Notes under the pieces: model-generated
What the model was told of the DNA's origin: nothing
The model's database searches: none
Seen by the model: the letters and a program-made list of their open reading frames with translations, nothing else
NCBI RefSeq assembly: GCF_000332355.1
Contig: NZ_KB235959.1
Coordinates: 289,260 to 353,259, forward strand
DNA from: Baaleninema simplex PCC 7105
GTDB taxonomy: Bacteria > Cyanobacteriota > Cyanobacteriia > Cyanobacteriales > Geitlerinemataceae
Length of the DNA: 64,000 nucleotides
Direction: 5' to 3'
Part shown: one piece after another, positions 1 through 64,000 of the stretch
Layout: every line of letters starts with the position of its first letter
How positions within the stretch are numbered: the stretch's first letter is position 1
Translations under genes and position numbers: made by a program

Positions 1-262
1 TGGCCGCAAACGCCACCCTCTTTTTTGGGACTCCTCTATTCTCTCAAACAATTGTCCCGTCTGGCTTCCGTCTACCTTGTCACCCTCTCAGCCTCTGAAT
101 ACATCTCATCGACTTTTTTAGTATTAAAGTAATCTCCAGGGTAGATAATTCTCATTGAATGGTGCGATTTTGAAGAAAAAAGATTTTAGATCGTCATTCA
201 ATTCCTCGATCGCTTTACATTGAGCCAATAAAAAATCAACGCAAAATCTCAACTCACTAAAA
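1..262. other. left-edge intergenic DNA
   Basis: AT-rich stretch between the window edge and the end of the CapA-like gene. I see no convincing reading frame, RNA or strong hairpin here. A gene entering from the left edge cannot be excluded, but no coding signal is visible. Confidence 0.4.
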
Positions 263-1849
263 TCACTGAATTAAAATTTCTCCACTTTCGCTAATTGTAA
301 TAGGTGTATTGGGAAAGTCCGATCGCGTCAAATCTCGAATTAAACCGACGGAGCGAAAATAATTGTCGATTCGAGGAATGCCATCGCTGCCTAAATGAAC
401 GGGGATAATTTTCCCAGAAACTAAATCCCCATCGAGGTTGACTTTCACTTCTAAAATTAACGAATACGCTAACTGCGCGTCCGTCGAAAGCGTTTCGTAG
501 CCAACGAAATTTCCGAGAGAATAGGCGATGAGCTTGTTTTGATAAAGTTCGATCGCTCGGGGAACGTGAGGGCCGTGACCGAGAACGAGATCGGCTCCCG
601 CATCGATAACTGTTCTCGAAAATCGGACGATATTGCCGCGATTTTCACCAAAAAACGATTCCTGGCGATCGCTGACGTGCATCGCTCCGGTTCCTTCGGC
701 TCCCGCGTGGATGGAAACCACGACGATCTCGGCATTTTGACTTGCTTCGGCGACCAGTTGTTTCGCACCGTCGTAGTCGAGAATGGAGTTGTGATAGTCG
801 TAGGTACTGAAGCCGATAAAAGCGATGGGGATGGTGTTCGCTTGGGTGTAGAGAATTCGATCTTTTTCGCCGACCGTTTGAATCCCGACGTTATTAAAAT
901 GTCGAATCGTGTCGGCTAACCCCGGTTCGCCAAAGTCCATCGAGTGGTTGTTGGCGACGTTGAGAACGTCGAATCCGACCTGTTGAAATAAGGACGCGTA
1001 ACTCGGCGGTGCGCGAAAGGCAAAAACTGCGCCGCGACTGATATCTTTGGCACTGTAGGGATAGTCGGTGAGGACACTCTCGAAATTGCCAAAGGTGAGA
1101 TCGGCACTTGCGAGATAAGCGGCGACGTTGCTAAAGAAAATATCGGGATTGGCGGGAAGTTTGTGATACGGAAAGTTCGTTCCGGGGACAATATCGCCGA
1201 CGGCTTTTATCGTAATTGTGGCGGGGTAGGGATCGGGGATTTCAACGGGTGGCGGAAGCGAGTCGGCGAGGTTAGTTTCGGCGAGGCGATCGAGCGATCG
1301 AGGTGTCGTCAGTTCGCCAACGGTGCGATCGAAACCTTGGCTGGCTTGGGCGAACGGCTGTTGTAGACTCGTGGGTAACAGGTTGCGTTCGAGCAGTCCC
1401 CAAGCTCCGCCGAGACTGAAACCAAACATCCCTAACGCTAACACTAACCGAGGCGATCGCCCTCGAGAGCGGGGAGTTTGATGAGGTAGACTGCGACGCG
1501 AAGTCGCTTTCGATGGAGAAACGCCAACAGGCTGGGACGAAGCCGCCGTACCCGTTGCGACGAGTCCGAATTTCTGCACCCAAGTCGGCGTTGTTTCGCC
1601 GGTTTTACGACCGTACACGATCGCCGCACGGACGCCGGAAATCTCAACACGACGCAATTCTCGTTTGAGTAAGGGAACGCAAGCTTTCGCGTCTGGGATG
1701 GAGTTCGATTCGAGGAGAACTTGCAACCATCCTTGCTGAGTACGAACGCGGACGTTGAGATGTTGCGCTTGGAGAACGCGGCCGACGAGAGCGGCGATCT
1801 CCTGAGAATCGCCTCGTCGCGCTAAAGTCAGTAACGGTTGAACTCCCAC
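263..1849 (-). CDS. CapA family metallophosphatase-like protein
   Basis: The C-terminal two thirds match the CapA/PGA_cap fold, a calcineurin-like metallo-enzyme family linked to polyglutamate capsule synthesis and also common in cyanobacteria without a known capsule. Visible motifs in order are GDIVPG, NFESVLTD, NVANNHSMDFGEPG, VVSIHAGAEG and GHGPHVPRAIELY, which would supply the metal ligands. The N-terminal ~100 residues form a separate small domain, followed by a Ser/Arg/Pro-rich linker and one hydrophobic segment (LALGMFGFSLGGAWGLL), so the enzyme domain is probably outside the membrane. A GTG start at 1849 is chosen because GAGGGG lies 9 bases upstream; a TTG eight codons earlier (1873) is the alternative. 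The precise substrate is unknown. Confidence 0.85.
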   Translation of the reverse strand: MGVQPLLTLARRGDSQEIAALVGRVLQAQHLNVRVRTQQGWLQVLLESNSIPDAKACVPLLKRELRRVEISGVRAAIVYGRKTGETTPTWVQKFGLVATGTAASSQPVGVSPSKATSRRSLPHQTPRSRGRSPRLVLALGMFGFSLGGAWGLLERNLLPTSLQQPFAQASQGFDRTVGELTTPRSLDRLAETNLADSLPPPVEIPDPYPATITIKAVGDIVPGTNFPYHKLPANPDIFFSNVAAYLASADLTFGNFESVLTDYPYSAKDISRGAVFAFRAPPSYASLFQQVGFDVLNVANNHSMDFGEPGLADTIRHFNNVGIQTVGEKDRILYTQANTIPIAFIGFSTYDYHNSILDYDGAKQLVAEASQNAEIVVVSIHAGAEGTGAMHVSDRQESFFGENRGNIVRFSRTVIDAGADLVLGHGPHVPRAIELYQNKLIAYSLGNFVGYETLSTDAQLAYSLILEVKVNLDGDLVSGKIIPVHLGSDGIPRIDNYFRSVGLIRDLTRSDFPNTPITISESGEILIQ

Positions 1850-1981
1850 GAGTGTTGACCCCTCACACCACAATTTCGATAAAGTTCGAGAATGTCGATC
1901 GCCCTCGACCGCCGTTTTATCCCATCACCTTACCATTGCACTCGGGAATTCAGAGGAGTTCCCTAGGGCGAGAAATTTCAG

Positions 1982-2581
1982 TTAACCGAGAGTTTCGTTG
2001 TCTGTCCACCGTTCGAGGGCTTTGCGGCGGCGTTGGCGTCGATCGCCGTGATAGGAAACGTACCACGTTGAGGAGCTGCGAATTGCCAGCCACAGCAACA
2101 ACAGAGCGATGAGTCCCCCTTGTTTCGGTGCGTCGAAGGCGAGCAACACGAGAATCCCACACAGCGCGTCTTGTAATAAAATCGCCCACATGGGGAGTCC
2201 TCGCAGGCGGAAAAACCAACCGACTTGGACGAGTTGCAACACCAGAGCCAGCAATCCTCCAACAATACCGATCAATCCCACCAGTAACGCTTCAACCTCC
2301 GCCAGTTGTGCCACGGCCATACCGACGATCGCACCGGCGACGGGACTGAAGACGAGCTGCACGATCTGTAAAATCCGCTGTCCGAGTAGCTTTTTCGAGG
2401 CGAACAGCTCGAACAACGACCAACTGACGAGAACGCCGACGACGACTTGCGGGGAAAATTTCGATAAAATCGGCACGTCCGCCCACAGATTCGTTTTGAT
2501 CAAACCGATCAACAGCAAGGGAAGGCCGATACGGAGACCGGCGGCAGCGGATGCAGACAAGGCTGCGAGAATTTCAATCAT
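1982..2581 (-). CDS. DUF4126 family membrane protein
   Basis: About 199 residues if started at the ATG at 2581 (MIEILAALSASAAAGLRIGL). A longer frame continues upstream to 2695, but its extra residues are charged and unlike the family. Several hydrophobic helices cover most of the protein (LPLLLIGLI, VVVGVLVSWSLFELF, ALLVGLIGIVGGLLALVLQLVQ, ILLQDALCGILVLLAF), and the C-terminus is basic (GDRRQRRRKALERW), probably cytoplasmic. The pattern fits the DUF4126 family, whose function is unknown. It lies between the CapA-like gene and dapB on the same strand, with about 130-250 bp gaps, so co-transcription is possible but not shown. Confidence 0.75.
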   Translation of the reverse strand: MIEILAALSASAAAGLRIGLPLLLIGLIKTNLWADVPILSKFSPQVVVGVLVSWSLFELFASKKLLGQRILQIVQLVFSPVAGAIVGMAVAQLAEVEALLVGLIGIVGGLLALVLQLVQVGWFFRLRGLPMWAILLQDALCGILVLLAFDAPKQGGLIALLLLWLAIRSSSTWYVSYHGDRRQRRRKALERWTDNETLG

Positions 2582-2831
2582 GTCGGTAACATCTGCGGGC
2601 GATCGCTTCGATATTTTTATTCTTCCGAGAGTCAACGGAAAAATCCCGATATTCGCTAAAGTCTCGCGAATATCGCTCGAAGCACGAACAGCCAAAAAGA
2701 CTGACTTCTCTATCTAGTGTACGAATCTCGATCGCAAATAGTCGCAGAGGGAATATCTGCGACTGACAACTCTCGTTGAGGTACGGGTCGCGACTGAGGC
2801 GAACCCGTGGCGTTCGATCGCCCTCGACGTT

Positions 2832-3659
2832 CTATAAAATCTTCTCCAAGCCGTAAACGAGAGATTTCAGTTCGGTGACTTTACGGATGGCGAGCAAAAC
2901 GCCAGGCATATAGCACGCGCGATCGGTGGTATCGTGACGCAGGGTATAGATTTGTCCCGGTGCGCCGAAAATAATTTCTTGGTGAGCGATGAGACCCGGC
3001 AGGCGTACGCTGTGGATGCGGATGTTTTCTGAGCCAGTGCTACCTCGCGCTCCGGCGAGTTTTTCTTCCTCGTTAACGATCGGTTGATTGTAGGTTTTGC
3101 CGAGTTCGCCGAGCATTTGGGCGGTTTTGATGGCGGTTCCGCTGGGTGCGTCAGCTTTTTGGTTGTGGTGCAGTTCGATAATTTCGACGTGATCGAAGTA
3201 TTTCGAGGCTTGAATCGCCGCTTGCTGCATGAGGACGACGCCGATGGAGAAGTTGGGGACGACGAGACATCCCGTACTGGCTTTTTCGGCGAATTCCGTG
3301 AGATCTTGCAGTTGTTCGGGACTCAATCCCGTGGTGCCGACGACGGGACGCACGCCGTAGGCGATCGCCGCTCTGACGTTATCGTAGACGCCCGAAGGGT
3401 GGGTAAAATCGACCATGACGCCCTGTTGCTGCTCTTGGGTGGCCATGACGAGGGTACTTTGCAAGTCAGTTAAAACGGGGACTTCGAGAGGTCCGCATCC
3501 GGCCACTTCTCCGATATCCCGACCGGCGACTTCGGGGTTGGTATCGATCGCCCCGAGAAGCATCATATCGTCGGCTTGTGCCACGGCTTTCACGACTTCG
3601 CGCCCCATTTTTCCGGCAGCACCGTTAATCACGACAGGGATGGGAGATTGACTGGCCAT
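2832..3659 (-). CDS. dapB: 4-hydroxy-tetrahydrodipicolinate reductase
   Basis: DapB reduces 4-hydroxy-tetrahydrodipicolinate with NAD(P)H in the diaminopimelate/lysine pathway, in the cytoplasm. The protein shows the Rossmann motif [11 protein letters not shown] at the N-terminus, [26 protein letters not shown] and the catalytic segment [15 protein letters not shown]. The start at 3659 ([17 protein letters not shown]) gives 275 residues, the normal family length; upstream in-frame codons to 3836 are non-homologous. The insertion sequence at 3788-5454 sits about 130 bp upstream, so the promoter is either in that short interval or provided by the element. dapF, a later step of the pathway, is at 25.3 kb. 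Confidence 0.97.
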
Positions 3660-3787
3660 AACCTCAGCTCGATCGCAGTTTATACAAGTTTCTAGAATAC
3701 CAGGCATTTCGATGGAAAATCTCGCGGTCGATCGCTGTCGGAGTTCCGATCGCGGACGTGACCATAAAACCCAGTAGTGCTGTACTC

Positions 3788-5454
3788 TAGGGTTTGCTGA
3801 AAAAGTTATCAAAAGCTGGGGGTGGAAAATGAACAAGAAGCCGTCTTGCTCAAGGTATAAATCTGAATTGACTTAACTCGTCCACTTTATAAGTTACAAT
3901 AATATTTCTCGACAAAATTATGAAGTTTGGGAAAAATTGACACAAAAAAAGACAGTAAAACTGCCGGCTCAGCTTCACCAGGTTCATCACTAAAAAGGTC
4001 AGAGCGATGGAGGTTTCCGAAGTATTAGGCAGTTTAGCCATAACACGACTTAAGCTGAATCTTCTTTTGGCTTGTCCAAATTTCCCCTCGATTGCATTAC
4101 GAATGCGCTCATCTTCCTGGGCTTGTTTTTTGGCTTCTCGGCTGAGGTTTTTAGGAGGTCTTCCTAAAGGCGGTCCGCTGAGACGAATTCCTCTTTCTTT
4201 ACACCAAGCTCGATTAGCTCGGGTTCGATAAATTCGATCGGCGTGAACCGATGAGGGGTAAACTCCCGTATAGTCTTTGTAAGCTTCGACTTGCGAGATT
4301 AAATCTCCACTTTCATTATAATTATCCCAACTAATTTTTTCGAGAAATACATATCCTTCTACACAACTGACTGATAACTTAGCCCCGAATTCCGTAGGAC
4401 TTGCTGCCTTGCCTCTGACGATTGGACGGAGATGAGGTTGTGTTAAACTGACGATGCGATTTTCGATTTTATTTTTATGATTTGACCACATCCACTGCTG
4501 TTGACGGGTAATTTCACTGGAGACTAATAAATTCCTGTATTGCCTTCGGCTTAAGCATTCTAGGCTCGCTCCTTTCTCAATTAATTTCTCAATGTTTCGG
4601 AAGTTTCGTTGAAGATATTGGAGTTGTTTTTTGACAGCATTTCTTCTTTCTTTGCGAGAGGGTCTCCTCTTTTTGGCAAATTTGAGATACTCTTTTCGGG
4701 CGAGTTTTCGGTGGGTTCTAGGTTTTTTAGACAGTTGGCCCTTCAGGGATTTATATAAAATGTCTAGGATGAGTTCGGTGGTTTTCCTCGCTTGATTTAA
4801 CAGTTCGACATCGGTGGGGTATTTGATATCGGCAGGTGCGACGGTCGCATCGATTAAGAGTTTCCCTCTATTTTCTTTTCTTCTTTCGACTCCTTCTGAC
4901 TTTTTTGTGCTAGATTCCTCCCGTTGAAATCCTCGAGCTTGTCGGACAATTCTTCGATTTATTTTTTGAAGTAGAGAGCGACCAATCCTTTGCCGAAAAT
5001 GAACCATCATTGAAGGATCGAAAGGCGCTTCGTTTCGATAACTCTTTTCCCCGATAAAATACTGTAGGTAAGGGTTTTCTTTAATTTGTTCGACAGTTTC
5101 TCGGTCGCTTATTCCCAATTTTTCTTTAATAATTAAGGCTCCCAGTGCCATCCGAAACGGTTTCGCTGGCGCTCCCATTTCCTCAGAAAAATTCTGGGCA
5201 TATTCTTCCTCAAATTCTGCCCAGGGAATGAGGTTCGCCAAAATTACCCAACGATTTTCTTCACACAACTTGCCTTCAAAAGGAAGTTCAAAGGCTTCTT
5301 CGGGCGCGTCAGGATTTTGTGATTTTCGATACATTTTTTCTTGCCGGATGCACGGGAATTTCCAATTTTACCTCTTTTTCGGGTTCTCGAAGCCACGTCA
5401 AGACTCCTCTAAGCCTTACGTCGTAAGCTTTTCACTTCTTTTCAGCAAGCCCTA
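3788..5454 (-). mobile_element. complete DDE insertion sequence (IS5/IS1182-like), 1.67 kb
   Basis: The element is bounded by imperfect inverted repeats. The left end reads TAGGGTTTGCTGAAAA from 3788. The right end, read inward on the other strand from 5454, is TAGGGCTTGCTGAAAA: one mismatch in 16. Both ends are flanked by CTC (3785-3787 and 5455-5457), consistent with a 3-bp target duplication. It carries one transposase gene, apparently intact, so the copy may be recent. It lies between dapB and the ComFB-like gene. The family name is inferred from transposase architecture, not from a database match. Confidence 0.85.
3850..5334 (-). CDS. DDE transposase (IS5/IS1182-like)
   Basis: 494 residues. 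The N-terminal part ([44 protein letters not shown]) matches the DUF772/InsH N-terminal transposase domain. The first catalytic Asp is in [17 protein letters not shown]; a later region, [21 protein letters not shown], fits the second Asp, and [16 protein letters not shown] the terminal Glu region. A long Lys/Arg-rich middle segment probably contacts DNA. The gene fills the element between its inverted repeats and starts at an ATG (5334). The frame is uninterrupted. The C-terminal ~35 residues are hydrophobic and not recognisable. Confidence 0.9.
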
Positions 5455-5564
5455 CTCTAATGATGCTGGTCAGTCAAAATCCTTCCATGGTAAGGATTCA
5501 AGAATCTAAGTCGCATTACTTTTCGTCTCTACCGTCAAACTTAAAACGAACGAATTCCCATCGA

Positions 5565-5601
5565 CAAGACCCCCAGCATTCTTAAAATACCGGGGGTCTT
5601 G
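5565..5601. repeat. hairpin with 10-bp perfect stem
   Basis: CAAGACCCCC (5565-5574) pairs with GGGGGTCTTG (5592-5601) around an AT-rich loop. It lies downstream of the ComFB-like gene (minus strand) and could end its transcript, but no T-run follows on that strand. Confidence 0.45.
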
Positions 5602-5678
5602 TGTAGGGCAATCGTGGGGCGATCGCCCACTCATCTGCACGATCGATAACTAGGAATCGGAGAAAAATGCAGAGAATA

Positions 5679-6236
5679 CTAAGATTCGTTCGCTTTATCT
5701 TCGGCTGCCTCGATATTTTGAGCGTAAGCTTCTAACAACGTACTCACTTGCGAGAGAACCTCTCTAGGATCGGTTTTGCCGAGGAGTTGTCGCTCTGGGA
5801 AGAAGTCTGGATGCGCCAAGTTTTGCTGAATCGCGTCGCTGACTTGTTTGGCAATTAAATCTAACAGTTGTTCTCTAGCGCGGGCCCGTTGGAAATTCGC
5901 CCCTTCCTCCGTCGTAGCGTAAAGAGGCGGGAGTCGGTTGAGGGCGTAGGCGGCGATATCTCCCACATCGAGCGTCCTATCTGTCGTGGCTTCGATTTCG
6001 GCCACCTTGGCGATCGTTTCCGAGAGAACCAACTCTTCCATCACGTTGATAAACTGCTTGCGAGGCAGTACCACCACGTCCCCGGTTAACAAGGCTCCCA
6101 TCAAGCGATCGAGCGCCATGTACTCCTCGATCGACAGTTCGGAGGCCGTGTTACAGATTCGTCCCACCTCCGCTTCCATGACGGGCGTGAGATAACCATC
6201 TGCCAGCGCCTGTTCGACAATTTTGACAATACTCAT
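5679..6236 (-). CDS. ComFB family protein
   Basis: 185 residues matching the late-competence ComFB family. Key stretches are MSIVKIVEQALADGYLTPVMEAEVGRI, EYMALDRLMGALLTG, RKQFINVMEELVLSETIAKV and DVGDIAAYALNRLPPLYATT. The last two correspond to the core domain, in which cyanobacterial members have been described as cyclic-di-nucleotide receptors affecting motility and competence. The first ~60 residues are a second helical unit typical of the cyanobacterial form. No membrane segment or signal peptide is visible, so it is cytoplasmic. It is transcribed alone on the minus strand; the IS5-like element ends about 220 bp beyond its stop codon. The ligand cannot be decided from sequence alone. Confidence 0.85.
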   Translation of the reverse strand: MSIVKIVEQALADGYLTPVMEAEVGRICNTASELSIEEYMALDRLMGALLTGDVVVLPRKQFINVMEELVLSETIAKVAEIEATTDRTLDVGDIAAYALNRLPPLYATTEEGANFQRARAREQLLDLIAKQVSDAIQQNLAHPDFFPERQLLGKTDPREVLSQVSTLLEAYAQNIEAAEDKANES

Positions 6237-6448
6237 AGCCTGTTCGTTGTGGATTACATCGATGTTGACGTCTCCGGCTCAGTCGGTAGATGGGTGCGAC
6301 GCGGGAGATCGCAAAAAGACATTCCGGGTGGGTGAGAAACTCTGAAATTATACTGCGTTCGTCAGCGCGATCGAAACGGCGTTTCGTCGTATAACGGTGA
6401 GGTTTTGACTTCCGAGCGCAACTTCAGGTTTCGATTTCCCTCGAGCGA

Positions 6449-7342
6449 CTACTTCAGCCCCAACCGTTGCCAAGGATAAGGATCGACCGATTCGCCGCGA
6501 ACGTAAAGCCCCCAATGCAAGTGCGGCCCGGTCGAAATCCCCGTCGAACCCACTCCCCCGATGGTCTGGCCGGCTTCTACCATTTGTCCTTCTCGAACGT
6601 CAATTCGACTCAAGTGCAGATAAATTGTCGTAACCCCCTGACCGTGATCGATGCCCACGGTGTTTCCGTGTAACTCGAATCCTTGCTCGACGCGGCCGAC
6701 GAGGGCGACTCGTCCGCTGGCTGCGGCTCTGACTGGCGCTCCCGTGGCGGCGGCGTAATCGATACCGCGATGGTAGTAATCCCCCGCCCACTCTCCGTTG
6801 TAGTAGCGGCGCACGCCGTACACCGTCGTCACCGGCCCGTCGCTCGGATGCAGAAACGGCCCGGTCCAAAAGCGATCGGGCGTGACGAGTTGTTTGAACG
6901 CATCGACGCGATCGAACTCGTAATCCGTTCCTACAATCGCGTTAGTTTCGGCAGAAAGCCAAATTTCTTGAATCGGAAAATCGCGATCGCCCACGTTCAC
7001 CGACACCGTTTCCACCGTTCCGTCGCCGCTGACTTGCAACCGACGCATCCCCGGACGTTCCAACGGTGTCGTCGGTAAAAACGCCCGATAGCGGTTCGTT
7101 CCCACCGCAAAGGTTTCGTACCGCCGTCCGCCCGTCGTAACTGTCGGTGCAGTCCCGTCGGAACCGTCGGTTTCCACCAACACTGACAACGTATCGCCCA
7201 AGCGGGGATTGTCGGGAACGACGCGCACCTCCAACGCTGCCGCAGGAGAGGTCAGCGAAGCTAGCGCTACCGTCGCCCCTGTCACTACCGAAGCGAAAAA
7301 TCCGCAGGGAGGGTAAAAACTGAAGGTTCGATCGCAGGTCAT
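6449..7342 (-). CDS. M23 family peptidoglycan endopeptidase
   Basis: 297 residues. An N-terminal hydrophobic stretch (VVTGATVALASLTSPAAALE) is a signal peptide, so the protein is exported. The middle is a beta-rich domain, and the C-terminal ~110 residues form a LytM/M23 zinc peptidase: His191 and Asp195 in HRGIDYA and the HLHW motif (His274, His276) are the metal and catalytic residues. M23 enzymes cut peptide cross-bridges in peptidoglycan or act as division and shape regulators. All ligands are present, so it should be active. It diverges from the antiporter gene with about 80 bp between starts. Confidence 0.92.
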   Translation of the reverse strand: MTCDRTFSFYPPCGFFASVVTGATVALASLTSPAAALEVRVVPDNPRLGDTLSVLVETDGSDGTAPTVTTGGRRYETFAVGTNRYRAFLPTTPLERPGMRRLQVSGDGTVETVSVNVGDRDFPIQEIWLSAETNAIVGTDYEFDRVDAFKQLVTPDRFWTGPFLHPSDGPVTTVYGVRRYYNGEWAGDYYHRGIDYAAATGAPVRAAASGRVALVGRVEQGFELHGNTVGIDHGQGVTTIYLHLSRIDVREGQMVEAGQTIGGVGSTGISTGPHLHWGLYVRGESVDPYPWQRLGLK

Positions 7343-7422
7343 GATTAACGTCTTCGCCTACCGCCAAAACTAGCTATCCTGATTCTGAAAGCTTAACACT
7401 TTTCCTTTTTCTCCTTTCGCCC

Positions 7423-9708
7423 GTGCAAGAAGACTTCCGCCTGATTTTAGATTTAGTTACCGTCCTAGCTGCGGCCGCCGCTGGCGGTTTGCTGGCGTCC
7501 CTGTTGCGCCAACCGGTTCTGTTGGGATATCTCCTCGGCGGTGTCGCCATCGGTCCGGCTGGCTTGGGTTGGATTAAAGAACTCGTCCAGGTCGAAACCC
7601 TCGCCCAGTTTGGCGTGGCGTTTTTGCTGTTTGCCTTGGGCGTAGAATTTTCCCTGACCGAACTGCAAAAAGTCCGAGGTATCGCCCTCGGTGGCGGTGC
7701 GTTGCAAATTTTCCTAACCATCGCCGTCGCGACGGCGATCCTTCCCCTCGTCGGTTGGGCGGACGATCCCGTCCAAGGCATCTTTTTAGGGGCGACCCTC
7801 TCCTTATCTTCTACAGCGGTCGTCCTCAAAACCCTGATGGAGCGCAACCAAGCCGAAACTCCCCACGGTCAAGTGATGTTGGGAATTCTCGTCGTGCAAG
7901 ATTTAGCCCTAGGGCTGATGCTGGCGGTACTTCCGGCGTTGAACGCGTCCCCCGAAGAGTTGGGACTGACGGTCGGTTGGGCGTTGCTGAAAATTCTCGC
8001 GTTCGGTCTGGCGGCGGTGGCGGCGGCGCGATGGGCGATTCCGCCGCTGTTGCGGTTTTTGGCGCGGCGAGAGAGCGACGAACTGTTTTTGTTAGGAGTC
8101 GTCGCGTTGTGTTTGGGCATCGCTATTTTGACCGATCGCCTGGGATTTTCCATCGAAATGGGGGCGTTCGTAGCGGGATTGACCATTTCTGAAGTCGAAT
8201 ACGCCGACCAAACCTTAACCTACGTCGAACCGCTGCGAGATGTGTTTGCGGCTCTATTTTTCGTGGCGGTGGGAACCCTCATCGACCCGCTGTTTCTTTG
8301 GGAACATCTCGATTCGATTTTGGGCTTCGTGGCCTTGGCGGTACTGGGAAAATCCCTCATTGTGATTCCGGTGGTGCGTCTGTTCGGTTACGACCTGAAA
8401 ACCTCGATTTTGGTGGGGTTGGGCTTGGCGCAGATCGGAGAGTTTTCGTTCGTTTTGGCCAGTAAGGGGCAAACGATGGGGTTGGTGTCCGAGTCGGTGT
8501 ACTTGTCCATTGCGGGAACGACTGCTCTGACGCTGGTGCTGACGCCGTTTATTTTGCAGGGCGTTCCGCTGCTGTTGAACTGGATGGAATCGCAACCGGC
8601 TCTTCAGCCCTATTTTGAGGGAACGTCAACGCCGCATATCGAACCGGAAGATAGCGTTCTCGAGGGTCACGTGGTGGTGTGTGGATACGGTAACGTGGGG
8701 CGAAATTTGGTGGGGCGATTGCGAGAAACTCCCAACTGTCCGGTTTTGGCGATCGATCGCTCGGAAGCGGCGATCGCGCAAGCTAGAACTGACGGAATCG
8801 CCTATTTATATGGAAACGCGTCGAGTTTGCGGGTGTTGGACGCGGCGGAACTCGATCGCGCCCGGACGATGGCGATCGCGCTTCCCGATGCCATGAGTAC
8901 GCGGCTGTGTTTGAAGCGGGCGTTGGAACTCGCCCCAGACCTCGATATTGTGGTGCAGGCGAACCAGGTACGAGATATCGAACTGCTGTATCAACTGGGG
9001 GCGAAAGAGGTGGTACAGCCGGAGTTCGAGGGCAGTTTGGAACTGTTATCGCACCTGCTGGCGGCGTTGGGACTCTCGCCGTTTCGCATTCAACGGGAAG
9101 TCGAACAGATTCGCAACAGTCACTATTTGGAATTGCGTCCGCAACGGGAACCCGATCGCGTGGCGCGGGAGTTGCAGGTGGCGGCGCAGGAGTTGAACAG
9201 TCGCTGGTTGTCGTTACCGACGGGATCGCCGCTGGCGGGAATGACGCTGGAACAGACAAACCTGCGACAGCTTACAGGGGTCACGCTGATGGCGATTCAG
9301 CGGCAAGATGGGGAGGAAATCGACTATCCCGACGCGACGATGGCGTTGTTGCCCAAGGATCGTTTGTTGGTGGTGGGAGACGATGGGGAGTTGGCGGCGT
9401 TTCAGCAGTTGGCGACGGGTGAGGTGGCGGTTCCCGACAACCGCCCCGCCTGTTTGTGGTTGGAAGTCCCCGAACATAGTCTTGCGGTCGATCGCACGTT
9501 GGCGGAGTTGGATTGGCGTCGTCGGTTTCGGGTACAGGTGCGATCGATTCGACGAGAAGGGCGGTTCGTTCGGTTTCCTCACGGGGAAACGCACGTGCGA
9601 TCGGGCGATCGCCTGTTGTTGTGTGGAAAAAAAGAGCAGATCGATCGCCTGCGTGAGTGGACGATGTCCGCCGAGTCGGTAGAGGAAGAAATCGTTTCGG
9701 AAAGTTGA
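7423..9708 (+). CDS. KefB-type cation:proton antiporter with TrkA domains
   Basis: 761 residues from a GTG start. Residues ~1-390 form the multi-helix Na+/H+ exchanger (CPA2) domain (GYLLGGVAIGPAGLG, FGVAFLLFALGVEFSL, EMGAFVAGLTISE). Residues ~415-535 are a TrkA-N Rossmann domain with nucleotide motif VVVCGYGNVGRNLVG. Two TrkA-C-like domains follow (~585-660 and ~680-745). The family exchanges K+ or Na+ for H+ across the cytoplasmic or thylakoid membrane; the Rossmann and TrkA-C parts gate transport in response to nucleotides. The ion preference is not decidable here. The gene stands alone and is followed by a strong palindrome. Confidence 0.92.
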   Translation: MQEDFRLILDLVTVLAAAAAGGLLASLLRQPVLLGYLLGGVAIGPAGLGWIKELVQVETLAQFGVAFLLFALGVEFSLTELQKVRGIALGGGALQIFLTIAVATAILPLVGWADDPVQGIFLGATLSLSSTAVVLKTLMERNQAETPHGQVMLGILVVQDLALGLMLAVLPALNASPEELGLTVGWALLKILAFGLAAVAAARWAIPPLLRFLARRESDELFLLGVVALCLGIAILTDRLGFSIEMGAFVAGLTISEVEYADQTLTYVEPLRDVFAALFFVAVGTLIDPLFLWEHLDSILGFVALAVLGKSLIVIPVVRLFGYDLKTSILVGLGLAQIGEFSFVLASKGQTMGLVSESVYLSIAGTTALTLVLTPFILQGVPLLLNWMESQPALQPYFEGTSTPHIEPEDSVLEGHVVVCGYGNVGRNLVGRLRETPNCPVLAIDRSEAAIAQARTDGIAYLYGNASSLRVLDAAELDRARTMAIALPDAMSTRLCLKRALELAPDLDIVVQANQVRDIELLYQLGAKEVVQPEFEGSLELLSHLLAALGLSPFRIQREVEQIRNSHYLELRPQREPDRVARELQVAAQELNSRWLSLPTGSPLAGMTLEQTNLRQLTGVTLMAIQRQDGEEIDYPDATMALLPKDRLLVVGDDGELAAFQQLATGEVAVPDNRPACLWLEVPEHSLAVDRTLAELDWRRRFRVQVRSIRREGRFVRFPHGETHVRSGDRLLLCGKKEQIDRLREWTMSAESVEEEIVSES

Positions 9709-9719
9709 GATGTCTATAA

Positions 9720-9752
9720 AGATCCCCGGAATCTTGAAGATTCCGGGGATCT
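9720..9752. repeat. 33-bp near-perfect palindrome, likely terminator hairpin
   Basis: AGATCCCCGGAATCTT is followed by one base and then its exact complement, 11 bases after the antiporter stop codon. A variant occurs at 18006-18038, so this is a dispersed repeat that may also end transcription. Confidence 0.75.
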
Positions 9753-9809
9753 GGCGGATCGGGTGCGAGTCGAACGTTGAAAGTTGACAATCTTTGAAAA
9801 TCGGCAATT

Positions 9810-10517
9810 TTACAGTCCGAGTAAGTTACCGATCGCGTGCAGTACGCTTTGGTAAAAGTTTCCTTCAAGTTGTCGAAACAGTTGAAACGGTTCCCCAGGA
9901 GCGCCGAAAAACGGACGCAACGTCCAACCGAGTTGGCTGCCGACAAAGGCAAACAAAAACAACCAGGCTTGCAAGAGATTCTTGCGGTTTTTATGACCGT
10001 CTACGTCGTCTTGATGGGACATCATTTGCATCCCTTGGTAGAGGAAGAAAACGCCGACAAATCCCGTCAAGCCGAAGATGGCAACGTTCAACAGAATGAA
10101 GAAACTATAGTCGGGAGCGGTGATGAGAAAAAACAGGGTGACTGGGGCAAAACTAAAGAGTAAAATACTGATGGAGGCAATGGCGGCGCTGAGGACGGCG
10201 AGGTGTTGGGTAATACTTTTTCGGGAGCCAAAAAGCACGTTAAAAAAGTAAAGTGTGGGAAAACAAACGATCGCCGTCATCAGGTATAATATCGGAACTT
10301 TTACGGCTGACGAAATGGTTTGCATCCAGGTGCTAAAAGAGCCGATAATCGCTCCATAAACCGCAAAAAAAATCGAACTGGAAAAGAGTAACGCCGTAAT
10401 TTTATATTTGACTTGTTTGCCTTGGGCGATTTCTGCCATGAACCCTACGCGATCGCGCAGGAGGCTCATGAGTACGGAGAAGTAGCCTTCAACGGACTGG
10501 TGTTTTTGAATCGTCAT
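9810..10517 (-). CDS. multi-pass membrane protein, Yip1-like
   Basis: 235 residues with four to five hydrophobic helices (ITALLFSSSIFFAVYGAII, VPILYLMTAIVCFPTLYFF, LAVLSAAIASISILLFSF, FFILLNVAIFGLTGFVGVFF, WLFLFAFVGSQLGW). The N-terminal ~40 residues are soluble. The C-terminal segment (LRPFFGAPGEPFQLF, LEGNFYQSVLHAIGNLLG) is characteristic of a cyanobacterial family often labelled as an actin-binding WH2-domain protein, a name with no functional support that I can see. It starts 12 bp after the beta-helix gene ends, with GAGG before its ATG, so the two are probably one operon. Function unknown. Confidence 0.65.
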   Translation of the reverse strand: MTIQKHQSVEGYFSVLMSLLRDRVGFMAEIAQGKQVKYKITALLFSSSIFFAVYGAIIGSFSTWMQTISSAVKVPILYLMTAIVCFPTLYFFNVLFGSRKSITQHLAVLSAAIASISILLFSFAPVTLFFLITAPDYSFFILLNVAIFGLTGFVGVFFLYQGMQMMSHQDDVDGHKNRKNLLQAWLFLFAFVGSQLGWTLRPFFGAPGEPFQLFRQLEGNFYQSVLHAIGNLLGL

Positions 10518-10529
10518 GTTTGACCTCAG

Positions 10530-11417
10530 TTAGGGCATATCGACAAAGCTGTTGTTGACGAATTCGGTATTGTCAATTCGAGCGATCGCATCGGGATTTA
10601 ACGCGAATTGGCTGACGGAGTTGTTCTCGAACTTGCAGCTTTCAATGGCGATGGCGTTTTCCAAGTTGGCATCGAACATCGCTGAATACTCATCGGAGAC
10701 GGTATTATCGTTAAACTCACATCCGTTAAATTCAATTCCGGAAGAATCGGGAACGTAAATCAGAGTAAATTTTTGGTTGTAGGAAAACTCGCAATCGATA
10801 AATTGACTGTTAGTAACGGAGATTAACGAGGCGATACCATAGGTGCAATGACGGACGCTCGTGTTTCGGGCGATGAAGTTTTGTGTGTTTCGGCACATAA
10901 AACCGTAGGAACCGCTACCGAACAAGTTGCTGTTTTTAATTTCAACAGTGTTGCAACCGGCTAAACCCAAAACACCGCCGCTACAATATCCCGAATCGGG
11001 AAAATGTCCGAGTTCTAAGTTATCTAAAACGACGTTTTGGGCGTTAATCAAGCTGAGGACGGTGGCGTAACGAGGACGCACCAGCAACCGGGGCGATCGC
11101 TCTCCCAATCCGACGATTTTTAAGTTTTCAACCCCGTAAATATGGAATTGTTCGCCGTCGTGAACTGGCTCGAAATTGACGGCATCGCTGGCGTAGCTGC
11201 GATCGACGGTGGTTAAATCGTAACTGCCGGGATTGACGAAAATCGTGCGGTTAGACCCGATCGCTTCGATGAAGGCTTCGGCGGTACTCACGTAAATCTC
11301 AGGGGAATCGTCCGCCGCGATACTGCGCCGTTGCGTCGCCAACGCCAGCGAACCTACCGCCGCCGCACTCCAGCCTAAAAACCTCCGCCGACTCGTCAAG
11401 CGCTGAATTTGTCTCAT
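10530..11417 (-). CDS. Tat-exported right-handed beta-helix protein
   Basis: 295 residues from the ATG at 11417, chosen because GGTGAGGAG lies just upstream and the N-terminus then reads MRQIQRLTSRRRFLGWSAAA, a twin-arginine signal ending near ATQRRSIAADD. The rest is a repetitive parallel beta-helix pattern (VVLDNLELGHF, VEIKNSNLFGSG, NFIARNTSVRHC, SQFIDCEFSYN, IEFNGCEFNDN, IAIESCKFENN), as in pectate-lyase-like folds. No catalytic residues can be assigned, so it may bind or modify an extracellular polysaccharide. It is first in a likely two-gene unit with the downstream membrane protein and is divergent from sdhB. Confidence 0.8.
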   Translation of the reverse strand: MRQIQRLTSRRRFLGWSAAAVGSLALATQRRSIAADDSPEIYVSTAEAFIEAIGSNRTIFVNPGSYDLTTVDRSYASDAVNFEPVHDGEQFHIYGVENLKIVGLGERSPRLLVRPRYATVLSLINAQNVVLDNLELGHFPDSGYCSGGVLGLAGCNTVEIKNSNLFGSGSYGFMCRNTQNFIARNTSVRHCTYGIASLISVTNSQFIDCEFSYNQKFTLIYVPDSSGIEFNGCEFNDNTVSDEYSAMFDANLENAIAIESCKFENNSVSQFALNPDAIARIDNTEFVNNSFVDMP

Positions 11418-11494
11418 CTGTGTCTCCTCACCCGGCAATGGCTGCCTAAAATAGTTACCAAACCCGATCGAACCCATTCCAGAAACTGCGCCCC

Positions 11495-12478
11495 ATGCAA
11501 GTTGAATTTCACATCGTCCGACAAACACGCGATCGCGCCCCTCGCATCCAACGCTACACCCTGGACGTGGAACCGAGCGACACGATTCTAACCTGTCTCA
11601 ATCGCATCAAGTGGGAACAAGACGGAAGCCTCGCTTTTCGTAAAAACTGCCGCAATACCATCTGTGGCAGTTGTTCGATGCGAATTAACGGACGTTCCGC
11701 CCTCGCCTGTAAAGAAAACGTCGCCAACGAACTCAAACGGGTGGAAACGACGAACGGGAATTCTCCGGCGATCGCGATCGCGCCGATGGGAAATATGCCC
11801 GTGATTAAAGATCTCGTGGTGGATATGAAGCGATTTTGGGACGATCTCGACGCGATCGATCCCTACGTGAGCAGCAACGCACGAAACATCCCCGAACGGG
11901 AGTTTCTGCAATCTCCCGAAGAACGGGAAAAGTTCGACAGTAGCGGCAACTGTATCCTTTGCGGGGCTTGTTATTCCGAATGTAACGCCTTGGAAGTGAA
12001 CGAGGAATTCGTCGGCCCTCACGCCTTAGCCAAAGCCCAGCGGATGCTGTTCGACTCCCGCGACGATCGCACCGAGGAACGGTTGGAGAGTTACAACAAC
12101 ACGAGTTCCGGCGTGTGGGGCTGTACCCGCTGTTACTACTGTAATTCAGTTTGTCCGATGGAAGTCGCGCCCCTCGATCGCATCGGTGAAGTCAAGAGTA
12201 AAATTCTCGAAAAGAGCGATTCTCAAGCCAGTACCGCCGTGCGCCACCGTAAAGTTCTGATCGAGTTAGTGCGCGAGGGGGGTTGGATTGACGAACGCAA
12301 ATTCGGCGTGCAAGTGGTGGGGAACTACTTCCGCGACATCAAAGGCTTGTTGAGTATTGCACCGTTGGGGTTGCGACTGCTCGTCTCCGGTAAACTTCCC
12401 CTAGGATTCGAGGCGTCGGAGGGAACCGAGGAAGTTCGCGGTATCGTCGATCGCGTCCGCGAGGAGATTCGGGGATGA
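11495..12478 (+). CDS. sdhB: succinate dehydrogenase/fumarate reductase iron-sulfur subunit
   Basis: 327 residues. The N-terminal ferredoxin domain carries the [2Fe-2S] ligands Cys52, Cys57, Cys60 and Cys72 (CRNTICGSC...C). The C-terminal domain has Cys153/156/159/163 (CILCGACYSEC) and Cys210/213/216/220 (CTRCYYCNSVC). The subunit relays electrons from the flavin of SdhA to quinone in the thylakoid or plasma membrane. The last motif has a cysteine where E. coli SdhB has Ile, so a second [4Fe-4S] cluster is possible instead of [3Fe-4S]. No sdhA or anchor genes are adjacent, consistent with scattered sdh genes in cyanobacteria. Confidence 0.94.
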   Translation: MQVEFHIVRQTRDRAPRIQRYTLDVEPSDTILTCLNRIKWEQDGSLAFRKNCRNTICGSCSMRINGRSALACKENVANELKRVETTNGNSPAIAIAPMGNMPVIKDLVVDMKRFWDDLDAIDPYVSSNARNIPEREFLQSPEEREKFDSSGNCILCGACYSECNALEVNEEFVGPHALAKAQRMLFDSRDDRTEERLESYNNTSSGVWGCTRCYYCNSVCPMEVAPLDRIGEVKSKILEKSDSQASTAVRHRKVLIELVREGGWIDERKFGVQVVGNYFRDIKGLLSIAPLGLRLLVSGKLPLGFEASEGTEEVRGIVDRVREEIRG

Positions 12479-12604
12479 AGACAGGGAACAGTCACCAGTC
12501 ACCAGTCGCCAGTCACCAGTGAAGACAGGGAACAGGGAACAGGGAACGGGGAACGGTTAATAGTTTCTCCCCCTCTCCCCCTCTCCCCCTCTCCCCCTCC
12601 AAAA
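12479..12604. repeat. composite minisatellite (CACCAGT / GGGAACA / CCCCTCT units)
   Basis: Directly after sdhB come short tandem units: CACCAGT, then GGGAACA, then CTCCCC. The same three-part composite recurs, often inverted, near 23.9, 35.45, 54.96 and 59.34 kb, with a fragment at 56.82 kb. It is non-coding. Confidence 0.85.
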
Positions 12605-12619
12605 ACCGATCCATTGACG

Positions 12620-13038
12620 CTCTCTCCCCAACCCTAGCGGGTATGGTCGGAGATTCCTGTTTCACTGGCTCATGCCTAGATAAACGAGCAAGCCCGAATA
12701 CCCCCGGTCAGAACGCCTTCACAGGCTGTTTGTTTAACGTCCACGATGCGCCCCACCGCAGACATAAGCGAGAATCAAATTCTCTTGGCAACACCAACTG
12801 GCGATTTTGTGGTTTACCTCCACCACGGGTTTTTCGGGTGTTCCGAACCATACCCTTAGGATCTTAAAGACCGTTTCCGGTAAGGCAATTTTACCAGTTT
12901 GTTCGTTTCGGCGCTATCCCCTTCTCTCGCTATCGCATTGTTCGGGGATGCCCCGAACCTCCCCGCCGCTTCACCACCAACCAAGCCTATTGGCTATGGT
13001 TGGAGCACTGCGACGAATCTTGGTAGACGCGAAGAACG
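12620..13038 (-). mobile_element. IS200/IS605-type relic, copy 1 (no intact gene)
   Basis: About 420 bp with no usable reading frame. It is clearly homologous to 53363-53796. Shared blocks include CGGCGCTATCCCCTTCTC, CCACCAACCAAGCCTATTGG and CTGCGACGAATCTTGGTAGA. Read on the minus strand, its far end (CAGGAATCTCCGACCATA, then GGGTTGGGGAGAGAGCGTC) resembles the right end typical of TnpB-carrying elements, which often finish in GAGGATGTCAA. I infer a decayed or non-autonomous element that has lost its tnpB. It abuts the 3' end of the Uma2 gene. Confidence 0.6.
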
Positions 13039-13052
13039 TCACCTTGTCAGGA

Positions 13053-13757
13053 CTAAACTTCCGGTTCGATTCCTGCGGCGCGGAGTTGTGCGGCGAGACG
13101 TTCGGCGCGATCGCGTTCGCGTTGAGCCAGTTCGATCGACCACAGCAACAAGTTATCTTCCTCGTTCCACCAGCGCAACCAAAAACCGCTGCGACTTTCT
13201 CGGGTTCCTTCCCACACGCCGAGGCTCAATCCCATTTCTTCAATCCAGTGGCGTTCGGCGTCGTTGGCGGGTTGAAGTTGGTAGTTTCCCGCTGCGTCGA
13301 GGCGATAAAGTTCTAAGTTTCCTGTTTCGGGGTTGAAGATGGCGTAGTTGGGAACTTTCAGAACTTGTTCGTAGAAAAACCACTTTCCGGGGGGATAGGT
13401 GGGTTTGCTGGAATATTCCTTTCCGTCGGTGTCGGAGAGGAATTCCACCACGATAACGGGGATGTCTCCTTGGAGTTGCGGCGTGTAGCTGCGGGCGATG
13501 TCGGAACGGGGAACGCGGATGTTGGGGACGAACGCCCAATCGGGGGCTTTGATGACGAGTTTTCCGTTGACGGTGGCGCAGATGCCGTAGTTGCTTGGGG
13601 TGAGGGTGGTTTCGCTGAGTCGTCCCGCCACTTGTAGGCTGTCGGTGAGGGCGGCGGCGAGGGCGGGTTGGTTAATGTTGTCCACGGGATCGTCGGGGAG
13701 ATCGTAGTCGTCGGGGAGGGGTTCCCAGGTGATTTGGAGTTCGGCGGTGGCAACCAT
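13053..13757 (-). CDS. Uma2 family (DUF820) putative endonuclease
   Basis: 234 residues. The core (PDWAFVPNIRVPRSD, GDIPVIVVEFLSDTDGKEY, KWFFYEQVLKVPNYAIFNPETGNLELYRL) is the Uma2/DUF820 pattern, a restriction-endonuclease-like fold very abundant in cyanobacteria. The candidate active-site series is Asp in PDWAF, Glu in VVEFLS and Lys in GKEY or GKW. The C-terminus is the usual basic helix rich in RAERLAAQLRAAG. Its real role is not established. It lies 44 bp downstream of the NACHT-HEAT gene on the same strand, and a short relic of a similar C-terminus lies on the other side of that gene. Confidence 0.85.
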   Translation of the reverse strand: MVATAELQITWEPLPDDYDLPDDPVDNINQPALAAALTDSLQVAGRLSETTLTPSNYGICATVNGKLVIKAPDWAFVPNIRVPRSDIARSYTPQLQGDIPVIVVEFLSDTDGKEYSSKPTYPPGKWFFYEQVLKVPNYAIFNPETGNLELYRLDAAGNYQLQPANDAERHWIEEMGLSLGVWEGTRESRSGFWLRWWNEEDNLLLWSIELAQRERDRAERLAAQLRAAGIEPEV

Positions 13758-13801
13758 AGGGTTTTGGGAGGTTTGGGGTTCTGTGTTCTACGGTATCAAA
13801 C

Positions 13802-16800
13802 TCAACTGGACTCGACGACTAGCCCCCACAGAGCATCGATACCCGCTCCAACATGGGGATCTTCTCGATGGCGATCGAGCCATTCGACAACTCGAGGTAA
13901 AACGTTATCTGAATTTTGTCCCAGTTTACCCAACGCCGAGGCGGCCAAGGAACGAACCCATGGTGAATCCTCGTCCTTTAGACGCTCGACTAACATGGAA
14001 ATCGCGGTCTCGCTGGCTCCTCTTAACTCACCTAACGCCCAGGCGGCTGAGGACCGAACTTCTGAAGCCTCGTCCTTTAGGCGCTCGACTAACGCCGAAA
14101 TCGCAGTCTCGCTGGCTTCTCCCAACTCACCCAACGCCGAGGCGGCCGAGGAACGAACCTCTGAAGCCTCGTCCTTTAGGCGCTCGACTAACGCCAAAAC
14201 CCCAGTCTCGCTGGCTCCTCCCAACCGACCCAACGCCCAGGCGGCCGAGGAACGAACCTCTGAAGCCTCGTCCTTTAGGCGCTCGACTAACGCCAAAACC
14301 CCAGTCTCGCTGGCTCCTCCCAACCGACCCAACGCCCAGGCTGCCAAGGAACGAACCCGTGAATCCTCGTCCTTTAGACGTTCGACTAACGCCGAAATCG
14401 CAGTCTCGCTGGCTTCTCCCAACTCACCCAACGCCCAGGCAGCCGAGGAACGAACCTCTGAATCCTCATCCTTTAGGCGCTCGACTAACGCTGAAATCGC
14501 AGTCTCGCTAGCTCCTCCCAACTCACCCAACGCCCAGGCGACCTCGGAACGAACCTCTGAATCCTCGTCTTTTAGGCGCTCGACTAACGCTGAAATCGCG
14601 GTCTCGCTAGCTCCTCCCAACTCACCCAACGCCCAGGCGACCTCGGAACGAACCCCTGAATCCTCGTCTTTTAGGCACTCGACTAACGCTGAAATCGCGG
14701 TCTGGCTGGCTCCTCCCAACTCACCCAACGCCAAGGTGGCCTGGAAACGAACCTCTGAATCCTCGTCCTTTAGGCACTCGACTAAAGCTGAAATCGCAGT
14801 CTCGCTGGCTTCTCCCAACTCACCCAACGCCCAGGCGACCTCGGAACGAACCCGTGAATCCTCATCCTTTAGGCACTCGACTAAAGCTGAAATCGCAGTC
14901 TCGCTGGCTTCTCCCAACCGAACCAACGCCGAGGTGGCCTTGGAACGAACCCGCGAATCCTCGTCCTTTAGGCACTCGACTAACGCCGACATCACCGCAT
15001 CTCGTTCGCCTAACCTAGCGCGATAGCGAAGGAGTCGATCTTCGCCAATTGCATCGCCTTTATCTTTTAGCAACGTCAATGCCAATTGCTCGAAGGCTGT
15101 TTCGTTTAAACTTCGTAGGATTTTATAAACAGCGTGGCTAACATTTCCTCCAACTCGGTCGCTAACTTCTAATTCGACAATCCTTTCTAAAATGTCTTGA
15201 CAGAGTTTTGGATTTTCCGATTGCAAGTCTTTCGGATCTTCCACCAAACAACTCCCAGCAAATAATAAATCCCGATGCAGCCATTCCTCATACTCACTGT
15301 TGCAGTCCAATACTGCTTCAATTGCCTTCGCTGCCTTTTTTTGCTTTTGCTGTGCGATGAGTAGCAACAAAACTTCTCGCCAGTGTGAATCGTGAAGATG
15401 ATTTCGTATAGCATTGAGGACAATATCAAACTTTTCTTCATTGTCTGCCCGATAGTTAATATCTTCGGCTGTTAAATATTCTTGAAACGTTTTATGAACG
15501 AAGGCAAAACAATCCTGACCCTGTTCGTTTAACAATCCCGTTCGCTCGCGAATGTAGCTCAGAAACCGCTCTGCTTCTTGCTGAGCTTGATAAAGCTCGA
15601 TTTGCTTCATCTGCTTAATTTCTCGTGCTAATTTCTCGATGAGCGTATCTCGATCGATCAACGTTCCTCCGTCATCGTCACCCGTATTTCCTTGAGTATG
15701 TACCCAATGCGCGATGACTTCCATCAACCGCCGCCAGTCGTCGCTATCGAGATATTTGAAACCCTCTTGTTTGAGCGATTTGTTAGAATCCCACGATTTC
15801 AGTAACGTTTTGACAGCGAGATCGTAAAGTTTGTGTCGCTGTTTCGGTAAATGGGCTTCATGCCGATGAATCAGTGCAATAATTGTCAAAAGCAGCGGGT
15901 TTCGAGCCAAGGACTTTATTCGATCGTTTTCGTTAAGTGCTTCTCGCAAACTCTCTTTACGTCGTTCTCTGTCATCAGAATCGCTAACTCGACTGTCGTA
16001 CCACTTGTTAATGAATTCTTCTAGCTGTTCGTCGTTAAATGGTTGCAGCCAATAATGAGGAAAGGTTTCAGTTCGTAAAAAGTCTCGTTTGTAACCTGCG
16101 GGGCGAGATGTAACGATCGCAGGGTTTTTATGGTACTTTTCGAGAAAGTTCTCGATTCGTTGTACCACCTCATATCGCTTGGCTTCGTTCGCCACTTCAT
16201 CTAAGCCGTCGAGTAAAATTAACGCTCGTCCCGTTTCTAGCCAATACTCAAAAAATCCCGTCGGAACTTCGCCTGCGTGTAAGGTTTTTTCTGTAAACTT
16301 TTTCGCGTAATCGATCGGGCTATTTTCTAAATTTCGCGCCCAATCTCGAATCCGAATTAAAATCGGTAACCAATCAGTTTTGTTATCGAGTCCGCCTGCT
16401 TCGCGATCGTCAATTGTTTCTTCAGAAACAGCAACACCAAAATAACTCAATAATGTGGTTTTTCCCGAACCTGGATCGCCCAGTACTACAACGCGCGTGG
16501 CTTTGCTTGGTTGAAAAATATGTTTTGCAGAAAACGTTTTTCCACTGCGATCGCGTCGTGCTAGTTGACGCTGTTCTTGCAACAGTGAGAATTGACGATT
16601 TTCAATTTCACTAACTTTTAAAAAATCTAAATCTGTTGCATCAGGACGATTCGAGACTTCCTCTCGAACGTCTGGCATGACAAAAATCTTTTCGAGTCTC
16701 GCTGATTTTTCAATTTCCATTCCAGCAAACTTAACATCGTCAAAGTGGCAAATAAATTGTTGGATATACTTCGTTTTATAAACCTGAAAGTGCAAAGCTG

Positions 16801-17221
16801 CCTGTGTGCTTTCAAAATATCCTTGGCTAAATTGTTCGAGCCATCCTCTTACCGTCTCGTTAACAAGCTTTATTTTTATATCTTCTGCGGAGTTTCGTAA
16901 AACCTCTTCTAACAAGTCTAAGTTGGGTTGACCGTTATTTTGAAGTGGCTTCGTGAGTTCTTCAGCCGTGACAGAGTTCTCTAAAAATTTAGAAAAACAA
17001 GCTTTTGCTTTTCCTCCATCGCAGTGGTAAAACAAATGACTTTGCAGAGGGCGATCCCCATCCCATTTTTCAGCCGTTTCTACGCCAGATTTTAAAGCCC
17101 TATCGAAATCGTTCGGCTTGACTTGCTTGCGAACGGTTTCCCCTAATCGCTTCCAAAGCGGCTCGCTGATTTTGCTGAAGGCGAAACCTGCCAGTTTGCC
17201 ACCGAGAAATTCTACGACCAT
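13802..17221 (-). CDS. NACHT NTPase with C-terminal HEAT repeats (NLR-like)
   Basis: 1139 residues from the ATG at 17221 (GAAGG seven bases before; a TTG at 17236 is also in frame). Residues ~1-225 are an unrecognised, mostly helical N-terminal domain. The NACHT domain has Walker A GDPGSGKTT (~248-256), Walker B ALILLDGLDEV (~333-343) and sensor TSRPAGY (~371-377), then a helical region to ~770. The C-terminus holds about eleven 33-residue HEAT/PBS-lyase-like repeats (ASETAISALVERLKDE, VRSEVAWALGELG). The architecture is that of bacterial STAND/NLR-like proteins, several of which sense phage and trigger abortive infection. An immune role is an inference; no separate effector domain is identifiable. 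Confidence 0.88.
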   Translation of the reverse strand: MVVEFLGGKLAGFAFSKISEPLWKRLGETVRKQVKPNDFDRALKSGVETAEKWDGDRPLQSHLFYHCDGGKAKACFSKFLENSVTAEELTKPLQNNGQPNLDLLEEVLRNSAEDIKIKLVNETVRGWLEQFSQGYFESTQAALHFQVYKTKYIQQFICHFDDVKFAGMEIEKSARLEKIFVMPDVREEVSNRPDATDLDFLKVSEIENRQFSLLQEQRQLARRDRSGKTFSAKHIFQPSKATRVVVLGDPGSGKTTLLSYFGVAVSEETIDDREAGGLDNKTDWLPILIRIRDWARNLENSPIDYAKKFTEKTLHAGEVPTGFFEYWLETGRALILLDGLDEVANEAKRYEVVQRIENFLEKYHKNPAIVTSRPAGYKRDFLRTETFPHYWLQPFNDEQLEEFINKWYDSRVSDSDDRERRKESLREALNENDRIKSLARNPLLLTIIALIHRHEAHLPKQRHKLYDLAVKTLLKSWDSNKSLKQEGFKYLDSDDWRRLMEVIAHWVHTQGNTGDDDGGTLIDRDTLIEKLAREIKQMKQIELYQAQQEAERFLSYIRERTGLLNEQGQDCFAFVHKTFQEYLTAEDINYRADNEEKFDIVLNAIRNHLHDSHWREVLLLLIAQQKQKKAAKAIEAVLDCNSEYEEWLHRDLLFAGSCLVEDPKDLQSENPKLCQDILERIVELEVSDRVGGNVSHAVYKILRSLNETAFEQLALTLLKDKGDAIGEDRLLRYRARLGERDAVMSALVECLKDEDSRVRSKATSALVRLGEASETAISALVECLKDEDSRVRSEVAWALGELGEASETAISALVECLKDEDSEVRFQATLALGELGGASQTAISALVECLKDEDSGVRSEVAWALGELGGASETAISALVERLKDEDSEVRSEVAWALGELGGASETAISALVERLKDEDSEVRSSAAWALGELGEASETAISALVERLKDEDSRVRSLAAWALGRLGGASETGVLALVERLKDEASEVRSSAAWALGRLGGASETGVLALVERLKDEASEVRSSAASALGELGEASETAISALVERLKDEASEVRSSAAWALGELRGASETAISMLVERLKDEDSPWVRSLAASALGKLGQNSDNVLPRVVEWLDRHREDPHVGAGIDALWGLVVESS
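13890..14995 (-). repeat. tandem ~99-bp coding repeats of the HEAT array
   Basis: About eleven successive 99-bp units, each containing close variants of TCCTTTAGGCGCTCGACTAA and GTCTCGCTGGCTCCTCCCAA on the plus strand. Most variation falls in a few codons (RVRSK, EVRSS, GVRSE), suggesting recent amplification or gene conversion. Confidence 0.9.
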
Positions 17222-17307
17222 ATCGTCAACCTTCAAGAGATATCGACTATTATCCCCTCATTTCAGAAGTTGATGCAACCCCTGCGAGATCGCGTTATCG
17301 GGTTTCG

Positions 17308-17380
17308 TCATGATTCGACGCCTGCTGCTCGTCGTTGTGCGGTGAGACGTTTGGCAACCTCGATCGCGCCACAGCCTCCC
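17308..17380 (-). pseudogene. relic of a Uma2-type C-terminus
   Basis: Read on the minus strand, this stretch encodes GAIEVAKRLTAQRRAAGVES and a stop. It aligns with the tail of the intact Uma2 protein at 13.05 kb (RDRAERLAAQLRAAGIEP). No upstream coding sequence remains in frame. It is probably the end of a second Uma2 gene that was deleted or split. Confidence 0.5.
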
Positions 17381-17435
17381 AACTCCCAGCTCGCTGATGT
17401 AAAATCAAATCAGTATTTGAAGATTGAGATTATAG

Positions 17436-17840
17436 ATGAAACCGAACATTACAATTATTACACTGGGCGTCTCCGATCTCGATCGCGCGATCGCATTTTA
17501 TCAAAATGGCTTGGGATTTCCTCTCCAAGAAAACTCAAACGAAAATATTGCTTTCTTCCAAGCACAAGGTACGACCCTCGCACTTTATCCTAGAGATAAA
17601 CTCGCTGAAGATATCACCATTGAAGACACTGGCTCGGGATTTAGTGGATTTACCTTAGCCCATAATGTCAGTTCTCCAGAAGCCGTTGACGCAACGTTAA
17701 ATGAAGCTGTCGAAGCGGGAGCTACATTAATCAAACCCGGTCAAAACGTCTTTTGGGGCGGCTATTCTGGTTACTTTGCCGATCCCGATGGCTTTTACTG
17801 GGAAGTTGCCTGGGATCCCTATCTTTCAGAAGATAGTTGA
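17436..17840 (+). CDS. VOC family (glyoxalase/bleomycin-resistance fold) protein
   Basis: 134 residues. The pattern ITIITLGVSDLDRAIAFYQNGLGFPL at the N-terminus and GYSGYFADPDGFYWEVAWDP at the C-terminus are the two halves of the vicinal-oxygen-chelate fold. A C-terminal Glu (WEVAWD) is a usual metal ligand. The canonical N-terminal His ligand is not evident (ITIITLG), which is common in members that are not lyases, so a glyoxalase I role is unlikely. Cytoplasmic; substrate unknown. It stands alone, just outside the NACHT-Uma2 region. Confidence 0.85.
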   Translation: MKPNITIITLGVSDLDRAIAFYQNGLGFPLQENSNENIAFFQAQGTTLALYPRDKLAEDITIEDTGSGFSGFTLAHNVSSPEAVDATLNEAVEAGATLIKPGQNVFWGGYSGYFADPDGFYWEVAWDPYLSEDS

Positions 17841-18005
17841 CAGATTCAAGCGAAAAACGAACATTCCCCCAACTCGAAGGAGAACGCGATCGCCCTTCAC
17901 GCTTGACGCTTCTCTCTTCCCTGTGATTCCTCCACCTCAGTAATGCAGAAAACTTTTCGAGATCGGGGATTGACAAAATACATAAAATCTGTTGAGACTC
18001 AAGCC

Positions 18006-18038
18006 AGATCCCCGGCATCTCCAAGATGCCGGGGATCT
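18006..18038. repeat. 33-bp palindromic repeat, second copy
   Basis: AGATCCCCGGCATCT, a 3-base loop, then its exact complement. It differs from the 9720-9752 copy by a compensated change in the stem, as expected if the hairpin itself is selected. It lies between the VOC and glucosidase genes. Confidence 0.8.
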
Positions 18039-18188
18039 CCGGCACCAAGATGCCGATCTGGGATTTTGCGACCAACCCTTAAATACGGCGATATCTTTTC
18101 TAACAAGGGTTTCAAGACTTTTCTGCACCACTAAGGATTCCCCTCACCATGTCACAATCAAAAGACACCTAACCTCAGCGCAATCGGC

Positions 18189-20249
18189 ATGGTCATTCAC
18201 TTCGGGCGGGAAATCTGCGGCGAACTCGACACCGTTCAACAGCGAGAATGGCTCGTCACGAACGGCATCGGCGGCTATGCTTCGGGAACCGTCGCCGGAT
18301 TGCTCACCCGACACTACCACGGTATCCTCATCGCGGCGATCGCACCTCCGGCCCAACGTCGGTTGATGGTGGCCAAACTCGACGAAACCGCCCAGTACAA
18401 CGGTAAATCTTACTCCCTCTACACCAACCGCTGGGCGGACGGAACTATTGCCCCCCACGGCTACCGCAACATCGAAAGCTTTCGACTCGAAGGGACGACG
18501 CCGGTTTGGACGTTCGCTTGTGGGGAAGCCCTACTCGAAAAACGTATTTGGATGGAACGGGGCGAAAATACCACTTACGTTTGCTATACCCTCCATCGCG
18601 CCAGTCGATCGCTCGATTTGTCCGTCAAAGCCCTCGTCAACTACCGCAGTCACCACGGCAGCGTCGTGGGGGAAGACTGGCAAATCGAACCTTGCGATCG
18701 CGGACTCAAACTCATCGCCTCAGAAGACGCGCAACCCTTCTATCTCCTGTGCGATCGCGGGACGATGACCGAACGCTACAACTGGTATGCTGGCTTCGAT
18801 CTCGCTCTCGAACAATACCGCCGTACCGGAGATTACGAAGATCACCTACACGCCGCCACCCTCAAAGTCGCCCTCGAACTCGGCGAATCCCTCACCGTCG
18901 TCGTCAGTACCGAAGCGAACCCCAGCCTCGACGGGAAAGCTGCCCTCACCCGACGCTACCGCTACGAACGTCAGTTACTCCAAGCCTGGCACGATACGCC
19001 GGGTTTGAAAACCGACGGTTCCCCCGGCTGGATTCAACAACTCGTCCTTTCTGCCGATGCCTTTCTCGTACGTCGTCCCCTCGAAGACGGCAGCTTGGGT
19101 ACGACGGTTTTGGCAGGATATCCTTGGTTTGGGGATTGGGGACGCTGGACGCTGATGAGTTTGCCGGGGTTGACTCTGGCGACGGGACGCCCGGATGCGG
19201 CGAAATCGATTTTGTTAACTTACGCCCGCTTTTTCCAAAATGGGTTGTTGCCGAATTTCTTTCCCGACGAAGGCCGTTATTCGGGCGATCGCGCTCTGTC
19301 CGATTCGCCGTATTCCCCCGCGTACAATACGGTAGACGCGACGCTGTGGTACGTGGAGGCCGTTCGCTTGTATTTGGCAGCCACGGGCGATCGCGACTTT
19401 CTCGCGCAAATTTTTCCTCTTCTGGCAGAAGCGATCGCCTGCTATTGTCGGGGAACGGACTACGGCATTCAACTCGACCGTACTGACGGACTGATCGCTG
19501 AAGGCACGCCCGAGAGCCAACTGACTTGGATGGATGCCAAAATTGGGGAATGGGTGGTGACGCCTCGAGCGGGCAAACCGATCGAAGTGAACGCTCTGTG
19601 GTATAATGCCCTGCTGAGTATGGGACAGTTCGCCGCCGCCTTGGGTAAGCCGACATCTGAATACGAACAGTTGGCACAACAGGCGTACTGGGGATTTCAA
19701 CGGTTTTGGAATCCGAGTACCGGTTACTGTTACGACGTTCTCGATACTCCCGATGGCGACGACGCGACGTTACGCCCCAATCAACTGTTGGCGGTGTCAC
19801 TTCCGGTGAGTCCGCTGACGGGCGATCGCCAAAAAGCCCTCGTCGAAGCTTGCAGCCATCTGTTACTCACTTCTCACGGCTTGCGATCGCTTTCGCCAGA
19901 CGATCCGAACTACCGCAATCGATACGGTGGAGACGCCGCCCAACGAGATCTCGCCTACCATCAAGGTACGGTTTGGGCGTGGTGGATGGGAGCCTTCGCG
20001 ATCGCCCACCTGCGCGCGAACGGTGATGTCAACGAGGCGATGGCGTTCTTGTCTCCTTTCGCCCACCACCTCCAAACTGCGGGTGTCGGCTATGTCAGCG
20101 AAATCTTCGACGGCGACGCTCCCATGACGCCCCGAGGCTGTATTGCTTATGCGGGTAGCGTTGCCGAACTGTTACGGGCGTGGCTGGCGATCGCAAAATA
20201 CACGGCGCCACAACAGCCGAAACCGGACGAAACACACCTGCCAACCTAA
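18189..20249 (+). CDS. amylo-alpha-1,6-glucosidase (glycogen debranching, GH133-like)
   Basis: 686 residues. The N-terminal domain (EWLVTNGIGGYASGTVAGLLTRHYHGIL) is the glycogen-debranching-enzyme N-terminal family. The C-terminal (alpha/alpha)6 barrel includes TVLAGYPWFGDWGRWTL, YNTVDATLWYVEAV, GTPESQLTWMDAKIG, PIEVNALWYNALL and AYHQGTVWAWWMGAF. Acidic residues in GDWGR, WMDAKIG and PIEVNALW are the usual catalytic candidates. It should remove alpha-1,6-linked glucose at glycogen branch points in the cytoplasm. The start at 18189 has a canonical first domain directly after it. The gene is monocistronic and followed by an IS-like relic. Confidence 0.92.
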   Translation: MVIHFGREICGELDTVQQREWLVTNGIGGYASGTVAGLLTRHYHGILIAAIAPPAQRRLMVAKLDETAQYNGKSYSLYTNRWADGTIAPHGYRNIESFRLEGTTPVWTFACGEALLEKRIWMERGENTTYVCYTLHRASRSLDLSVKALVNYRSHHGSVVGEDWQIEPCDRGLKLIASEDAQPFYLLCDRGTMTERYNWYAGFDLALEQYRRTGDYEDHLHAATLKVALELGESLTVVVSTEANPSLDGKAALTRRYRYERQLLQAWHDTPGLKTDGSPGWIQQLVLSADAFLVRRPLEDGSLGTTVLAGYPWFGDWGRWTLMSLPGLTLATGRPDAAKSILLTYARFFQNGLLPNFFPDEGRYSGDRALSDSPYSPAYNTVDATLWYVEAVRLYLAATGDRDFLAQIFPLLAEAIACYCRGTDYGIQLDRTDGLIAEGTPESQLTWMDAKIGEWVVTPRAGKPIEVNALWYNALLSMGQFAAALGKPTSEYEQLAQQAYWGFQRFWNPSTGYCYDVLDTPDGDDATLRPNQLLAVSLPVSPLTGDRQKALVEACSHLLLTSHGLRSLSPDDPNYRNRYGGDAAQRDLAYHQGTVWAWWMGAFAIAHLRANGDVNEAMAFLSPFAHHLQTAGVGYVSEIFDGDAPMTPRGCIAYAGSVAELLRAWLAIAKYTAPQQPKPDETHLPT

Positions 20250-20640
20250 ACCGATCGCCAGTCGAGGGGTTTCGCCCGAATGAATGCTCCCCCACCTGCG
20301 TCTCGCGAGGCGGAGGTGTCTTATTACAAGGCGTTAGCCCTTGCGACAGGCGGCATTCTCGCTGTGTTCTGGGAACTTTTACCCAGCAACACCCCCAAGT
20401 TGTTTCCACTATGGGGCTTTTGGTTAGTTTCTTTCGCCTAGAGTCCGACGTGTACGAACCGACTCAGAGGACTTATAGGTTGGGTTTCCCTTTCGCTGAG
20501 AGGTCGTGCCTCCAGGTGGTTCGCAATCTCATTGCGCCCTTTGCCGTACCGCTCAGGATAGGGCAATTCTAACATAGGTTCGTTGGCAATTCGCCGCCCT
20601 AACCCCCACCTGCTGATGCGAGGTGGAGGAATGCGTCGCT
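20250..20640 (-). mobile_element. IS200/IS605-type relic, third non-coding element
   Basis: About 390 bp without a credible gene. On the minus strand it begins with the hairpin CACCTCGCATCAGCAGGTG and ends with CTCCGCCTCGCGAGACGCAG, resembling the right end of TnpB-carrying elements. An internal stretch (GGGTGTTGCTGGG ... CAGCGAGAATGCCGCC) resembles copy 1 (TTGGTGTTGCCAAGAG ... CTCGCTTATG). I infer a tnpB-less derivative. The similarity to the other relics is weak, so this is less certain. Confidence 0.4.
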
Positions 20641-20685
20641 ATTATTGTTCAAAGTTTGCAAAGAGTTTGCAACGATTTAGTTGTG

Positions 20686-20704
20686 AAAAAGTTGTTGAAA
20701 CAAC
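20686..20704 (-). terminator. probable psb34 terminator
   Basis: Read on the minus strand, GGTTGTTTCAACAACTTTTT directly follows the psb34 stop codon: a short stem and a five-T run. The stem is only about 5-6 bp. Confidence 0.5.
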
Positions 20705-20884
20705 CTAGCTGACGTTAGAGGCGGCAAACGCAACCGCTACGACACCTGCAACGAGTACAGCAGCTAAAGCGCCAAAAACAATGTAATTCCGTTTTTCTTT
20801 CTGGGTTGGCGGCTCTGCGGTGTACATCTTGGGTTCTACCGCGAAATTATTCAAACGACCGCCATCTTCTTCGGTGTAAGGCAT
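20705..20884 (-). CDS. psb34: Psb34-like photosystem II assembly protein
   Basis: 59 residues, beginning MPYTEEDGGRLNNFAVEPK. The RLNNFAVEPxxY segment followed by one C-terminal transmembrane helix (NYIVFGALAAVLVAGVVAVAF) is the signature of the small cyanobacterial family that includes Synechocystis ssl1498. Psb34 associates with photosystem II assembly intermediates (CP47-containing) in the thylakoid and resembles high-light-inducible proteins at its N-terminus. The soluble N-terminus should face the stroma. It is monocistronic, with two exact 13-bp repeats upstream and a short terminator. The family assignment rests on motif recognition. Confidence 0.75.
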   Translation of the reverse strand: MPYTEEDGGRLNNFAVEPKMYTAEPPTQKEKRNYIVFGALAAVLVAGVVAVAFAASNVS

Positions 20885-20945
20885 GAAGTAGTCCTCTACG
20901 CTACGTGTCTGCGGATCATCCTATCACAACTAAACGTCACTTTTG

Positions 20946-20979
20946 TTGCATTTCTTAATATTGTCTTTGCATTTCTTAA
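20946..20979. promoter_or_regulatory. paired 13-bp direct repeats upstream of psb34
   Basis: TTGCATTTCTTAA occurs at 20946-20958 and again at 20967-20979, 21 bp start to start, i.e. two helical turns, about 60-95 bp before the psb34 start codon. This spacing suits a dimeric regulator. It is not an evident HLR1/RpaB box. Confidence 0.45.
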
Positions 20980-21054
20980 CGCTTTACAAGTGAGTCGGGA
21001 GGAATCCCGAGCTTATAACCCTTGCTGCGTTTGAGTTTGGTGCGCGACACCAGA

Positions 21055-21075
21055 CGACCATCGGAACGATGGTCG
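21055..21075. repeat. perfect 9-bp stem hairpin after thiS
   Basis: CGACCATCG, loop GAA, CGATGGTCG, 21 bases past the thiS stop codon. It may stabilise or end the thiS transcript; no T-run follows on the minus strand. Confidence 0.45.
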
Positions 21076-21095
21076 ATGCTATTTTCTCGCCCGCG

Positions 21096-21308
21096 TCACG
21101 ACACCCCACCGCCAACGATGGTGACGATTTCGAGGCGATCGCCTTCTTGGAGTTGTGTTGAGTCCCAATATTGACGGTGTAGAATTTCGCCGTTGTATTC
21201 CACTGCAATCAAGCGAGGGTTCAAGCCAATTTGTATTAAAAAATCGGGAAGCGATCGCCCTTCAGAACAGGTTTTTAATTCGCCGTTGACTTTGAGATTG
21301 ATAGTCAT
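21096..21308 (-). CDS. thiS: ThiS sulfur carrier protein
   Basis: 70 residues with the ubiquitin-like beta-grasp pattern: MTINLKVNGE, LPDFLIQIGLNPRLIAVEYNGEIL, WDSTQLQEGDRLEIVTIVGGG. ThiS is thiocarboxylated at its C-terminal Gly-Gly and donates sulfur for the thiazole of thiamin. Here the glycines are followed by Val-Ser before the stop, so either the tail is trimmed or this small extension is tolerated. It lies about 180 bp downstream of thiE on the same strand, a usual cyanobacterial neighbour, so both probably serve thiamin synthesis. Confidence 0.92.
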   Translation of the reverse strand: MTINLKVNGELKTCSEGRSLPDFLIQIGLNPRLIAVEYNGEILHRQYWDSTQLQEGDRLEIVTIVGGGVS

Positions 21309-21490
21309 AAAAAAGCCAGAACGTTTTCTTGATAAAGCTTTTGAAATTTAAAATTTTACAATGAATCGACGTTAATTTCAAGGAAAATTATTTTAAAGAA
21401 ATAAATTTTCTTCTTGAATATCGATCCTGTTTTTTTCGATCTTCAAACAGTTAAAGAAAACAAAACAAGCTTGCATTGAAAGCGACAAAA

Positions 21491-22612
21491 TTACTCGTCG
21501 TTCATCTCTCGCATCCGTTCGACCCAAGCCAGTTGAGAGAGAAAGTACTGCGTAACGAGGGTAGGTTGTTCCGCCTCAGCGATCGCTCGCACCATCGCCA
21601 CGCGATCGCCCCCAGCCGTGAAGATATCCCCGATATTGTTCATATCGATGCCGCCAATGGCGAACCAGGGAATCGGACAGTGTTCGGCAGCGTAGCGCAC
21701 GTATTCCAAACCTGTCGGTTTTTTTCCCTGCTTCACTGGCGTCGCGTATACTGGGCCGACGCCGATATAGTCTACCCCTTCATCGAGGGCGCGGCGCATT
21801 TCCTCCGGGTTCGTGGTCGATCGCCCCACAATGCGGTGAGATCCCAACAACTGCCGCGCCAAAGCCACCGGAACGTCTTTCTGTCCCAAGTGTACCCCGT
21901 CCGCATCGACGGCTAGCGCCAAATCCACGCGATCGTTCATTAAAAACAACGCCCCGTAGCGATGGCAAAGTTGCTTGAGTTTCTGGGCCCTTTGCAAGCG
22001 GGTTACGTCGTCGGCGTTTTTATCGCGATATTGCACCAGAGACAACCCCCCTTGCAATGCTGCTTCGACCACCTCGAACAAATTGCCAGACGGTGTCGTA
22101 ACGAAGTATAACCGAGACTGTTCGAGTGCTTGCTGGCGTCGGTACGCCAAAAAGCGACTTTCTAGGGTATAAACTTGGTAGCGCATTTGTTTGCACGCCG
22201 CCCCCAAGTCCGGGCGATAAAGCTTTCCGTACTCCTCGAGGACGCGCAGCGCCTCTTCAACCCGACAGAGGTTCGCCTGCAACACCTGTTCGACACTGGC
22301 GCGTTGAGATTCCTGGGGATGGGTCAGCTCCGTTCCGGGGTCGTCTGGGGTATTCCGTGCCGCTCGGAGAGTCGGATCGTGCCAACGTGCCAGTTCTTGG
22401 CGCAACCCTTTGCACGTCTCCGTCAAGCGAACGTCGTTCAAACCGAAGCGACACCATTCCTCGATAATTCTCAATCCTTCCCGCGCGCGATCGAGGTTGG
22501 CGTCTAAAATGCGGCAAACGGCCGGTGGAACGAAGGGTTTAGCGTTGTTTCGTTCTTCCACGAACACTTCTCCCTCGATAACGTTTGGATCTTGAATTTC
22601 GCGAACGTTCAT
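21491..22612 (-). CDS. thiE: thiamine-phosphate synthase, cyanobacterial long form
   Basis: 373 residues from the ATG at 22612 (MNVREIQDPNVIEGE; an ATG at 22657 is also in frame). The C-terminal TIM barrel shows QYRDKNADD, LMNDRVDLALAVDADGVHLGQKD, GRSTTNPEEM, YIGVGPVYATPVKQGKKPTGLEYV and FAIGGIDMNNI. It joins the thiazole and pyrimidine phosphates to give thiamin monophosphate. The N-terminal ~150 residues (ILDANLDRAREGLRIIEEW, LCRVEEALRVLEEYGKLY) are the helical extension found in cyanobacterial ThiE, role unclear. thiS follows on the same strand. Its start is close to the divergent DUF1565 gene. Confidence 0.93.
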   Translation of the reverse strand: MNVREIQDPNVIEGEVFVEERNNAKPFVPPAVCRILDANLDRAREGLRIIEEWCRFGLNDVRLTETCKGLRQELARWHDPTLRAARNTPDDPGTELTHPQESQRASVEQVLQANLCRVEEALRVLEEYGKLYRPDLGAACKQMRYQVYTLESRFLAYRRQQALEQSRLYFVTTPSGNLFEVVEAALQGGLSLVQYRDKNADDVTRLQRAQKLKQLCHRYGALFLMNDRVDLALAVDADGVHLGQKDVPVALARQLLGSHRIVGRSTTNPEEMRRALDEGVDYIGVGPVYATPVKQGKKPTGLEYVRYAAEHCPIPWFAIGGIDMNNIGDIFTAGGDRVAMVRAIAEAEQPTLVTQYFLSQLAWVERMREMNDE

Positions 22613-22701
22613 AGAAATTGATGGTGATGGGTTCTGCCGTAACGGGAGCATCTGCACGTCGCGAGTTCGACGTTGGTTTCCTCACATTTTGGAGTTCGCC
22701 C

Positions 22702-23904
22702 ATGCAGTTTAGGTTTCTCCTGTCGCTCCTGCGAGCGATCGGTCGGTTCGACCGTCTCGGAACGGGTGTCGCCGTTGGGGTGGTTCTGCTTTGCGAGTTG
22801 ACGTTCGCCCCCTCGACCCTCGCTCAGTCGCTCGAAACGCCCTTCGATCGCCGAGGTGCGATCGCCACCGAGCCTTCCCAAACGCGACTGCTTTATGTCG
22901 ATCCGGTTCGGGGGAGCGATCGCACCGAGTCCGGCAGTGCTGAAGCCCCTTTCGGCACGATTACCCGCGCCCTCGCCGTCGCGCAGCCAAATACCGTAAT
23001 TATACTCAGCCGAGGCACGTACAGCACCCAAACCGGCGAAATCTTTCCGATCCGTCTGAAATCGGGGGTGACGCTGTACGGCAATCCCGAGGAACGAGGA
23101 CGCCAAGTCGTCATCTTCGGCGGCGGTACAGTCTCGACCGCTTCGGGAACGCAGCGAGTGGCGATCGTCGGGATCGACGGTGCGGGACTCAACGGCGTCA
23201 CGGTTAGCAATCCTGAAGGTCACGGCGTTTGGGTCGAATCTGGCAGCCCTTGGGTCGTCAACAGTCGCTTTTCGGGCAACAGCGGACGAGACATTGCCGT
23301 GACGGCCAACGGCCGACCCGTGTTACAGAACAATGTAATGCAGAACGATTCGAACGCGATGGAGAATCGAGTCGAACGCGCCACGATCGCCCAGCGTTCT
23401 ACGGAAAACTCCGATGGCGTTGCCGTCGTCACCTGGGGCAGCCGTCAGGCGTTTCGCTTGGATGCTGGCAGTCGCCCTCGCCTCAACAACAAACCGCAAA
23501 TTGCCTATCGGGGAGTCGATCGCCCCTTCTCGATCCCCCAAGCAACCCTCGGCACGCTGCCGCCGCTTCCGGTTCCGAACTCGAGTCCTCCTTTGGGCGA
23601 TCGCGGGGATTTACCCTTACCCTCAACCGAAGTCATTTCCTGGGTTCCCGGCGCACCTCCACCACCGCCTGCATACACGGACGACTTAGTCACCGCCCGA
23701 TTGCGCTACCGCATTCTCGTCGTCCCGCGCAACAGCACCGAGGCCAGTTTAGTTCGCCTGGTGGTTCCCGACGCCTTCACCGTGCGCCACTCTGACGGTA
23801 GTTTCACGCAAGCCGGAGCCTTTCGCAATCGCGATCGCGCCGAACGAGTATTACAGCAACTGCACGAAAACGGCTTGAACGCCCGTTTAGAGGAATTGCC
23901 CTAG
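22702..23904 (+). CDS. exported DUF1565 protein with SPOR-like tail
   Basis: 400 residues from the ATG at 22702, preceded by GGAG at 8 bases; an in-frame ATG at 22618 would overlap the thiE start region. A hydrophobic signal (GTGVAVGVVLLCELTFAPSTLAQS) indicates export. DUF1565 follows (LLYVDPVRGSDRTESGSAEAPFGTITRAL ... GTYSTQTGEIFPIRLKSGVTLYGN), a parallel beta-helix unit of surface proteins. After a Pro-rich linker (PGAPPPPPAY) the last ~70 residues (YRILVVP ... GAFRNRDRAERVLQQLHENGLNARLEEL) resemble a SPOR domain, which can bind denuded peptidoglycan. Likely periplasmic or surface; function unknown. Confidence 0.82.
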   Translation: MQFRFLLSLLRAIGRFDRLGTGVAVGVVLLCELTFAPSTLAQSLETPFDRRGAIATEPSQTRLLYVDPVRGSDRTESGSAEAPFGTITRALAVAQPNTVIILSRGTYSTQTGEIFPIRLKSGVTLYGNPEERGRQVVIFGGGTVSTASGTQRVAIVGIDGAGLNGVTVSNPEGHGVWVESGSPWVVNSRFSGNSGRDIAVTANGRPVLQNNVMQNDSNAMENRVERATIAQRSTENSDGVAVVTWGSRQAFRLDAGSRPRLNNKPQIAYRGVDRPFSIPQATLGTLPPLPVPNSSPPLGDRGDLPLPSTEVISWVPGAPPPPPAYTDDLVTARLRYRILVVPRNSTEASLVRLVVPDAFTVRHSDGSFTQAGAFRNRDRAERVLQQLHENGLNARLEELP

Positions 23905-24056
23905 GGAGAGGGGGAGAGGGGGAGAGGGGGAGAAAGGGAGAAGGGGAGAGGGGGAGAAAGGGAGAAGGGGAGAGGGGGAGAGGGGGAGAGGGGGAGAAAG
24001 GGAGAAACTATGAACTGTTCCCCGTTCCCCGTTCCCTGTTCCCTGTCTTCACTGGT
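23905..24056. repeat. purine-rich minisatellite, inverted composite copy
   Basis: Tandem GGGGAGA/GGGGAGAAA units followed by TTCCCCG, TTCCCTG and CACTGGTGACTG. It is the reverse complement of the composite at 12.48 kb and begins immediately after the DUF1565 stop. Confidence 0.85.
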
Positions 24057-24064
24057 GACTGTTT

Positions 24065-25228
24065 TTAACTGTTATGGGTTTTCGAGACTTCTTCAACGAC
24101 CCACGCGAAGGTTTGTAAGACTTGTTGTAACGTCAACTCGTCTTGCATCGCCGATAAGCGGAGGTTGGGAAAGCGGGTTTCCGTGGGATTCGTCGGCAGT
24201 GCCATCCCGATCGAACTGAATTTCGATCGCAGTTCGTTCCACTTTTCCGGGTCGTCGAAGGGCGATCGCGAACCGTAGCTTTGGGAGGAAATTTCCAAAC
24301 CGCCCCAAATCCCCACGTTAAACAAATCTCGTCCCGGCTGACCCTGGCGACTGGGCAACGACACCACGAAGCCACCGTAATTGTCACCTTTGCCCCATTG
24401 CACCTCCACCTGTGGGGTCTTATTTTTCGCCCACTCGTAGATTTTTCCGGCGATTTTAGCTTCTTCCCGCCCTCGACGCGCCTCGAATTCTTGGAAAAAC
24501 GAAGTTTCGTCCCAACGCCGCCGTTCCCGCGTCGCACTGGACTTTTTCAAGCGGGCTTCCGCTGTTTGTCCGAGAACTCGGGGAACGAGCATCCGCAGGT
24601 TGTCCGGTTCGCGATCGGTGTATTGCTTGAGTTCGATCGCCAGCACTTCCGCCGGATCGACTTGTTCGTTGAGGAATTCCACGACCCGCCGCAATTCCGA
24701 GGGGATGACATCGGCAACGAAGACCAAGCGTAGTTTGCCAGCTTGTAGGTGAGTTTTCACCTTTTGCCAAAACCGTTCCTCGTCGGCTTCCGTTCCCAAA
24801 AATTCTTCAAACACCTGTTCCGGATCGCGGCCGAGTTCGCGACAGTTGGTTTCAAACTGCGACACGATAGTATCCACCGGCCAGTAAATGCTGGCGTTGG
24901 CGGCGTAGTCGAGCATTTGACCGATAATTTCCTGGCGCACGCGGCTGTTTTCGACCCGTCGCACTTCCACCAGCGTCGGAATCGCGTTTTGATCGATAAA
25001 CAGGCGATCGAGCGACCAACGGGCGGTTCCGTCTTCTTCAGAGGGAATCGGGGTTTCTCGCTTTACCAGCAACCAATGACGGGGGAGAGCCGTATCGATT
25101 TGATCCCCAGCCAGTAGGTTGGGATAGGTTTCGAGAAGTTCTTGCAGTTGTTCTTCGGATTCGTAAGATTGTTCTGACATCTCGACCAACTGCTCGTCGT
25201 CCTGAATCAGATAAATGCCTCCACCCAT
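24065..25228 (-). CDS. PD-(D/E)XK-like nuclease family protein
   Basis: 387 residues; AGAGGA lies before the ATG. The N-terminal half has YESEEQLQELLETYPNLLAGDQI, WSLDRLFIDQNAIPTLVEVRRVENSRVRQEIIGQMLDYAAN, the pattern of NucS/DUF91-related restriction-like folds common in cyanobacteria. The usual motif is Glu-x-Lys; here it reads EVRR, so the lysine seems replaced by arginine. A middle region (KLRLVFVADVIPSELRRVVEFLNEQVDPAEVLAIELKQY) is also typical. The C-terminal ~120 residues (NYGGFVVSLP, ELRSKFSSIGMALPTNPTE) resemble DUF4268-type sequences. No methylase or partner is adjacent. Biological role unknown. Confidence 0.65.
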   Translation of the reverse strand: MGGGIYLIQDDEQLVEMSEQSYESEEQLQELLETYPNLLAGDQIDTALPRHWLLVKRETPIPSEEDGTARWSLDRLFIDQNAIPTLVEVRRVENSRVRQEIIGQMLDYAANASIYWPVDTIVSQFETNCRELGRDPEQVFEEFLGTEADEERFWQKVKTHLQAGKLRLVFVADVIPSELRRVVEFLNEQVDPAEVLAIELKQYTDREPDNLRMLVPRVLGQTAEARLKKSSATRERRRWDETSFFQEFEARRGREEAKIAGKIYEWAKNKTPQVEVQWGKGDNYGGFVVSLPSRQGQPGRDLFNVGIWGGLEISSQSYGSRSPFDDPEKWNELRSKFSSIGMALPTNPTETRFPNLRLSAMQDELTLQQVLQTFAWVVEEVSKTHNS

Positions 25229-25288
25229 CGATTGTCCTCTGTGCGTTGCTGTAAAGATTGCTAAACATCTGTCTGCGACGGGATTGAA

Positions 25289-26128
25289 TTACCCGAGGCA
25301 ACCGGAGAACACGCGCTCGGCAGCGCCTGTCATGTAAACGCGCCCGTTATCTTGCGACCACTCAATTTCTAGCGGTCCGCCTGGAAGTTCGACTGTGGTT
25401 TTGCGATCGCAACGTTGGGTGAGAACCCCTGCCACGACGGACGCACAAGCACCCGTTCCACAGGCCAGCGTAGCACCTGCCCCCCGTTCCCACACCCGCA
25501 TTTTTACGGTATTCGGCGCTTTAACCTCGATAAACTCCGTATTAATTCGCTGGGGAAATTCCGGATGGCGCTCGAATTGCGGTCCGATTCGCGCCAGATC
25601 GATGGCATCTGCGTCTTCGACAAATGCGACACAGTGGGGGTTGCCCATGCTCACGCACGTAACCGACCACGTCCGATCGCCGACTTCGAGAGGGCGATCG
25701 ATGACTTTGTCAGTCTCGGCGGCCAGGGTCGTGGGAATTTCCCCGGCGAGCAGTCGCGGCAGACCCATATCCACTTTAACCCGTCCGTCCGTCTGTCGTT
25801 GGGGGGCGATGACCCCTGCTAGGGTATGGATGCGGTAGATGTCTTTGGCGCGATCGCCGTCGAGTTCGGCGACGAACTGCATGAAGCAGCGAATTCCGTT
25901 CCCGCACATTTCCGGTTCGGAACCGTCAGAATTGAAAATCCGCATGGCGTAGTCGGTATCCCCCACGCCGGGAAGTACGAAAATTACACCGTCAGCACCG
26001 ATACCGAAATTGCGGTGACACAGCCGCTCGGCGTCTTGGGGGGTCAAAACGGGGCCCGATTGGTGGCGGTTGTCGATGAGAATGAAATCGTTGCCTAAAC
26101 CGTGATATTTGGTAAATTCGATAGCCAT
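25289..26128 (-). CDS. dapF: diaminopimelate epimerase
   Basis: 279 residues, full length. Cys75 in EMCGNGIRC and Cys223 in ACGTGACAS form the catalytic thiol pair that interconverts LL- and meso-diaminopimelate for lysine and peptidoglycan. Other family blocks are [44 protein letters not shown] and [15 protein letters not shown]. Cytoplasmic. It lies 60 bp downstream of the nuclease-like gene's start, on the same strand, and about 200 bp from the divergent hfq; no dap operon is visible. Confidence 0.97.
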
Positions 26129-26324
26129 CGTGAGTCAGAGGTGTTGCTGACGGTATGGGGATAGGGACGGACGCGATCGCTGATTTTCCGAATCTTGATG
26201 AAGTCGGCGCGATCGCGCAGTCTCACAAAGTGTTGTCCGGCCGGTTGCCGCGATCGCGTCTGTCCGCACCATCGTAGAATACGTTAGGGTCTCTGGTGTC
26301 TATTATGTTACAGGAGTGTAAATC

Positions 26325-26573
26325 ATGGCGATCGATCTCGATACGAGCCTTCCGAGCATTCGCTTTTTTCAAGAGTACGTTAAAAACAAAACTCGTTTGG
26401 AGTTGCAAACGACTCTCGGCGAGCGACTCGTTGGAAATTTAATGTGGCAAGATCCAATTTATTTTTGTTTTCAGGACGAGGAAGGACATCAGTATTTTGT
26501 GAATCGCGAGTTAGTGGTTTATATCAAGCCAACTGAGATACAGAATTCCGAATCTGAAGACTCGGACGAGTAA
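26325..26573 (+). CDS. hfq: Hfq-like RNA-binding protein
   Basis: 82 residues: MAIDLDTSLPSIRFFQEYVK, TRLELQTTLGERLVGNLMWQDPIYFCF, YFVNRELVVYIKP, the divergent cyanobacterial Hfq with Sm1-like and Sm2-like blocks. In cyanobacteria this protein binds the pilus ATPase base and is needed for phototaxis; RNA chaperone activity is weak or different from that of enterobacteria. AGGAG lies 8 bases before the ATG, and TATTAT about 20-25 bases before it may be the -10 element. The C-terminal ~10 residues are acidic. Monocistronic. Confidence 0.93.
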   Translation: MAIDLDTSLPSIRFFQEYVKNKTRLELQTTLGERLVGNLMWQDPIYFCFQDEEGHQYFVNRELVVYIKPTEIQNSESEDSDE

Positions 26574-26747
26574 TTCTGTATTTCATGGCTGCCCTGTATT
26601 TTTAGAAAAAATAAATATCAGCTCGTTTTTTGCATGAAGTTGTTTTTCTTACGATCGCTTCATGTTTTCCTGGTTTTGAAACTGCATTGCCCGAAAACAA
26701 ATACTCGATGAATTACCTAAAATTTCGAGACTACACAGTGTAAATTT

Positions 26748-26780
26748 GTAAATTTTAGGTAAATTTTAGGTAGATTTTAG
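26748..26780. repeat. three 11-bp tandem iterons
   Basis: GTAAATTTTAG, GTAAATTTTAG and GTAGATTTTAG follow each other without gaps, and a partial inverted copy (CCTAAAATTT) starts at 26716. The unit length is about one helical turn. They lie in a 300-bp AT-rich gap between hfq and the NlpC/P60 gene (both genes end here), so they are unlikely to be a promoter for either. Confidence 0.75.
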
Positions 26781-26872
26781 CAAGATCGCTCGTCTTAATA
26801 TACTTGCAATCCTTCACAAAAACATCGAATATTGCAATCTTAAAAAATGCAGTTGCGATCGCAATAAAAAGC

Positions 26873-27616
26873 CTAACGCGATCGCAATTTAAAATTTGGC
26901 TGCAATGTCAGTAACTCTCCCGGTTGGTAGCTGTGGGTAATCCGTCCGGCTCCCCGTAAAATCCGAAAATAATTGCGGGCGACCTCGCCACCGTGGGGTG
27001 ATAACTCGTCGATACCGATCCCGTTACGTCCGAATTCCCGTCCAGAACTGTGAATATATCGATTTTTTCCCAAATACAGCCCCACGTGGTTCGTTTTCTG
27101 AGGCGTTCCGAAAAACACCAAATCCCCAGCTTGCAACGCCTCGATCGAAATCGCTTCGGCAAAAGCTTCCTGTAAATAAGCATCCCGAGGCAACCAAATC
27201 CCCACCGAAGCAAATGCCGCCTGTATCAACCCCGAACAATCGTAATTCGGACCGACCGTTCCTCCCCACAAATAAAACTCGTGTTCCGCCATCGCGCGAT
27301 GTGTAAACTCGATAACTTGGGGAATCGCCGCTCGAATTTCCGCTTGACTGAGATCGAGGGGAGAATAAGAGGTTTCCACAGGTTCGAGGTGGCGTACCGC
27401 CTCCAGCTTTATCCATCCTGGGTAATCGTCTTCGCACAGGCGCACGAACGCAGAAGGAGTCTTCTCAGACGGCAGTGATACAATTCGCAGGTGTCGCCCT
27501 GTCGCCGCTTGAGTGGCCAACGCTTCACAGCGGGGGGAATCGTAGAGGTCGATCGCTGCTAGGCTGCAATATTCAGCGACTCGATTCAATTCGACCATTT
27601 CGATAGTGACTTTCAA
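26873..27616 (-). CDS. NlpC/P60 (C40) cell-wall endopeptidase with SH3b domain
   Basis: 247 residues. The N-terminal ~80 residues are an SH3b-like domain. The C-terminal NlpC/P60 domain has Cys127 in YDCSGLIQ, His177 in NHVGLYLG and His189 in IHSSG as the catalytic set. It resembles the structurally characterised Anabaena/Nostoc gamma-D-glutamyl-L-diamino acid endopeptidases, which recycle or trim peptidoglycan stems. No clear signal peptide is visible, as in those homologues, so it may act on muropeptides in the cytoplasm. It diverges from the serine hydrolase gene with only 14 bp between start codons, which suggests shared regulation. Confidence 0.93.
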   Translation of the reverse strand: MKVTIEMVELNRVAEYCSLAAIDLYDSPRCEALATQAATGRHLRIVSLPSEKTPSAFVRLCEDDYPGWIKLEAVRHLEPVETSYSPLDLSQAEIRAAIPQVIEFTHRAMAEHEFYLWGGTVGPNYDCSGLIQAAFASVGIWLPRDAYLQEAFAEAISIEALQAGDLVFFGTPQKTNHVGLYLGKNRYIHSSGREFGRNGIGIDELSPHGGEVARNYFRILRGAGRITHSYQPGELLTLQPNFKLRSR

Positions 27617-27630
27617 TACTGACTGGACAT

Positions 27631-28584
27631 TTGACGATGACGTTTTTTAGAAAAGACGACCGACTTCAAGAGTACGGCGATCGCATTTTACAAGCGACCT
27701 GGGATACCTTTCCGGAGCTATCGGAAAATCAGATCGCCTTAACCTGGATTCCCTACGACCCTCCAATCGCCGTCAACACGGGAGGCGCCCTCAGCGCAAC
27801 CGAATTTTGGAAGTACCAACCCCGAGGCTTTCATTATCGCGGAGTCGAACGCATCTATCCGGCAAGCGTCGTCAAACTATTCTATCTAGTGGCGGTCTAC
27901 GAATGGTTAGAAAAAGGGATGCTTCAACCCTCTCCCGAACTCGATCGCGCCGTTCGCGACGCGATCGTCGATTCGAGTAACGACGCCACCAGTTTAGTCG
28001 TTGACGTTCTCACCGGAACCACCAGCGGGCCGGAACTTCCCGCCGGGCCCTTTGAAACCTGGAAAATGCAGCGGAACCTCGTCAACCGCTATTTTCACGC
28101 GTTAGGATGGCCGGAACTCGAAACGATTAACGTCAACCAGAAAACCTGGTGTGACGGAGCTTACGGTCGAGAACGGGCGTTTCTCGGCACGATGATGGAA
28201 AATCGCAATATGCTGACGACGAACGCCACCGCTCGACTGCTACACAGTATTATTGGCGGTGTTGCAGTTTCTTCCCAAGCGTCGCAGCAGATGATGGCGT
28301 TAATGAAACGCAGCCTCGACCCGACGGACTTAGCCGCCGACCCGGAGAACCAAGTTACGGGCTTTCTCGGGAACGGATTATCCTTGGATACGGGGGTTTG
28401 GTCGAAAGCAGGGTTGATGAGTCGCGTTCGTCACGATGCGGCGTATATCGAGTTGTCGGACGCCCGACCTTACGTATTGGTAGTGTTTACCGAAGGTCCC
28501 GAACAAAGTCGCAACGAGAAGCTGTTACCGTTCGTGTCCCAACAAGTCGCCCAAGCCATGCGGGAATTGAGCCAAGAAAGTTGA
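27631..28584 (+). CDS. class A beta-lactamase-like serine hydrolase
   Basis: 317 residues. Ser79 and Lys82 in YPASVVKLFYL form the SxxK motif; DSSNDATSLVVDVLTG carries an SxN-like motif (around Ser115-Asn117), and WSKAGLMS resembles KTG. This is the penicilloyl-serine-transferase/class A beta-lactamase fold. No export signal is evident, and the cyanobacterial branch is not known to confer resistance, so a DD-peptidase-like or other esterase role is equally possible. It is divergent from an NlpC/P60 endopeptidase with a 14-bp gap, supporting a role in peptidoglycan turnover. Confidence 0.85.
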   Translation: MTMTFFRKDDRLQEYGDRILQATWDTFPELSENQIALTWIPYDPPIAVNTGGALSATEFWKYQPRGFHYRGVERIYPASVVKLFYLVAVYEWLEKGMLQPSPELDRAVRDAIVDSSNDATSLVVDVLTGTTSGPELPAGPFETWKMQRNLVNRYFHALGWPELETINVNQKTWCDGAYGRERAFLGTMMENRNMLTTNATARLLHSIIGGVAVSSQASQQMMALMKRSLDPTDLAADPENQVTGFLGNGLSLDTGVWSKAGLMSRVRHDAAYIELSDARPYVLVVFTEGPEQSRNEKLLPFVSQQVAQAMRELSQES

Positions 28585-28621
28585 GGTGAGGGGATGATAC
28601 GGAATCCGAATTTCAACGCTT

Positions 28622-28655
28622 CGACTCCGCTCAGCGTTGAGTCCGAGCGGAGTCG
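28622..28655. repeat. 11-bp stem inverted repeat after the serine hydrolase
   Basis: CGACTCCGCTC (28622-28632) pairs with GAGCGGAGTCG (28645-28655). It lies about 40 bases beyond the serine hydrolase stop and could act as a terminator. There is no T-run. Confidence 0.55.
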
Positions 28656-28685
28656 AGGACTCAAACACTGGTTTTGTCCAACCTG

Positions 28686-28796
28686 ACAAGCCCCTCTCTA
28701 TCCCCCCAACCATCCCCCCAACCATCCCCCCAACCACCTCCCCCCAACCCCCCTTTCAAAGGGGGGCTAAGGGGGGATGGGGGCTAAGGGGGGATG
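28686..28796. repeat. ATCCCCCC / GGGGGGAT palindromic repeat cluster
   Basis: Repeated CATCCCCCCAAC units, then CCCCCCTTT, AAAGGGGGGCTAAGGGGGGA and further copies of GGGGGGAT. It is the same nested palindrome that interrupts tnpB at 39003-39043, here expanded. It is non-coding. Confidence 0.85.
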
Positions 28797-28825
28797 TGGT
28801 GAAGACTTCTTGAAACCTAGTTGGG

Positions 28826-28973
28826 GCGGTGCGTGACAGAACGATCGGTCTCACGATCGACACCCTATTGTTCGAGTTACGCTCCCTTGTATGTTGGCGG
28901 TGTACATTGGCGGTGCGTGACGAGCGCTCGGTCTCAGGATTTACACCGGATTTTTCAAGTCACGCACCCTACG
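28826..28973. repeat. GCGTGAC dispersed inverted repeat, tandem pair
   Basis: Two adjacent copies of a ~75-bp element bounded by GGCGGTGCGTGAC and GTCACGCACCCTAC. Other copies lie at about 49.98, 55.10, 56.85 and 59.21 kb. The internal GATCGGTCTCACGATCG motif is shared with the 56.9- and 59.2-kb copies. Confidence 0.85.
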
Positions 28974-28985
28974 ACTGTTCGCTGT

Positions 28986-29020
28986 AAAAAGCCCCAGCTT
29001 CTTGAGGAAACCGGGGCTTC
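28986..29020 (-). terminator. terminator of tRNA-Ser
   Basis: On the minus strand, AAGCCCC ... GGGGCTT encloses a partly paired loop and is followed by TTT, about ten bases past the tRNA 3' end. Confidence 0.75.
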
Positions 29021-29029
29021 GTTTTAAAA

Positions 29030-29121
29030 CGGAGAGAGAGGGATTCGAACCCTCGGTACGGCCTTACGATCCGTACAACAGATTAGCAATCTGCCGCTTT
29101 CAACCACTCAGCCACCTCTCC
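29030..29121 (-). tRNA. trnS-GCU: tRNA-Ser(GCU)
   Basis: On the minus strand the acceptor stem GGAGAGG pairs with TCTCTCC, the anticodon stem-loop is CAGATTGCTAATCTG with anticodon GCT, and a long variable arm (GTACGGATCGTAAGGCCGTAC) marks a class II tRNA. The T arm is GAGGGTTCGAATCCCTC. The discriminator base is G, and CCA is not encoded. It reads AGC/AGU serine codons. Confidence 0.97.
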
Positions 29122-29273
29122 AGGCTTTCAGGATAACTATTGTAGCACAGAATTTTTTCTCGTACACCCCCTGACGAACTTTTTTTGGGCAACGGGGAAA
29201 AATCCCCGGTCAGTTCGGGGGGTGAGGCGTTGAAGCCGTTGCGAAAGTTCCCCAACGCCTCGAGTTTAAGCGG

Positions 29274-29774
29274 CTAGAACCGTTCGGATTCGGGGGCTGG
29301 GTTGTTGACGCCAGCACCGGGTTCGACGAGGAAGCGGTTGTCGTCGCTGTTGTTTTGATAGATACACTGCACTCTGGGATTGTTGTTGAGATCTCCGGTA
29401 AAGCCAAAGGTGTTCAGGCGGTTTTTACAGTCGCGCACCTCTTCAGAGGTTACAGCTTTCATGCGTTCGAGAACTGACCAGTTGTTACTGCGGACGACAC
29501 ATCCAGGTTCCATACTCGGCTGCGCCATGTAGACGTTGAAGGGGTTGAGGGTGACGTAGGCGCGGCTTTCGACGACCATCGCGCTGGCGCCGTACTGGAC
29601 GCAGACTTCCGGGTTGGGGGCGCTGCGATCGAGAAACTCGCGCGAGGCGACGTTCTGGGCGTTAACGTTGGTGGTGGAACTAAACGCAATCCCGACCCCT
29701 ACGCCGAGAACGAACACGCCGCCGATCAGGGCGAGTAGAGTGTAGTTAAATGCAGATGTGGATTTGCGTTTCAT
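29274..29774 (-). CDS. DUF3172 membrane-anchored protein
   Basis: 166 residues. An N-terminal helix (YTLLALIGGVFVLGVGVGIAF) anchors a soluble domain. The segments NVASREFLDRSAPNPEVCVQYGASAMVVESRAYVTLNPFNVY, QPSMEPGCVVRSNNWSVLE and RDCKNRLNTFGFTGDLNNNPRVQCIYQ match the cyanobacterial DUF3172 family. Four cysteines in the domain (in EVCVQ, PGCVV, RDCKN and VQCIY) could form two disulfides if it is periplasmic or lumenal. Function unknown. It is the first gene after tRNA-Ser on the minus strand and is divergent from the SLH protein gene. Confidence 0.85.
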   Translation of the reverse strand: MKRKSTSAFNYTLLALIGGVFVLGVGVGIAFSSTTNVNAQNVASREFLDRSAPNPEVCVQYGASAMVVESRAYVTLNPFNVYMAQPSMEPGCVVRSNNWSVLERMKAVTSEEVRDCKNRLNTFGFTGDLNNNPRVQCIYQNNSDDNRFLVEPGAGVNNPAPESERF

Positions 29775-30048
29775 CGTGAGTTTGGCGTCGCCTCCAAAGC
29801 AGTAGTGTTGGGTGAGTTTACCGTAAACTGTAAATTGATGTTAATAATTTAACGTGCGAACTCGGGAACCGTCATTGGGTTGCAAGCGGTCGGATACTTC
29901 TAGTTTAATTGTCGATCGAGGAATGCGACCGAACGCTCGACCGAACTCTTCCAAGATGCGATCGCGGGGCATCTTTCCCGATAGAGCATCTATATTACTG
30001 AAGAGTGATACAATGAACCGATATCCAAGAACAGGATACTTGTAGGAT

Positions 30049-31467
30049 ATGAATCTTTCCCCCCTTGCACTCTTGGCTTTTGCGGCGGCTTCTCCCAGCG
30101 CGACAGCACCCGAAAGACCGGAAGTTGCCATTCAACTGCCCGATAACTGCCAGATCGTCGAGTTAACGCCAGCGCAAACCGGACGAGCCGATAGTATTTT
30201 CGTCTGTGCGCCCGAGTCGGCTGACGGTCCGGCGCCGGTTTTGGGGAACAATATCGAAATTCCCGAACTTCAGGAAGCGGTGGAGTTTGCGGATTTGGGC
30301 GATCGCTGGGAACGTCCCTATATCGAAGCCTTAGCCAGACAAGGCATTATTCCCGCTGCTGAAGATGGGAAATTTAATCCAGATTCACCCTTGACAGAAG
30401 CCGAGTTTCATAAGTGGCTCGAAAAAAGTGTGGAAGCCCGTAATGAAATGAACGGGAACGCGGTAGAGGAGACGGACGAAGCCAAAGAGGAAAAGCCATC
30501 AGTTCGTTTGGCGCAGTTCGGCAAAACTTTGTTGGGGAAAGTGAACGAGGAGGCAGACAAACCCGAAGCTGTCGCCTCGCGTTTAGAAGTCGTGGTGGCG
30601 TTGGCGGATAACTTGGGACTGTCGCTGACGCCAGAACAGAAAGAAAAGAGCAAGTTGGAACTGCGAGATCTCGATCGCGTCCCCGACGATGCTCGAGAGC
30701 GGGTTTTAGCGGCGATCGCACATGAAATCATCGTCCCCGATCCCGAAAATCCAGCACTCTATCCCAACTTTGCCGCAACTCGGGCGGACGTGGCAGTGTT
30801 GCTGTACAAAACGATGGTGAAAGGGGGCGGACTGGCACCGATCGCCATCGATTCTAAGGGTTCGATCGCCAACGCCGAGATCGATCGCGATCCCAACGCG
30901 CAACCGCTGAACTCCCCCGTCGCCACCCCCGATTTAATCGCGCAACTGTTCGCCAACTCCAACACCCCCGGAACCATCGCTCTGGGGATGGCAGAGGGAA
31001 CCCGCACGGTTGACGGCGGCAAAACCTCCGCTTACTGGGGTCACACCGACCCCGGAAACGGCAAGCGCAACATGGGAACCTTCAGTTTCCAACATGGGGC
31101 GCGAACGCCCGAAGAAGCCGATTTCCTACAACTGCAACGACTCTATCAATTCACTGCCGCCTTACAGAATTACGCCCAAGATAACGGCATGAATTTGTCG
31201 GCGATCGAGTTAATCGCCGGAATCGACTTAGCCAACCAAGCCCCCCTCGCAGCGCAACATTACTTAGCCAACTTGCAACAGCTAAAAGCTCGCGGGTTTA
31301 CGGGAATGGACGCCATTCTAGAGGCGCGGGCGTACAGTTACATCAATCCCGCAACGGGACGTTTGGAAGCCTCCGGTTTCCGCAATAACTGGGCGTGGTT
31401 GCGCTACGACCAAGCGCGACGTTTGGCTGCGATTCAGTACACTTTGGATTACTACGGCGTCCGGTAA
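30049..31467 (+). CDS. S-layer homology (SLH) domain protein
   Basis: 472 residues, with a short hydrophobic N-terminus (MNLSPLALLAFAAASPSATA) that may be a signal sequence. SLH-type modules are visible at ~80-130 (FADLGDRWERPYIEALARQGIIPAAEDGKFNPDSPLTEAEF) and ~190-265 (LRDLDRVPDDARERVLAAIAHEIIVPD, NFAATRADVAVLLYKTM); such modules bind wall-linked polymers. An unassigned helical C-terminal domain (~320-472; WGHTDPGNGKRNMGTFSFQHGA, ELIAGIDLANQAPLAAQHYL, AYSYINPATGRLEASGF) is shared by cyanobacterial SLH proteins. Likely at the cell envelope. The start is chosen at the ATG preceded by TAGGAT. Confidence 0.85.
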   Translation: MNLSPLALLAFAAASPSATAPERPEVAIQLPDNCQIVELTPAQTGRADSIFVCAPESADGPAPVLGNNIEIPELQEAVEFADLGDRWERPYIEALARQGIIPAAEDGKFNPDSPLTEAEFHKWLEKSVEARNEMNGNAVEETDEAKEEKPSVRLAQFGKTLLGKVNEEADKPEAVASRLEVVVALADNLGLSLTPEQKEKSKLELRDLDRVPDDARERVLAAIAHEIIVPDPENPALYPNFAATRADVAVLLYKTMVKGGGLAPIAIDSKGSIANAEIDRDPNAQPLNSPVATPDLIAQLFANSNTPGTIALGMAEGTRTVDGGKTSAYWGHTDPGNGKRNMGTFSFQHGARTPEEADFLQLQRLYQFTAALQNYAQDNGMNLSAIELIAGIDLANQAPLAAQHYLANLQQLKARGFTGMDAILEARAYSYINPATGRLEASGFRNNWAWLRYDQARRLAAIQYTLDYYGVR

Positions 31468-31625
31468 GGGGTTTCGCCAACTCTCGATGAAGGTTTGGTG
31501 GCGGCGATCGCAGTTCCCGTTACCGACGATGAGACTTTCGACTTTTCTGCGGTTTTCGAGACGATCGAGAAATGCGATCGCTCGAAATAGAGTTCTAGAA
31601 ACAGACAGTTCGTAACCCCCACTAA

Positions 31626-31659
31626 CGAACCCCCCAACACTTCGATGTTGGGGGGTTCG
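31626..31659. terminator. 14-bp perfect hairpin between convergent genes
   Basis: CGAACCCCCCAACA, loop CTTCGA, TGTTGGGGGGTTCG, lying between the convergent SLH and R3H-ATPase genes. The position suggests a bidirectional terminator, although no strong T-run is present. Confidence 0.65.
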
Positions 31660-31671
31660 CCATCGACGCGC

Positions 31672-33525
31672 CTACGCCGGATAAATCCGAAGTCGGCGGT
31701 TCGGTTCGTCGCCGAAACTATCGGATTTCAACCGGTAGTGTTCGACGAGTTCGTGTTGCATTTTCCGCACTTTCGGCGATCGCGGTAACAACTCAACCGG
31801 TTGTCCCTTCGGAAGAACGATTTGTTCGACCGCCAATCGCGCTTCTTCGAGGGCTTCGATTTCGTCGTCGCTGCCGTTTTGAGTAAACAGGCGCAAATCG
31901 GCAACATCGGGAACGCCGGGATCTTCCATCTTCAACAAACGGCGCAATGCTCGCGTAATTTGCGGAACCGTACTCGATTTGATGAGATGGATGGGAATTT
32001 GTCGGGCTTTCGCCACGTGGCGCAGCTTAGAATGGTTCTTCAGATTCGATCGCAACGCCAACACCGCATCGGCACCGTCCAAATCCTTCGTAATCGCCAC
32101 GGGCAATTCCAACACATCGATCGTTTGTTCGAGTTGCTGGCGACTGACACCGTAAGGATACAAATAGAACAGTTCCTCCTCATCGGAAATTTCGTTTCCG
32201 AAGCGATCGAACTGCGTCGAAGACCCCGCTAAGGACGCGTCCAACAACTGCTCGAAATGCTTCTGGGGCGAAGTGGACGTGGGAGTCGATCGCGATTTAG
32301 ACCCCGGTTTCGGCAGCGGTTGCATCCGCCCCGACGCCCGCCAACCTCGCGCCCCAGCCGGAGGATTCGGGGGAACCGCCGACAGACTGTCCGGCAGTTC
32401 GTGGGTGATCGCGACTTGACCGTTTTCCTTCATCGTCCGCACTTGCGGGTTGGGATTGCGTCCCCGCAATAGCGTATCGACGGTATCGGCAACGCTTTCG
32501 TGAACTACCCAGCGATACCGTTCCAGCATTTCTACAGCGATGTCGAACGTGGGAGGGGCTTTCCGTTCGAGGACGGTTTTTTGAGTTCCCCGCCGTCGGG
32601 CTTCTTCGTCGCCGAGCGTCACCGATTGAATGCCCCCGATCAAATCCGCCAAGGTGGGGTTTTTAATCAGGTTCTCGATGCGGTTGCCGTGAGCGGTTCC
32701 CACCAGTTGCACGCCCCGTTCGGCGATGGTTCGGGCGGCCAGGGCTTCGAGTTCCGTGCCGATTTCGTCGATGACGATGACTTCGGGCATATGGTTTTCC
32801 ACCGCCTCGATCATCACCTGATGTTGCAGTTCCGGACGAGCGACTTGCATGCGCCGGGCGCGACCGATGGCCGGGTGCGGGATGTCTCCGTCTCCGGCGA
32901 TTTCGTTGGAGGTGTCGATGATGACGACGCGCTTGTCGAGGTCGTCGGCCAGAACGCGGGCGATTTCCCGTAGAGCGGTGGTTTTCCCGACGCCGGGTCG
33001 TCCCAGCATTAGAATGGACTGCCCCCGTTCGACGAGGTCGTGAATTAACCCGATGGTTCCGAAAACGGCTCGTCCGACGCGACAGGTTAAGCCGATGATG
33101 TCGCCGTTGCGGTTGCGGATGGCACTGATGCGGTGCAGGGTTTGTTCGATTCCCGCCCGGTTGTCGCCGCCAAACCGTCCCACGCGCTCGATGCACAGGT
33201 CGAGTTCGGCTTGGGTGACGGGGGTTTCGGACAGGTACTCTGCCGCACCGGGAAATCGCGCTTCGGGAAGCCGTCCTAAGTCCATGACGATTTCGATGAG
33301 CCGATCGCGCTGAGGGTGGCCGTCGAGCCGTTCTTGGATGTCCTCGGGTAGTATTTCGATGAGGCGATCGAGATCGTCGGTAGTGCGTTGGGTCGCCGCA
33401 TCGACAGGAGTGCTGTTTGGAGAGTTCTCGCCCGCTGCGGGACGGAATTCTGGCGACGCGTCTCGGCGATCGGTTTTGAGAATGTCGGACGAGTTAGACG
33501 GATAAATCGGATTGGAGTTGACCAT
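31672..33525 (-). CDS. R3H-domain AAA ATPase (Ycf45-like)
   Basis: 617 residues. The ATPase core has Walker A GRPGVGKTT (~175-183), VVIIDTSNEIAGDGD, Walker B VIVIDEIGTE and TAHGNRIENLIKNPTLADLIGG. This is the Ycf45/SpoIIIAA-like family of cyanobacteria and algal plastids. A Pro/Ser-rich linker follows, then DELFYLYPYGVSRQQLEQTIDVL-type sequence with a probable small domain, and a C-terminal R3H module containing RKMQHELVEHYRL (Arg...His), which binds single-stranded nucleic acid. The role is not established. ldpA ends 55 bp upstream on the same strand, so the two are probably co-transcribed. Confidence 0.88.
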   Translation of the reverse strand: MVNSNPIYPSNSSDILKTDRRDASPEFRPAAGENSPNSTPVDAATQRTTDDLDRLIEILPEDIQERLDGHPQRDRLIEIVMDLGRLPEARFPGAAEYLSETPVTQAELDLCIERVGRFGGDNRAGIEQTLHRISAIRNRNGDIIGLTCRVGRAVFGTIGLIHDLVERGQSILMLGRPGVGKTTALREIARVLADDLDKRVVIIDTSNEIAGDGDIPHPAIGRARRMQVARPELQHQVMIEAVENHMPEVIVIDEIGTELEALAARTIAERGVQLVGTAHGNRIENLIKNPTLADLIGGIQSVTLGDEEARRRGTQKTVLERKAPPTFDIAVEMLERYRWVVHESVADTVDTLLRGRNPNPQVRTMKENGQVAITHELPDSLSAVPPNPPAGARGWRASGRMQPLPKPGSKSRSTPTSTSPQKHFEQLLDASLAGSSTQFDRFGNEISDEEELFYLYPYGVSRQQLEQTIDVLELPVAITKDLDGADAVLALRSNLKNHSKLRHVAKARQIPIHLIKSSTVPQITRALRRLLKMEDPGVPDVADLRLFTQNGSDDEIEALEEARLAVEQIVLPKGQPVELLPRSPKVRKMQHELVEHYRLKSDSFGDEPNRRLRIYPA

Positions 33526-33580
33526 GAATATGTTAAAGGCAACAGGACTGGCGAAAAGGAATGCTAGCGATCGCGACGTT

Positions 33581-34657
33581 TCAACGGGAGGGTTTGTGTT
33601 GAGAGACGAGCGATCGCGCGAGTTCGACGGCAGACCATAGCAAATCTGGATGGTTTTCTAAATACAGGGTGGAGTCACCATTTCGATGCTCTAATTTCTC
33701 CAAAATTGGAGAGAGCAGCGATCTCGCATAACTTCCATAGGCAACACCTGCTATATATTTAGCGGCTGACGGGCATTTTGGAAATTGTTTTTTCTCCAAT
33801 TCTTCAAAATTTAACGAGTTATTAAACAAGTTTAAAGATTTGAGTTTGGAGGCGGTATGATGGTTAGTTCCTCCTGCTAGTTGAACGTGGCCGGGAAGCC
33901 CGGAATCGAGAACTTTTTTTCCGAATTCGATCGCGGCCTTAGTCGTTCCTTTTCCGATATCGCCACTCATGGGGCGACCGTCGGTTTGCCAGATGACGGG
34001 GTACGGCAAGGGCGACATCAAACGGTAGAGCGATCGCAGGTAGTCGAGGGTATCGGCGCGATCGGGACAGCTAACGGCGATCGCTTTGAGGCGATCGACC
34101 CACGGACGAACGGCACGCCACAGCCGCTGGAAATCCTCAAACTGTCCCGGCTGGGTGTGAATTTCGAGGGCATCGACTCCCCTCGACAAGACGAGAGGTG
34201 CGACGCTGGCAGGCGTGGCGACGTAAGATCGCGTTTCGATGAAGCCGTAAGGACAGATGGGGATGCAGCGACCGCACCCGTAACAGCGGCGATCGGCGAC
34301 GCCGTGGACGTCGATGGCATCGGCCGGACAAACCCGCTCGCAAGGACGGGAACAGTCGGGAGGACAGCGATTGGGATCGAATTCTGCTTTGCGGAAATGG
34401 GGATCTTCGGCATCATTGACGCTCGCCATGAGTAGGGGAGATGCCGTCTGTGCGATCCGCCCGGCCGCCTCGATGCCTTCCCGTGCCGCTTCGACCACTG
34501 CCGGATCTGCGGCCACGTCGATACAATCAGCACCGGCCAGGGTGTACGCCAGGGTTAAGTTACGGACGGCCGGCAGATGTTGGAAGCTGGCTCCGCAAAT
34601 GAGTTTGAACCAGGTTCCTTGTTGTAGGGACTGTAAGGGACATTTCAGCTTACTCAC
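33581..34657 (-). CDS. ldpA: LdpA, light-dependent circadian period protein
   Basis: 358 residues. The segments TLAYTLAGADCIDVAADPAVVEAA, FDPNRCPPDCSRPCERVCPADAI, RRCYGCGRCIPICPYGFIETRSYV, ALEIHTQPGQ and VIWQTDGRPMSGDIGKGTTKAAIEFG match LdpA. The two Cys-rich motifs bind two [4Fe-4S] clusters. In Synechococcus, LdpA senses the redox state of electron transport and adjusts the period of the Kai clock, affecting KaiA and CikA levels. Cytoplasmic. The frame is complete and starts MSKLKCPLQSLQQGTWFKLI. It probably forms a unit with the R3H ATPase downstream. Confidence 0.95.
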   Translation of the reverse strand: MSKLKCPLQSLQQGTWFKLICGASFQHLPAVRNLTLAYTLAGADCIDVAADPAVVEAAREGIEAAGRIAQTASPLLMASVNDAEDPHFRKAEFDPNRCPPDCSRPCERVCPADAIDVHGVADRRCYGCGRCIPICPYGFIETRSYVATPASVAPLVLSRGVDALEIHTQPGQFEDFQRLWRAVRPWVDRLKAIAVSCPDRADTLDYLRSLYRLMSPLPYPVIWQTDGRPMSGDIGKGTTKAAIEFGKKVLDSGLPGHVQLAGGTNHHTASKLKSLNLFNNSLNFEELEKKQFPKCPSAAKYIAGVAYGSYARSLLSPILEKLEHRNGDSTLYLENHPDLLWSAVELARSLVSQHKPSR

Positions 34658-34989
34658 TCTTATATGCTACTGTGTGGGGTTCAAAATGGGGAGAGCGCCG
34701 GAAAGCGTCTTTCCCATTGACCCGAGGCGCGATCGCCCTTGCCTCTTCTCTAGATATGGGGTGCGATCGCCCTTGCCACTACACTATAATACAAACATAC
34801 TACAAATACCAGTTTTGGATGGAGATTGACGAAGATCTCCAGATAATGGTCGGGGAACCGTTTCGGAACTCTTGAACTCTCTACGTTCTCTCGTCCTTGG
34901 ATTTTCCCACCTCTCATCGCCGAACACTGACAACTGAAAATATTTGTACTATAATAAGAAAAACAAGGAACGACATCGCGCCTCAACAC
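34658..34989. promoter_or_regulatory. ldpA-ssrA intergenic region with ssrA promoter
   Basis: 332-bp divergent spacer. On the plus strand CTGACA (34927-34932), a 17-bp gap and TATAAT (34950-34955) form a near-consensus sigma-70-type promoter. Transcription would begin about 30 bases before the mature tmRNA 5' end, which RNase P then creates. The ldpA side shows no clear promoter, and no gene is visible. Confidence 0.75.
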
Positions 34990-35373
34990 GGGGCCTTAAA
35001 GGTTTCGACGTGTTGGAGAAATCCGAAGCGTGATTCAGGCCGAGAGTGAGTCTCCTCTCGTAAATCCAAGGCTCAAACCAAAAAGTAACTGCGAACAACA
35101 TCGTTCCTTTCGCTCGTAAGGCAGCTGCTGTTGCCTAAAAACCTCTAAAGGTTCGAGCACTCATAGTCTGACTCCGTTAAGGGCTATGGGTAAACCCCAA
35201 CGGATGCGCTAGTTCGTCGTCTCTGGTCGGCGCTCTAGCAAAGACTCTACCAGAGCATCCCGCCATCCGGGATAATGGATGGTCCCCGCTCTGAGGGTAA
35301 AAAGAGCTAAGCCTGTGAACGATCGTGAGGTCAATACCCAAGGCGGACACGGGTTCGATTCCCGTAGGCTCCA
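34990..35373 (+). ncRNA. ssrA: tmRNA (10Sa RNA)
   Basis: The ends GGGGCCT and AGGCTCC-A pair as the tRNA-like acceptor stem, and the 3' part carries the T arm GGGTTCGATTCCC. The resume reading frame encodes ANNIVPFARKAAAVA followed by TAA (about 35090-35138). This is the cyanobacterial tag that marks peptides from stalled ribosomes for proteolysis. The RNA is one piece, about 384 nt. CCA is not encoded directly after the discriminator A. Confidence 0.97.
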
Positions 35374-35407
35374 TTCCACTTCACGCCAACTGAATCCCCA
35401 ATTTGGC

Positions 35408-35445
35408 AAACGACCCGGTTTCCTTTGAGAACGGGTCGTTTTTTA
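35408..35445 (+). terminator. ssrA rho-independent terminator
   Basis: AACGACCCG and CGGGTCGTT form a 9-bp stem around a 14-base loop, followed by TTTT; it starts about 35 bases after the tmRNA end. Confidence 0.9.
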
Positions 35446-35833
35446 ACAGGGGAGAGGGGGAGAGGGGGAGAAGGGGAGAGGGGGAGAAGGGGAGAGGGGG
35501 AGAGGGGGAGAAGGGGTGTTCTATTCGATCGTGTTGGAATTTGTTCGATATTTTTTAAAATAGGCTGAAATTGCCAAGCGATCGCACGCGATCGCTTCTT
35601 CGCAACCTGGATGTCTGAAACCCCTTGTAATTGTAGTTTGAATGGGTTTTATGCCTCGATCGCCTAAACAACTCCTCTCGATTGGCGTGCGATTTATTTA
35701 CAAAACATTAAAAATATTTAAAACAAAAAATATTTCGCAAAATTGTGTGAAATTTGCACCCGAAAAGTGACAGCTCGTCAGAAAATGAGATACGGTTTGT
35801 TTGACGATCTCGCCATCTTTTGAACTGTATCCA
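35446..35833. other. intergenic: purine-rich minisatellite then AT-rich DNA
   Basis: 35450-35516 is a GGGGAGA-type minisatellite, the same family as at 23.9 and 54.96 kb. The rest is AT-rich, with stretches such as AAAATATTTAAAACAAAAAA, and probably holds the promoter of the MnmC-like gene. No RNA or gene is recognisable. Confidence 0.6.
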
Positions 35834-36757
35834 ATGCCCGACTCGATCGATCGACCTGGAATTGACCGGGTTTCGCTAATACGACCGTTTTCACCTCACT
35901 CGACAGCAGACGGATCTCGAACCTTTTATTCCGACGAATTTGGTGAATTTTTTCACTCGCACCACGGCGCCAAACAAGAAGCCGAGTCCAAGTTCGTTCG
36001 ATCGACATTTTTGCCCGATCGAGCCAGAAAACCCGTCGTCTATCTTCTGGATATTTGCTACGGTTTGGGATACAATACCGCCGCTGCCCTCGAAACCATT
36101 TGGCGAGAAAATCCCTACTGTCAAGTCGTTTGGATGGGGTTGGAGTCTGACGCAACTGTTGCCCCGGCTGCTGTCACCCACCACCTTCTCGACACCTGGT
36201 CGAACGACGTTCAGTGGCGTTTGGCAGAAATCGCCCGACACCGGGAGTTTGAAGACGTTCGATTTCGCGGGAAACTGTGGCTGGGGGACGCCCGAGAGAC
36301 GATCGTAGAGGTGTACGAGTCGGGATTTCGCGCTGACGCGATTTTTCTCGATCCGTTTTCGCCACCGACTTGTCCGCAACTGTGGACGGTGGAGTTTTTA
36401 CAGTACGTCGCTGACTGCTTGAAGCCGACGGGGTATCTCGCGACGTATTCCTGTGCGGCGTCCGTGCGATCGGCGTTAATCGAAGTGGGGTTGAAGGTCG
36501 GTTCGACGGTTCCAGTAGGGCGGAAAACACCGGGAACGGTGGCCAGTTGGAGCGATCGCCACCTTCAGCCGCTGTCGCAACGGGAACGGGAACACTTGCA
36601 AACTCGCGCCGCCGTTCCCTATCGCGATCTGACGTTGTCTGACTGCGCTGAAACTATCCGACAACGCCGCCAAGCCGAACAGGAAACCAGCGATCGCGAA
36701 CCGACAACGCAGTGGAAAAAACGCTGGGCGGTTCGTAAGTCTTTTAACGAGTCTTAG
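35834..36757 (+). CDS. MnmC-like SAM-dependent methyltransferase (DUF752)
   Basis: 307 residues from the ATG at 35834; an upstream TTG (35801) is possible. The segments DGSRTFYSDEFGEFFHSHHGAKQEAESKFV, VVYLLDICYGLGYNTAAAL, IFLDPFSPPTCPQLWTVEFL and KPTGYLATYSCAASVRSALIEVGLKVG are the MnmC methyltransferase domain. In enterobacteria it completes mnm5(s2)U34 in tRNA, fused to an FAD oxidase. Here only the methyltransferase is present. Some stand-alone homologues act on nm5U formed by the MnmE/MnmG ammonium route, which would explain why no oxidase is needed. Cytoplasmic; substrate inferred. Confidence 0.85.
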   Translation: MPDSIDRPGIDRVSLIRPFSPHSTADGSRTFYSDEFGEFFHSHHGAKQEAESKFVRSTFLPDRARKPVVYLLDICYGLGYNTAAALETIWRENPYCQVVWMGLESDATVAPAAVTHHLLDTWSNDVQWRLAEIARHREFEDVRFRGKLWLGDARETIVEVYESGFRADAIFLDPFSPPTCPQLWTVEFLQYVADCLKPTGYLATYSCAASVRSALIEVGLKVGSTVPVGRKTPGTVASWSDRHLQPLSQREREHLQTRAAVPYRDLTLSDCAETIRQRRQAEQETSDREPTTQWKKRWAVRKSFNES

Positions 36758-36771
36758 GAGCGATCGCGACT

Positions 36772-37407
36772 CTAAAGTGTCACGCAGCGCACGGACGTTC
36801 CGAGGTGGTTCGAGACCCTTAACGGTACGATCGCCGTCTGACAGTCGATATACTCGTTACCGCTCTCATAAGTTCTGAGAATATCGAAGGCTGGCGTCAC
36901 GTCTCGCAACAGCGTTCCGCTCCGTCGAAACAGCTCGTCGTCTTTGTTATGCTTCAACGCACCCGCCACGACACCGATGAGATTACCCACCAAGGTGGCG
37001 GCGAGTGCAGAGGACAACCCGGCGGCTAAGGTCGCTTTCAGTCCCGCGTTCGAGGCGTGCGATCGCACCGCGTCTTCGACGACCGTACCGAGTTCTCGCA
37101 GGTCGCTATCGGATTCCATAAACAGGATAGAATAGGCGACGAAAGCCCCCGGATGGGCGGGGCCGTAAATTAAATGACCCTGTCCGTCAAAGCTAACCGT
37201 GTCGCCTTTGCGGACGTTGGGAAACGGAAGCGCGTTGAAATGGATCGTCGGTACGGTGAGACTGTTACTATCGATCGCCACCGAGACGATGTAAGGCTCG
37301 GCTTTTCCCGAATCGAAAAAGTTTTCCGACACTTTTTTTAAGGTGAATTGCTTGAGAACGACGGCGATGTTATCGCGGGTTTTGTCGAACGGGGGGGAAG
37401 GAGACAT
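36772..37407 (-). CDS. unrecognised protein with glycine-rich hydrophobic segment
   Basis: 211 residues from the ATG at 37407 (a longer start at 37485 is possible). I do not recognise the family. The N-terminal half is beta-rich (AEPYIVSVAIDSNSLTVPTIHFNALPFPNVRKGDTVSFDGQGHLIYGP, AHPGAFVAYSILFMESDSDLRELG). A ~28-residue small-residue segment follows (GLKATLAAGLSSALAATLVG and NLIGVVAGAL), able to span or insert in a membrane, and then a C-terminal part with TPAFDILRTYESGNEYIDC. No signal peptide. It is 14 bp from the end of the convergent MnmC-like gene. The layout recalls proteins with a conditional membrane-inserting helix, but this is speculation. Confidence 0.6.
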   Translation of the reverse strand: MSPSPPFDKTRDNIAVVLKQFTLKKVSENFFDSGKAEPYIVSVAIDSNSLTVPTIHFNALPFPNVRKGDTVSFDGQGHLIYGPAHPGAFVAYSILFMESDSDLRELGTVVEDAVRSHASNAGLKATLAAGLSSALAATLVGNLIGVVAGALKHNKDDELFRRSGTLLRDVTPAFDILRTYESGNEYIDCQTAIVPLRVSNHLGTSVRCVTL

Positions 37408-37502
37408 AGCGAGTTCGGACAGTTGACGCGCGAGCGAAGGAGGGCGACACTGCCAGCATAGCCGGAGCGGGAGAGGTTCGGGCAAATCGAGCCTTGCTTA
37501 AC

Positions 37503-38069
37503 TCAAGGTTCTCGGAGATCGCACATCTGACGGTTCAACGGTAACGAACACACCAATCGCACGGGAGAGGCTTCGACGAGTCCGACTTCGCACACGGTCA
37601 CTTTATCGAACAGATCGCTCGATCGCACGATGTCGATGGCATTAACGATTTCGTGGGGTTTAAGATGTTGCGCGATGGTACAGTGAGGCACCCAGCGATC
37701 GGGTTTGTAGTATTCGATCGAGGTCGCACCCACATTTTCTAACTGTTGGTGAAATCGCCGATGCAATTTTAACAACGGTTCGGTGACGACGGGAGCGAGG
37801 AATACGACTCCTGCGTTGGTGGGAAACACCCCAACAGCGGAAAATTGCAACTCGAAACTCGCTTCGCGCATTGCAACCGTCGAGACCAAGGTTGATAGTT
37901 CGGAAACGTTTCCGGCTTCGAGAACTGCGAGACTCACGTGAGGACGGGAGTGAAATCGCGATGGCGTTCCCGAGGCGAGCGATCGCACTTGCGCCCAGAG
38001 GCGTCGAATTCTCTCAGATGAAGTTTCGTCGAAATACAGTTCGACGGAATAGGTTTTCTGGGAAAACAT
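37503..38069 (-). CDS. 2'-5' RNA ligase/2H phosphoesterase family protein
   Basis: 188 residues from the ATG at 38069 (MFSQKTYSVELYFDE); an in-frame ATG at 38099 is also possible. Two HxS/T motifs, HVS in RPHVSLAV and HCT in WVPHCTIAQ, form the paired-histidine active site of 2H phosphoesterases. VEASPVRLVCSLPL near the end is the usual last strand. Family members open 2',3'-cyclic phosphates or ligate tRNA halves in vitro; the natural substrate here is unknown. Cytoplasmic. It lies about 95 bp upstream of the unrecognised protein on the same strand, so they could be co-transcribed. Confidence 0.85.
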   Translation of the reverse strand: MFSQKTYSVELYFDETSSERIRRLWAQVRSLASGTPSRFHSRPHVSLAVLEAGNVSELSTLVSTVAMREASFELQFSAVGVFPTNAGVVFLAPVVTEPLLKLHRRFHQQLENVGATSIEYYKPDRWVPHCTIAQHLKPHEIVNAIDIVRSSDLFDKVTVCEVGLVEASPVRLVCSLPLNRQMCDLREP

Positions 38070-38228
38070 GGCAATTCCAGCGATCGACCCAAACTCCACT
38101 CTAACCCCGATTTCTCGTTTACCGAGAATTTTGGGTTTAAAGCCTCGCCCTTCTAGGGCGACTTTACCTAGATATTTTCGTGGTAAAATAAATGTATCCG
38201 CTATGGGTGCTATTGATTAAGTCGAGCT

Positions 38229-39502
38229 GTGTTAGTCAGAGAAGCCAAACTTAAAGACGGAACCCCAGAACAATATCAAGCACTTGATGAAGCCATCCGT
38301 ACAGGACAGTTCGTCAGGAATAAATGCTTGAGGTTGTGGATGGATACCAAAAAGTGTACTAGAGCTAAGATGCAAGCTCTGTGCAAGAGTTTGGCAAGCG
38401 AGTTCCCTTTTGCTAAAAAGCTCAATAGTATGGCTCGACAAGCCCACGCCGACCGTGCTTGGCAGGCGGTTAACCGCTTCTATAAGAACTGTCGGGAAGG
38501 AGTTAAACCCGCTGGTTATCCAAAGTTTAAAAAGCACAACCGCTCGGTCGAATACAAAACCAGCGGATGGAAGCTGTCGAACGATGGATATACCCTCACT
38601 TTCACCGATGGTTTCAAAGCCGGAATCTTCTCTCTCTACTGTAATGGTAAAGCTAGGGAAGACATTCTACGAAGTAAAATTAACCGTGTGAGGGTTGTTC
38701 GTCGCGCCGATGGGTTCTACGCCCAATTCTGCCTAGATATTGAACGTCGGGAACAAGGAACATATACAGGGGATGTTGTAGGTATAGACCTTGGGATAAA
38801 ATATTTCATCAAAGACCAAAACGATAACCCAACCCTATGCCCTCAGTTCCTTAGACAGTCTGAACAAAGACTCAAGAAGCTTCAACGTCAATTGAGTCGA
38901 AGATATCGCCAAGGGAAGAAACAGTCGGCAAACTACCACAAGGCACGTCGGCAACTCGGGAAACAGCACCTTAAAGTTCACCGCCAGCGTAGAGATTGGG
39001 CAATCCCCCCAACCCCCCTTAGCAAGGGGGGCTACGGGGGGATGCGTTAGTGGCATCTAATGATGTCGTGGTGTATGAAGATTTAAGAGTTGCTAACTTA
39101 GTCAAAAATCACAATCTCGCCAAATCCATTTCTGATGCTGCCTGGAGTCAATTCACAGGCTTCCTCGACTACTATGGTAAGGTTTTGGGAAAAGCGGTAG
39201 TCGCTATCAACCCTGCTTTTACCAGTCAAGATTGTCATAACTGCGGGCATCGAGTTAAAAAGTCTCTTAGCACCAGAACACATAAATGTCCCAACTGTGG
39301 AATTGAGATCTGCCGTGATACGAACGCAGCGTTAAACATTCTCAAGCGTGGCATGGAAGCATTAGGAATGGAATGGTCAAACAGTATCGGAGGTCATCCG
39401 AGAACTGCCTCGAAAGAGGGAACGACTGAGGAGACTCCCACCTCTGCTGATGAAGGGAAACCTGATTCAGTAAGTGGTGTCGATGAACCAGTAACTGCTT
39501 AG
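38229..39502 (+). pseudogene. tnpB: RNA-guided nuclease tnpB, interrupted by a 41-bp palindrome
   Basis: The GTG start gives MLVREAKLKDGTPEQYQAL, the normal TnpB N-terminus. The RuvC motifs are all present: Asp in GIDLGIKYF, Glu in VVYEDLRVANL and Asp in CRDTNAALNIL, with the zinc ribbon CHNCG ... CPNCG. After DWA, however, the sequence runs into the palindrome at 39003-39043, changes frame and stops at TAG (39048-39050). Coding resumes as ALVASNDVVVYED. A few codons seem lost at the junction. Without frameshifting, neither half holds the full catalytic set, so the gene is probably inactive. Confidence 0.9.
39003..39043. repeat. 41-bp nested GC palindrome inserted in tnpB
   Basis: ATCCCCCC-AA-CCCCCCTT, loop AGC, AAGGGGGG-CTAC-GGGGGGAT: two 8-bp stems in series. 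The same units are clustered at 28.69-28.80 kb. It replaces coding sequence inside tnpB. Confidence 0.9.
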
Positions 39503-39536
39503 CAGGAATCACCGTCCTTCCAGGGCGGTGAGGATG

Positions 39537-40160
39537 TCAAACGAGACGCACGATGTCGGGAACCGACGCCAAACAAAGCTGTAGCAGCGGATCGTCAGCA
39601 GAGCGGTCGTAGGCTTCGATGTAGAGTTGCGTTAACAGGTGTCGTACTCGGTCTTGAGGGAGGGTTTCAGTGCGATATCCCGGTGCGATCGCCAACAACA
39701 TTTCTGTGGGGGTATCCCCAGCCAACGGTGGCAGAATGTAACGTACGTTTTCGAGGAATTTCGCTCCCAGACGACGGTAGAACTCCAGCCGTCGAGTGGA
39801 AAATGTATCTTCGTCGTTCGGGCGTTCGGCTTCGATGAGGAGGTAGCGATCGCGCGATCGCAAGTGTTTCAACACGTCTTTTAAGAACGCCGATCCGATA
39901 CCGCGATTGCGATAGGCGGCGTCGGTGGCGATGTAACCGAGGAGAACGAGATCGCTGTCTTTGAGTGTATAAAGAATGGTCATGAAGACGACGCGATCGC
40001 CGTCTTTTCCGAGCCAGAGTTCGTAAACGCCCCGAGCGATGCGATCGAGAACCTTGTCTCGACCGACCCGTTCTCGGGCGGGAAACGCCGCTTCGTAGAT
40101 ATCGAGCGCCCTAGCGCAGTCGTCGCTGCGAATATCGTCTGTTTGAGTAAATTGAGTCAC
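39537..40160 (-). CDS. GNAT family N-acetyltransferase
   Basis: 207 residues from the GTG at 40160 (a TTG at 40208 would add 16). The core GYIATDAAYRNRGIGSAFLKDVLKHL holds the acetyl-CoA loop R/QxxGxG (RNRGIG), and RYLLIEAERPND, RLEFYRRLGAKFLENV and YILPPL complete the fold. The substrate is unknown; the long C-terminal helix region (LTQLYIEAYDRSADDPLLQLCL) is typical of one cyanobacterial branch. Its stop codon TCA (39537-39539 on the plus strand) lies in the GGATGTCAA right end of the tnpB element, so the original C-terminus may have been altered by the insertion. Confidence 0.85.
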   Translation of the reverse strand: MTQFTQTDDIRSDDCARALDIYEAAFPARERVGRDKVLDRIARGVYELWLGKDGDRVVFMTILYTLKDSDLVLLGYIATDAAYRNRGIGSAFLKDVLKHLRSRDRYLLIEAERPNDEDTFSTRRLEFYRRLGAKFLENVRYILPPLAGDTPTEMLLAIAPGYRTETLPQDRVRHLLTQLYIEAYDRSADDPLLQLCLASVPDIVRLV

Positions 40161-40268
40161 GGGAACCCGCACCTTAGCTGTCAATAGCGATAAATACGAA
40201 TGTAGCAATTTATACTAGCGCAGAAACGCGATCGCTGGAAACGATCGGTCTCTCAAACTCGAGAAACG

Positions 40269-42089
40269 TCACGAGTCATCGAGGGTTTCAGCATTTCCCT
40301 CGGGTTGGAGACTCTGCACCATCGCGTCTCGTCGCTGTTGGATTTCGGCGACGTTGGGGCTGAGTTTTTCTGCAATACCGTAAGAACGAATCGCCTCGAG
40401 GGGACGATGGAGTTGTTCGAGGATGTCGCAGCGTCGCACCCAGGCGTCGTAATTCCCCGGTTGTAGCTGAATCGCGCGATCGATCGTGGCGAGGGCTTCT
40501 GGGTAGCGCATCAGTTTTAACAGCACTTCACTGCGTTTCAACCACAGCGGAAGGTGATCGGGCCACAGTGTCAAGGCGAGATCGTAGGTGTTGAGGGCGT
40601 CTTCGTAGCGTTCTAACCGTTCGAGGAGGGTTCCTCGTTTGAGGCGAACGGAAATCTGAGTCGGTTGGAGTTCTTGGGCTTTGTCGTAGGTGGCGATCGC
40701 TTTGTCGTAGCGTTGGAGTTTTTCGAGACAGTCGCCTCGTTCCAGCAGCGCCCGATACGCCCACATATCCACGGGTAACGCCACCTGTACCACTTTATCG
40801 TAAGCGGCGATGGCGTTGTCGTACCGTTGCAAGTCGGCCAAGACTTCGCCGCGATAGTACCAGGCTTCGGCGTAATCGGCTTGAATTTGAATGGCGTTGT
40901 CGAAGGCGATAATGGCGTCGCGATCGCGGTTGAGGAGGTAGAGGACTTTTCCCCGTCCCAGCCAACTGGGGGCGAAATCGGGGTTGAGATGGGTGGATTT
41001 GTCGAAGGCTTCGAGGGCTTCCGTGTATTTTTGACTGTCGTAGAGGGCGACGCCTTTACCGTACCAAGCTTGCGCGGAATCGGGCTGGAGTTCCAAGGCG
41101 CGATCGAAACACGCCACCGCCGCTTCTCCCCATTGGTGGCGCATGGCCATCCCTTTGAGAATCCAGGGTTCGACGGCGTTGGGTTGCTGTCCGATGGCGC
41201 GATCGTAGGTGGCGATCGCTTCCGTGTAGCGTTGGAGGGCTTCGAGGAGGCGTCCCCGCGTCAGCCACAAATCGACTCGTTCGGGTTGGAGTTGTAAGAC
41301 GCGATCGAGGGCGACGAGGGCGCGATCGTACTCTTGAAGGTATTCCTCGCACTGCGCCAATTTCAGCCACAGCGTCCAATCTTGGGGGGACAGTTGCGTG
41401 GCGTGGCGATAGGCGATCGCCGCTTCGGCCAACTGACGAGTTTCGACGAGTAAATCCCCCAGGTGATTCCAAGCGGGGAGGAGGTTGGGCTTGAGGCGTA
41501 AGGTTTGGCGATAAGCGTCGATGGCGTCGTTGTATCGCCGCAGTTCCGCGAAGCCTCGGGCTTGGTAATACCAAGGTTCGTAGCGGTTCGCCTGGATTTG
41601 GGTAGCGCGATCGAGGGAGGCGATCGATTCTTCGTACCGCTGCATTCGTTCTAACAGGCGACCCCGCAGCAACCATACCCAAACGTCGTTGGCGTTGAGT
41701 TGGAGGGCGCGATCGTAGGCGGCGAGGGCTTCGCGGTTGCGGTTGAGTTTGGCTAAGGCTTGACCCCGCCGCAACCACGCCGGACGAAATCGCGGGTTGA
41801 GTTGGAGGGCGCGATCGTAGCAAACCACAGCGTTTTCGTACTGGCGAGATTGATACCAGCGATTTCCTTTTTTATATTCTGGGGAGATTCCCAACCAACG
41901 GGAGGACATCCCCGCGACCCACTGTTTGACGCGCTGTCCCAGGGGCGGTTGAGGCGGGGCTGCTTGCGGTTGTGGGGGAGGAGAAGACGCTTCGGTAGTG
42001 GAACCCGTCACCGTCTCAGGGATCGAGTCGGTGTCCGGTTGCGACGATGAAGCGTTCGCCTGAAGGTCGAATCCGGATGGGTTCGTCAT
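40269..42089 (-). CDS. tetratricopeptide repeat protein
   Basis: 606 residues. An N-terminal ~75-residue Ser/Thr/Pro-rich, probably disordered region is followed by about fourteen 34-residue TPR units (for example YENAVVCYDRALQLNPRFRPAW, YEESIASLDRATQIQANRYEPW, YTEALEAFDKSTHLNPDFAPSW). TPR arrays bind partner proteins; no catalytic domain, signal peptide or membrane helix is evident, so it is likely a cytoplasmic scaffold. The consensus Trp near the end of many units (PxW) is characteristic. It is monocistronic and divergent from the TPR-GT61 gene with a 170-bp gap. Confidence 0.92.
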   Translation of the reverse strand: MTNPSGFDLQANASSSQPDTDSIPETVTGSTTEASSPPPQPQAAPPQPPLGQRVKQWVAGMSSRWLGISPEYKKGNRWYQSRQYENAVVCYDRALQLNPRFRPAWLRRGQALAKLNRNREALAAYDRALQLNANDVWVWLLRGRLLERMQRYEESIASLDRATQIQANRYEPWYYQARGFAELRRYNDAIDAYRQTLRLKPNLLPAWNHLGDLLVETRQLAEAAIAYRHATQLSPQDWTLWLKLAQCEEYLQEYDRALVALDRVLQLQPERVDLWLTRGRLLEALQRYTEAIATYDRAIGQQPNAVEPWILKGMAMRHQWGEAAVACFDRALELQPDSAQAWYGKGVALYDSQKYTEALEAFDKSTHLNPDFAPSWLGRGKVLYLLNRDRDAIIAFDNAIQIQADYAEAWYYRGEVLADLQRYDNAIAAYDKVVQVALPVDMWAYRALLERGDCLEKLQRYDKAIATYDKAQELQPTQISVRLKRGTLLERLERYEDALNTYDLALTLWPDHLPLWLKRSEVLLKLMRYPEALATIDRAIQLQPGNYDAWVRRCDILEQLHRPLEAIRSYGIAEKLSPNVAEIQQRRDAMVQSLQPEGNAETLDDS

Positions 42090-42259
42090 ATGGGCGTCTG
42101 GAGTAAACCGCGTTTGATGGTGTTATTATAGGCGCTTCGTGCAGGAGTCAGCAATTCTGAAAACAGGGCGATCGCTCGTGCGTTAACTTTGGTACGATCG
42201 AAACCGATCGAAAAAGATCGATCGCAGTTTTAACCCTTTTCTTTAATCTGATTGAATCC

Positions 42260-44308
42260 ATGAATCTTTCGGCAGCTCGTCAGATCGATCGATCTGGGAA
42301 TCCCTCCAAACGATCGCAAGTTTTGCAAGCTGAAATTTCTCAGTTAAAACAGGAAATTCAAGAAGCTCCTGAATCTTACAATCTTTACGAAAAACTCGGC
42401 GATTTATTGGAAAAGTCACAGAAAAAATCGGCTGCCATTAAATCTTATAAAACAGCAGTGAGATTGGGAACAAATAACGCAAATACACTTTTTCGGATTG
42501 GTTTTTTATATCAAAAGCAAGAACGATATCGCGACGCCATACCGTTTTATTTGAGATGTTTGCAGTTCGCGCCTAAGTTTTGGATGGCCATTGCAAACCT
42601 TTCGTCTTCGTATTTTGTCTTGAAAAATCACGATAAATCGCTAGAATTTCAAGATTTACTGAAAAAGGTCGATCGCGATCGCGCTAATACTGGAATCTAC
42701 CAACTTCTCGGAAAGCACTATTTAGAAATCAGCGAGTTTTCAAAAGCCGTTCGTTGTTTTCAGTCGAGCCTAGAACTCGCCCTCAATGCAAATAGCTATA
42801 CAAATCTTGGAATTGCTTATCGAAAATTAGGAGATTTAGAAAAAGCGATTGAATGTTATCGTCAATCTTTAAAACTCGATCCCAATTCGAGTTGGACGCA
42901 TTTTAGCTTGGGTAATGTTCTGTCTGAAGCTCGAAAAAATCAACAAGCTTTAGAGAGCTACAAACAAGCATTAAGGCTTTATCCCAGTCGAATTGAAATA
43001 TATGAAAGATGTGGCGTTATAGAATTAAGACTCGGAAGACTAGAGCCTGCATTAAATTATTATGTGAAATATTTGGGTTTTTGTCAAGACAATTACAAAA
43101 TCTATCAAGCGATCGCACGAATTTTTCAGCAACAAGGACACCAACAAGCAGCTCAACTGTGCCTTCAAGGAAAACTTCCACCCCAAATCGAGTCGAAAAT
43201 CGAGCATTTTAACGCCAATCGTTGGGAATCGTCGAAGCTGTCTTCAAAGTTCTACGATCGTTATTCCGTTTACGAACCGGAAGTGTTCCAAATGTCGCCT
43301 CCCAAAACACTCGATCGCACCCTTCACCCAACCTTTCGATCGCAAAAGCGATATCTTCCCGAAAATTTCGTCTTAAAAATCCCCAATGGACAAGCTTTAT
43401 ATAACTTCGATACCAGCGTTTCGACCTCCGAAAAACAACTGGTATCTGATGTTTCCTCAAATCGAGATATTTTGCGCCCGGAACATCAAAAGCCAAATCG
43501 ATACTTAAACGGAAAAGTGGCATTTATCCCGTTGCGACTCAGCGAAAATTACTATCACTGGACGTTTGATATTTTGCCGAGGCTCGATTTGCTCCGTAAA
43601 GCAGGATTCGAGTGGAATTCCCTCGATGCGATCGTCGTCAACCCGATTCAATTTCCCTTTCAGCGACAAAGCCTAGACGCCTTAAATATCGATCGCAGCC
43701 AGATTTACGACGCCAACGGCTTAAACTTTACAGCAGACGAACTGCTGGTTCCCACATTAATTGGAGACGTGACGAGTACGCCGACAAAATGGATGTGCGA
43801 GTTCTTGCGAGAGATGTTTTTACCGAACCCTCACCCCCAACCGTCTCAACGCATTTACCTACGCCGTCAAAATACCAAATATCGCCGCGTTCTCAACGAA
43901 GAAGAAGTCGTCCAATTTCTCCGAGAATACGGATTTAAACCCGTTTCATTGGAGAAACTTTCCGTTCGAGAACAAGTCCAAATCTTAGCGACTGCTGAAG
44001 CCGTTGTTGCACCTCACGGAGCCGGAAATACGAATTTAGTTTATTGCGCTCCCGGTACGCCAGTTGTCGAAATTTTTGCCCCCGATTATGTGGTCGATTA
44101 CTATTGGGCGATCGCCGATCGTGTCGGACTCGATTACGCCTATCTTCTAGCTGACGATCCCGCTGCTTACTACCTTTCGCGAGGGGAACGTCCGCCGCAA
44201 TATTTCGGTTCTCACTGTCAAGATATTGTGGTGAATCTCGAAGCGTTAGACGCCATTTTAAAGCAAGTGGGAGTCGATCGATCGCTTGCGTCTCGCCGCT
44301 CGCGCTAA
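42260..44308 (+). CDS. TPR protein fused to a GT61 glycosyltransferase
   Basis: 682 residues. The first ~300 are TPR units (YNLYEKLGDLLEKS, YRDAIPFYLRCLQFAP, LEKAIECYRQSLKLDPNSSW). The C-terminal ~340 are a DUF563/GT61 domain: VAFIPLRLSENYYHWTFDILPRLDLLRKAG, SQRIYLRRQNTKYRRVLNEEEV, EAVVAPHGAGNTNLVYCAPGTPVVEIF. GT61 enzymes transfer sugars such as xylose or GlcNAc; in bacteria they decorate surface glycans or proteins. The TPR part may hold the acceptor. The gene is visibly richer in A/T than its neighbours. It is 71 bp upstream of minC, but a functional link is not implied. Confidence 0.88.
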   Translation: MNLSAARQIDRSGNPSKRSQVLQAEISQLKQEIQEAPESYNLYEKLGDLLEKSQKKSAAIKSYKTAVRLGTNNANTLFRIGFLYQKQERYRDAIPFYLRCLQFAPKFWMAIANLSSSYFVLKNHDKSLEFQDLLKKVDRDRANTGIYQLLGKHYLEISEFSKAVRCFQSSLELALNANSYTNLGIAYRKLGDLEKAIECYRQSLKLDPNSSWTHFSLGNVLSEARKNQQALESYKQALRLYPSRIEIYERCGVIELRLGRLEPALNYYVKYLGFCQDNYKIYQAIARIFQQQGHQQAAQLCLQGKLPPQIESKIEHFNANRWESSKLSSKFYDRYSVYEPEVFQMSPPKTLDRTLHPTFRSQKRYLPENFVLKIPNGQALYNFDTSVSTSEKQLVSDVSSNRDILRPEHQKPNRYLNGKVAFIPLRLSENYYHWTFDILPRLDLLRKAGFEWNSLDAIVVNPIQFPFQRQSLDALNIDRSQIYDANGLNFTADELLVPTLIGDVTSTPTKWMCEFLREMFLPNPHPQPSQRIYLRRQNTKYRRVLNEEEVVQFLREYGFKPVSLEKLSVREQVQILATAEAVVAPHGAGNTNLVYCAPGTPVVEIFAPDYVVDYYWAIADRVGLDYAYLLADDPAAYYLSRGERPPQYFGSHCQDIVVNLEALDAILKQVGVDRSLASRRSR

Positions 44309-44379
44309 GATAGAATCCGAAATTGAACTATCTGCCGTATCCTGTTATACCTCAACCTAACAACGCTACTGAACCTTGT

Positions 44380-45207
44380 ATGGTTTCCGATTCTCCAACT
44401 CCCACCGATCGCGACGTCTCCTCCGAGCTGACTGACACGGCCGAATCGACTCAGTCGGAAGGACTCAACCTGCACCAACAAATCCGCCTCAAAAGCGACG
44501 GCGGCCAACTCGTCGTTCACCTTCCACCTCAAAGCGACAGCGACACCGCCGGAGAGTTGACGTGGCAGGAGTTATGGCAACAACTCAAACACCGCCTGCA
44601 AGCCAGCGATCGCTCTTGGCAACCCAACACCCGCGTTCGAGTCGTGGCTGGCGATCGCCTCCTCGACAGTCGCCAACTGCAAGAACTCGACGACGCCCTC
44701 AGCCAAGCACAACTCAAACTCGAACGGGTCTTTACCCGTCGGCGTCAAACCGCTGTCGCCGCCGCCACTGCTGGCTATTCCGTCGAACAACCCCTAGCTC
44801 AAGACTTACTGCAACAAACCTCCGAACTTTCCGCAACGGCTCTCGCCGAACCGCTATATCTCCATACCACCCTGCGATCGGGAACGGAAATCCGCCATCC
44901 CGGTAACGTGGTTCTCGTCGGTGACGTCAACCCTGGCGGAGCGGTGATTGCAGAAGGCGATATCCTCATTTGGGGTCGGTTGCGCGGTGTCGCTCACGCT
45001 GGAGCCGCCGGAAACCCCCAATCTCTCATCATGGCGTTACAAATGGAGCCGACGCAGATTCGCATCGCAGATTCGGTAGCCCGTGCGCCATCCGATAAAC
45101 CCAGTCAATACTATCCTGAAGTGGCTTACATCACTCCCCACGGCATTCGTATTAGTCGAGCGGCGGATTTCGTTCGCCCGACGGCTGCCGTTTCCCCAGA
45201 CAATTGA
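44380..45207 (+). CDS. minC: septum site-determining protein MinC
   Basis: 275 residues from the ATG at 44380 (an in-frame TTG lies at 44323). The C-terminal beta-helical domain has RSGTEIRHPGNVVLVGDVNPGGAVIAEGDILIWGRLRGVAHAGAAGN, the conserved MinC_C signature that binds MinD and FtsZ. The N-terminal domain (QIRLKSDGGQLVVHLPP) is less conserved, and a variable linker (VFTRRRQTAVAAATAGY) joins them. With MinD it blocks Z-ring assembly away from midcell. It is the first gene of minC-minD-minE, which follow in order. Confidence 0.95.
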   Translation: MVSDSPTPTDRDVSSELTDTAESTQSEGLNLHQQIRLKSDGGQLVVHLPPQSDSDTAGELTWQELWQQLKHRLQASDRSWQPNTRVRVVAGDRLLDSRQLQELDDALSQAQLKLERVFTRRRQTAVAAATAGYSVEQPLAQDLLQQTSELSATALAEPLYLHTTLRSGTEIRHPGNVVLVGDVNPGGAVIAEGDILIWGRLRGVAHAGAAGNPQSLIMALQMEPTQIRIADSVARAPSDKPSQYYPEVAYITPHGIRISRAADFVRPTAAVSPDN

Positions 45208-45360
45208 CGCGATCGCCCCTTCGATCGCTCGTCGCACCCCGAAGTCACTGCCCGATGTCGCCCTCACAGATGGTACATTGAGACCTGTACGCCAGTGGAC
45301 GGGATCGACCTAGAGGCAACTCTCTCCTCCTGACCGTTTAGTTTTTATCGTTACCGCGTA

Positions 45361-46167
45361 ATGAGTCGCATTATTGTCATCACCTCTGGCAAAGGCGGGG
45401 TGGGAAAAACCACAACCACCGCTAACCTCGGCATGGCACTGGCAAAACGAAACCGTAAAGTCGTTTTAGTCGATGCCGATTTCGGGTTGCGGAACCTCGA
45501 CCTCCTGTTAGGATTAGAAAACCGCGTCGTGTATACGGCGGTCGAAGCCATTGCCGGAGAATGTCGGCTCGATCAAGCGTTAGTTAAAGACAAACGCCAC
45601 AGCCAACTCGCCTTACTTCCGGCGGCCCAAAACCGCATGAAAGATGCTGTCAGTCCCGCTCAAATGAAACAGTTGGTGATGGCGTTGGCGAAAAAGTTCG
45701 ATTACGTCATCGTCGATTCTCCAGCGGGAATCGAACAGGGATTTCAAAACGCGGTTTCTGCCGCTCGAGAAGCGATCGTGGTGACGACACCGGAAATCGC
45801 CGCCGTTCGCGATGCCGATCGCGTGGTGGGATTGCTCGAAGCCAACGGAATTCGCAAAATTCGCCTTATCGTCAACCGCATTCGCCCGGAGATGGTGGAA
45901 GCCAACGACATGATGTCTGTCGAAGACGTTCGGGAATTGTTGGCAGTGGAGTTGTTGGGAATCGTACCTGACGACGAACGGGTGATCGTCTCGACGAACC
46001 GAGGGGAACCCTTAGTCTTGTCGGAAGAACCGTCTCTCGCCGGACAAGCCTTCGATAACATCGCCCGTCGTTTGGAAGGAGAAACGGTGGACTTTTTGGA
46101 ACTGACAACGCCGCCAGAAGGATTTTTATCGCGTCTGCGAAAGATACTGACCACTCGAATTCTCTAG
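45361..46167 (+). CDS. minD: septum site-determining ATPase MinD
   Basis: 268 residues. The deviant Walker A KGGVGKT (Lys11, Lys16), VLVDADFGLRNLDLLLGLE, YVIVDSPAGIEQGF and the C-terminal amphipathic helix FLSRLRKILTTRIL (membrane-targeting) are all present. MinD-ATP dimers bind the membrane and recruit MinC; MinE triggers hydrolysis and oscillation. The gene follows minC by 153 bp and precedes minE by 22 bp. Intact. Confidence 0.98.
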   Translation: MSRIIVITSGKGGVGKTTTTANLGMALAKRNRKVVLVDADFGLRNLDLLLGLENRVVYTAVEAIAGECRLDQALVKDKRHSQLALLPAAQNRMKDAVSPAQMKQLVMALAKKFDYVIVDSPAGIEQGFQNAVSAAREAIVVTTPEIAAVRDADRVVGLLEANGIRKIRLIVNRIRPEMVEANDMMSVEDVRELLAVELLGIVPDDERVIVSTNRGEPLVLSEEPSLAGQAFDNIARRLEGETVDFLELTTPPEGFLSRLRKILTTRIL

Positions 46168-46189
46168 TTTTTACTCGTATTACTGGCTG

Positions 46190-46597
46190 ATGTTCATGGA
46201 ATGGCTCGCCCGATTGTGGCCGCGATCGCGCAAAAAAAACAGTCGTAACGATGTCAAGCAACGGCTCAAACTCGTAATCGCGCACGATCGCGTCGATTTG
46301 AACGCTGCCACGATCGAGGCGATGCAGAAAGAAATTCTCGATGTCGTCTCTCGTTACGTCGAACTCGATACGGAAGGGTTGAATTTCGCCCTTCAAAGCG
46401 ACAAACGCATGACGTCGCTGACGGCGAACCTTCCCATTCGTCGCGTGAAGCCCTCCTCAGACGACTCGCAGCCCGAGAAGCAAGAGACGGAAAACCTATC
46501 TTTGGAAATCGAGTTGACGAGCCAGACCGATTCACCCGCCGCCGAGGACACTCAACCGAAGGAAGACGAGGAGGAGACGGAAAAATCTCAAGATTGA
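46190..46597 (+). CDS. minE: cell division topological specificity factor MinE with acidic tail
   Basis: 135 residues. The N-terminal membrane-binding segment (MFMEWLARLWPRSRK) and the anti-MinCD helix region (NDVKQRLKLVIAHDRVDLNAATIEAMQKEILDVVSRYVELD) are followed by the dimerisation part (GLNFALQSDKRMTSLTANLPIRRV). Beyond residue ~88 there is an unusual ~47-residue Glu/Asp/Gln/Ser-rich tail (KQETENLSLEIEL, AEDTQPKEDEEETEKSQD); many MinE proteins end near 90 residues. MinE stimulates MinD ATPase and sets the pattern of division-site selection. The tail is probably disordered; its effect is unknown. Confidence 0.95.
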   Translation: MFMEWLARLWPRSRKKNSRNDVKQRLKLVIAHDRVDLNAATIEAMQKEILDVVSRYVELDTEGLNFALQSDKRMTSLTANLPIRRVKPSSDDSQPEKQETENLSLEIELTSQTDSPAAEDTQPKEDEEETEKSQD

Positions 46598-46681
46598 GAG
46601 GGGTTTCGTTCCAAGGGCGATCGAATTTTTCGTATATTAAGTAGTGTTACGAAATTTCGATCGCACTCAACCAACAAACCC

Positions 46682-47542
46682 GTGAACCTCCAACAGTCTT
46701 TCAAACTCAGTTATCTCCATCAGTGGTTAAACGACGACTCTCTCAGTACCCTCTGGGAAGACAGCTTGACGGTATTGTGGGGAGACTGGCTCGATTTACG
46801 AGTTCGCGTCGCTCAAGTAGCGGCTTCCGGCCTCGTCTCGCCGCTGATTTACATCGTCGCTTTTGGCTTGGGATTGGGGAGTTCCATTCGTCCCGGCACT
46901 GCGATCGGTGGCGATTACAGCAGTTACTTACAGTTTATTTTACCGGGAATGGTGGCGCTGTCGTCGATGGCCATTAGCTTCGGCGGGACGACTTTCTCTA
47001 TTTGCGGCGAACGCCTCTATAGTAAAACCTTTGAAGAAATCCTGCTGCTCCCGGTTCATCCTCTGGCGTTGCACCTGGGCAAAATGATGGCTGGAATCGT
47101 CCGGGGACTGATGACCTCAGTTTCGGTGATGGTGGTTTCTGTGCTGTTTCTCGGCTTTTCAGGGGGCGGTTTTTCGGTGATTTGGAGTTTCTTCAACCCG
47201 CTGTTTTTGCTGGTTTTAGTTTTAAACTGCGCTGTCTTTTCTGGTTTGGGCGTCATCATTGGCTTAAACGTGAAGTCCATCGAAAGCGTCGGTTTGCTCA
47301 ATAATTTTCTGATCGTCCCCATGTCGTTTTTAGGCGCAACGTTTTTCGACCCCGCGACGCTCCCTGCTGCTTTAAAAGTGGTGGTGTTTTGTTTACCTTT
47401 GACTTATACCAGCGTGGGATTGCGATCGGCAGCTTACGACTCGCTTTCTAATTTTACCTGGTTTAGTCTTCCGGTGTTATTGGTGGTGGCGATCGTCTTA
47501 TCTTTTATCGGAGCCTATCAATTTTCAACGCAACAAGATTAG
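46682..47542 (+). CDS. ABC-2 type transporter permease
   Basis: 286 residues from a GTG start. Six hydrophobic helices are visible (GLVSPLIYIVAFGLGLG, LQFILPGMVALSSMAISFG, GLMTSVSVMVVSVLFLGFS, FNPLFLLVLVLNCAVFSGLGVIIGL, NNFLIVPMSFLGATFF, VLLVVAIVLSFIGAYQF), with the ABC-2 signature region NNFLIVPMSFLGATFFDP. It belongs to the DrrB/NodJ-like permeases that export lipids, drugs or polysaccharides with a separate ATPase. No ATPase is adjacent; the nearest is the DrrA-like gene at 53.9 kb. It lies 84 bp after minE. Confidence 0.88.
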   Translation: MNLQQSFKLSYLHQWLNDDSLSTLWEDSLTVLWGDWLDLRVRVAQVAASGLVSPLIYIVAFGLGLGSSIRPGTAIGGDYSSYLQFILPGMVALSSMAISFGGTTFSICGERLYSKTFEEILLLPVHPLALHLGKMMAGIVRGLMTSVSVMVVSVLFLGFSGGGFSVIWSFFNPLFLLVLVLNCAVFSGLGVIIGLNVKSIESVGLLNNFLIVPMSFLGATFFDPATLPAALKVVVFCLPLTYTSVGLRSAAYDSLSNFTWFSLPVLLVVAIVLSFIGAYQFSTQQD

Positions 47543-47920
47543 TCATAAATTTGGTAGCCGTGTTGTATACAATGCGGCTACTACGGAATTCGTTGAGAAT
47601 CGATAGTTTGGATAATTCACCACAGAGACACAGAGAACACAGAGAGTTTTGGGGTGCATTTCACCTTAAAAAATATAACCTTCGCGTAGGTTGGGTGGAA
47701 CGAAGTGGAACCCAACAGCCGCTCGTTCGATTAATTTAGATTTTTGAAATTTACCCAGGTTTGAGAATCTCTGGCGGTTTAAATAAACGATATGATAGGA
47801 GTTTTTGGCACTTTTAAATAATTTGCTTTAAATTGTTTTTCGTCTAAAATAGACTCATAAAATACATTTTCAAAATAGAATTGCTATAGTAGAAACAAGC
47901 CGAAATTTCTATCGAACCTT
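47543..47920. other. intergenic: short dispersed repeats, no gene
   Basis: 378 bp. It contains TTCACCACAGAGACACAGAG (about 47618) and GTAGGTTGGGTGGAACGAAG (about 47685), both frequent short repeats in cyanobacterial spacers. The rest is AT-rich and should hold the oligopeptidase promoter. I see no RNA gene. Confidence 0.6.
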
Positions 47921-49963
47921 ATGCCATTTGAATATCCGCAAACGAAAACCATCGAACAAGTCGATACCTATCACGGTACAGCCATTAGCGACCCCTACCG
48001 CTGGCTAGAAGACCCCGATTCCGACGATTCGCGGGCGTGGATCGAGGCACAAAATCAACTGACTTTTGGTTTTCTCGAAAATATCGAAGACCGTTCAAAA
48101 CTCAAAGAGCGCGTTACTCAACTTTGGAATTACGAAAAATACGGAACACCGTTTAAACGCGATCGCCGCTATTTTTATTTCAAAAACGACGGATTGCAAA
48201 ACCAAAGCGTTCTTTACGTTCTCGACGACCTCGACGGTAAACCTCGCGTCCTTCTCGATCCCAATACTCTCTCCGAAGACGGAACGGTTGCCCTCAACAA
48301 CTATACCGTTAGTGAAGATGGAAACTTGTTGGCTTACGCCCTGTCTTCCTCCGGTTCAGACTGGCAAGAATGGCACGTTCGCGATGTGGAAACGGGTAAA
48401 GATTTACCAGATTTGGTGAAGTGGAGTAAATTTTCTGGTGCGTCTTGGACTCACGACAGCCACGGTTTTTTCTATAGTGCCTACGATCCCCCAAACGAAG
48501 AGACCCAGTACGAAGACGTTAACTACTATCAAAAACTTTACTATCACCGCATCGGAACGCCGCAATCAGAAGATTTGTTGGTGTACGATCGCCCCGACCA
48601 GAAAGAATGGGGCTTTAGCGGCTTCGTCACCGACTGCGGACGCTATTTAATTATTGCCGTTTGGCGGGGAACCGAACCGAAAAACCTGATTTTCTACCGA
48701 GATTTACAAGATCCCGAATCGGCGATCGTCGAACTGATTCCCGAATTCGAGGCACAATACGATTTTGTCGGAAATGACGGTCATATTTTCTGGTTCCGAA
48801 CCGATTGCGACGCCTCTCGCTACCGCCTGATCGCGATCGACACGGTGACGAAACACCAGCGGGAAATTCTTCCCGAAGGAGAAAACACCCTGGAATTCGT
48901 GTCGGTTCTCAACCGTCAGTTTGTGGTGGAATATCTCAAAGACGCGTGCAGTCAAATTCAGATTTTCGACCTCGACGGTTCTTTGGTTCGAGAAGTCGAA
49001 CTTCCCGATATCGGTTCCGTGGGGGGATTTGGTGGAAAACCCGAAGATGCGGAAACCTTTTACAGTTTTACCGGATTTACCACGCCGACGACGATTTACC
49101 GCTACGACATGACGACGGGGGAAAGTACCGTTTTCCGCCAACCGACGGTAGATTTCGACCCCGACGAGTACGAAACCCAGCAGGTTTTCTACCACAGCAA
49201 AGACGGAACCCGCGTTCCGATGTTTATCGTTCACAAGAAAGCGATCGATCGCAACGGAAACAATCCCACCTATCTTTACGGTTACGGCGGCTTCAACATT
49301 TCCCTAACGCCGATGTTTTCTGTCGGGTTGCTAGTGTGGATGGAACTCGGCGGCGTCTTGGCGATTCCCAACCTGCGAGGTGGCGGCGAATACGGTGAAA
49401 CTTGGCATCAAGCGGGAACCAAACTGAACAAACAGAATGTTTTCGATGACTTTATCGCAGCGGCGGAGTGGCTGATCGATCGGCGATATACGTCTTCGGA
49501 CAAGCTTGCGATCGGCGGTGGAAGTAACGGCGGCTTGCTGGTGGGGGCTTGTATGACGCAACGCCCTGATTTGTTTGCGGCGGCGATTCCCGAAGTCGGG
49601 GTGTTGGATATGTTGCGTTTCCACAAGTTTACGATCGGTTGGGCGTGGTGTTCCGATTACGGTTCGCCAGACGACCCGGAGGAGTTTAAGGCGTTGTACG
49701 CTTACTCGCCGTTGCACAATGTCAAACCGGGAACGGCGTATCCGGCGACGTTGTTAATCACCGCAGACCACGACGATCGCGTGGTTCCCGCCCACAGTTT
49801 CAAGTTTGCAGCGGCGTTGCAAGCGGCGGATGCGGGGGACAACCCGATTTTGATTCGGATTGAAACGAAAGCCGGTCACGGGGCTGGAAAACCCACGACG
49901 AAGCGAATTGAGGAAGTTGCGGACAAGTGGGCGTTTTTGACTCGCGTTTTGGAAATGGCTTGA
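47921..49963 (+). CDS. prolyl oligopeptidase (S9A)
   Basis: 680 residues, full length. The N-terminal part is a seven-bladed propeller (DPYRWLEDPDSDDSRAWIEAQN ... ). The C-terminal alpha/beta-hydrolase domain has the nucleophile Ser535 in GGGSNGGLL, Asp618 in TADHDDRVVP and His653 in KAGHGAGKP. GGGEYGETWHQAG is the usual preceding block. It cleaves short peptides after proline in the cytoplasm; no signal sequence is present. Monocistronic, followed by a GCGTGAC repeat. Confidence 0.97.
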   Translation: MPFEYPQTKTIEQVDTYHGTAISDPYRWLEDPDSDDSRAWIEAQNQLTFGFLENIEDRSKLKERVTQLWNYEKYGTPFKRDRRYFYFKNDGLQNQSVLYVLDDLDGKPRVLLDPNTLSEDGTVALNNYTVSEDGNLLAYALSSSGSDWQEWHVRDVETGKDLPDLVKWSKFSGASWTHDSHGFFYSAYDPPNEETQYEDVNYYQKLYYHRIGTPQSEDLLVYDRPDQKEWGFSGFVTDCGRYLIIAVWRGTEPKNLIFYRDLQDPESAIVELIPEFEAQYDFVGNDGHIFWFRTDCDASRYRLIAIDTVTKHQREILPEGENTLEFVSVLNRQFVVEYLKDACSQIQIFDLDGSLVREVELPDIGSVGGFGGKPEDAETFYSFTGFTTPTTIYRYDMTTGESTVFRQPTVDFDPDEYETQQVFYHSKDGTRVPMFIVHKKAIDRNGNNPTYLYGYGGFNISLTPMFSVGLLVWMELGGVLAIPNLRGGGEYGETWHQAGTKLNKQNVFDDFIAAAEWLIDRRYTSSDKLAIGGGSNGGLLVGACMTQRPDLFAAAIPEVGVLDMLRFHKFTIGWAWCSDYGSPDDPEEFKALYAYSPLHNVKPGTAYPATLLITADHDDRVVPAHSFKFAAALQAADAGDNPILIRIETKAGHGAGKPTTKRIEEVADKWAFLTRVLEMA

Positions 49964-49974
49964 TGGGATGAAGG

Positions 49975-50050
49975 GGGCGGTGCGTCACGCGGTAACATTA
50001 CATTGACCGGATTTCCATCCTATTTTCTGGCCGCGTGACGCACCCTACCA
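49975..50050. repeat. GCGTGAC dispersed inverted repeat
   Basis: GGCGGTGCGTCACGCGG at one end and GCCGCGTGACGCACCCTACC at the other, lying between convergent genes; it could form a hairpin terminator. Confidence 0.8.
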
Positions 50051-50065
50051 ATTTTCCTCATCCCC

Positions 50066-51571
50066 TCATCTCATTATTACCCCATCATCTTCAATGGGAA
50101 GTTCGATGATAAATTCCGTACCACGATCGCTCGTCGATTCAAAAGATAGGGTTCCGCCGTGATTTTCTGTAATGACTTTATAACTGAGAGACAATCCCAA
50201 ACCCGTTCCTTTTCCCGTAGGTTTTGTGGTGAAGAAGGTCTCGAACAGGTGTGGTTTGACCGCTTCGGAAATGCCACATCCGTTGTCTGCAATGCAAATC
50301 GCCACGCGATCGCCCCGTTCGTCCGTTATGTGTTCGGTCCGAATGCAAATCAGGTTGGGATCGTCTTGAATATCGCGGAAACTGCGTCCTTGGTTCGATT
50401 CTTCGATGGCATCGATCGCGTTCGATAACAAATTCATAAACACCTGATTTAACTGACCGGGACGACAGGGAACCGGAGGTAAATCGCTGTATTCGCGAAC
50501 CACTTTAATTTCGGGGCGGGTTTCGTTAGCTTTGAGGCGGTGTTTGAGAACCACGAGGGTACTGTCGAGTCCTTCGCGAACGTCAAAGAGGGTTTTGTCA
50601 GCGTCCAATCGCGAAAACTGACGTAAAGACGTCACGATTTCTTGAATGCGTTCTAAGCTGACTTTCATCGACCCCAGCATCGGCGGTAAGTCTTCAACGA
50701 TAAATTCTAGGTCGATATCGTCCGCGTGTTCTTCAATGTCTGGGGCGGGTTGGGGGACGTGTTGGCGATACAGTTCGAGGTGTTCGCTGAGGTCGCAAAT
50801 GTACTCTTCGATGTGTTTGAGGTTTCCCGACAGACAACCGAGAGGGTTATTGATTTCGTGGGCAACGCCCGCGACGAGTTGTCCCAAGCTAGAAATTTTT
50901 TCGGTTTGTACCAGTTGGGACTGGGTTCTTTGCAGTGCGTCGAGGGTCTGTTCGAGTTGTCGAATTTTTTCCCGTTCGCGGGTTTCGGCTTGCTGGCGTT
51001 TGAGTTCGGCGGTGGTACGGGCTGCAAACAGGCGAATCAGGGTTTCGGCGTGTTGGCGTTTGGTCGGAGTCAGGGGGCGATCGTCGAAAATGCAGATGTG
51101 ACTGACAAAACGGTGGGTTTTAGGATCGCGTAGGGCTAAACCCAAGTAACAGTCGGGGGTGCGTGCGTTGCGTTCGTTGCCTTGCGTGTATGATGCGATC
51201 GCCGCATTGGGAATGCAATAGATCGACTCGTCGTCTTGACTGACGGTATAGCTGAGTTGGGGAGGATTTCCCCGAAGACAGAGAACGTCGTATTCGATCG
51301 CCTCGCAGATTTCACTGTTTTTGTAAAAACATAGCGATCGAACTCGTTTGGGTTGCGTTTCGTCCCACTGAACCACTTCACCGACAATGGCACCGCCAAT
51401 CTCGAGCGATCGCGTCAGATATCGCGTTAATTCTTTATAGTACGCTTGTCCGGTGACAGATGCTGTCGCGACGAGCGAATCTGTCAAAATCGAAGGTGAC
51501 AAGACTGTACAGGTAAGAGAACCGTCGTCTAAACGGATGGAATCGAGAGGAGCGACATCGCGATCTGACAT
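50066..51571 (-). CDS. GAF-domain sensor histidine kinase
   Basis: 501 residues. Residues ~40-190 fit a GAF domain (GGAIVGEVVQWDETQ, CYLGLALRDPKTHRFVSHICIFDDRPL). A short coiled coil (ELKRQQAETREREKIRQLEQTLDALQRT) leads to a HisKA-type H-box with His238 in VAGVAHEINNPLG, and then HATPase_c (NQVFMNLLSNAIDAIEES, IADNGCGI, TGLGLSLS). No transmembrane helix is visible, so it is a soluble kinase. A response regulator is not adjacent. The GAF ligand is unknown; no obvious bilin-binding Cys motif is evident. It is divergent from the SelD-type FAD gene. Confidence 0.92.
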   Translation of the reverse strand: MSDRDVAPLDSIRLDDGSLTCTVLSPSILTDSLVATASVTGQAYYKELTRYLTRSLEIGGAIVGEVVQWDETQPKRVRSLCFYKNSEICEAIEYDVLCLRGNPPQLSYTVSQDDESIYCIPNAAIASYTQGNERNARTPDCYLGLALRDPKTHRFVSHICIFDDRPLTPTKRQHAETLIRLFAARTTAELKRQQAETREREKIRQLEQTLDALQRTQSQLVQTEKISSLGQLVAGVAHEINNPLGCLSGNLKHIEEYICDLSEHLELYRQHVPQPAPDIEEHADDIDLEFIVEDLPPMLGSMKVSLERIQEIVTSLRQFSRLDADKTLFDVREGLDSTLVVLKHRLKANETRPEIKVVREYSDLPPVPCRPGQLNQVFMNLLSNAIDAIEESNQGRSFRDIQDDPNLICIRTEHITDERGDRVAICIADNGCGISEAVKPHLFETFFTTKPTGKGTGLGLSLSYKVITENHGGTLSFESTSDRGTEFIIELPIEDDGVIMR

Positions 51572-51692
51572 TTCTAATTGCCGAGGTTGCAGCGTGAGTC
51601 TCGGGTGTGAGACGATCTCAGGATTTGAGTATAGGCTGAAAAGAATTCTTAAGATACGATCGAAATCACAGACAACGGGGAATGTATCGGTG

Positions 51693-52850
51693 ATGTCGGA
51701 CGCTATCCGAGAAGTGGTTCTCGTCGGTGGGGGTCACACCCACGCGATCGTCTTGCGACAGTTTGGCTTGCATCCTTCTCCCCATCTACGGTTGACTTTG
51801 GTTTCGGACGTGGACAAAACCCCCTATTCGGGGATGTTACCGGGTCACGTGGCGGGATTTTACGATTTTGAAGACTGTCATATCGATTTGAAACCGTTGG
51901 CGGAATTCGCCGGGGCGAGGTTCGTTCGGGGGCGAGCGAGCGCTCTAGACTTACAACACAATACAGTACACTGCGAAGACGGGCGATCGATCCCTTTCGA
52001 TAGTCTTTCTCTCGACATCGGGAGTACCCCCGCCACCGTCCGCGTTCCGGGGGCGATGGAATACGCCATTCCCGCCAAACCCGTTTCCCACTTTTTGCAA
52101 CATTGGTATCGCCTGCTGGACACTGTGAAAGCCAATCCCCAGCAACCGCTGAGTTTGGGAATTGTCGGCGGTGGGGCGGGGGGCGTCGAACTGGCGTTAA
52201 ACGTGCGATCGCGGTTGCATCGGATGTTACAGCAGGCGGGACAGTCTTCTGAGACGATCGATCGCCAATTGCAATTACATTTGTTCGATCGCGGTTCGGA
52301 GTTGATGTCGGGACACGCCCCCGTTGTCCGCCGCCGACTGCAAGAACTTCTCCTCAGCTACGGGGTTCGCCTACATCTCAACGAAAGCGTGGTGGCGGTG
52401 AAACCGGGGGTTGAGGTAATTTGCGAGTCGGGGTTACAGGAAAGGTGCGATCGCCTGTTTTGGGTGACGCAAGCCTCCGCCCCATCCTGGTTAGCAGAGT
52501 CCGGTTTAGCCACAGACGAGGCGGGTTTCGTTCTCGTTGGCGACACCTTGCGATCTTTATCACATTCCCAGATTTTCGCCGCTGGAGACATCGCCACGAT
52601 GCAGTCTCATCCTCGTCCGAAAGCGGGAGTGTTTGCAGTTCGCCAGGGAAAACCGCTGTTTGAGAACTTGCAACGGTTGGGAAATGGGGAATCGCTGCGT
52701 CCTTACGTTCCGCAAAAGCAGATTTTGGCGTTGATTGGAACCGGAGACGGACGGGCGATCGCTTCTCGGGGAAGTTGGGGATTGGGACCTTGGCGGCTGT
52801 TGTGGTGGTGGAAAGATTGGATCGATCGACGGTTTATGAAACAGTTTTAG
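51693..52850 (+). CDS. pyridine-nucleotide disulfide oxidoreductase (SelD-fusion-type N-module, stand-alone)
   Basis: 385 residues from the ATG at 51693. The FAD motif VVLVGGGHTHAIVL and the NAD(P) motif LGIVGGGAGGVELAL are clear, and IFAAGDIATM is the second FAD site. The sequence, including DKTPYSGMLPGHVAGFY and RQGKPLFENL, matches the module that in many cyanobacteria precedes selenide,water dikinase (SelD) in one polypeptide. Here the protein ends with DWIDRRFMKQF and a stop, and no SelD sequence follows. It may act as a separate NADH:quinone-type oxidoreductase. The family link is by motif recognition. Confidence 0.8.
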   Translation: MSDAIREVVLVGGGHTHAIVLRQFGLHPSPHLRLTLVSDVDKTPYSGMLPGHVAGFYDFEDCHIDLKPLAEFAGARFVRGRASALDLQHNTVHCEDGRSIPFDSLSLDIGSTPATVRVPGAMEYAIPAKPVSHFLQHWYRLLDTVKANPQQPLSLGIVGGGAGGVELALNVRSRLHRMLQQAGQSSETIDRQLQLHLFDRGSELMSGHAPVVRRRLQELLLSYGVRLHLNESVVAVKPGVEVICESGLQERCDRLFWVTQASAPSWLAESGLATDEAGFVLVGDTLRSLSHSQIFAAGDIATMQSHPRPKAGVFAVRQGKPLFENLQRLGNGESLRPYVPQKQILALIGTGDGRAIASRGSWGLGPWRLLWWWKDWIDRRFMKQF

Positions 52851-52918
52851 AATTTGTATTGACAAAACGTCTTAAATGTGATAAGCGTTCGCCGAACCGC
52901 CAAACGCCTGGAGAGCGC

Positions 52919-53356
52919 TTACCAACTATCGACAATGCTATCCTGTTGAATCACGCGGTTTCCTTCGTAAATGGTAAACGTGCCGTCATAGGGACTTAAA
53001 ACGTAGGAATACGCGCCATTATTCGCCGAGTAGATCTCATTTCGTCCCGATACCGCTGGCAGCCAATCTAAACCGTTACTACTCATGCCGCCGTAGTCGT
53101 TTTTATCCCGACTGAAGTAATACAAACCATCCGAAGCCGAACAGATAAAAACGAAAAAGTTGTTGGTTTCAAACCCCCGAGTCGCCCGCAAACCGTAATC
53201 GTTGCAGAGGTTCCATTGGGCGATGTGGGTGTTAGTAGAAGTATTGGGAGAAACGCCAGCGATGGCGACGCCACCACCGCTTAACAGCAGGGCTAAAGCT
53301 GCCCCCGTTCCCGCTAACGTCGGGAAAATCGGAAATCGAGATCGATCGCCACTCAT
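52919..53356 (-). CDS. exported hypothetical protein
   Basis: 145 residues. The N-terminus (FPTLAGTGAALALLLSGGGVAIAGVS) is a signal peptide, so the protein should be periplasmic or secreted. The mature part (IAQWNLCNDYGLRATRGFETNNFFVFICSASDGLYYFSRDKNDYGG ... GAYSYVLSPYDGTFTIYEGNRVIQQDSIVD) has two Cys and many aromatic residues, suggesting a small disulfide-stabilised beta fold. I do not recognise the family. Its start codon lies directly at the right end of an IS605-type relic, so its native promoter may have been displaced. Confidence 0.65.
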   Translation of the reverse strand: MSGDRSRFPIFPTLAGTGAALALLLSGGGVAIAGVSPNTSTNTHIAQWNLCNDYGLRATRGFETNNFFVFICSASDGLYYFSRDKNDYGGMSSNGLDWLPAVSGRNEIYSANNGAYSYVLSPYDGTFTIYEGNRVIQQDSIVDSW

Positions 53357-53362
53357 GACTTG

Positions 53363-53796
53363 ACATCCTCTCCCAGCAACCCTATCGGGTATGCAGGGAG
53401 ATTCCCGGGTTCACACCAAGGATTTCCTGCTTCTCAACCTCTTGACTAGACTTGAACTCAGATAACTTCAAGTCCCCGCCAGAACGATTCCACAGGCTTT
53501 TTGTTTTACGTCCACTTGGTGCCCCCAAGCCGGACGGATCTGATTTTTGGTTTTGGGCTTTATGCTCTATACAGGTTGCCAGTGTCTTAACCGTTACTCC
53601 TGGGCTGCCTACTGGATGAGCCATCCGTATGTTTTCAGCGTGTTACCGCCTTATCAATTATATTTGATTGCTCGTTTCGGCGCTATCCCCTTCTCTCGCT
53701 ATCGCATTGTTCAGGGGACGCACCTCAACTCACCGCCGCTTCACCACCAACCAAGCCTATTGGCTATGGTTGGAGCGCTGCGACGAATCTTGGTAG
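53363..53796 (-). mobile_element. IS200/IS605-type relic, copy 2, with a tnpB-tail fragment
   Basis: Homologous to 12620-13038. On the minus strand it ends GGGTTGCTGGGAGAGGATGT, as TnpB-carrying elements do. A possible degraded tnpB 3' part is read between about 53624 and 53382 on the minus strand (KSLWNRSGGDLKLSEF, EVEKQEILGVNPGIS). The distal ~130 bp, shared with copy 1 at high identity, is non-coding. It separates the exported hypothetical from the DrrA-like ATPase. This and 53797-53903 hold no intact gene. Confidence 0.6.
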
Positions 53797-53903
53797 ACTC
53801 CATCAAAACGATTTACCCCAACGTAACACCCCCATTTCAGCCGAAAACCCGCCCTCGAGGTTTCAAAAATCGAGAACAGGTCGGCAATCGCCTCGCTGGG
53901 GCG

Positions 53904-54929
53904 TTATTTCCCCGCCATTTCCTGTTTTTTCTCTTTCTTAAGATCCCGCGATCCGGCGGCTTCGAGTTCCGCATCCATCAAGGTTCGCCCCGTCGCCGCC
54001 AAATACACGTCGTCGAGACTGGGGCGAGATTGCGCGATGCCAAACGTCGGCAGTCCCACGTCTTTCAACGCCTGCTGAACTCCCATCAGAGCGTCGCTTT
54101 GGGGCGTTACCACCAAGTTGAGGGCGTTTCCTTGGGCGTCGTTGATAATCGCTTCGCGGACGAAGGGCAGTTTTTCGAGAATGTCTTTGGCTTTTTGCGC
54201 TTCCTCGAGGGGGGCAAATTCGCGAATTCGCAGAGTAATACGATCGCCCCCCACCTTATCTTTTAACTGCGACGGCGTACCCGTATCGATGACGACACCG
54301 CGATCGATAATCGCCACGCGATCGGCCAGGGCGTCCACCTCTTCGAGATAATGGCTAGTAATCAACACCGTGGTTCCCCGTTCCCGCAGTTGTCGCAGGA
54401 AGTTCCACACCGTCACCCGGCTTTCGATGTCTAACCCCACCGTCGGTTCGTCGAGAACCAAGACATCGGGATCGTGAAGCAGCCCCGAGGCTAAATCTAG
54501 GCGTTTGCGAAGTCCCCCGGAATAAGTTCCCGTTTTGCGATCGGCATATTCTCCCAATCCGAGAAGATCGATAACGCGATCGATCCGTTGGGGAATCTCT
54601 TGCTTCGGCAGATGGTACAACGCCGCTTGCAGTTGCAGCAGTTCCCGCCCCGTCAACACTTTATCGAGAGCGACTTCTTGGGCGATGTATCCCAGCAAAC
54701 GACGGGCGACTCTCGGCTTGTCCAACACGGAAATTCCCGAAACTTCGATGCGTCCGGAATCCGGGTTCGTCAGGGTACACAAACAGCGAATCGTGGTGGT
54801 TTTCCCGGCACCGTTGGGTCCGAGTAAGCCGAAAATTTCGCCGGGTTCGATGTCAAACGAAACGTCCTTCACCGCTTCGATATCACCGTAGGATTTTTTG
54901 AGATTTTCGATGAGAACCGCAGGAGCCAT
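53904..54929 (-). CDS. DrrA-like ABC transporter ATP-binding protein
   Basis: 341 residues. Walker A GPNGAGKTT (~37-45), Q-loop YIAQEVALD, signature YSGGLRKRLDLA, Walker B VLVLDEPTVGLD and the H-loop TSHYLEEVDAL are intact. A ~110-residue C-terminal extension (DRITLRIREFAPLEEAQKAKDIL, LPTFGIAQSRPSLDDVYLAATGRTL) is typical of the daunorubicin-resistance (DrrA) branch, which pairs with ABC-2 permeases. No permease is adjacent; the one at 46.7 kb is a possible partner. The exported substrate is unknown. An IS605-type relic lies just beyond its 3' end. Confidence 0.92.
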   Translation of the reverse strand: MAPAVLIENLKKSYGDIEAVKDVSFDIEPGEIFGLLGPNGAGKTTTIRCLCTLTNPDSGRIEVSGISVLDKPRVARRLLGYIAQEVALDKVLTGRELLQLQAALYHLPKQEIPQRIDRVIDLLGLGEYADRKTGTYSGGLRKRLDLASGLLHDPDVLVLDEPTVGLDIESRVTVWNFLRQLRERGTTVLITSHYLEEVDALADRVAIIDRGVVIDTGTPSQLKDKVGGDRITLRIREFAPLEEAQKAKDILEKLPFVREAIINDAQGNALNLVVTPQSDALMGVQQALKDVGLPTFGIAQSRPSLDDVYLAATGRTLMDAELEAAGSRDLKKEKKQEMAGK

Positions 54930-54954
54930 AGTTTAACCGTTCGGTGTTTAGTTT

Positions 54955-55095
54955 TAATAGCAAGGGAGAGGGGAAGCAAGGGAGAGGGGGAGAGGGGGAG
55001 AGGAGAAGAGGGGGAGAGAGGGAGAGGGGGAGAGAGGGAGAGGGGGAGAGAGGGAGAGGGGGAGAAACTATTAACCGTTCCCTGTTCCCTGTTCG
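54955..55095. repeat. purine-rich minisatellite, inverted composite copy
   Basis: Tandem GGGGAGAGAGGGAGA units followed by TTCCCTG units, the same family as 23.9 and 59.34 kb. It lies upstream of the DrrA-like gene. Confidence 0.85.
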
Positions 55096-55099
55096 CGCT

Positions 55100-55168
55100 C
55101 TAAAGGTGCGTGACGAGTTGGCCGGTTGGGCGCGAGAAATCTCGGGTCTTTAGGTCACGCACCCTACG
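55100..55168. repeat. GCGTGAC dispersed inverted repeat
   Basis: AGGTGCGTGACGAGTTGG ... TTTAGGTCACGCACCCTACG, just downstream of the FAD oxidoreductase gene (minus strand). Confidence 0.8.
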
Positions 55169-55181
55169 ACTTCTTCTTAAT

Positions 55182-56801
55182 TTACCGAATTTGGCTGTAG
55201 TCGATGCCGTCGCGAATATCGATACCTTGTAGTTCGGTAACTCGTCCTGTAAGCCGTTCTAACTCTTGGCGAACTTGGGCGGAGGTGATGGAATTGAGGG
55301 GAACGGCGGCTTCTTTGGCGATCGCGGCGGCGACACCAACTCCTTGTCCGTGGTAGACGTTGGCGGTGTTGATTCGTCCGACGGAGACGGCGATTCCTTC
55401 GTATCCCGCCGAACGTCCGGTGACGGCTAGGTTTTCGATGTTTTGGGCTAAGCCGTGTTCGATGCCAAAATTGTACTGCGGGAGCGGCGGAATGGGAATC
55501 GACAAGCCGTCTACGCCGCCTCGGAAGTCGAAGTCGTAGGAAAACGTGCCGATCGCTTTTTCGGGTAACGTCCCGCCTTTAAGGATTTCTTGCCCCGAGA
55601 GGGGATCGACCACATCGCGAACGCTGACGCTGTGACGCACGTACACTTCTGGGGGAAATGTCAGTGTCAGGCTGTCGTCTCCGGCGTAAGCTTGCAGCCA
55701 GGATTCCACGTGCTGCATTTCTGCGAGCATTTCTGGCGTGGGTTGAAAGCCGTTGGCTTCGATCGCCCGCACTTTGTCGGTGGTGTATTTAAAGAGAAAG
55801 CCGTTCCACGACAACCGCTGTTCGTCTAACTCGCAGACGTTGGCTTTGTCCCAGAAAAAGCCGTCGAGAGAAAACCGTTGACCGCGATCGAGATGATATG
55901 CTGCGCCAATGGCAATACTTTTAAAGTAATATCCGTCTACATAGGCTTGATAGAGCGGTCGCTCGAACCCCGCCAGCCAAAACCCCGCCGTTCGGGGATC
56001 TTCTTCGGCGTAGATACTATCGACGATCGCGTCTAGTCGAGGACCGTCGCTATGAATTCCCGCTTCGAGGGTTCTCAATTCTTCGATACTCAACCCTTCC
56101 ACCACCGGAACGATGGAGGTGGCGAGAGTCGATTGTTGCAGTTCGGGACTTTGGGATTCGTAACCGCGATCGTAGGGCATTCCTGCCGCGATCGCCAACT
56201 CGGCCTGTTGCGTGGCATCGATAAACGAATCGGCTCGCAGTCGCTTGTTGTATCCCGTTATCTGGGCGTAGTCGATGCGATCGCCACTTACAACTGGCTC
56301 TAACGGTGCGTTTGAGAGCAAACTCACCCCCGCTTCCGCTAGCATTTCTCGCATGGCGCGATCGCCTCGTTCGGCATCCAAACAGGACGCCACGACCTCA
56401 GCTTTTTCTAAAAACTCCACAAAACACTGGCTGTACGGCTGAGCGTACCAACCCGGCGTTTTATCGAAGTCTAAATACGCCAGTCCACCCCGCGTCAAAA
56501 TTCCTCCCAGAAGGGCTTCACTGGGCTGAGAGCGCACTAAAACGACCTTCGACCCCTCGCCGAGACTTTTTTTCGCCCAAATTGCCGCACAGACCCCAGG
56601 AAGCTCGTCTCCGTACACCACCACATCATACGTGTAGTATTCCGGCGGTGTCGGCGTGGGTGCAGGTTCGACCTCTGACGGCGTTTCCACCGAAGCCAGT
56701 TGCGACTGACTCGGCGAAGGTAATTCCGGAGCGATCGCCCCAAACCCGGCGGCGACCAGAGCGGCGATCGCCCCCAATCCCAAAACAGTCTCTCTTCTCA
56801 T
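55182..56801 (-). CDS. exported FAD-dependent oxidoreductase
   Basis: 539 residues from the ATG at 56801, chosen because GAGGTGAGGTG precedes it and the N-terminus MRRETVLGLGAIAALVAAGF is a signal or anchor helix. After a Pro-rich linker (EPAPTPTPPEYYTYD) an FAD-binding fold begins with YDVVVYGDELPGVCAAIWAKK and includes GGILTRGGLAYLDFD, RADSFIDATQQAELAIAAG and NLAVTGRSAGYEGIAVSVGRI. This fits the PF12831-type family. The first glycine motif is degenerate (GDELPGV), as in that family. Substrate unknown; probably lumenal or periplasmic. The TTG-started longer form is less likely. Confidence 0.85.
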   Translation of the reverse strand: MRRETVLGLGAIAALVAAGFGAIAPELPSPSQSQLASVETPSEVEPAPTPTPPEYYTYDVVVYGDELPGVCAAIWAKKSLGEGSKVVLVRSQPSEALLGGILTRGGLAYLDFDKTPGWYAQPYSQCFVEFLEKAEVVASCLDAERGDRAMREMLAEAGVSLLSNAPLEPVVSGDRIDYAQITGYNKRLRADSFIDATQQAELAIAAGMPYDRGYESQSPELQQSTLATSIVPVVEGLSIEELRTLEAGIHSDGPRLDAIVDSIYAEEDPRTAGFWLAGFERPLYQAYVDGYYFKSIAIGAAYHLDRGQRFSLDGFFWDKANVCELDEQRLSWNGFLFKYTTDKVRAIEANGFQPTPEMLAEMQHVESWLQAYAGDDSLTLTFPPEVYVRHSVSVRDVVDPLSGQEILKGGTLPEKAIGTFSYDFDFRGGVDGLSIPIPPLPQYNFGIEHGLAQNIENLAVTGRSAGYEGIAVSVGRINTANVYHGQGVGVAAAIAKEAAVPLNSITSAQVRQELERLTGRVTELQGIDIRDGIDYSQIR

Positions 56802-56816
56802 CACCTCACCTCTTGT

Positions 56817-56936
56817 ACAGTCACCAGTCACCAGTCACCAGTGAAGACAGCCGTAGGGTGCGTGACTTGAAAAATAGGGTGTAAATCCTGAGACCGATCG
56901 CTTTGTCACGCACCGCCAATGTACACCGCCAACTCC
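56817..56936. repeat. CACCAGT fragment plus GCGTGAC inverted repeat
   Basis: AGTCACCAGTCACCAGTGAA is a fragment of the composite minisatellite. It is followed by GTAGGGTGCGTGACTTG ... TTGTCACGCACCGCC, a copy nearly the same as that at 59.21 kb. Confidence 0.85.
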
Positions 56937-56960
56937 TTGTCTCCCCGGCTTTCCCTCCGC

Positions 56961-58100
56961 TCAGCGTCGCCGATAAAACGGCTTTTTCACCACTTGCGCC
57001 GGATATAGCTTACCTCGAACTTCCACTTCGAGGGTTCGTCCCACTTTCGCCAACTCTGCTCGCACGTAGGCTAAAGCGATGGGATAACCTAGGGTGGGAG
57101 ACGGTGCGCCGCTGGTAACGCGTCCGACGACCTCGCCATTGTGGTGGACGGAATAGCCGTGACGGGCGATGTGTCGTCCTTCCATTTTCAACGCCACGAG
57201 TCGCTGTGTCAGTCCTTCGTCCCGTTGGCGTTCGAGAGCGGAACGACCGATAAAATCTCCTTGACTCTCGAGATGCACCAACCATTTCAACCCGGCTTCG
57301 AGAGGAGTGGTGTGGGTGTCGATGTCCTGGCCGTAAAGGGAAAGACAGGCTTCGAGACGCAGGGTGTCTCGCGCCCCCAAACCGCAGGGTGTCGCTCCGG
57401 CTTTGAGGAGTTCTCGCCACAACCGCCGTCCGGCTTCGGGGTCTACCATCACCTCAAATCCGTCTTCTCCGGTGTAGCCAGTACGAGCGACGAAAGCGGA
57501 GGTTCCGAAGAGCGTCGGTTCGCTGTGACCGAAAAACGGGATTTGCGATAAATCAGTATCGACGAACGTTTGAAGAACTCCCTCAGCTCGAGGCCCTTGA
57601 ACGGCGACGAGAACGTTCGATTGAGTCAGATCCTGTAGATCGACCTTATCGTTACCAAGCTGTTGTAAGAGCCACGATTTATCTCGTTCGCGGGTGGCAG
57701 CGTTGACGATGAGAAAAACGCGATTTTTCCCTTGAGAATAAACGATGAGGTCGTCGATAATTCCGCCGCTAGGATTGAGAAATACCGTGTACTGAGCTTG
57801 TCCCGGTTCTAAGCGGTGTAAATCCGAGGGAACTAGACCTTGTAAGTTTTCGAGAATATCGTCTCCTTGTAAAAGGAATTTTCCCATGTGGGAAATATCG
57901 AAAACGCCGATCCCCGTTCTGACCGCTTCGTGTTCTCGTCGAATTCCTTGAAATTGCAGTGGCATTTCCCAACCTGAAAATGCCGTGGTTTTCGCGCTGG
58001 ATTCTCCGTAGAGGGGGAAAAGCGGAGACCGCGCTAAAAAGGAGGGTTGGGGGGAAGTCGAGCCGTTCGGTACTGTCACGAAGATAACACCTGCTTTCAC
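56961..58100 (-). CDS. gcvT: aminomethyltransferase (glycine cleavage T protein)
   Basis: 379 residues. The segments TTAFSGWEMPLQFQGIRREHEAVRTGIGVFDISHMGKF, QAQYTVFLNPSGGIIDDLIVY, ARTGYTGEDGFEVMVDPEAG, GLGARDTLRLEACLSLYGQDID and IGRSALERQRDEG are GcvT throughout, including the folate-binding and catalytic Asp regions. It transfers the methylene of the lipoyl-bound aminomethyl group to tetrahydrofolate, releasing ammonia, in glycine catabolism and photorespiration. The GTG start at 58100 gives a ~25-residue N-terminal extension, so the real start may lie further in. No gcvH, gcvP or glycine riboswitch is adjacent. Confidence 0.96.
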   Translation of the reverse strand: MKAGVIFVTVPNGSTSPQPSFLARSPLFPLYGESSAKTTAFSGWEMPLQFQGIRREHEAVRTGIGVFDISHMGKFLLQGDDILENLQGLVPSDLHRLEPGQAQYTVFLNPSGGIIDDLIVYSQGKNRVFLIVNAATRERDKSWLLQQLGNDKVDLQDLTQSNVLVAVQGPRAEGVLQTFVDTDLSQIPFFGHSEPTLFGTSAFVARTGYTGEDGFEVMVDPEAGRRLWRELLKAGATPCGLGARDTLRLEACLSLYGQDIDTHTTPLEAGLKWLVHLESQGDFIGRSALERQRDEGLTQRLVALKMEGRHIARHGYSVHHNGEVVGRVTSGAPSPTLGYPIALAYVRAELAKVGRTLEVEVRGKLYPAQVVKKPFYRRR

Positions 58101-58167
58101 ATTCAGCGCTTTTCTAAGATACGATACAACGAGGGAGCTGCGATGGTAAGACCGCCATTAAGTACAT

Positions 58168-59193
58168 ATGACTACGACCAGTACTGCGACTTTTGCCGAA
58201 CGTCCGTTAGCTGCGATCGCGACTGACCGGGGTAATCCCCTCAGCATCGCCCCGATGATGGATCGTACCGATCGGCATTTCCGCTACTTCATGCGACAGA
58301 TTACGCGTCGCACGTTGCTTTATACGGAAATGTTGACGACCGGGGCGATCCTACATGGAAAACGTGCGAAGCTACTCGGGTTTTCCCCGCAAGAAAAACC
58401 TCTGGCGTTGCAACTCGGCGGAGACGATCCGGCAGAGTTGGCAGAATGCGCCCGTATCGCCGAAGATATGGGGTACGATGAGATTAATTTGAACGTCGGT
58501 TGTCCGAGCGATCGCGTGCAGAACGGGAATTTTGGCGCGTGTTTGATGGCCGAACCCGATCGCGTCGCTCAGGCGATCGAGTCGATGCGGCGTGCGGTGG
58601 ATATTCCGGTGACGATCAAACATCGCATCGGAATCGACGATCGCGATCGCTACGAGGATTTAGCGAATTTTGTCAGAATCGTCTCTGACGCTGGATGCGA
58701 GCGATTTACGGTTCACGCACGCAAAGCCTGGTTACAGGGACTTTCGCCGAAGGAAAACCGCACGGTTCCGCCTCTGCGCTACGAGGACGTTTACCGTCTA
58801 AAACAGGATTTTCCCCAGTTGTTTGTCGAGATTAACGGCGGGTTTAAAACCCTCGATCGCATCTGCGAACAATATCGACACGTCGATGCAGTGATGGTGG
58901 GACGCGCTGCCTACGATACGCCGTTTCTCTTTGCAACCGTCGATCGCGACATTTACGGTGAAACTACACCACTTCCGACGCGCCGTCAAGTGGTCGAACA
59001 AATGCTCGGCTATTGCGATCGCTGGGTGGCGCACGGATACAAGCTACACACGATTACTCGCCATATGTTGCAGCTTTTCGCCGGACAACCGGGAACGAAA
59101 GCCTGGAAACGCTACATTAGCGAACACGCGCACTTACCCGGCGCCGGTGCGGAGGTGTTGGAAACGGCCTTAGCCAGAGTCCCGAGAATTTAG
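58168..59193 (+). CDS. dusA: tRNA-dihydrouridine synthase A
   Basis: 341 residues. The segments LSIAPMMDRTDRHFRYFMRQI, LYTEMLTTGAILHG, INLNVGCPSDRVQNGNFGACLM (catalytic Cys112), TIKHRIGIDD, FTVHARKAWLQGLSPKENR and VMVGRAAYDTPFLF are diagnostic for DusA. It uses FMN and NADPH to reduce uridine in the D-loop of tRNA (positions 20/20a). Cytoplasmic. It is divergent from gcvT with a 67-bp gap. Confidence 0.97.
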   Translation: MTTTSTATFAERPLAAIATDRGNPLSIAPMMDRTDRHFRYFMRQITRRTLLYTEMLTTGAILHGKRAKLLGFSPQEKPLALQLGGDDPAELAECARIAEDMGYDEINLNVGCPSDRVQNGNFGACLMAEPDRVAQAIESMRRAVDIPVTIKHRIGIDDRDRYEDLANFVRIVSDAGCERFTVHARKAWLQGLSPKENRTVPPLRYEDVYRLKQDFPQLFVEINGGFKTLDRICEQYRHVDAVMVGRAAYDTPFLFATVDRDIYGETTPLPTRRQVVEQMLGYCDRWVAHGYKLHTITRHMLQLFAGQPGTKAWKRYISEHAHLPGAGAEVLETALARVPRI

Positions 59194-59210
59194 GTAAAAG
59201 GCAAGAACTG

Positions 59211-59310
59211 TAGGGTGCGTGACTTGAAAAATCGGGTGTCGATCGTGAGACCGATCGCTCTGTCACGCACCGCCAATGTACACCGCCAACATACAAGGGT
59301 GCGTAACACG
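59211..59310. repeat. GCGTGAC dispersed inverted repeat
   Basis: GTAGGGTGCGTGACTTGA ... TCTGTCACGCACCGCCAATG, then GTACACCGCCAAC and part of a further unit (AGGGTGCGTAAC). It is nearly the same as the 56.85-kb copy. Confidence 0.85.
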
Positions 59311-59333
59311 GGTGTTAAAGTGAACAGTGTTTC

Positions 59334-59437
59334 AGTCACCAGTGAAGACAGTCACCAGTGAAAACAGGGAACAGGGAACAGGGAACGGGGAACGGTTAAT
59401 AGTTTCTCTCCCTATCTCCCCCTCTCCCTATCTCTTC
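59334..59437. repeat. composite minisatellite (CACCAGT / GGGAACA / CTCCCC units)
   Basis: Same order and orientation as at 12.48 kb: CACCAGTGAAGACAG, then GGGAACA repeats, then AGTTTCTC and CTCCCC units. It lies between dusA and bcp, both of which end here. Confidence 0.85.
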
Positions 59438-59443
59438 CCTGAA

Positions 59444-59896
59444 TTAGAAGCTCTTCAAAATTTCCATAGACTCGTTGACGTGACCCTGAAAATCGAGTTG
59501 CGAGTTGAAAATATGGCGGACGACGCCGTCTTTGTCGATAACGTAGGTGACGCGCCCCGGAAGTACCCATAACGTCGCGGGAACGCCGTATAATTTGCGA
59601 ACGCGATCGCCGCTATCGCTCAGTAGTGTGAAGGGTAAGCTATGCTTGCTGGCAAACTGTCGGTGAGACGACACGGAGTCGCCGCTAATTCCAATGACTT
59701 CTGCACCTGCGTTAGTAAAGGTTTCGTAGCGATCGCGGAACGCACAGGATTCGGCGGTGCAGCCAGGGGTGTCGTCTTTGGGATAAAAGTATAAGACGAC
59801 GGCTTTTTTGCCTCGGAAATCACTTAAGCTCACCGACTCTCCGCTTTGAGACGGTAAAGTAAAGTCAGGAGCCATATCGCCTACTTTGACAGCCAT
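59444..59896 (-). CDS. bcp: thioredoxin-dependent peroxiredoxin (BCP/PrxQ type)
   Basis: 150 residues. [38 protein letters not shown] and [30 protein letters not shown] are the AhpC/TSA fold of the BCP/PrxQ class. Cys46 is the peroxidatic residue, and Cys51 five residues later is the resolving one, giving an intramolecular disulfide reduced by thioredoxin. It detoxifies hydrogen and alkyl peroxides. Monocistronic; a plus-strand gene starts 147 bp from its start codon. Confidence 0.95.
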
Positions 59897-60043
59897 TTTT
59901 TAACTCTTGCGATCGATTTTTAACGTTTCTTTATAATGTTACCGTATTTGTTCGATCGCCCCTGGCTCTATTTGTCTGGATTTCCCTCTCGTTCTCCCGA
60001 TAAAAGGATTATCCTCGCATCGTCTCTTTGAGGCGTCTCGATC

Positions 60044-63000
60044 GTGTTTAGCCGACTCGTCTGTATTACCTCGATCGCCGTTCTCGGCGCGATCGCTCCC
60101 TCTCTTCCGGTATTCTCTCAGTCGATCGTTCCCGCCAACGACGGAATCGGAACGACGGTGACTCCTCACGGCGATCGCCTCGATATCGAAGGCGGTTCGC
60201 TCTCTGAAGATCGTTCTAATCTATTTCATAGTTTCGAGCAGTTTAATCTCGAGAGCGATCGCACGGCGAATTTTCTGTCTAATCCCGAAATTCAAAATAT
60301 TTTAAGTCGCGTCACTGGCGGAGAAGCCTCTTATATTAACGGTCTGATTCAAGTCGTCGGCGGAGACTCGAATTTATATTTTATGAATCCGGCTGGAATC
60401 CTTTTCGGACAAGAAGCTCGGCTGAACGTCCCCGCAGATTTTATCGCCACGACTGCCACGGGAATTGGTTTTGAAAACGGATGGTTCGAGGCGTTTCAAA
60501 CTTCAAATATCTCGAGTTTAATGGGCGATCCAGCTACATTTTCGTTTTTATTATCACAACCTGGAGCAATTGTCAATGAAGGAGTTCTGGCAGTCCTTCC
60601 AGGTCGCAATTTAGGGTTGCTCGGTGGTGCGACGGCGAACACTGGCTCGCTGTCGTCCCCAGGTGGAACGGTAATGGTGACGGCGGTTTCGGGACGAGAG
60701 CTGTTACGGTTGAGCGTACCGGGAAACCTGCTGAGTTTGGAAATCGCACCGACTTCGATTCCGACGGTGGGATTCGACCCGTTGAGTTTACCGGAACTGC
60801 TGACCGGAGGCGGTGTCGATCGCGCCAGTCGCTTGACGGTCAATCCCGACGGAACGGTGAGTTTAGCGGGGTCTGCGGTGCGCGTGAACCCGGAACCGGG
60901 AACGGCGATCGTCTCGGGAGCGATCGATGTTTCGGACAACAGAGGATCTGGCGAAATCGGCGTGTTTGGCGATCGCGTGGCGGCGATGGAAGCGAGGTTA
61001 GATGCGTCGGGAACTGAAAACGGCGGCCGCATCTTCTTCGGGGGAAACTTGCGCGGTGAAGGATCTTTACCGACGGCGCAGTTTGCGTTTGTCGATCCTC
61101 TCAGTTCTTTCTTCGCTGACGGGTTGGGGAACGATGGTGGAGAGATCGTCGTATGGTCGGACGATACGACACTGTTTTCGGGAACGGCGACGGCCCGAGG
61201 TTTGCAAAATGGGGGATTTGTCGAAATTTCAGGTCGCGATCGCCTGGCGTTTCGCGGTCGAGTCGATGTGGGTGGGTCGAATCCTGGAACAGTTTTGTTC
61301 GATCCAGACAGCATCACGATCGATCGCGTTTCTCGTAATAACGACCCCAACGATCCTAATTTTCAAGATCCTAACGATCCGCCACCCGACCCCGATTTTC
61401 AAGATCCTAACGATCCCAATTTTCAAGATCCTAACGATCCGCCACCCGATCCCGATTTTCAAGATCCTAACGATCCGCCACCCGACCCCGATTTTCAAGA
61501 TCCTAACGATCCTAATTTTCAAGATCCCAACGATCCGGCGTTTCGAGATCCTAACGATCCGCCACCCGACCCCGATTTTCAAGATCCTAACGATCCTAAT
61601 TTTCGAGATCCCAACGACCCCGATTTTCGAGATCCTAACGATCCCTTCTTAGATCCCAACGATCCGGCGTTTCGAGATCCCAACGATCCTAATTTTCAAG
61701 ATCCCAACGACCCCGATTTTCGAGATCCCAACGATCCGGCGTTTCGAGATCCTAACGATCCTAATTTTCAAGATCCCAACGACCCCGATTTTCGAGATCC
61801 TAACGATCCCTTCTTAGATCCCAACGACCCCGATTTTCGAGATCCTAACGATCCCTTCTTAGATCCTAACGATCCCTTCTTAGATCCCAACGACCCCGAT
61901 TTTCGAGATCCTAACGATCCCTTCTTAGATCCCAACGACCCCGATTTTCGAGATCCTAACGACCCTCTTTTAGATCCCAACGATCCGGCGTTTCGAGATC
62001 CCAACGACCCTCTTTTAGATCCCAACGATCCCAACACTCCCACACCCGATCCGAATTTTAACGATTTCGTCGATGGTATCGATAACAACCCGCTCGATCT
62101 CGACATTACGATGACGCCAACCGACTTGGCGAACACCAACGGAATTATCGTTCTCGATGCGACAAACGACATTACCATTTCGACCCCGATCGCCAATCCC
62201 AACGGAATCGAAATCTACGCCGGACGGAGTATCAACATTAACGCGAATCTCAACACCAGCATGGGAAACGGCGATGTCGTCGCGATCGCCAACGATCCGG
62301 GTGCGGCGTCCGGTTTGCGTCAACCCGGGCCGGCGAGTATCGCTCAAGCACCCGGAACCGAAATCGTCGCCAGGGGTGGAAACGTATTTCTTCGCCTTGA
62401 AAACGCGGGAGAAATCGGAGAAATTCGCCTCGGACGGATTACTACCAACGGTACGGTCGAAATAGACGCCAACGGTGGAAATATCGTCCGGTCTTCCGAT
62501 CCCAACGCTCAGGTTACAGCGAACGTTGGAGTCTTCTTGACGACGGGACGGGGTGGAATCGGAAACCCAAACGCGCCGATTCGTGTCAGCATCAACGACT
62601 TACAGGTTCGTACCGGAAGCGGCGGCCAGTTTTTCAATATCGTTGGCGGCCAGCGTCAGACGATCGAGGACAATATTTCTCGAGATATCGAAGCGGACGT
62701 TCGGGTTGACGACGTGGGAGAAAAACCCGACGCACCCGATCGCGAATCGCAAGGAGAGTTTGAAGGATTTGACGAACCCGATGGTGAAGTAGAGGGTTTT
62801 GATGACGATCGCCGAGAAGGACCTGGAGAATCCGATGAGTTTGGCGATCGCGGAGACGAGGATGCAGGATTTGATGAGGGAGGAGAGGAAGACGACGGCG
62901 ATCGCGATCGTGGTGAAATTGAAGATGAAGAGTTCGATGTCGACTTTACTGAAGGCGCGGAAATCGCCTACACCGACGAGGTGGAAGCTGTCGCCAGTTT

Positions 63001-64000
63001 AGAACAAGACCGCCTTCAAGAATTCAGTACCTATCTCGGAAACCTGGCGAATTCGTCGATTTCTATCCAAAGTGCGCGGGAAGCCTTAACGGAAGTGTCG
63101 CGTCAAACCGGAACCCAGTCGGCGGTGGTGTACGTGACCCTACTTCCGACCCAACTGGAATTGGTCGTGTTTACCGCTGGCGATCGACCAATTCGACGAT
63201 CGGTGGCGGTGTCGCGATCGGAGGTTCTCGAGGTGGCGACCCAGTTTCGCGGACAACTGACCAACCCTCGCTATCGCCGCACGACTGAGTATTTAGAACC
63301 CGCTCAAAAACTTTACCAGTGGGCGATCGCCCCCATTTTACCAGAACTGAAAGCGGCCGAGATCGATACGCTGCTGTTTTCCATGCCGACGGGACTCCGC
63401 AGCCTTCCCATCGCCGCCTTACACGACGGCGAACAGTTCCTCGTCGAACAGTTTGGCTTGAGTCTGATTCCCAGTTTGGGATTGGTGGACACGCGTTACC
63501 GCACGTTACAAAATACCAGCGTCTTGGCTATGGGAGTCAGCGAGTTCGGCGAAAGCCTCGATCCGCTTCCAGCGGTTCCCTTGGAACTGACAACGATTAC
63601 CGAAGAATGGTGGAGTGGTTCGGCGTTCCTCAACGAACAGTTTACGCGAGAGAATTTAGTCCAACAGCGGCGACGCCACGGCTACGAGATCGTTCACCTG
63701 GCGACTCATGGCGAATTTCTCACATTTGAGGACTCTTACATTCAACTGTGGGACGAACGCCTTCACCTCAACCAACTGCGACGGTTGGGATGGAACGAAC
63801 CGGCGGTGGAGTTGGTGGTTCTCTCCGCCTGTCGAACCGCAGTCGGAAGCGAAGAAGCAGAGTTAGGATTCGCCGGATTTGCAGTCTCGGCTGGGGTGAA
63901 GTCGGCGTTGGCGAGTTTGTGGTACGTCAGCGACGAGGGAACGTTGGGGTTGATGAGTCAGTTTTACCGACAGTTACGGGAAACGCGCACGAAATCCGAG
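60044..64000 (+). CDS. exported filamentous-haemagglutinin-type CHAT protein (partial)
   Basis: At least 1319 codons from a GTG start, open to the window edge. A signal peptide ([20 protein letters not shown]) precedes the haemagglutinin/TPS secretion domain (~25-140: [40 protein letters not shown]). A beta-helix part follows, interrupted at ~429-665 by ~240 residues of DPNDPxF repeats, then more beta-helix, an acidic linker (~885-975) and a C-terminal CHAT caspase-like domain. The CHAT His and Cys are in HLATHGEF and VVLSACRTA. It is likely exported by a two-partner (TpsB) route. What the protease cuts is unknown; no tpsB is seen within the window. Confidence 0.88.
   Translation, partial: [1319 protein letters not shown]
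61345..62034 (+). repeat. DPNDP-coding low-complexity tandem repeat
   Basis: Tandem 21-24-bp units such as GATCCTAACGATCCTAATTT and GATCCCAACGATCCGGCGTT encode [23 protein letters not shown] and DPNDPAFR. The frame is maintained throughout the haemagglutinin-CHAT gene. Confidence 0.92.

What the first reader, a model, noticed from the sequence alone, without database searches (positions are those of the whole stretch)
38229..39502. tnpB disrupted by a 41-bp nested palindrome
All RuvC and zinc-ribbon motifs of TnpB are present but split by ATCCCCCC...GGGGGGAT, which shifts the frame and creates a stop. It is a direct view of a short palindromic element landing in a coding gene, and it catches these elements as mobile.
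Basis: seen in the sequence. Interest (0 to 1): 0.55.

Follow-up and report, generated by a model that had tools for sequence, protein, structure and literature searches.

The report
41-bp hairpin swapped into tnpB
A 41-letter hairpin of DNA, repeated dozens of times in this cyanobacterial genome, has landed in a transposon gene and replaced about 15 letters of it, and comparison with copies that lack it shows the same kind of swap in other genes.

Summary
Confirmed and extended. Window 39003-39043 is a 41-bp nested palindrome inside an IS605/IS1341-type tnpB (38229-39502); it shifts the frame and brings a stop at 39048-39050. It is not a simple insertion: against four homologues with the empty site, the window gained 41 bp and lost 15 (net +26). 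The same unit recurs: 42 exact full-length copies in this genome, against 0 for the reversed control. Paralogues and relatives give filled and empty alleles at seven sites (six tnpB, one iscB). At every one the 41-bp unit stands in place of 14-20 bp (15, 17, 20, 20, 20, 14, 18), with no target duplication. Two other small palindromic repeats in the same gene families insert with nothing lost, so the loss is not an alignment artefact. Five of the seven swaps keep the frame; the window and iscB do not. The deleted bases are no more hairpin-like, and no more like the element, than other stretches of the genes. Dispersal is shown by filled and empty alleles; enzyme and mechanism are not known. The element resembles cyanobacterial small dispersed repeats, Rickettsia palindromic elements and Haloquadratum small mobile repeats; replacement of a short stretch of target is the distinctive point.

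The parts
38118..38167 (+). left end of the IS605/IS1341-type element, hairpin near 38146-38160
   Evidence: similar sequence at other places in the genome
38229..39002 (+). tnpB, 5' part (258 aa)
   Evidence: PF01385 E 2.6e-11; dN/dS 0.053 against L090, no stop
39003..39043 (.). 41-bp nested palindromic element standing in place of 15 bp of tnpB
   Evidence: 42 exact full-length copies of the unit pattern in the genome
39044..39502 (+). tnpB, 3' part; an ORF from GTG at 39050 (150 aa) carries the zinc-ribbon domain
   Evidence: PF07282 E 7.2e-22; dN/dS 0.16 against L090, no stop
39505..39541 (+). right end of the IS605/IS1341-type element
   Evidence: recurs as a match to the end alone at 19 other places, 95-100% identity
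28748..28766 (.). second palindrome of the family in the window, inside a composite of repeated ATCCCCCC units

Best explanation
The 41-bp nested palindrome is a non-coding dispersed element of this cyanobacterium. SHOWN: a unit with fixed ends (AT...AT) is present in some copies of a gene and absent from others, and where it is present 14-20 bp of the target are gone and no target duplication is left. In the window this happened in a tnpB whose two halves are otherwise open, so it is probably recent. INFERRED: the unit moves as a folded hairpin, because its ends are exactly the foot of the outer stem. It is joined into a break whose ends have been trimmed by several nucleotides, which gives a narrow range of lost target. 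An enzyme that recognises hairpin feet (an IS200/605-type Y1 transposase acting in trans, or a structure-specific host nuclease with end joining) would do this; which one is not known. Once in place, copies appear to exchange their centres, and at one site their orientation. Insertions in coding genes seem to survive more often when the net change is a multiple of three.
For: Seven filled/empty pairs at nucleotide level: window 41 in/15 out; site I 17 out and site II 20 out in the tnpB-A family; site III 20 out; L018 20 out; L126/L130 14 out; iscB L132 18 out. In six of seven an empty relative lies in the same genome; for L018 it lies in other genomes. 42 exact full units in G000, 0 for the reversed pattern. 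At site II six copies are filled, with centres such as TTTTAAA, TTTCAAA and GAAGTTC, and one (L225) has the opposite orientation with the same junctions. The two tnpB pieces have dN/dS 0.053 and 0.16 and no stop. In frame: 5 of 7 paired sites, binomial P 0.045; 8 of 11 recognised coding sites, P 0.009.
Against: No event was watched. No mobilising gene was identified: of 5 Y1 transposase matches (4 over the cut-off) none is framed by the palindrome. Lost lengths vary (14-20 bp), so no fixed cut is proven. Filled copies may spread by gene conversion (site II in L226, site III also in the L013 subfamily), so independent events may be fewer. Four of the 11 coding sites were judged from reading frames alone, and one of them (L039) has a scaffold gap beside the unit. 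The frame counts were not made blind.
Confidence: 0.55

Rival explanations
1. Replication template switching: a stalled nascent strand jumps to a palindrome elsewhere, copies it and returns 14-20 nt further on. No transposition enzyme is needed.
For: Palindromes stall replication (general knowledge). Composite and tandem copies (L039, L047, L147), and L044, which shares its left flank with L036 but runs into the intergenic composite on the right, show that copies recombine.
Against: The copied piece is the same unit with the same ends at seven unrelated sites. Likeness of target to element is not above chance (Fisher P 0.38).
Confidence: 0.3
2. RNA-mediated spread: the hairpin is transcribed, copied back and patched into breaks, as proposed for cyanobacterial small dispersed repeats (recalled; the paper is not held).
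For: Fixed unit, no coding capacity of its own, no target duplication.
Against: No reverse transcriptase was searched for, and no transcript data are at hand.
Confidence: 0.1
3. The palindrome is ancestral and the empty copies are deleted or corrected versions.
For: None found.
Against: Empty alleles keep the TnpB reading frame and occur in other genera (L090, L159-L163, L189-L191, L229-L232).
Confidence: 0.03
4. Assembly or sequencing artefact.
For: The assembly has runs of N next to some palindromes (L013, L031, L049).
Against: A 41-for-15 swap is not a read error, and the unit recurs at many sites with different flanks.
Confidence: 0.02

Closest known systems
Small dispersed repeats (SDR) of Nostoc, Elhai et al. 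2008 (paper not held; cited in passages of PMC3116915 and PMC4390886)
   Same: Very short repeats in cyanobacteria with predicted mobility; nested copies (recalled).
   Different: SDRs are 21-27 nt (recalled). SDR5 is described as inserted precisely between two bases of HIP1 (PMC4390886, passage); here 14-20 bp of target are lost.
Rickettsia palindromic elements (PMC10969869, passages)
   Same: Palindromic repeats in frame in unrelated protein genes.
   Different: About 150 bp; here 41 bp, with target replacement and some frameshifts.
Small mobile repeats of Haloquadratum (PMC3119063, section 25 and passages)
   Same: Inverted repeats, no target duplication, unknown mobilisation, often inside IS605-type elements.
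   Different: 80-110 bp, archaeal, aimed at the near-terminal palindromes of the elements; loss of target is not mentioned in what I saw. Here they lie in the coding part of tnpB and iscB.
REP/REPIN with RAYT (PMC3116915, passages; defining features recalled)
   Same: Short hairpin preceded by a tetranucleotide, many copies.
   Different: The tetranucleotide is GTAG in only 4 of 35 listed copies (read by eye); no Y1 gene is framed by the palindrome.

Membership tests
IS605/IS1341-type tnpB (the host gene) | OrfB_IS605 and TNB zinc-ribbon domains | tested here: met
   both pieces over the curated cut-off
REP/REPIN | cognate RAYT (Y1 transposase) framed by the repeat | tested here: not met
   0 of 5 Y1 matches framed; two have a palindrome 0.7-0.8 kb downstream
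REP/REPIN | conserved GTAG tag at the foot of the hairpin | tested here: not met
   4 of 35 copies; otherwise mostly TTCG, TTAG, GTTG (by eye)
MITE of a DDE transposon | target-site duplication | tested here: not met
   none at 7 of 7 paired sites
MITE of a DDE transposon | ends shared with a parent insertion sequence | not tested
   no systematic search for a parent element was made
Small dispersed repeats (Nostoc) | sequence identity with an SDR family | not tested
   the SDR paper is not held
Rickettsia palindromic elements | in-frame residence in unrelated protein genes | tested here: inconclusive
   8 of 11 coding sites in frame, including a PKS, an FGE-sulfatase and a LamG-like protein; no sequence relation tested
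Small mobile repeats (Haloquadratum) | inverted repeats, no target duplication, preference for IS605-type elements | tested here: inconclusive
   first two met; tnpB/iscB are 7 of 11 recognised coding sites, but such genes are abundant here, so preference is unproven

The most novel reading that the evidence does not exclude
A replacement-type mobile hairpin: among the smallest known mobile units, it swaps itself for one and a half to two turns of target DNA by a pathway that no known transposase uses, and it supplies a translatable peptide of about 14 residues (such as IPPTPLSKGGEGGI) to the genes it enters.
Probability: 0.35. Interest if true: 0.75.

Novelty: new variant of a known kind. Interest (0 to 1): 0.5.

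Why it matters
How repeats below 100 bp spread in bacteria is an open question. This genome holds filled and empty alleles in closely related paralogues at several sites, so the junctions can be read at single-base level. The steady loss of 14-20 bp is a concrete footprint that any proposed mechanism must explain. It also shows a route by which a non-coding palindrome becomes a short protein segment.

Tried and rejected
Target recognition by the loop: the centre TTAGCAAG resembles the lost TTAAGCAAG in the window, and likenesses were noted at other sites. Local alignment scores of seven targets against the element were not above other stretches of the same genes (Fisher P 0.38; only site II was low, 0.03). 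Target hairpins: the lost stretches looked palindromic by eye (TGTTGCAACA, ACTTTTAAGT), but perfect-stem and fold scores gave P 0.96 and 0.63. Both ideas are dropped.

RAYT-type mobilisation is not supported. A viral carrier: 0 exact full units in IMG/VR. Plasmid relatives of the tnpB: 3 weak records, no better empty allele, not followed.

Distribution: 5 of 386 genomes of the phylum sample hold exact full units (42, 7, 4, 2, 1). Degenerate copies in other relatives (seen as short matches) are not counted by that pattern.

In print: searches listed no paper that, by title or abstract start, describes this element; most subscription papers are not held, so this is weak.

Dropped rows: the regular expressions missed some empty loci (L209, L211, L212, L214, L217 at site I; L318-L321 and L323 at site III; L229-L231); those were read from the alignments. 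In one search some site I rows read 17 instead of 18 because the right anchor matched one base early; the net change of 24 is. L091 has the empty site but is not an intact gene. The coding sites L146, L101, L039 and L036 carry no deletion estimate.

Full report
OBSERVATION. Window 39003-39043 reads ATCCCCCCAACCCCCCTTAGCAAGGGGGGCTACGGGGGGAT. It is a stem within a stem: outer arms ATCCCCCC/GGGGGGAT, inner arms CCCCCCTT/AAGGGGGG, centre AGC, spacers of 2 and 4 nt. The inner stem is found 0.01 times per shuffled window on average; 61 nt around the element fold at -17.9 kcal/mol as DNA, z -2.68. It lies in a tnpB (38229-39502) flanked by element ends at 38118-38167 and 39505-39541 that recur elsewhere. 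The 5' part matches OrfB_IS605 and the 3' part the TNB zinc ribbon. I saw no tnpA among the ORFs beside it.

EMPTY SITE. Homologues L090 (Spirulina sp. CS-785/01, an open frame of 426 aa), L091, L002 and L003 have 16 bp where the window has 42 between the same anchors: 41 bp gained, 15 lost, net +26, a frameshift with a stop at 39048-39050. L091 has the empty site but is itself broken elsewhere. Identity to L090 and L002 is alike on both sides of the element, which fits two halves of one gene. Both halves have low dN/dS against L090 (0.053 and 0.16) and no stop, which suggests a recent event.

THE SAME UNIT ELSEWHERE. The genome (6.15 Mb) holds 108 places with the loose core CCCCCT-N1-12-AGGGGG, against 2 for the reversed control, and 42 exact full units against 0. 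Of 386 genomes sampled in the phylum 5 have exact full units: 42 here, then 7, 4, 2 and 1 in two other genera, each of another family of the order. Many copies sit in composites of repeated ATCCCCCC blocks. None was found in IMG/VR.

SEVEN PAIRED SITES. In a family of closely related tnpB copies, site II is filled in six loci and empty in eleven loci of the same genome and in six loci from five relatives; the 41-bp unit replaces 20 bp. Site I of that family is filled in two loci and loses 17 bp. Site III, in another tnpB family, is filled in L281 and loses exactly 20 bp against six same-genome loci read (alignment). The tnpB L018 loses 20 bp against L189, L196 and L190. The tnpB L126/L130 loses 14 bp against L277 and L229-L232. 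The iscB L132 loses 18 bp in its HNH region against L268-L272 and L275. With the window the losses are 15, 17, 20, 20, 20, 14 and 18 bp. At three junctions one neighbouring base also differs, so single losses could be off by one. No target duplication is seen at the seven.

CONTROL. Two unrelated small palindromic repeats in the same gene families show no loss: a 51-bp repeat in tnpB L314 and in iscB L271, L272 and L275, with a longer version in tnpB L012, and a 48- or 63-bp repeat in the tnpB-A family. The same alignments thus tell clean insertion from replacement.

READING FRAME. Five of seven paired sites are in frame (binomial P 0.045). With four coding sites judged from frames alone, 8 of 11 are (P 0.009). 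Those four are an FGE-sulfatase (L146), a LamG-like protein (L101, my reading of the sequence), a polyketide synthase (L039, with a scaffold gap beside the unit) and a transposase that is not in frame (L036). The translated unit gives peptides such as IPPTPLSKGGEGGI. Frame keeping points to selection on the host genes, but the list was not made blind, so the P values are indicative only.

AFTER INSERTION. At site II the centre differs among copies (for example TTTTAAA, TTTCAAA, GAAGTTC), and L225 carries the unit in the opposite orientation with identical junctions. L044 and L036 share the left flank and differ on the right, L044 running into the composite repeat. Resident palindromes therefore seem to recombine with one another.

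MECHANISM. Shown: a fixed 41-bp unit, filled and empty alleles, loss of 14-20 bp. Inferred: a hairpin whose foot defines its ends is joined into a trimmed break. Likeness of target to element and target hairpins were tested and are not above chance. A RAYT-like partner was looked for and not found. Template switching without an enzyme remains the chief rival.

COMPARISON. Haloquadratum small mobile repeats (PMC3119063, section 25 and passages) share inverted repeats, lack of duplication and IS605-type targets. Rickettsia palindromic elements (PMC10969869, passages) share in-frame residence. Cyanobacterial small dispersed repeats (Elhai et al. 2008, not held; cited in passages of PMC3116915 and PMC4390886) share size class and host group. 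In the passages I saw, none is said to replace target bases; I could not read the Elhai paper. I file this as a new variant of a known kind.

Noticed in passing
L012 and L314 (tnpB), L271/L272/L275 (iscB): A second element, GCGGTGCGACCCCGCGCCGTCGCAC..., 51 bp (longer in L012), sits in tnpB and iscB genes with no target loss; in L012 it lies within the stretch that the window copy lost.
   Followed up: partly
L208-L213, L215, L218, L219, L222, L223 (tnpB-A family): A third palindromic element of 48 or 63 bp (...CGCTCAGCGTTGAGTCCGAGCGGAGTCGAGGA...), length a multiple of three, flanked by CTCAA on both sides.
   Followed up: partly
L032 and L279/L315: In two tnpB subfamilies the 41-42-bp unit stands in place of roughly 87 bp (counted by eye) with the same left and right junctions, the right one being that of site III. 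Unexplained: secondary deletion or conversion.
   Followed up: no
window 39505-39541 and 38118-38167: The right end recurs alone at 19 places; about seven left-right end pairs lie 190-340 bp apart, as in miniature derivatives without tnpB.
   Followed up: no
L281, query positions 507-628: A further 121-bp repeat, identical at several other places in the genome, lies in the same tnpB copy as a filled site III.
   Followed up: no
L039: The unit and tandem pieces of it lie in frame in a polyketide synthase gene next to a scaffold gap.
   Followed up: no
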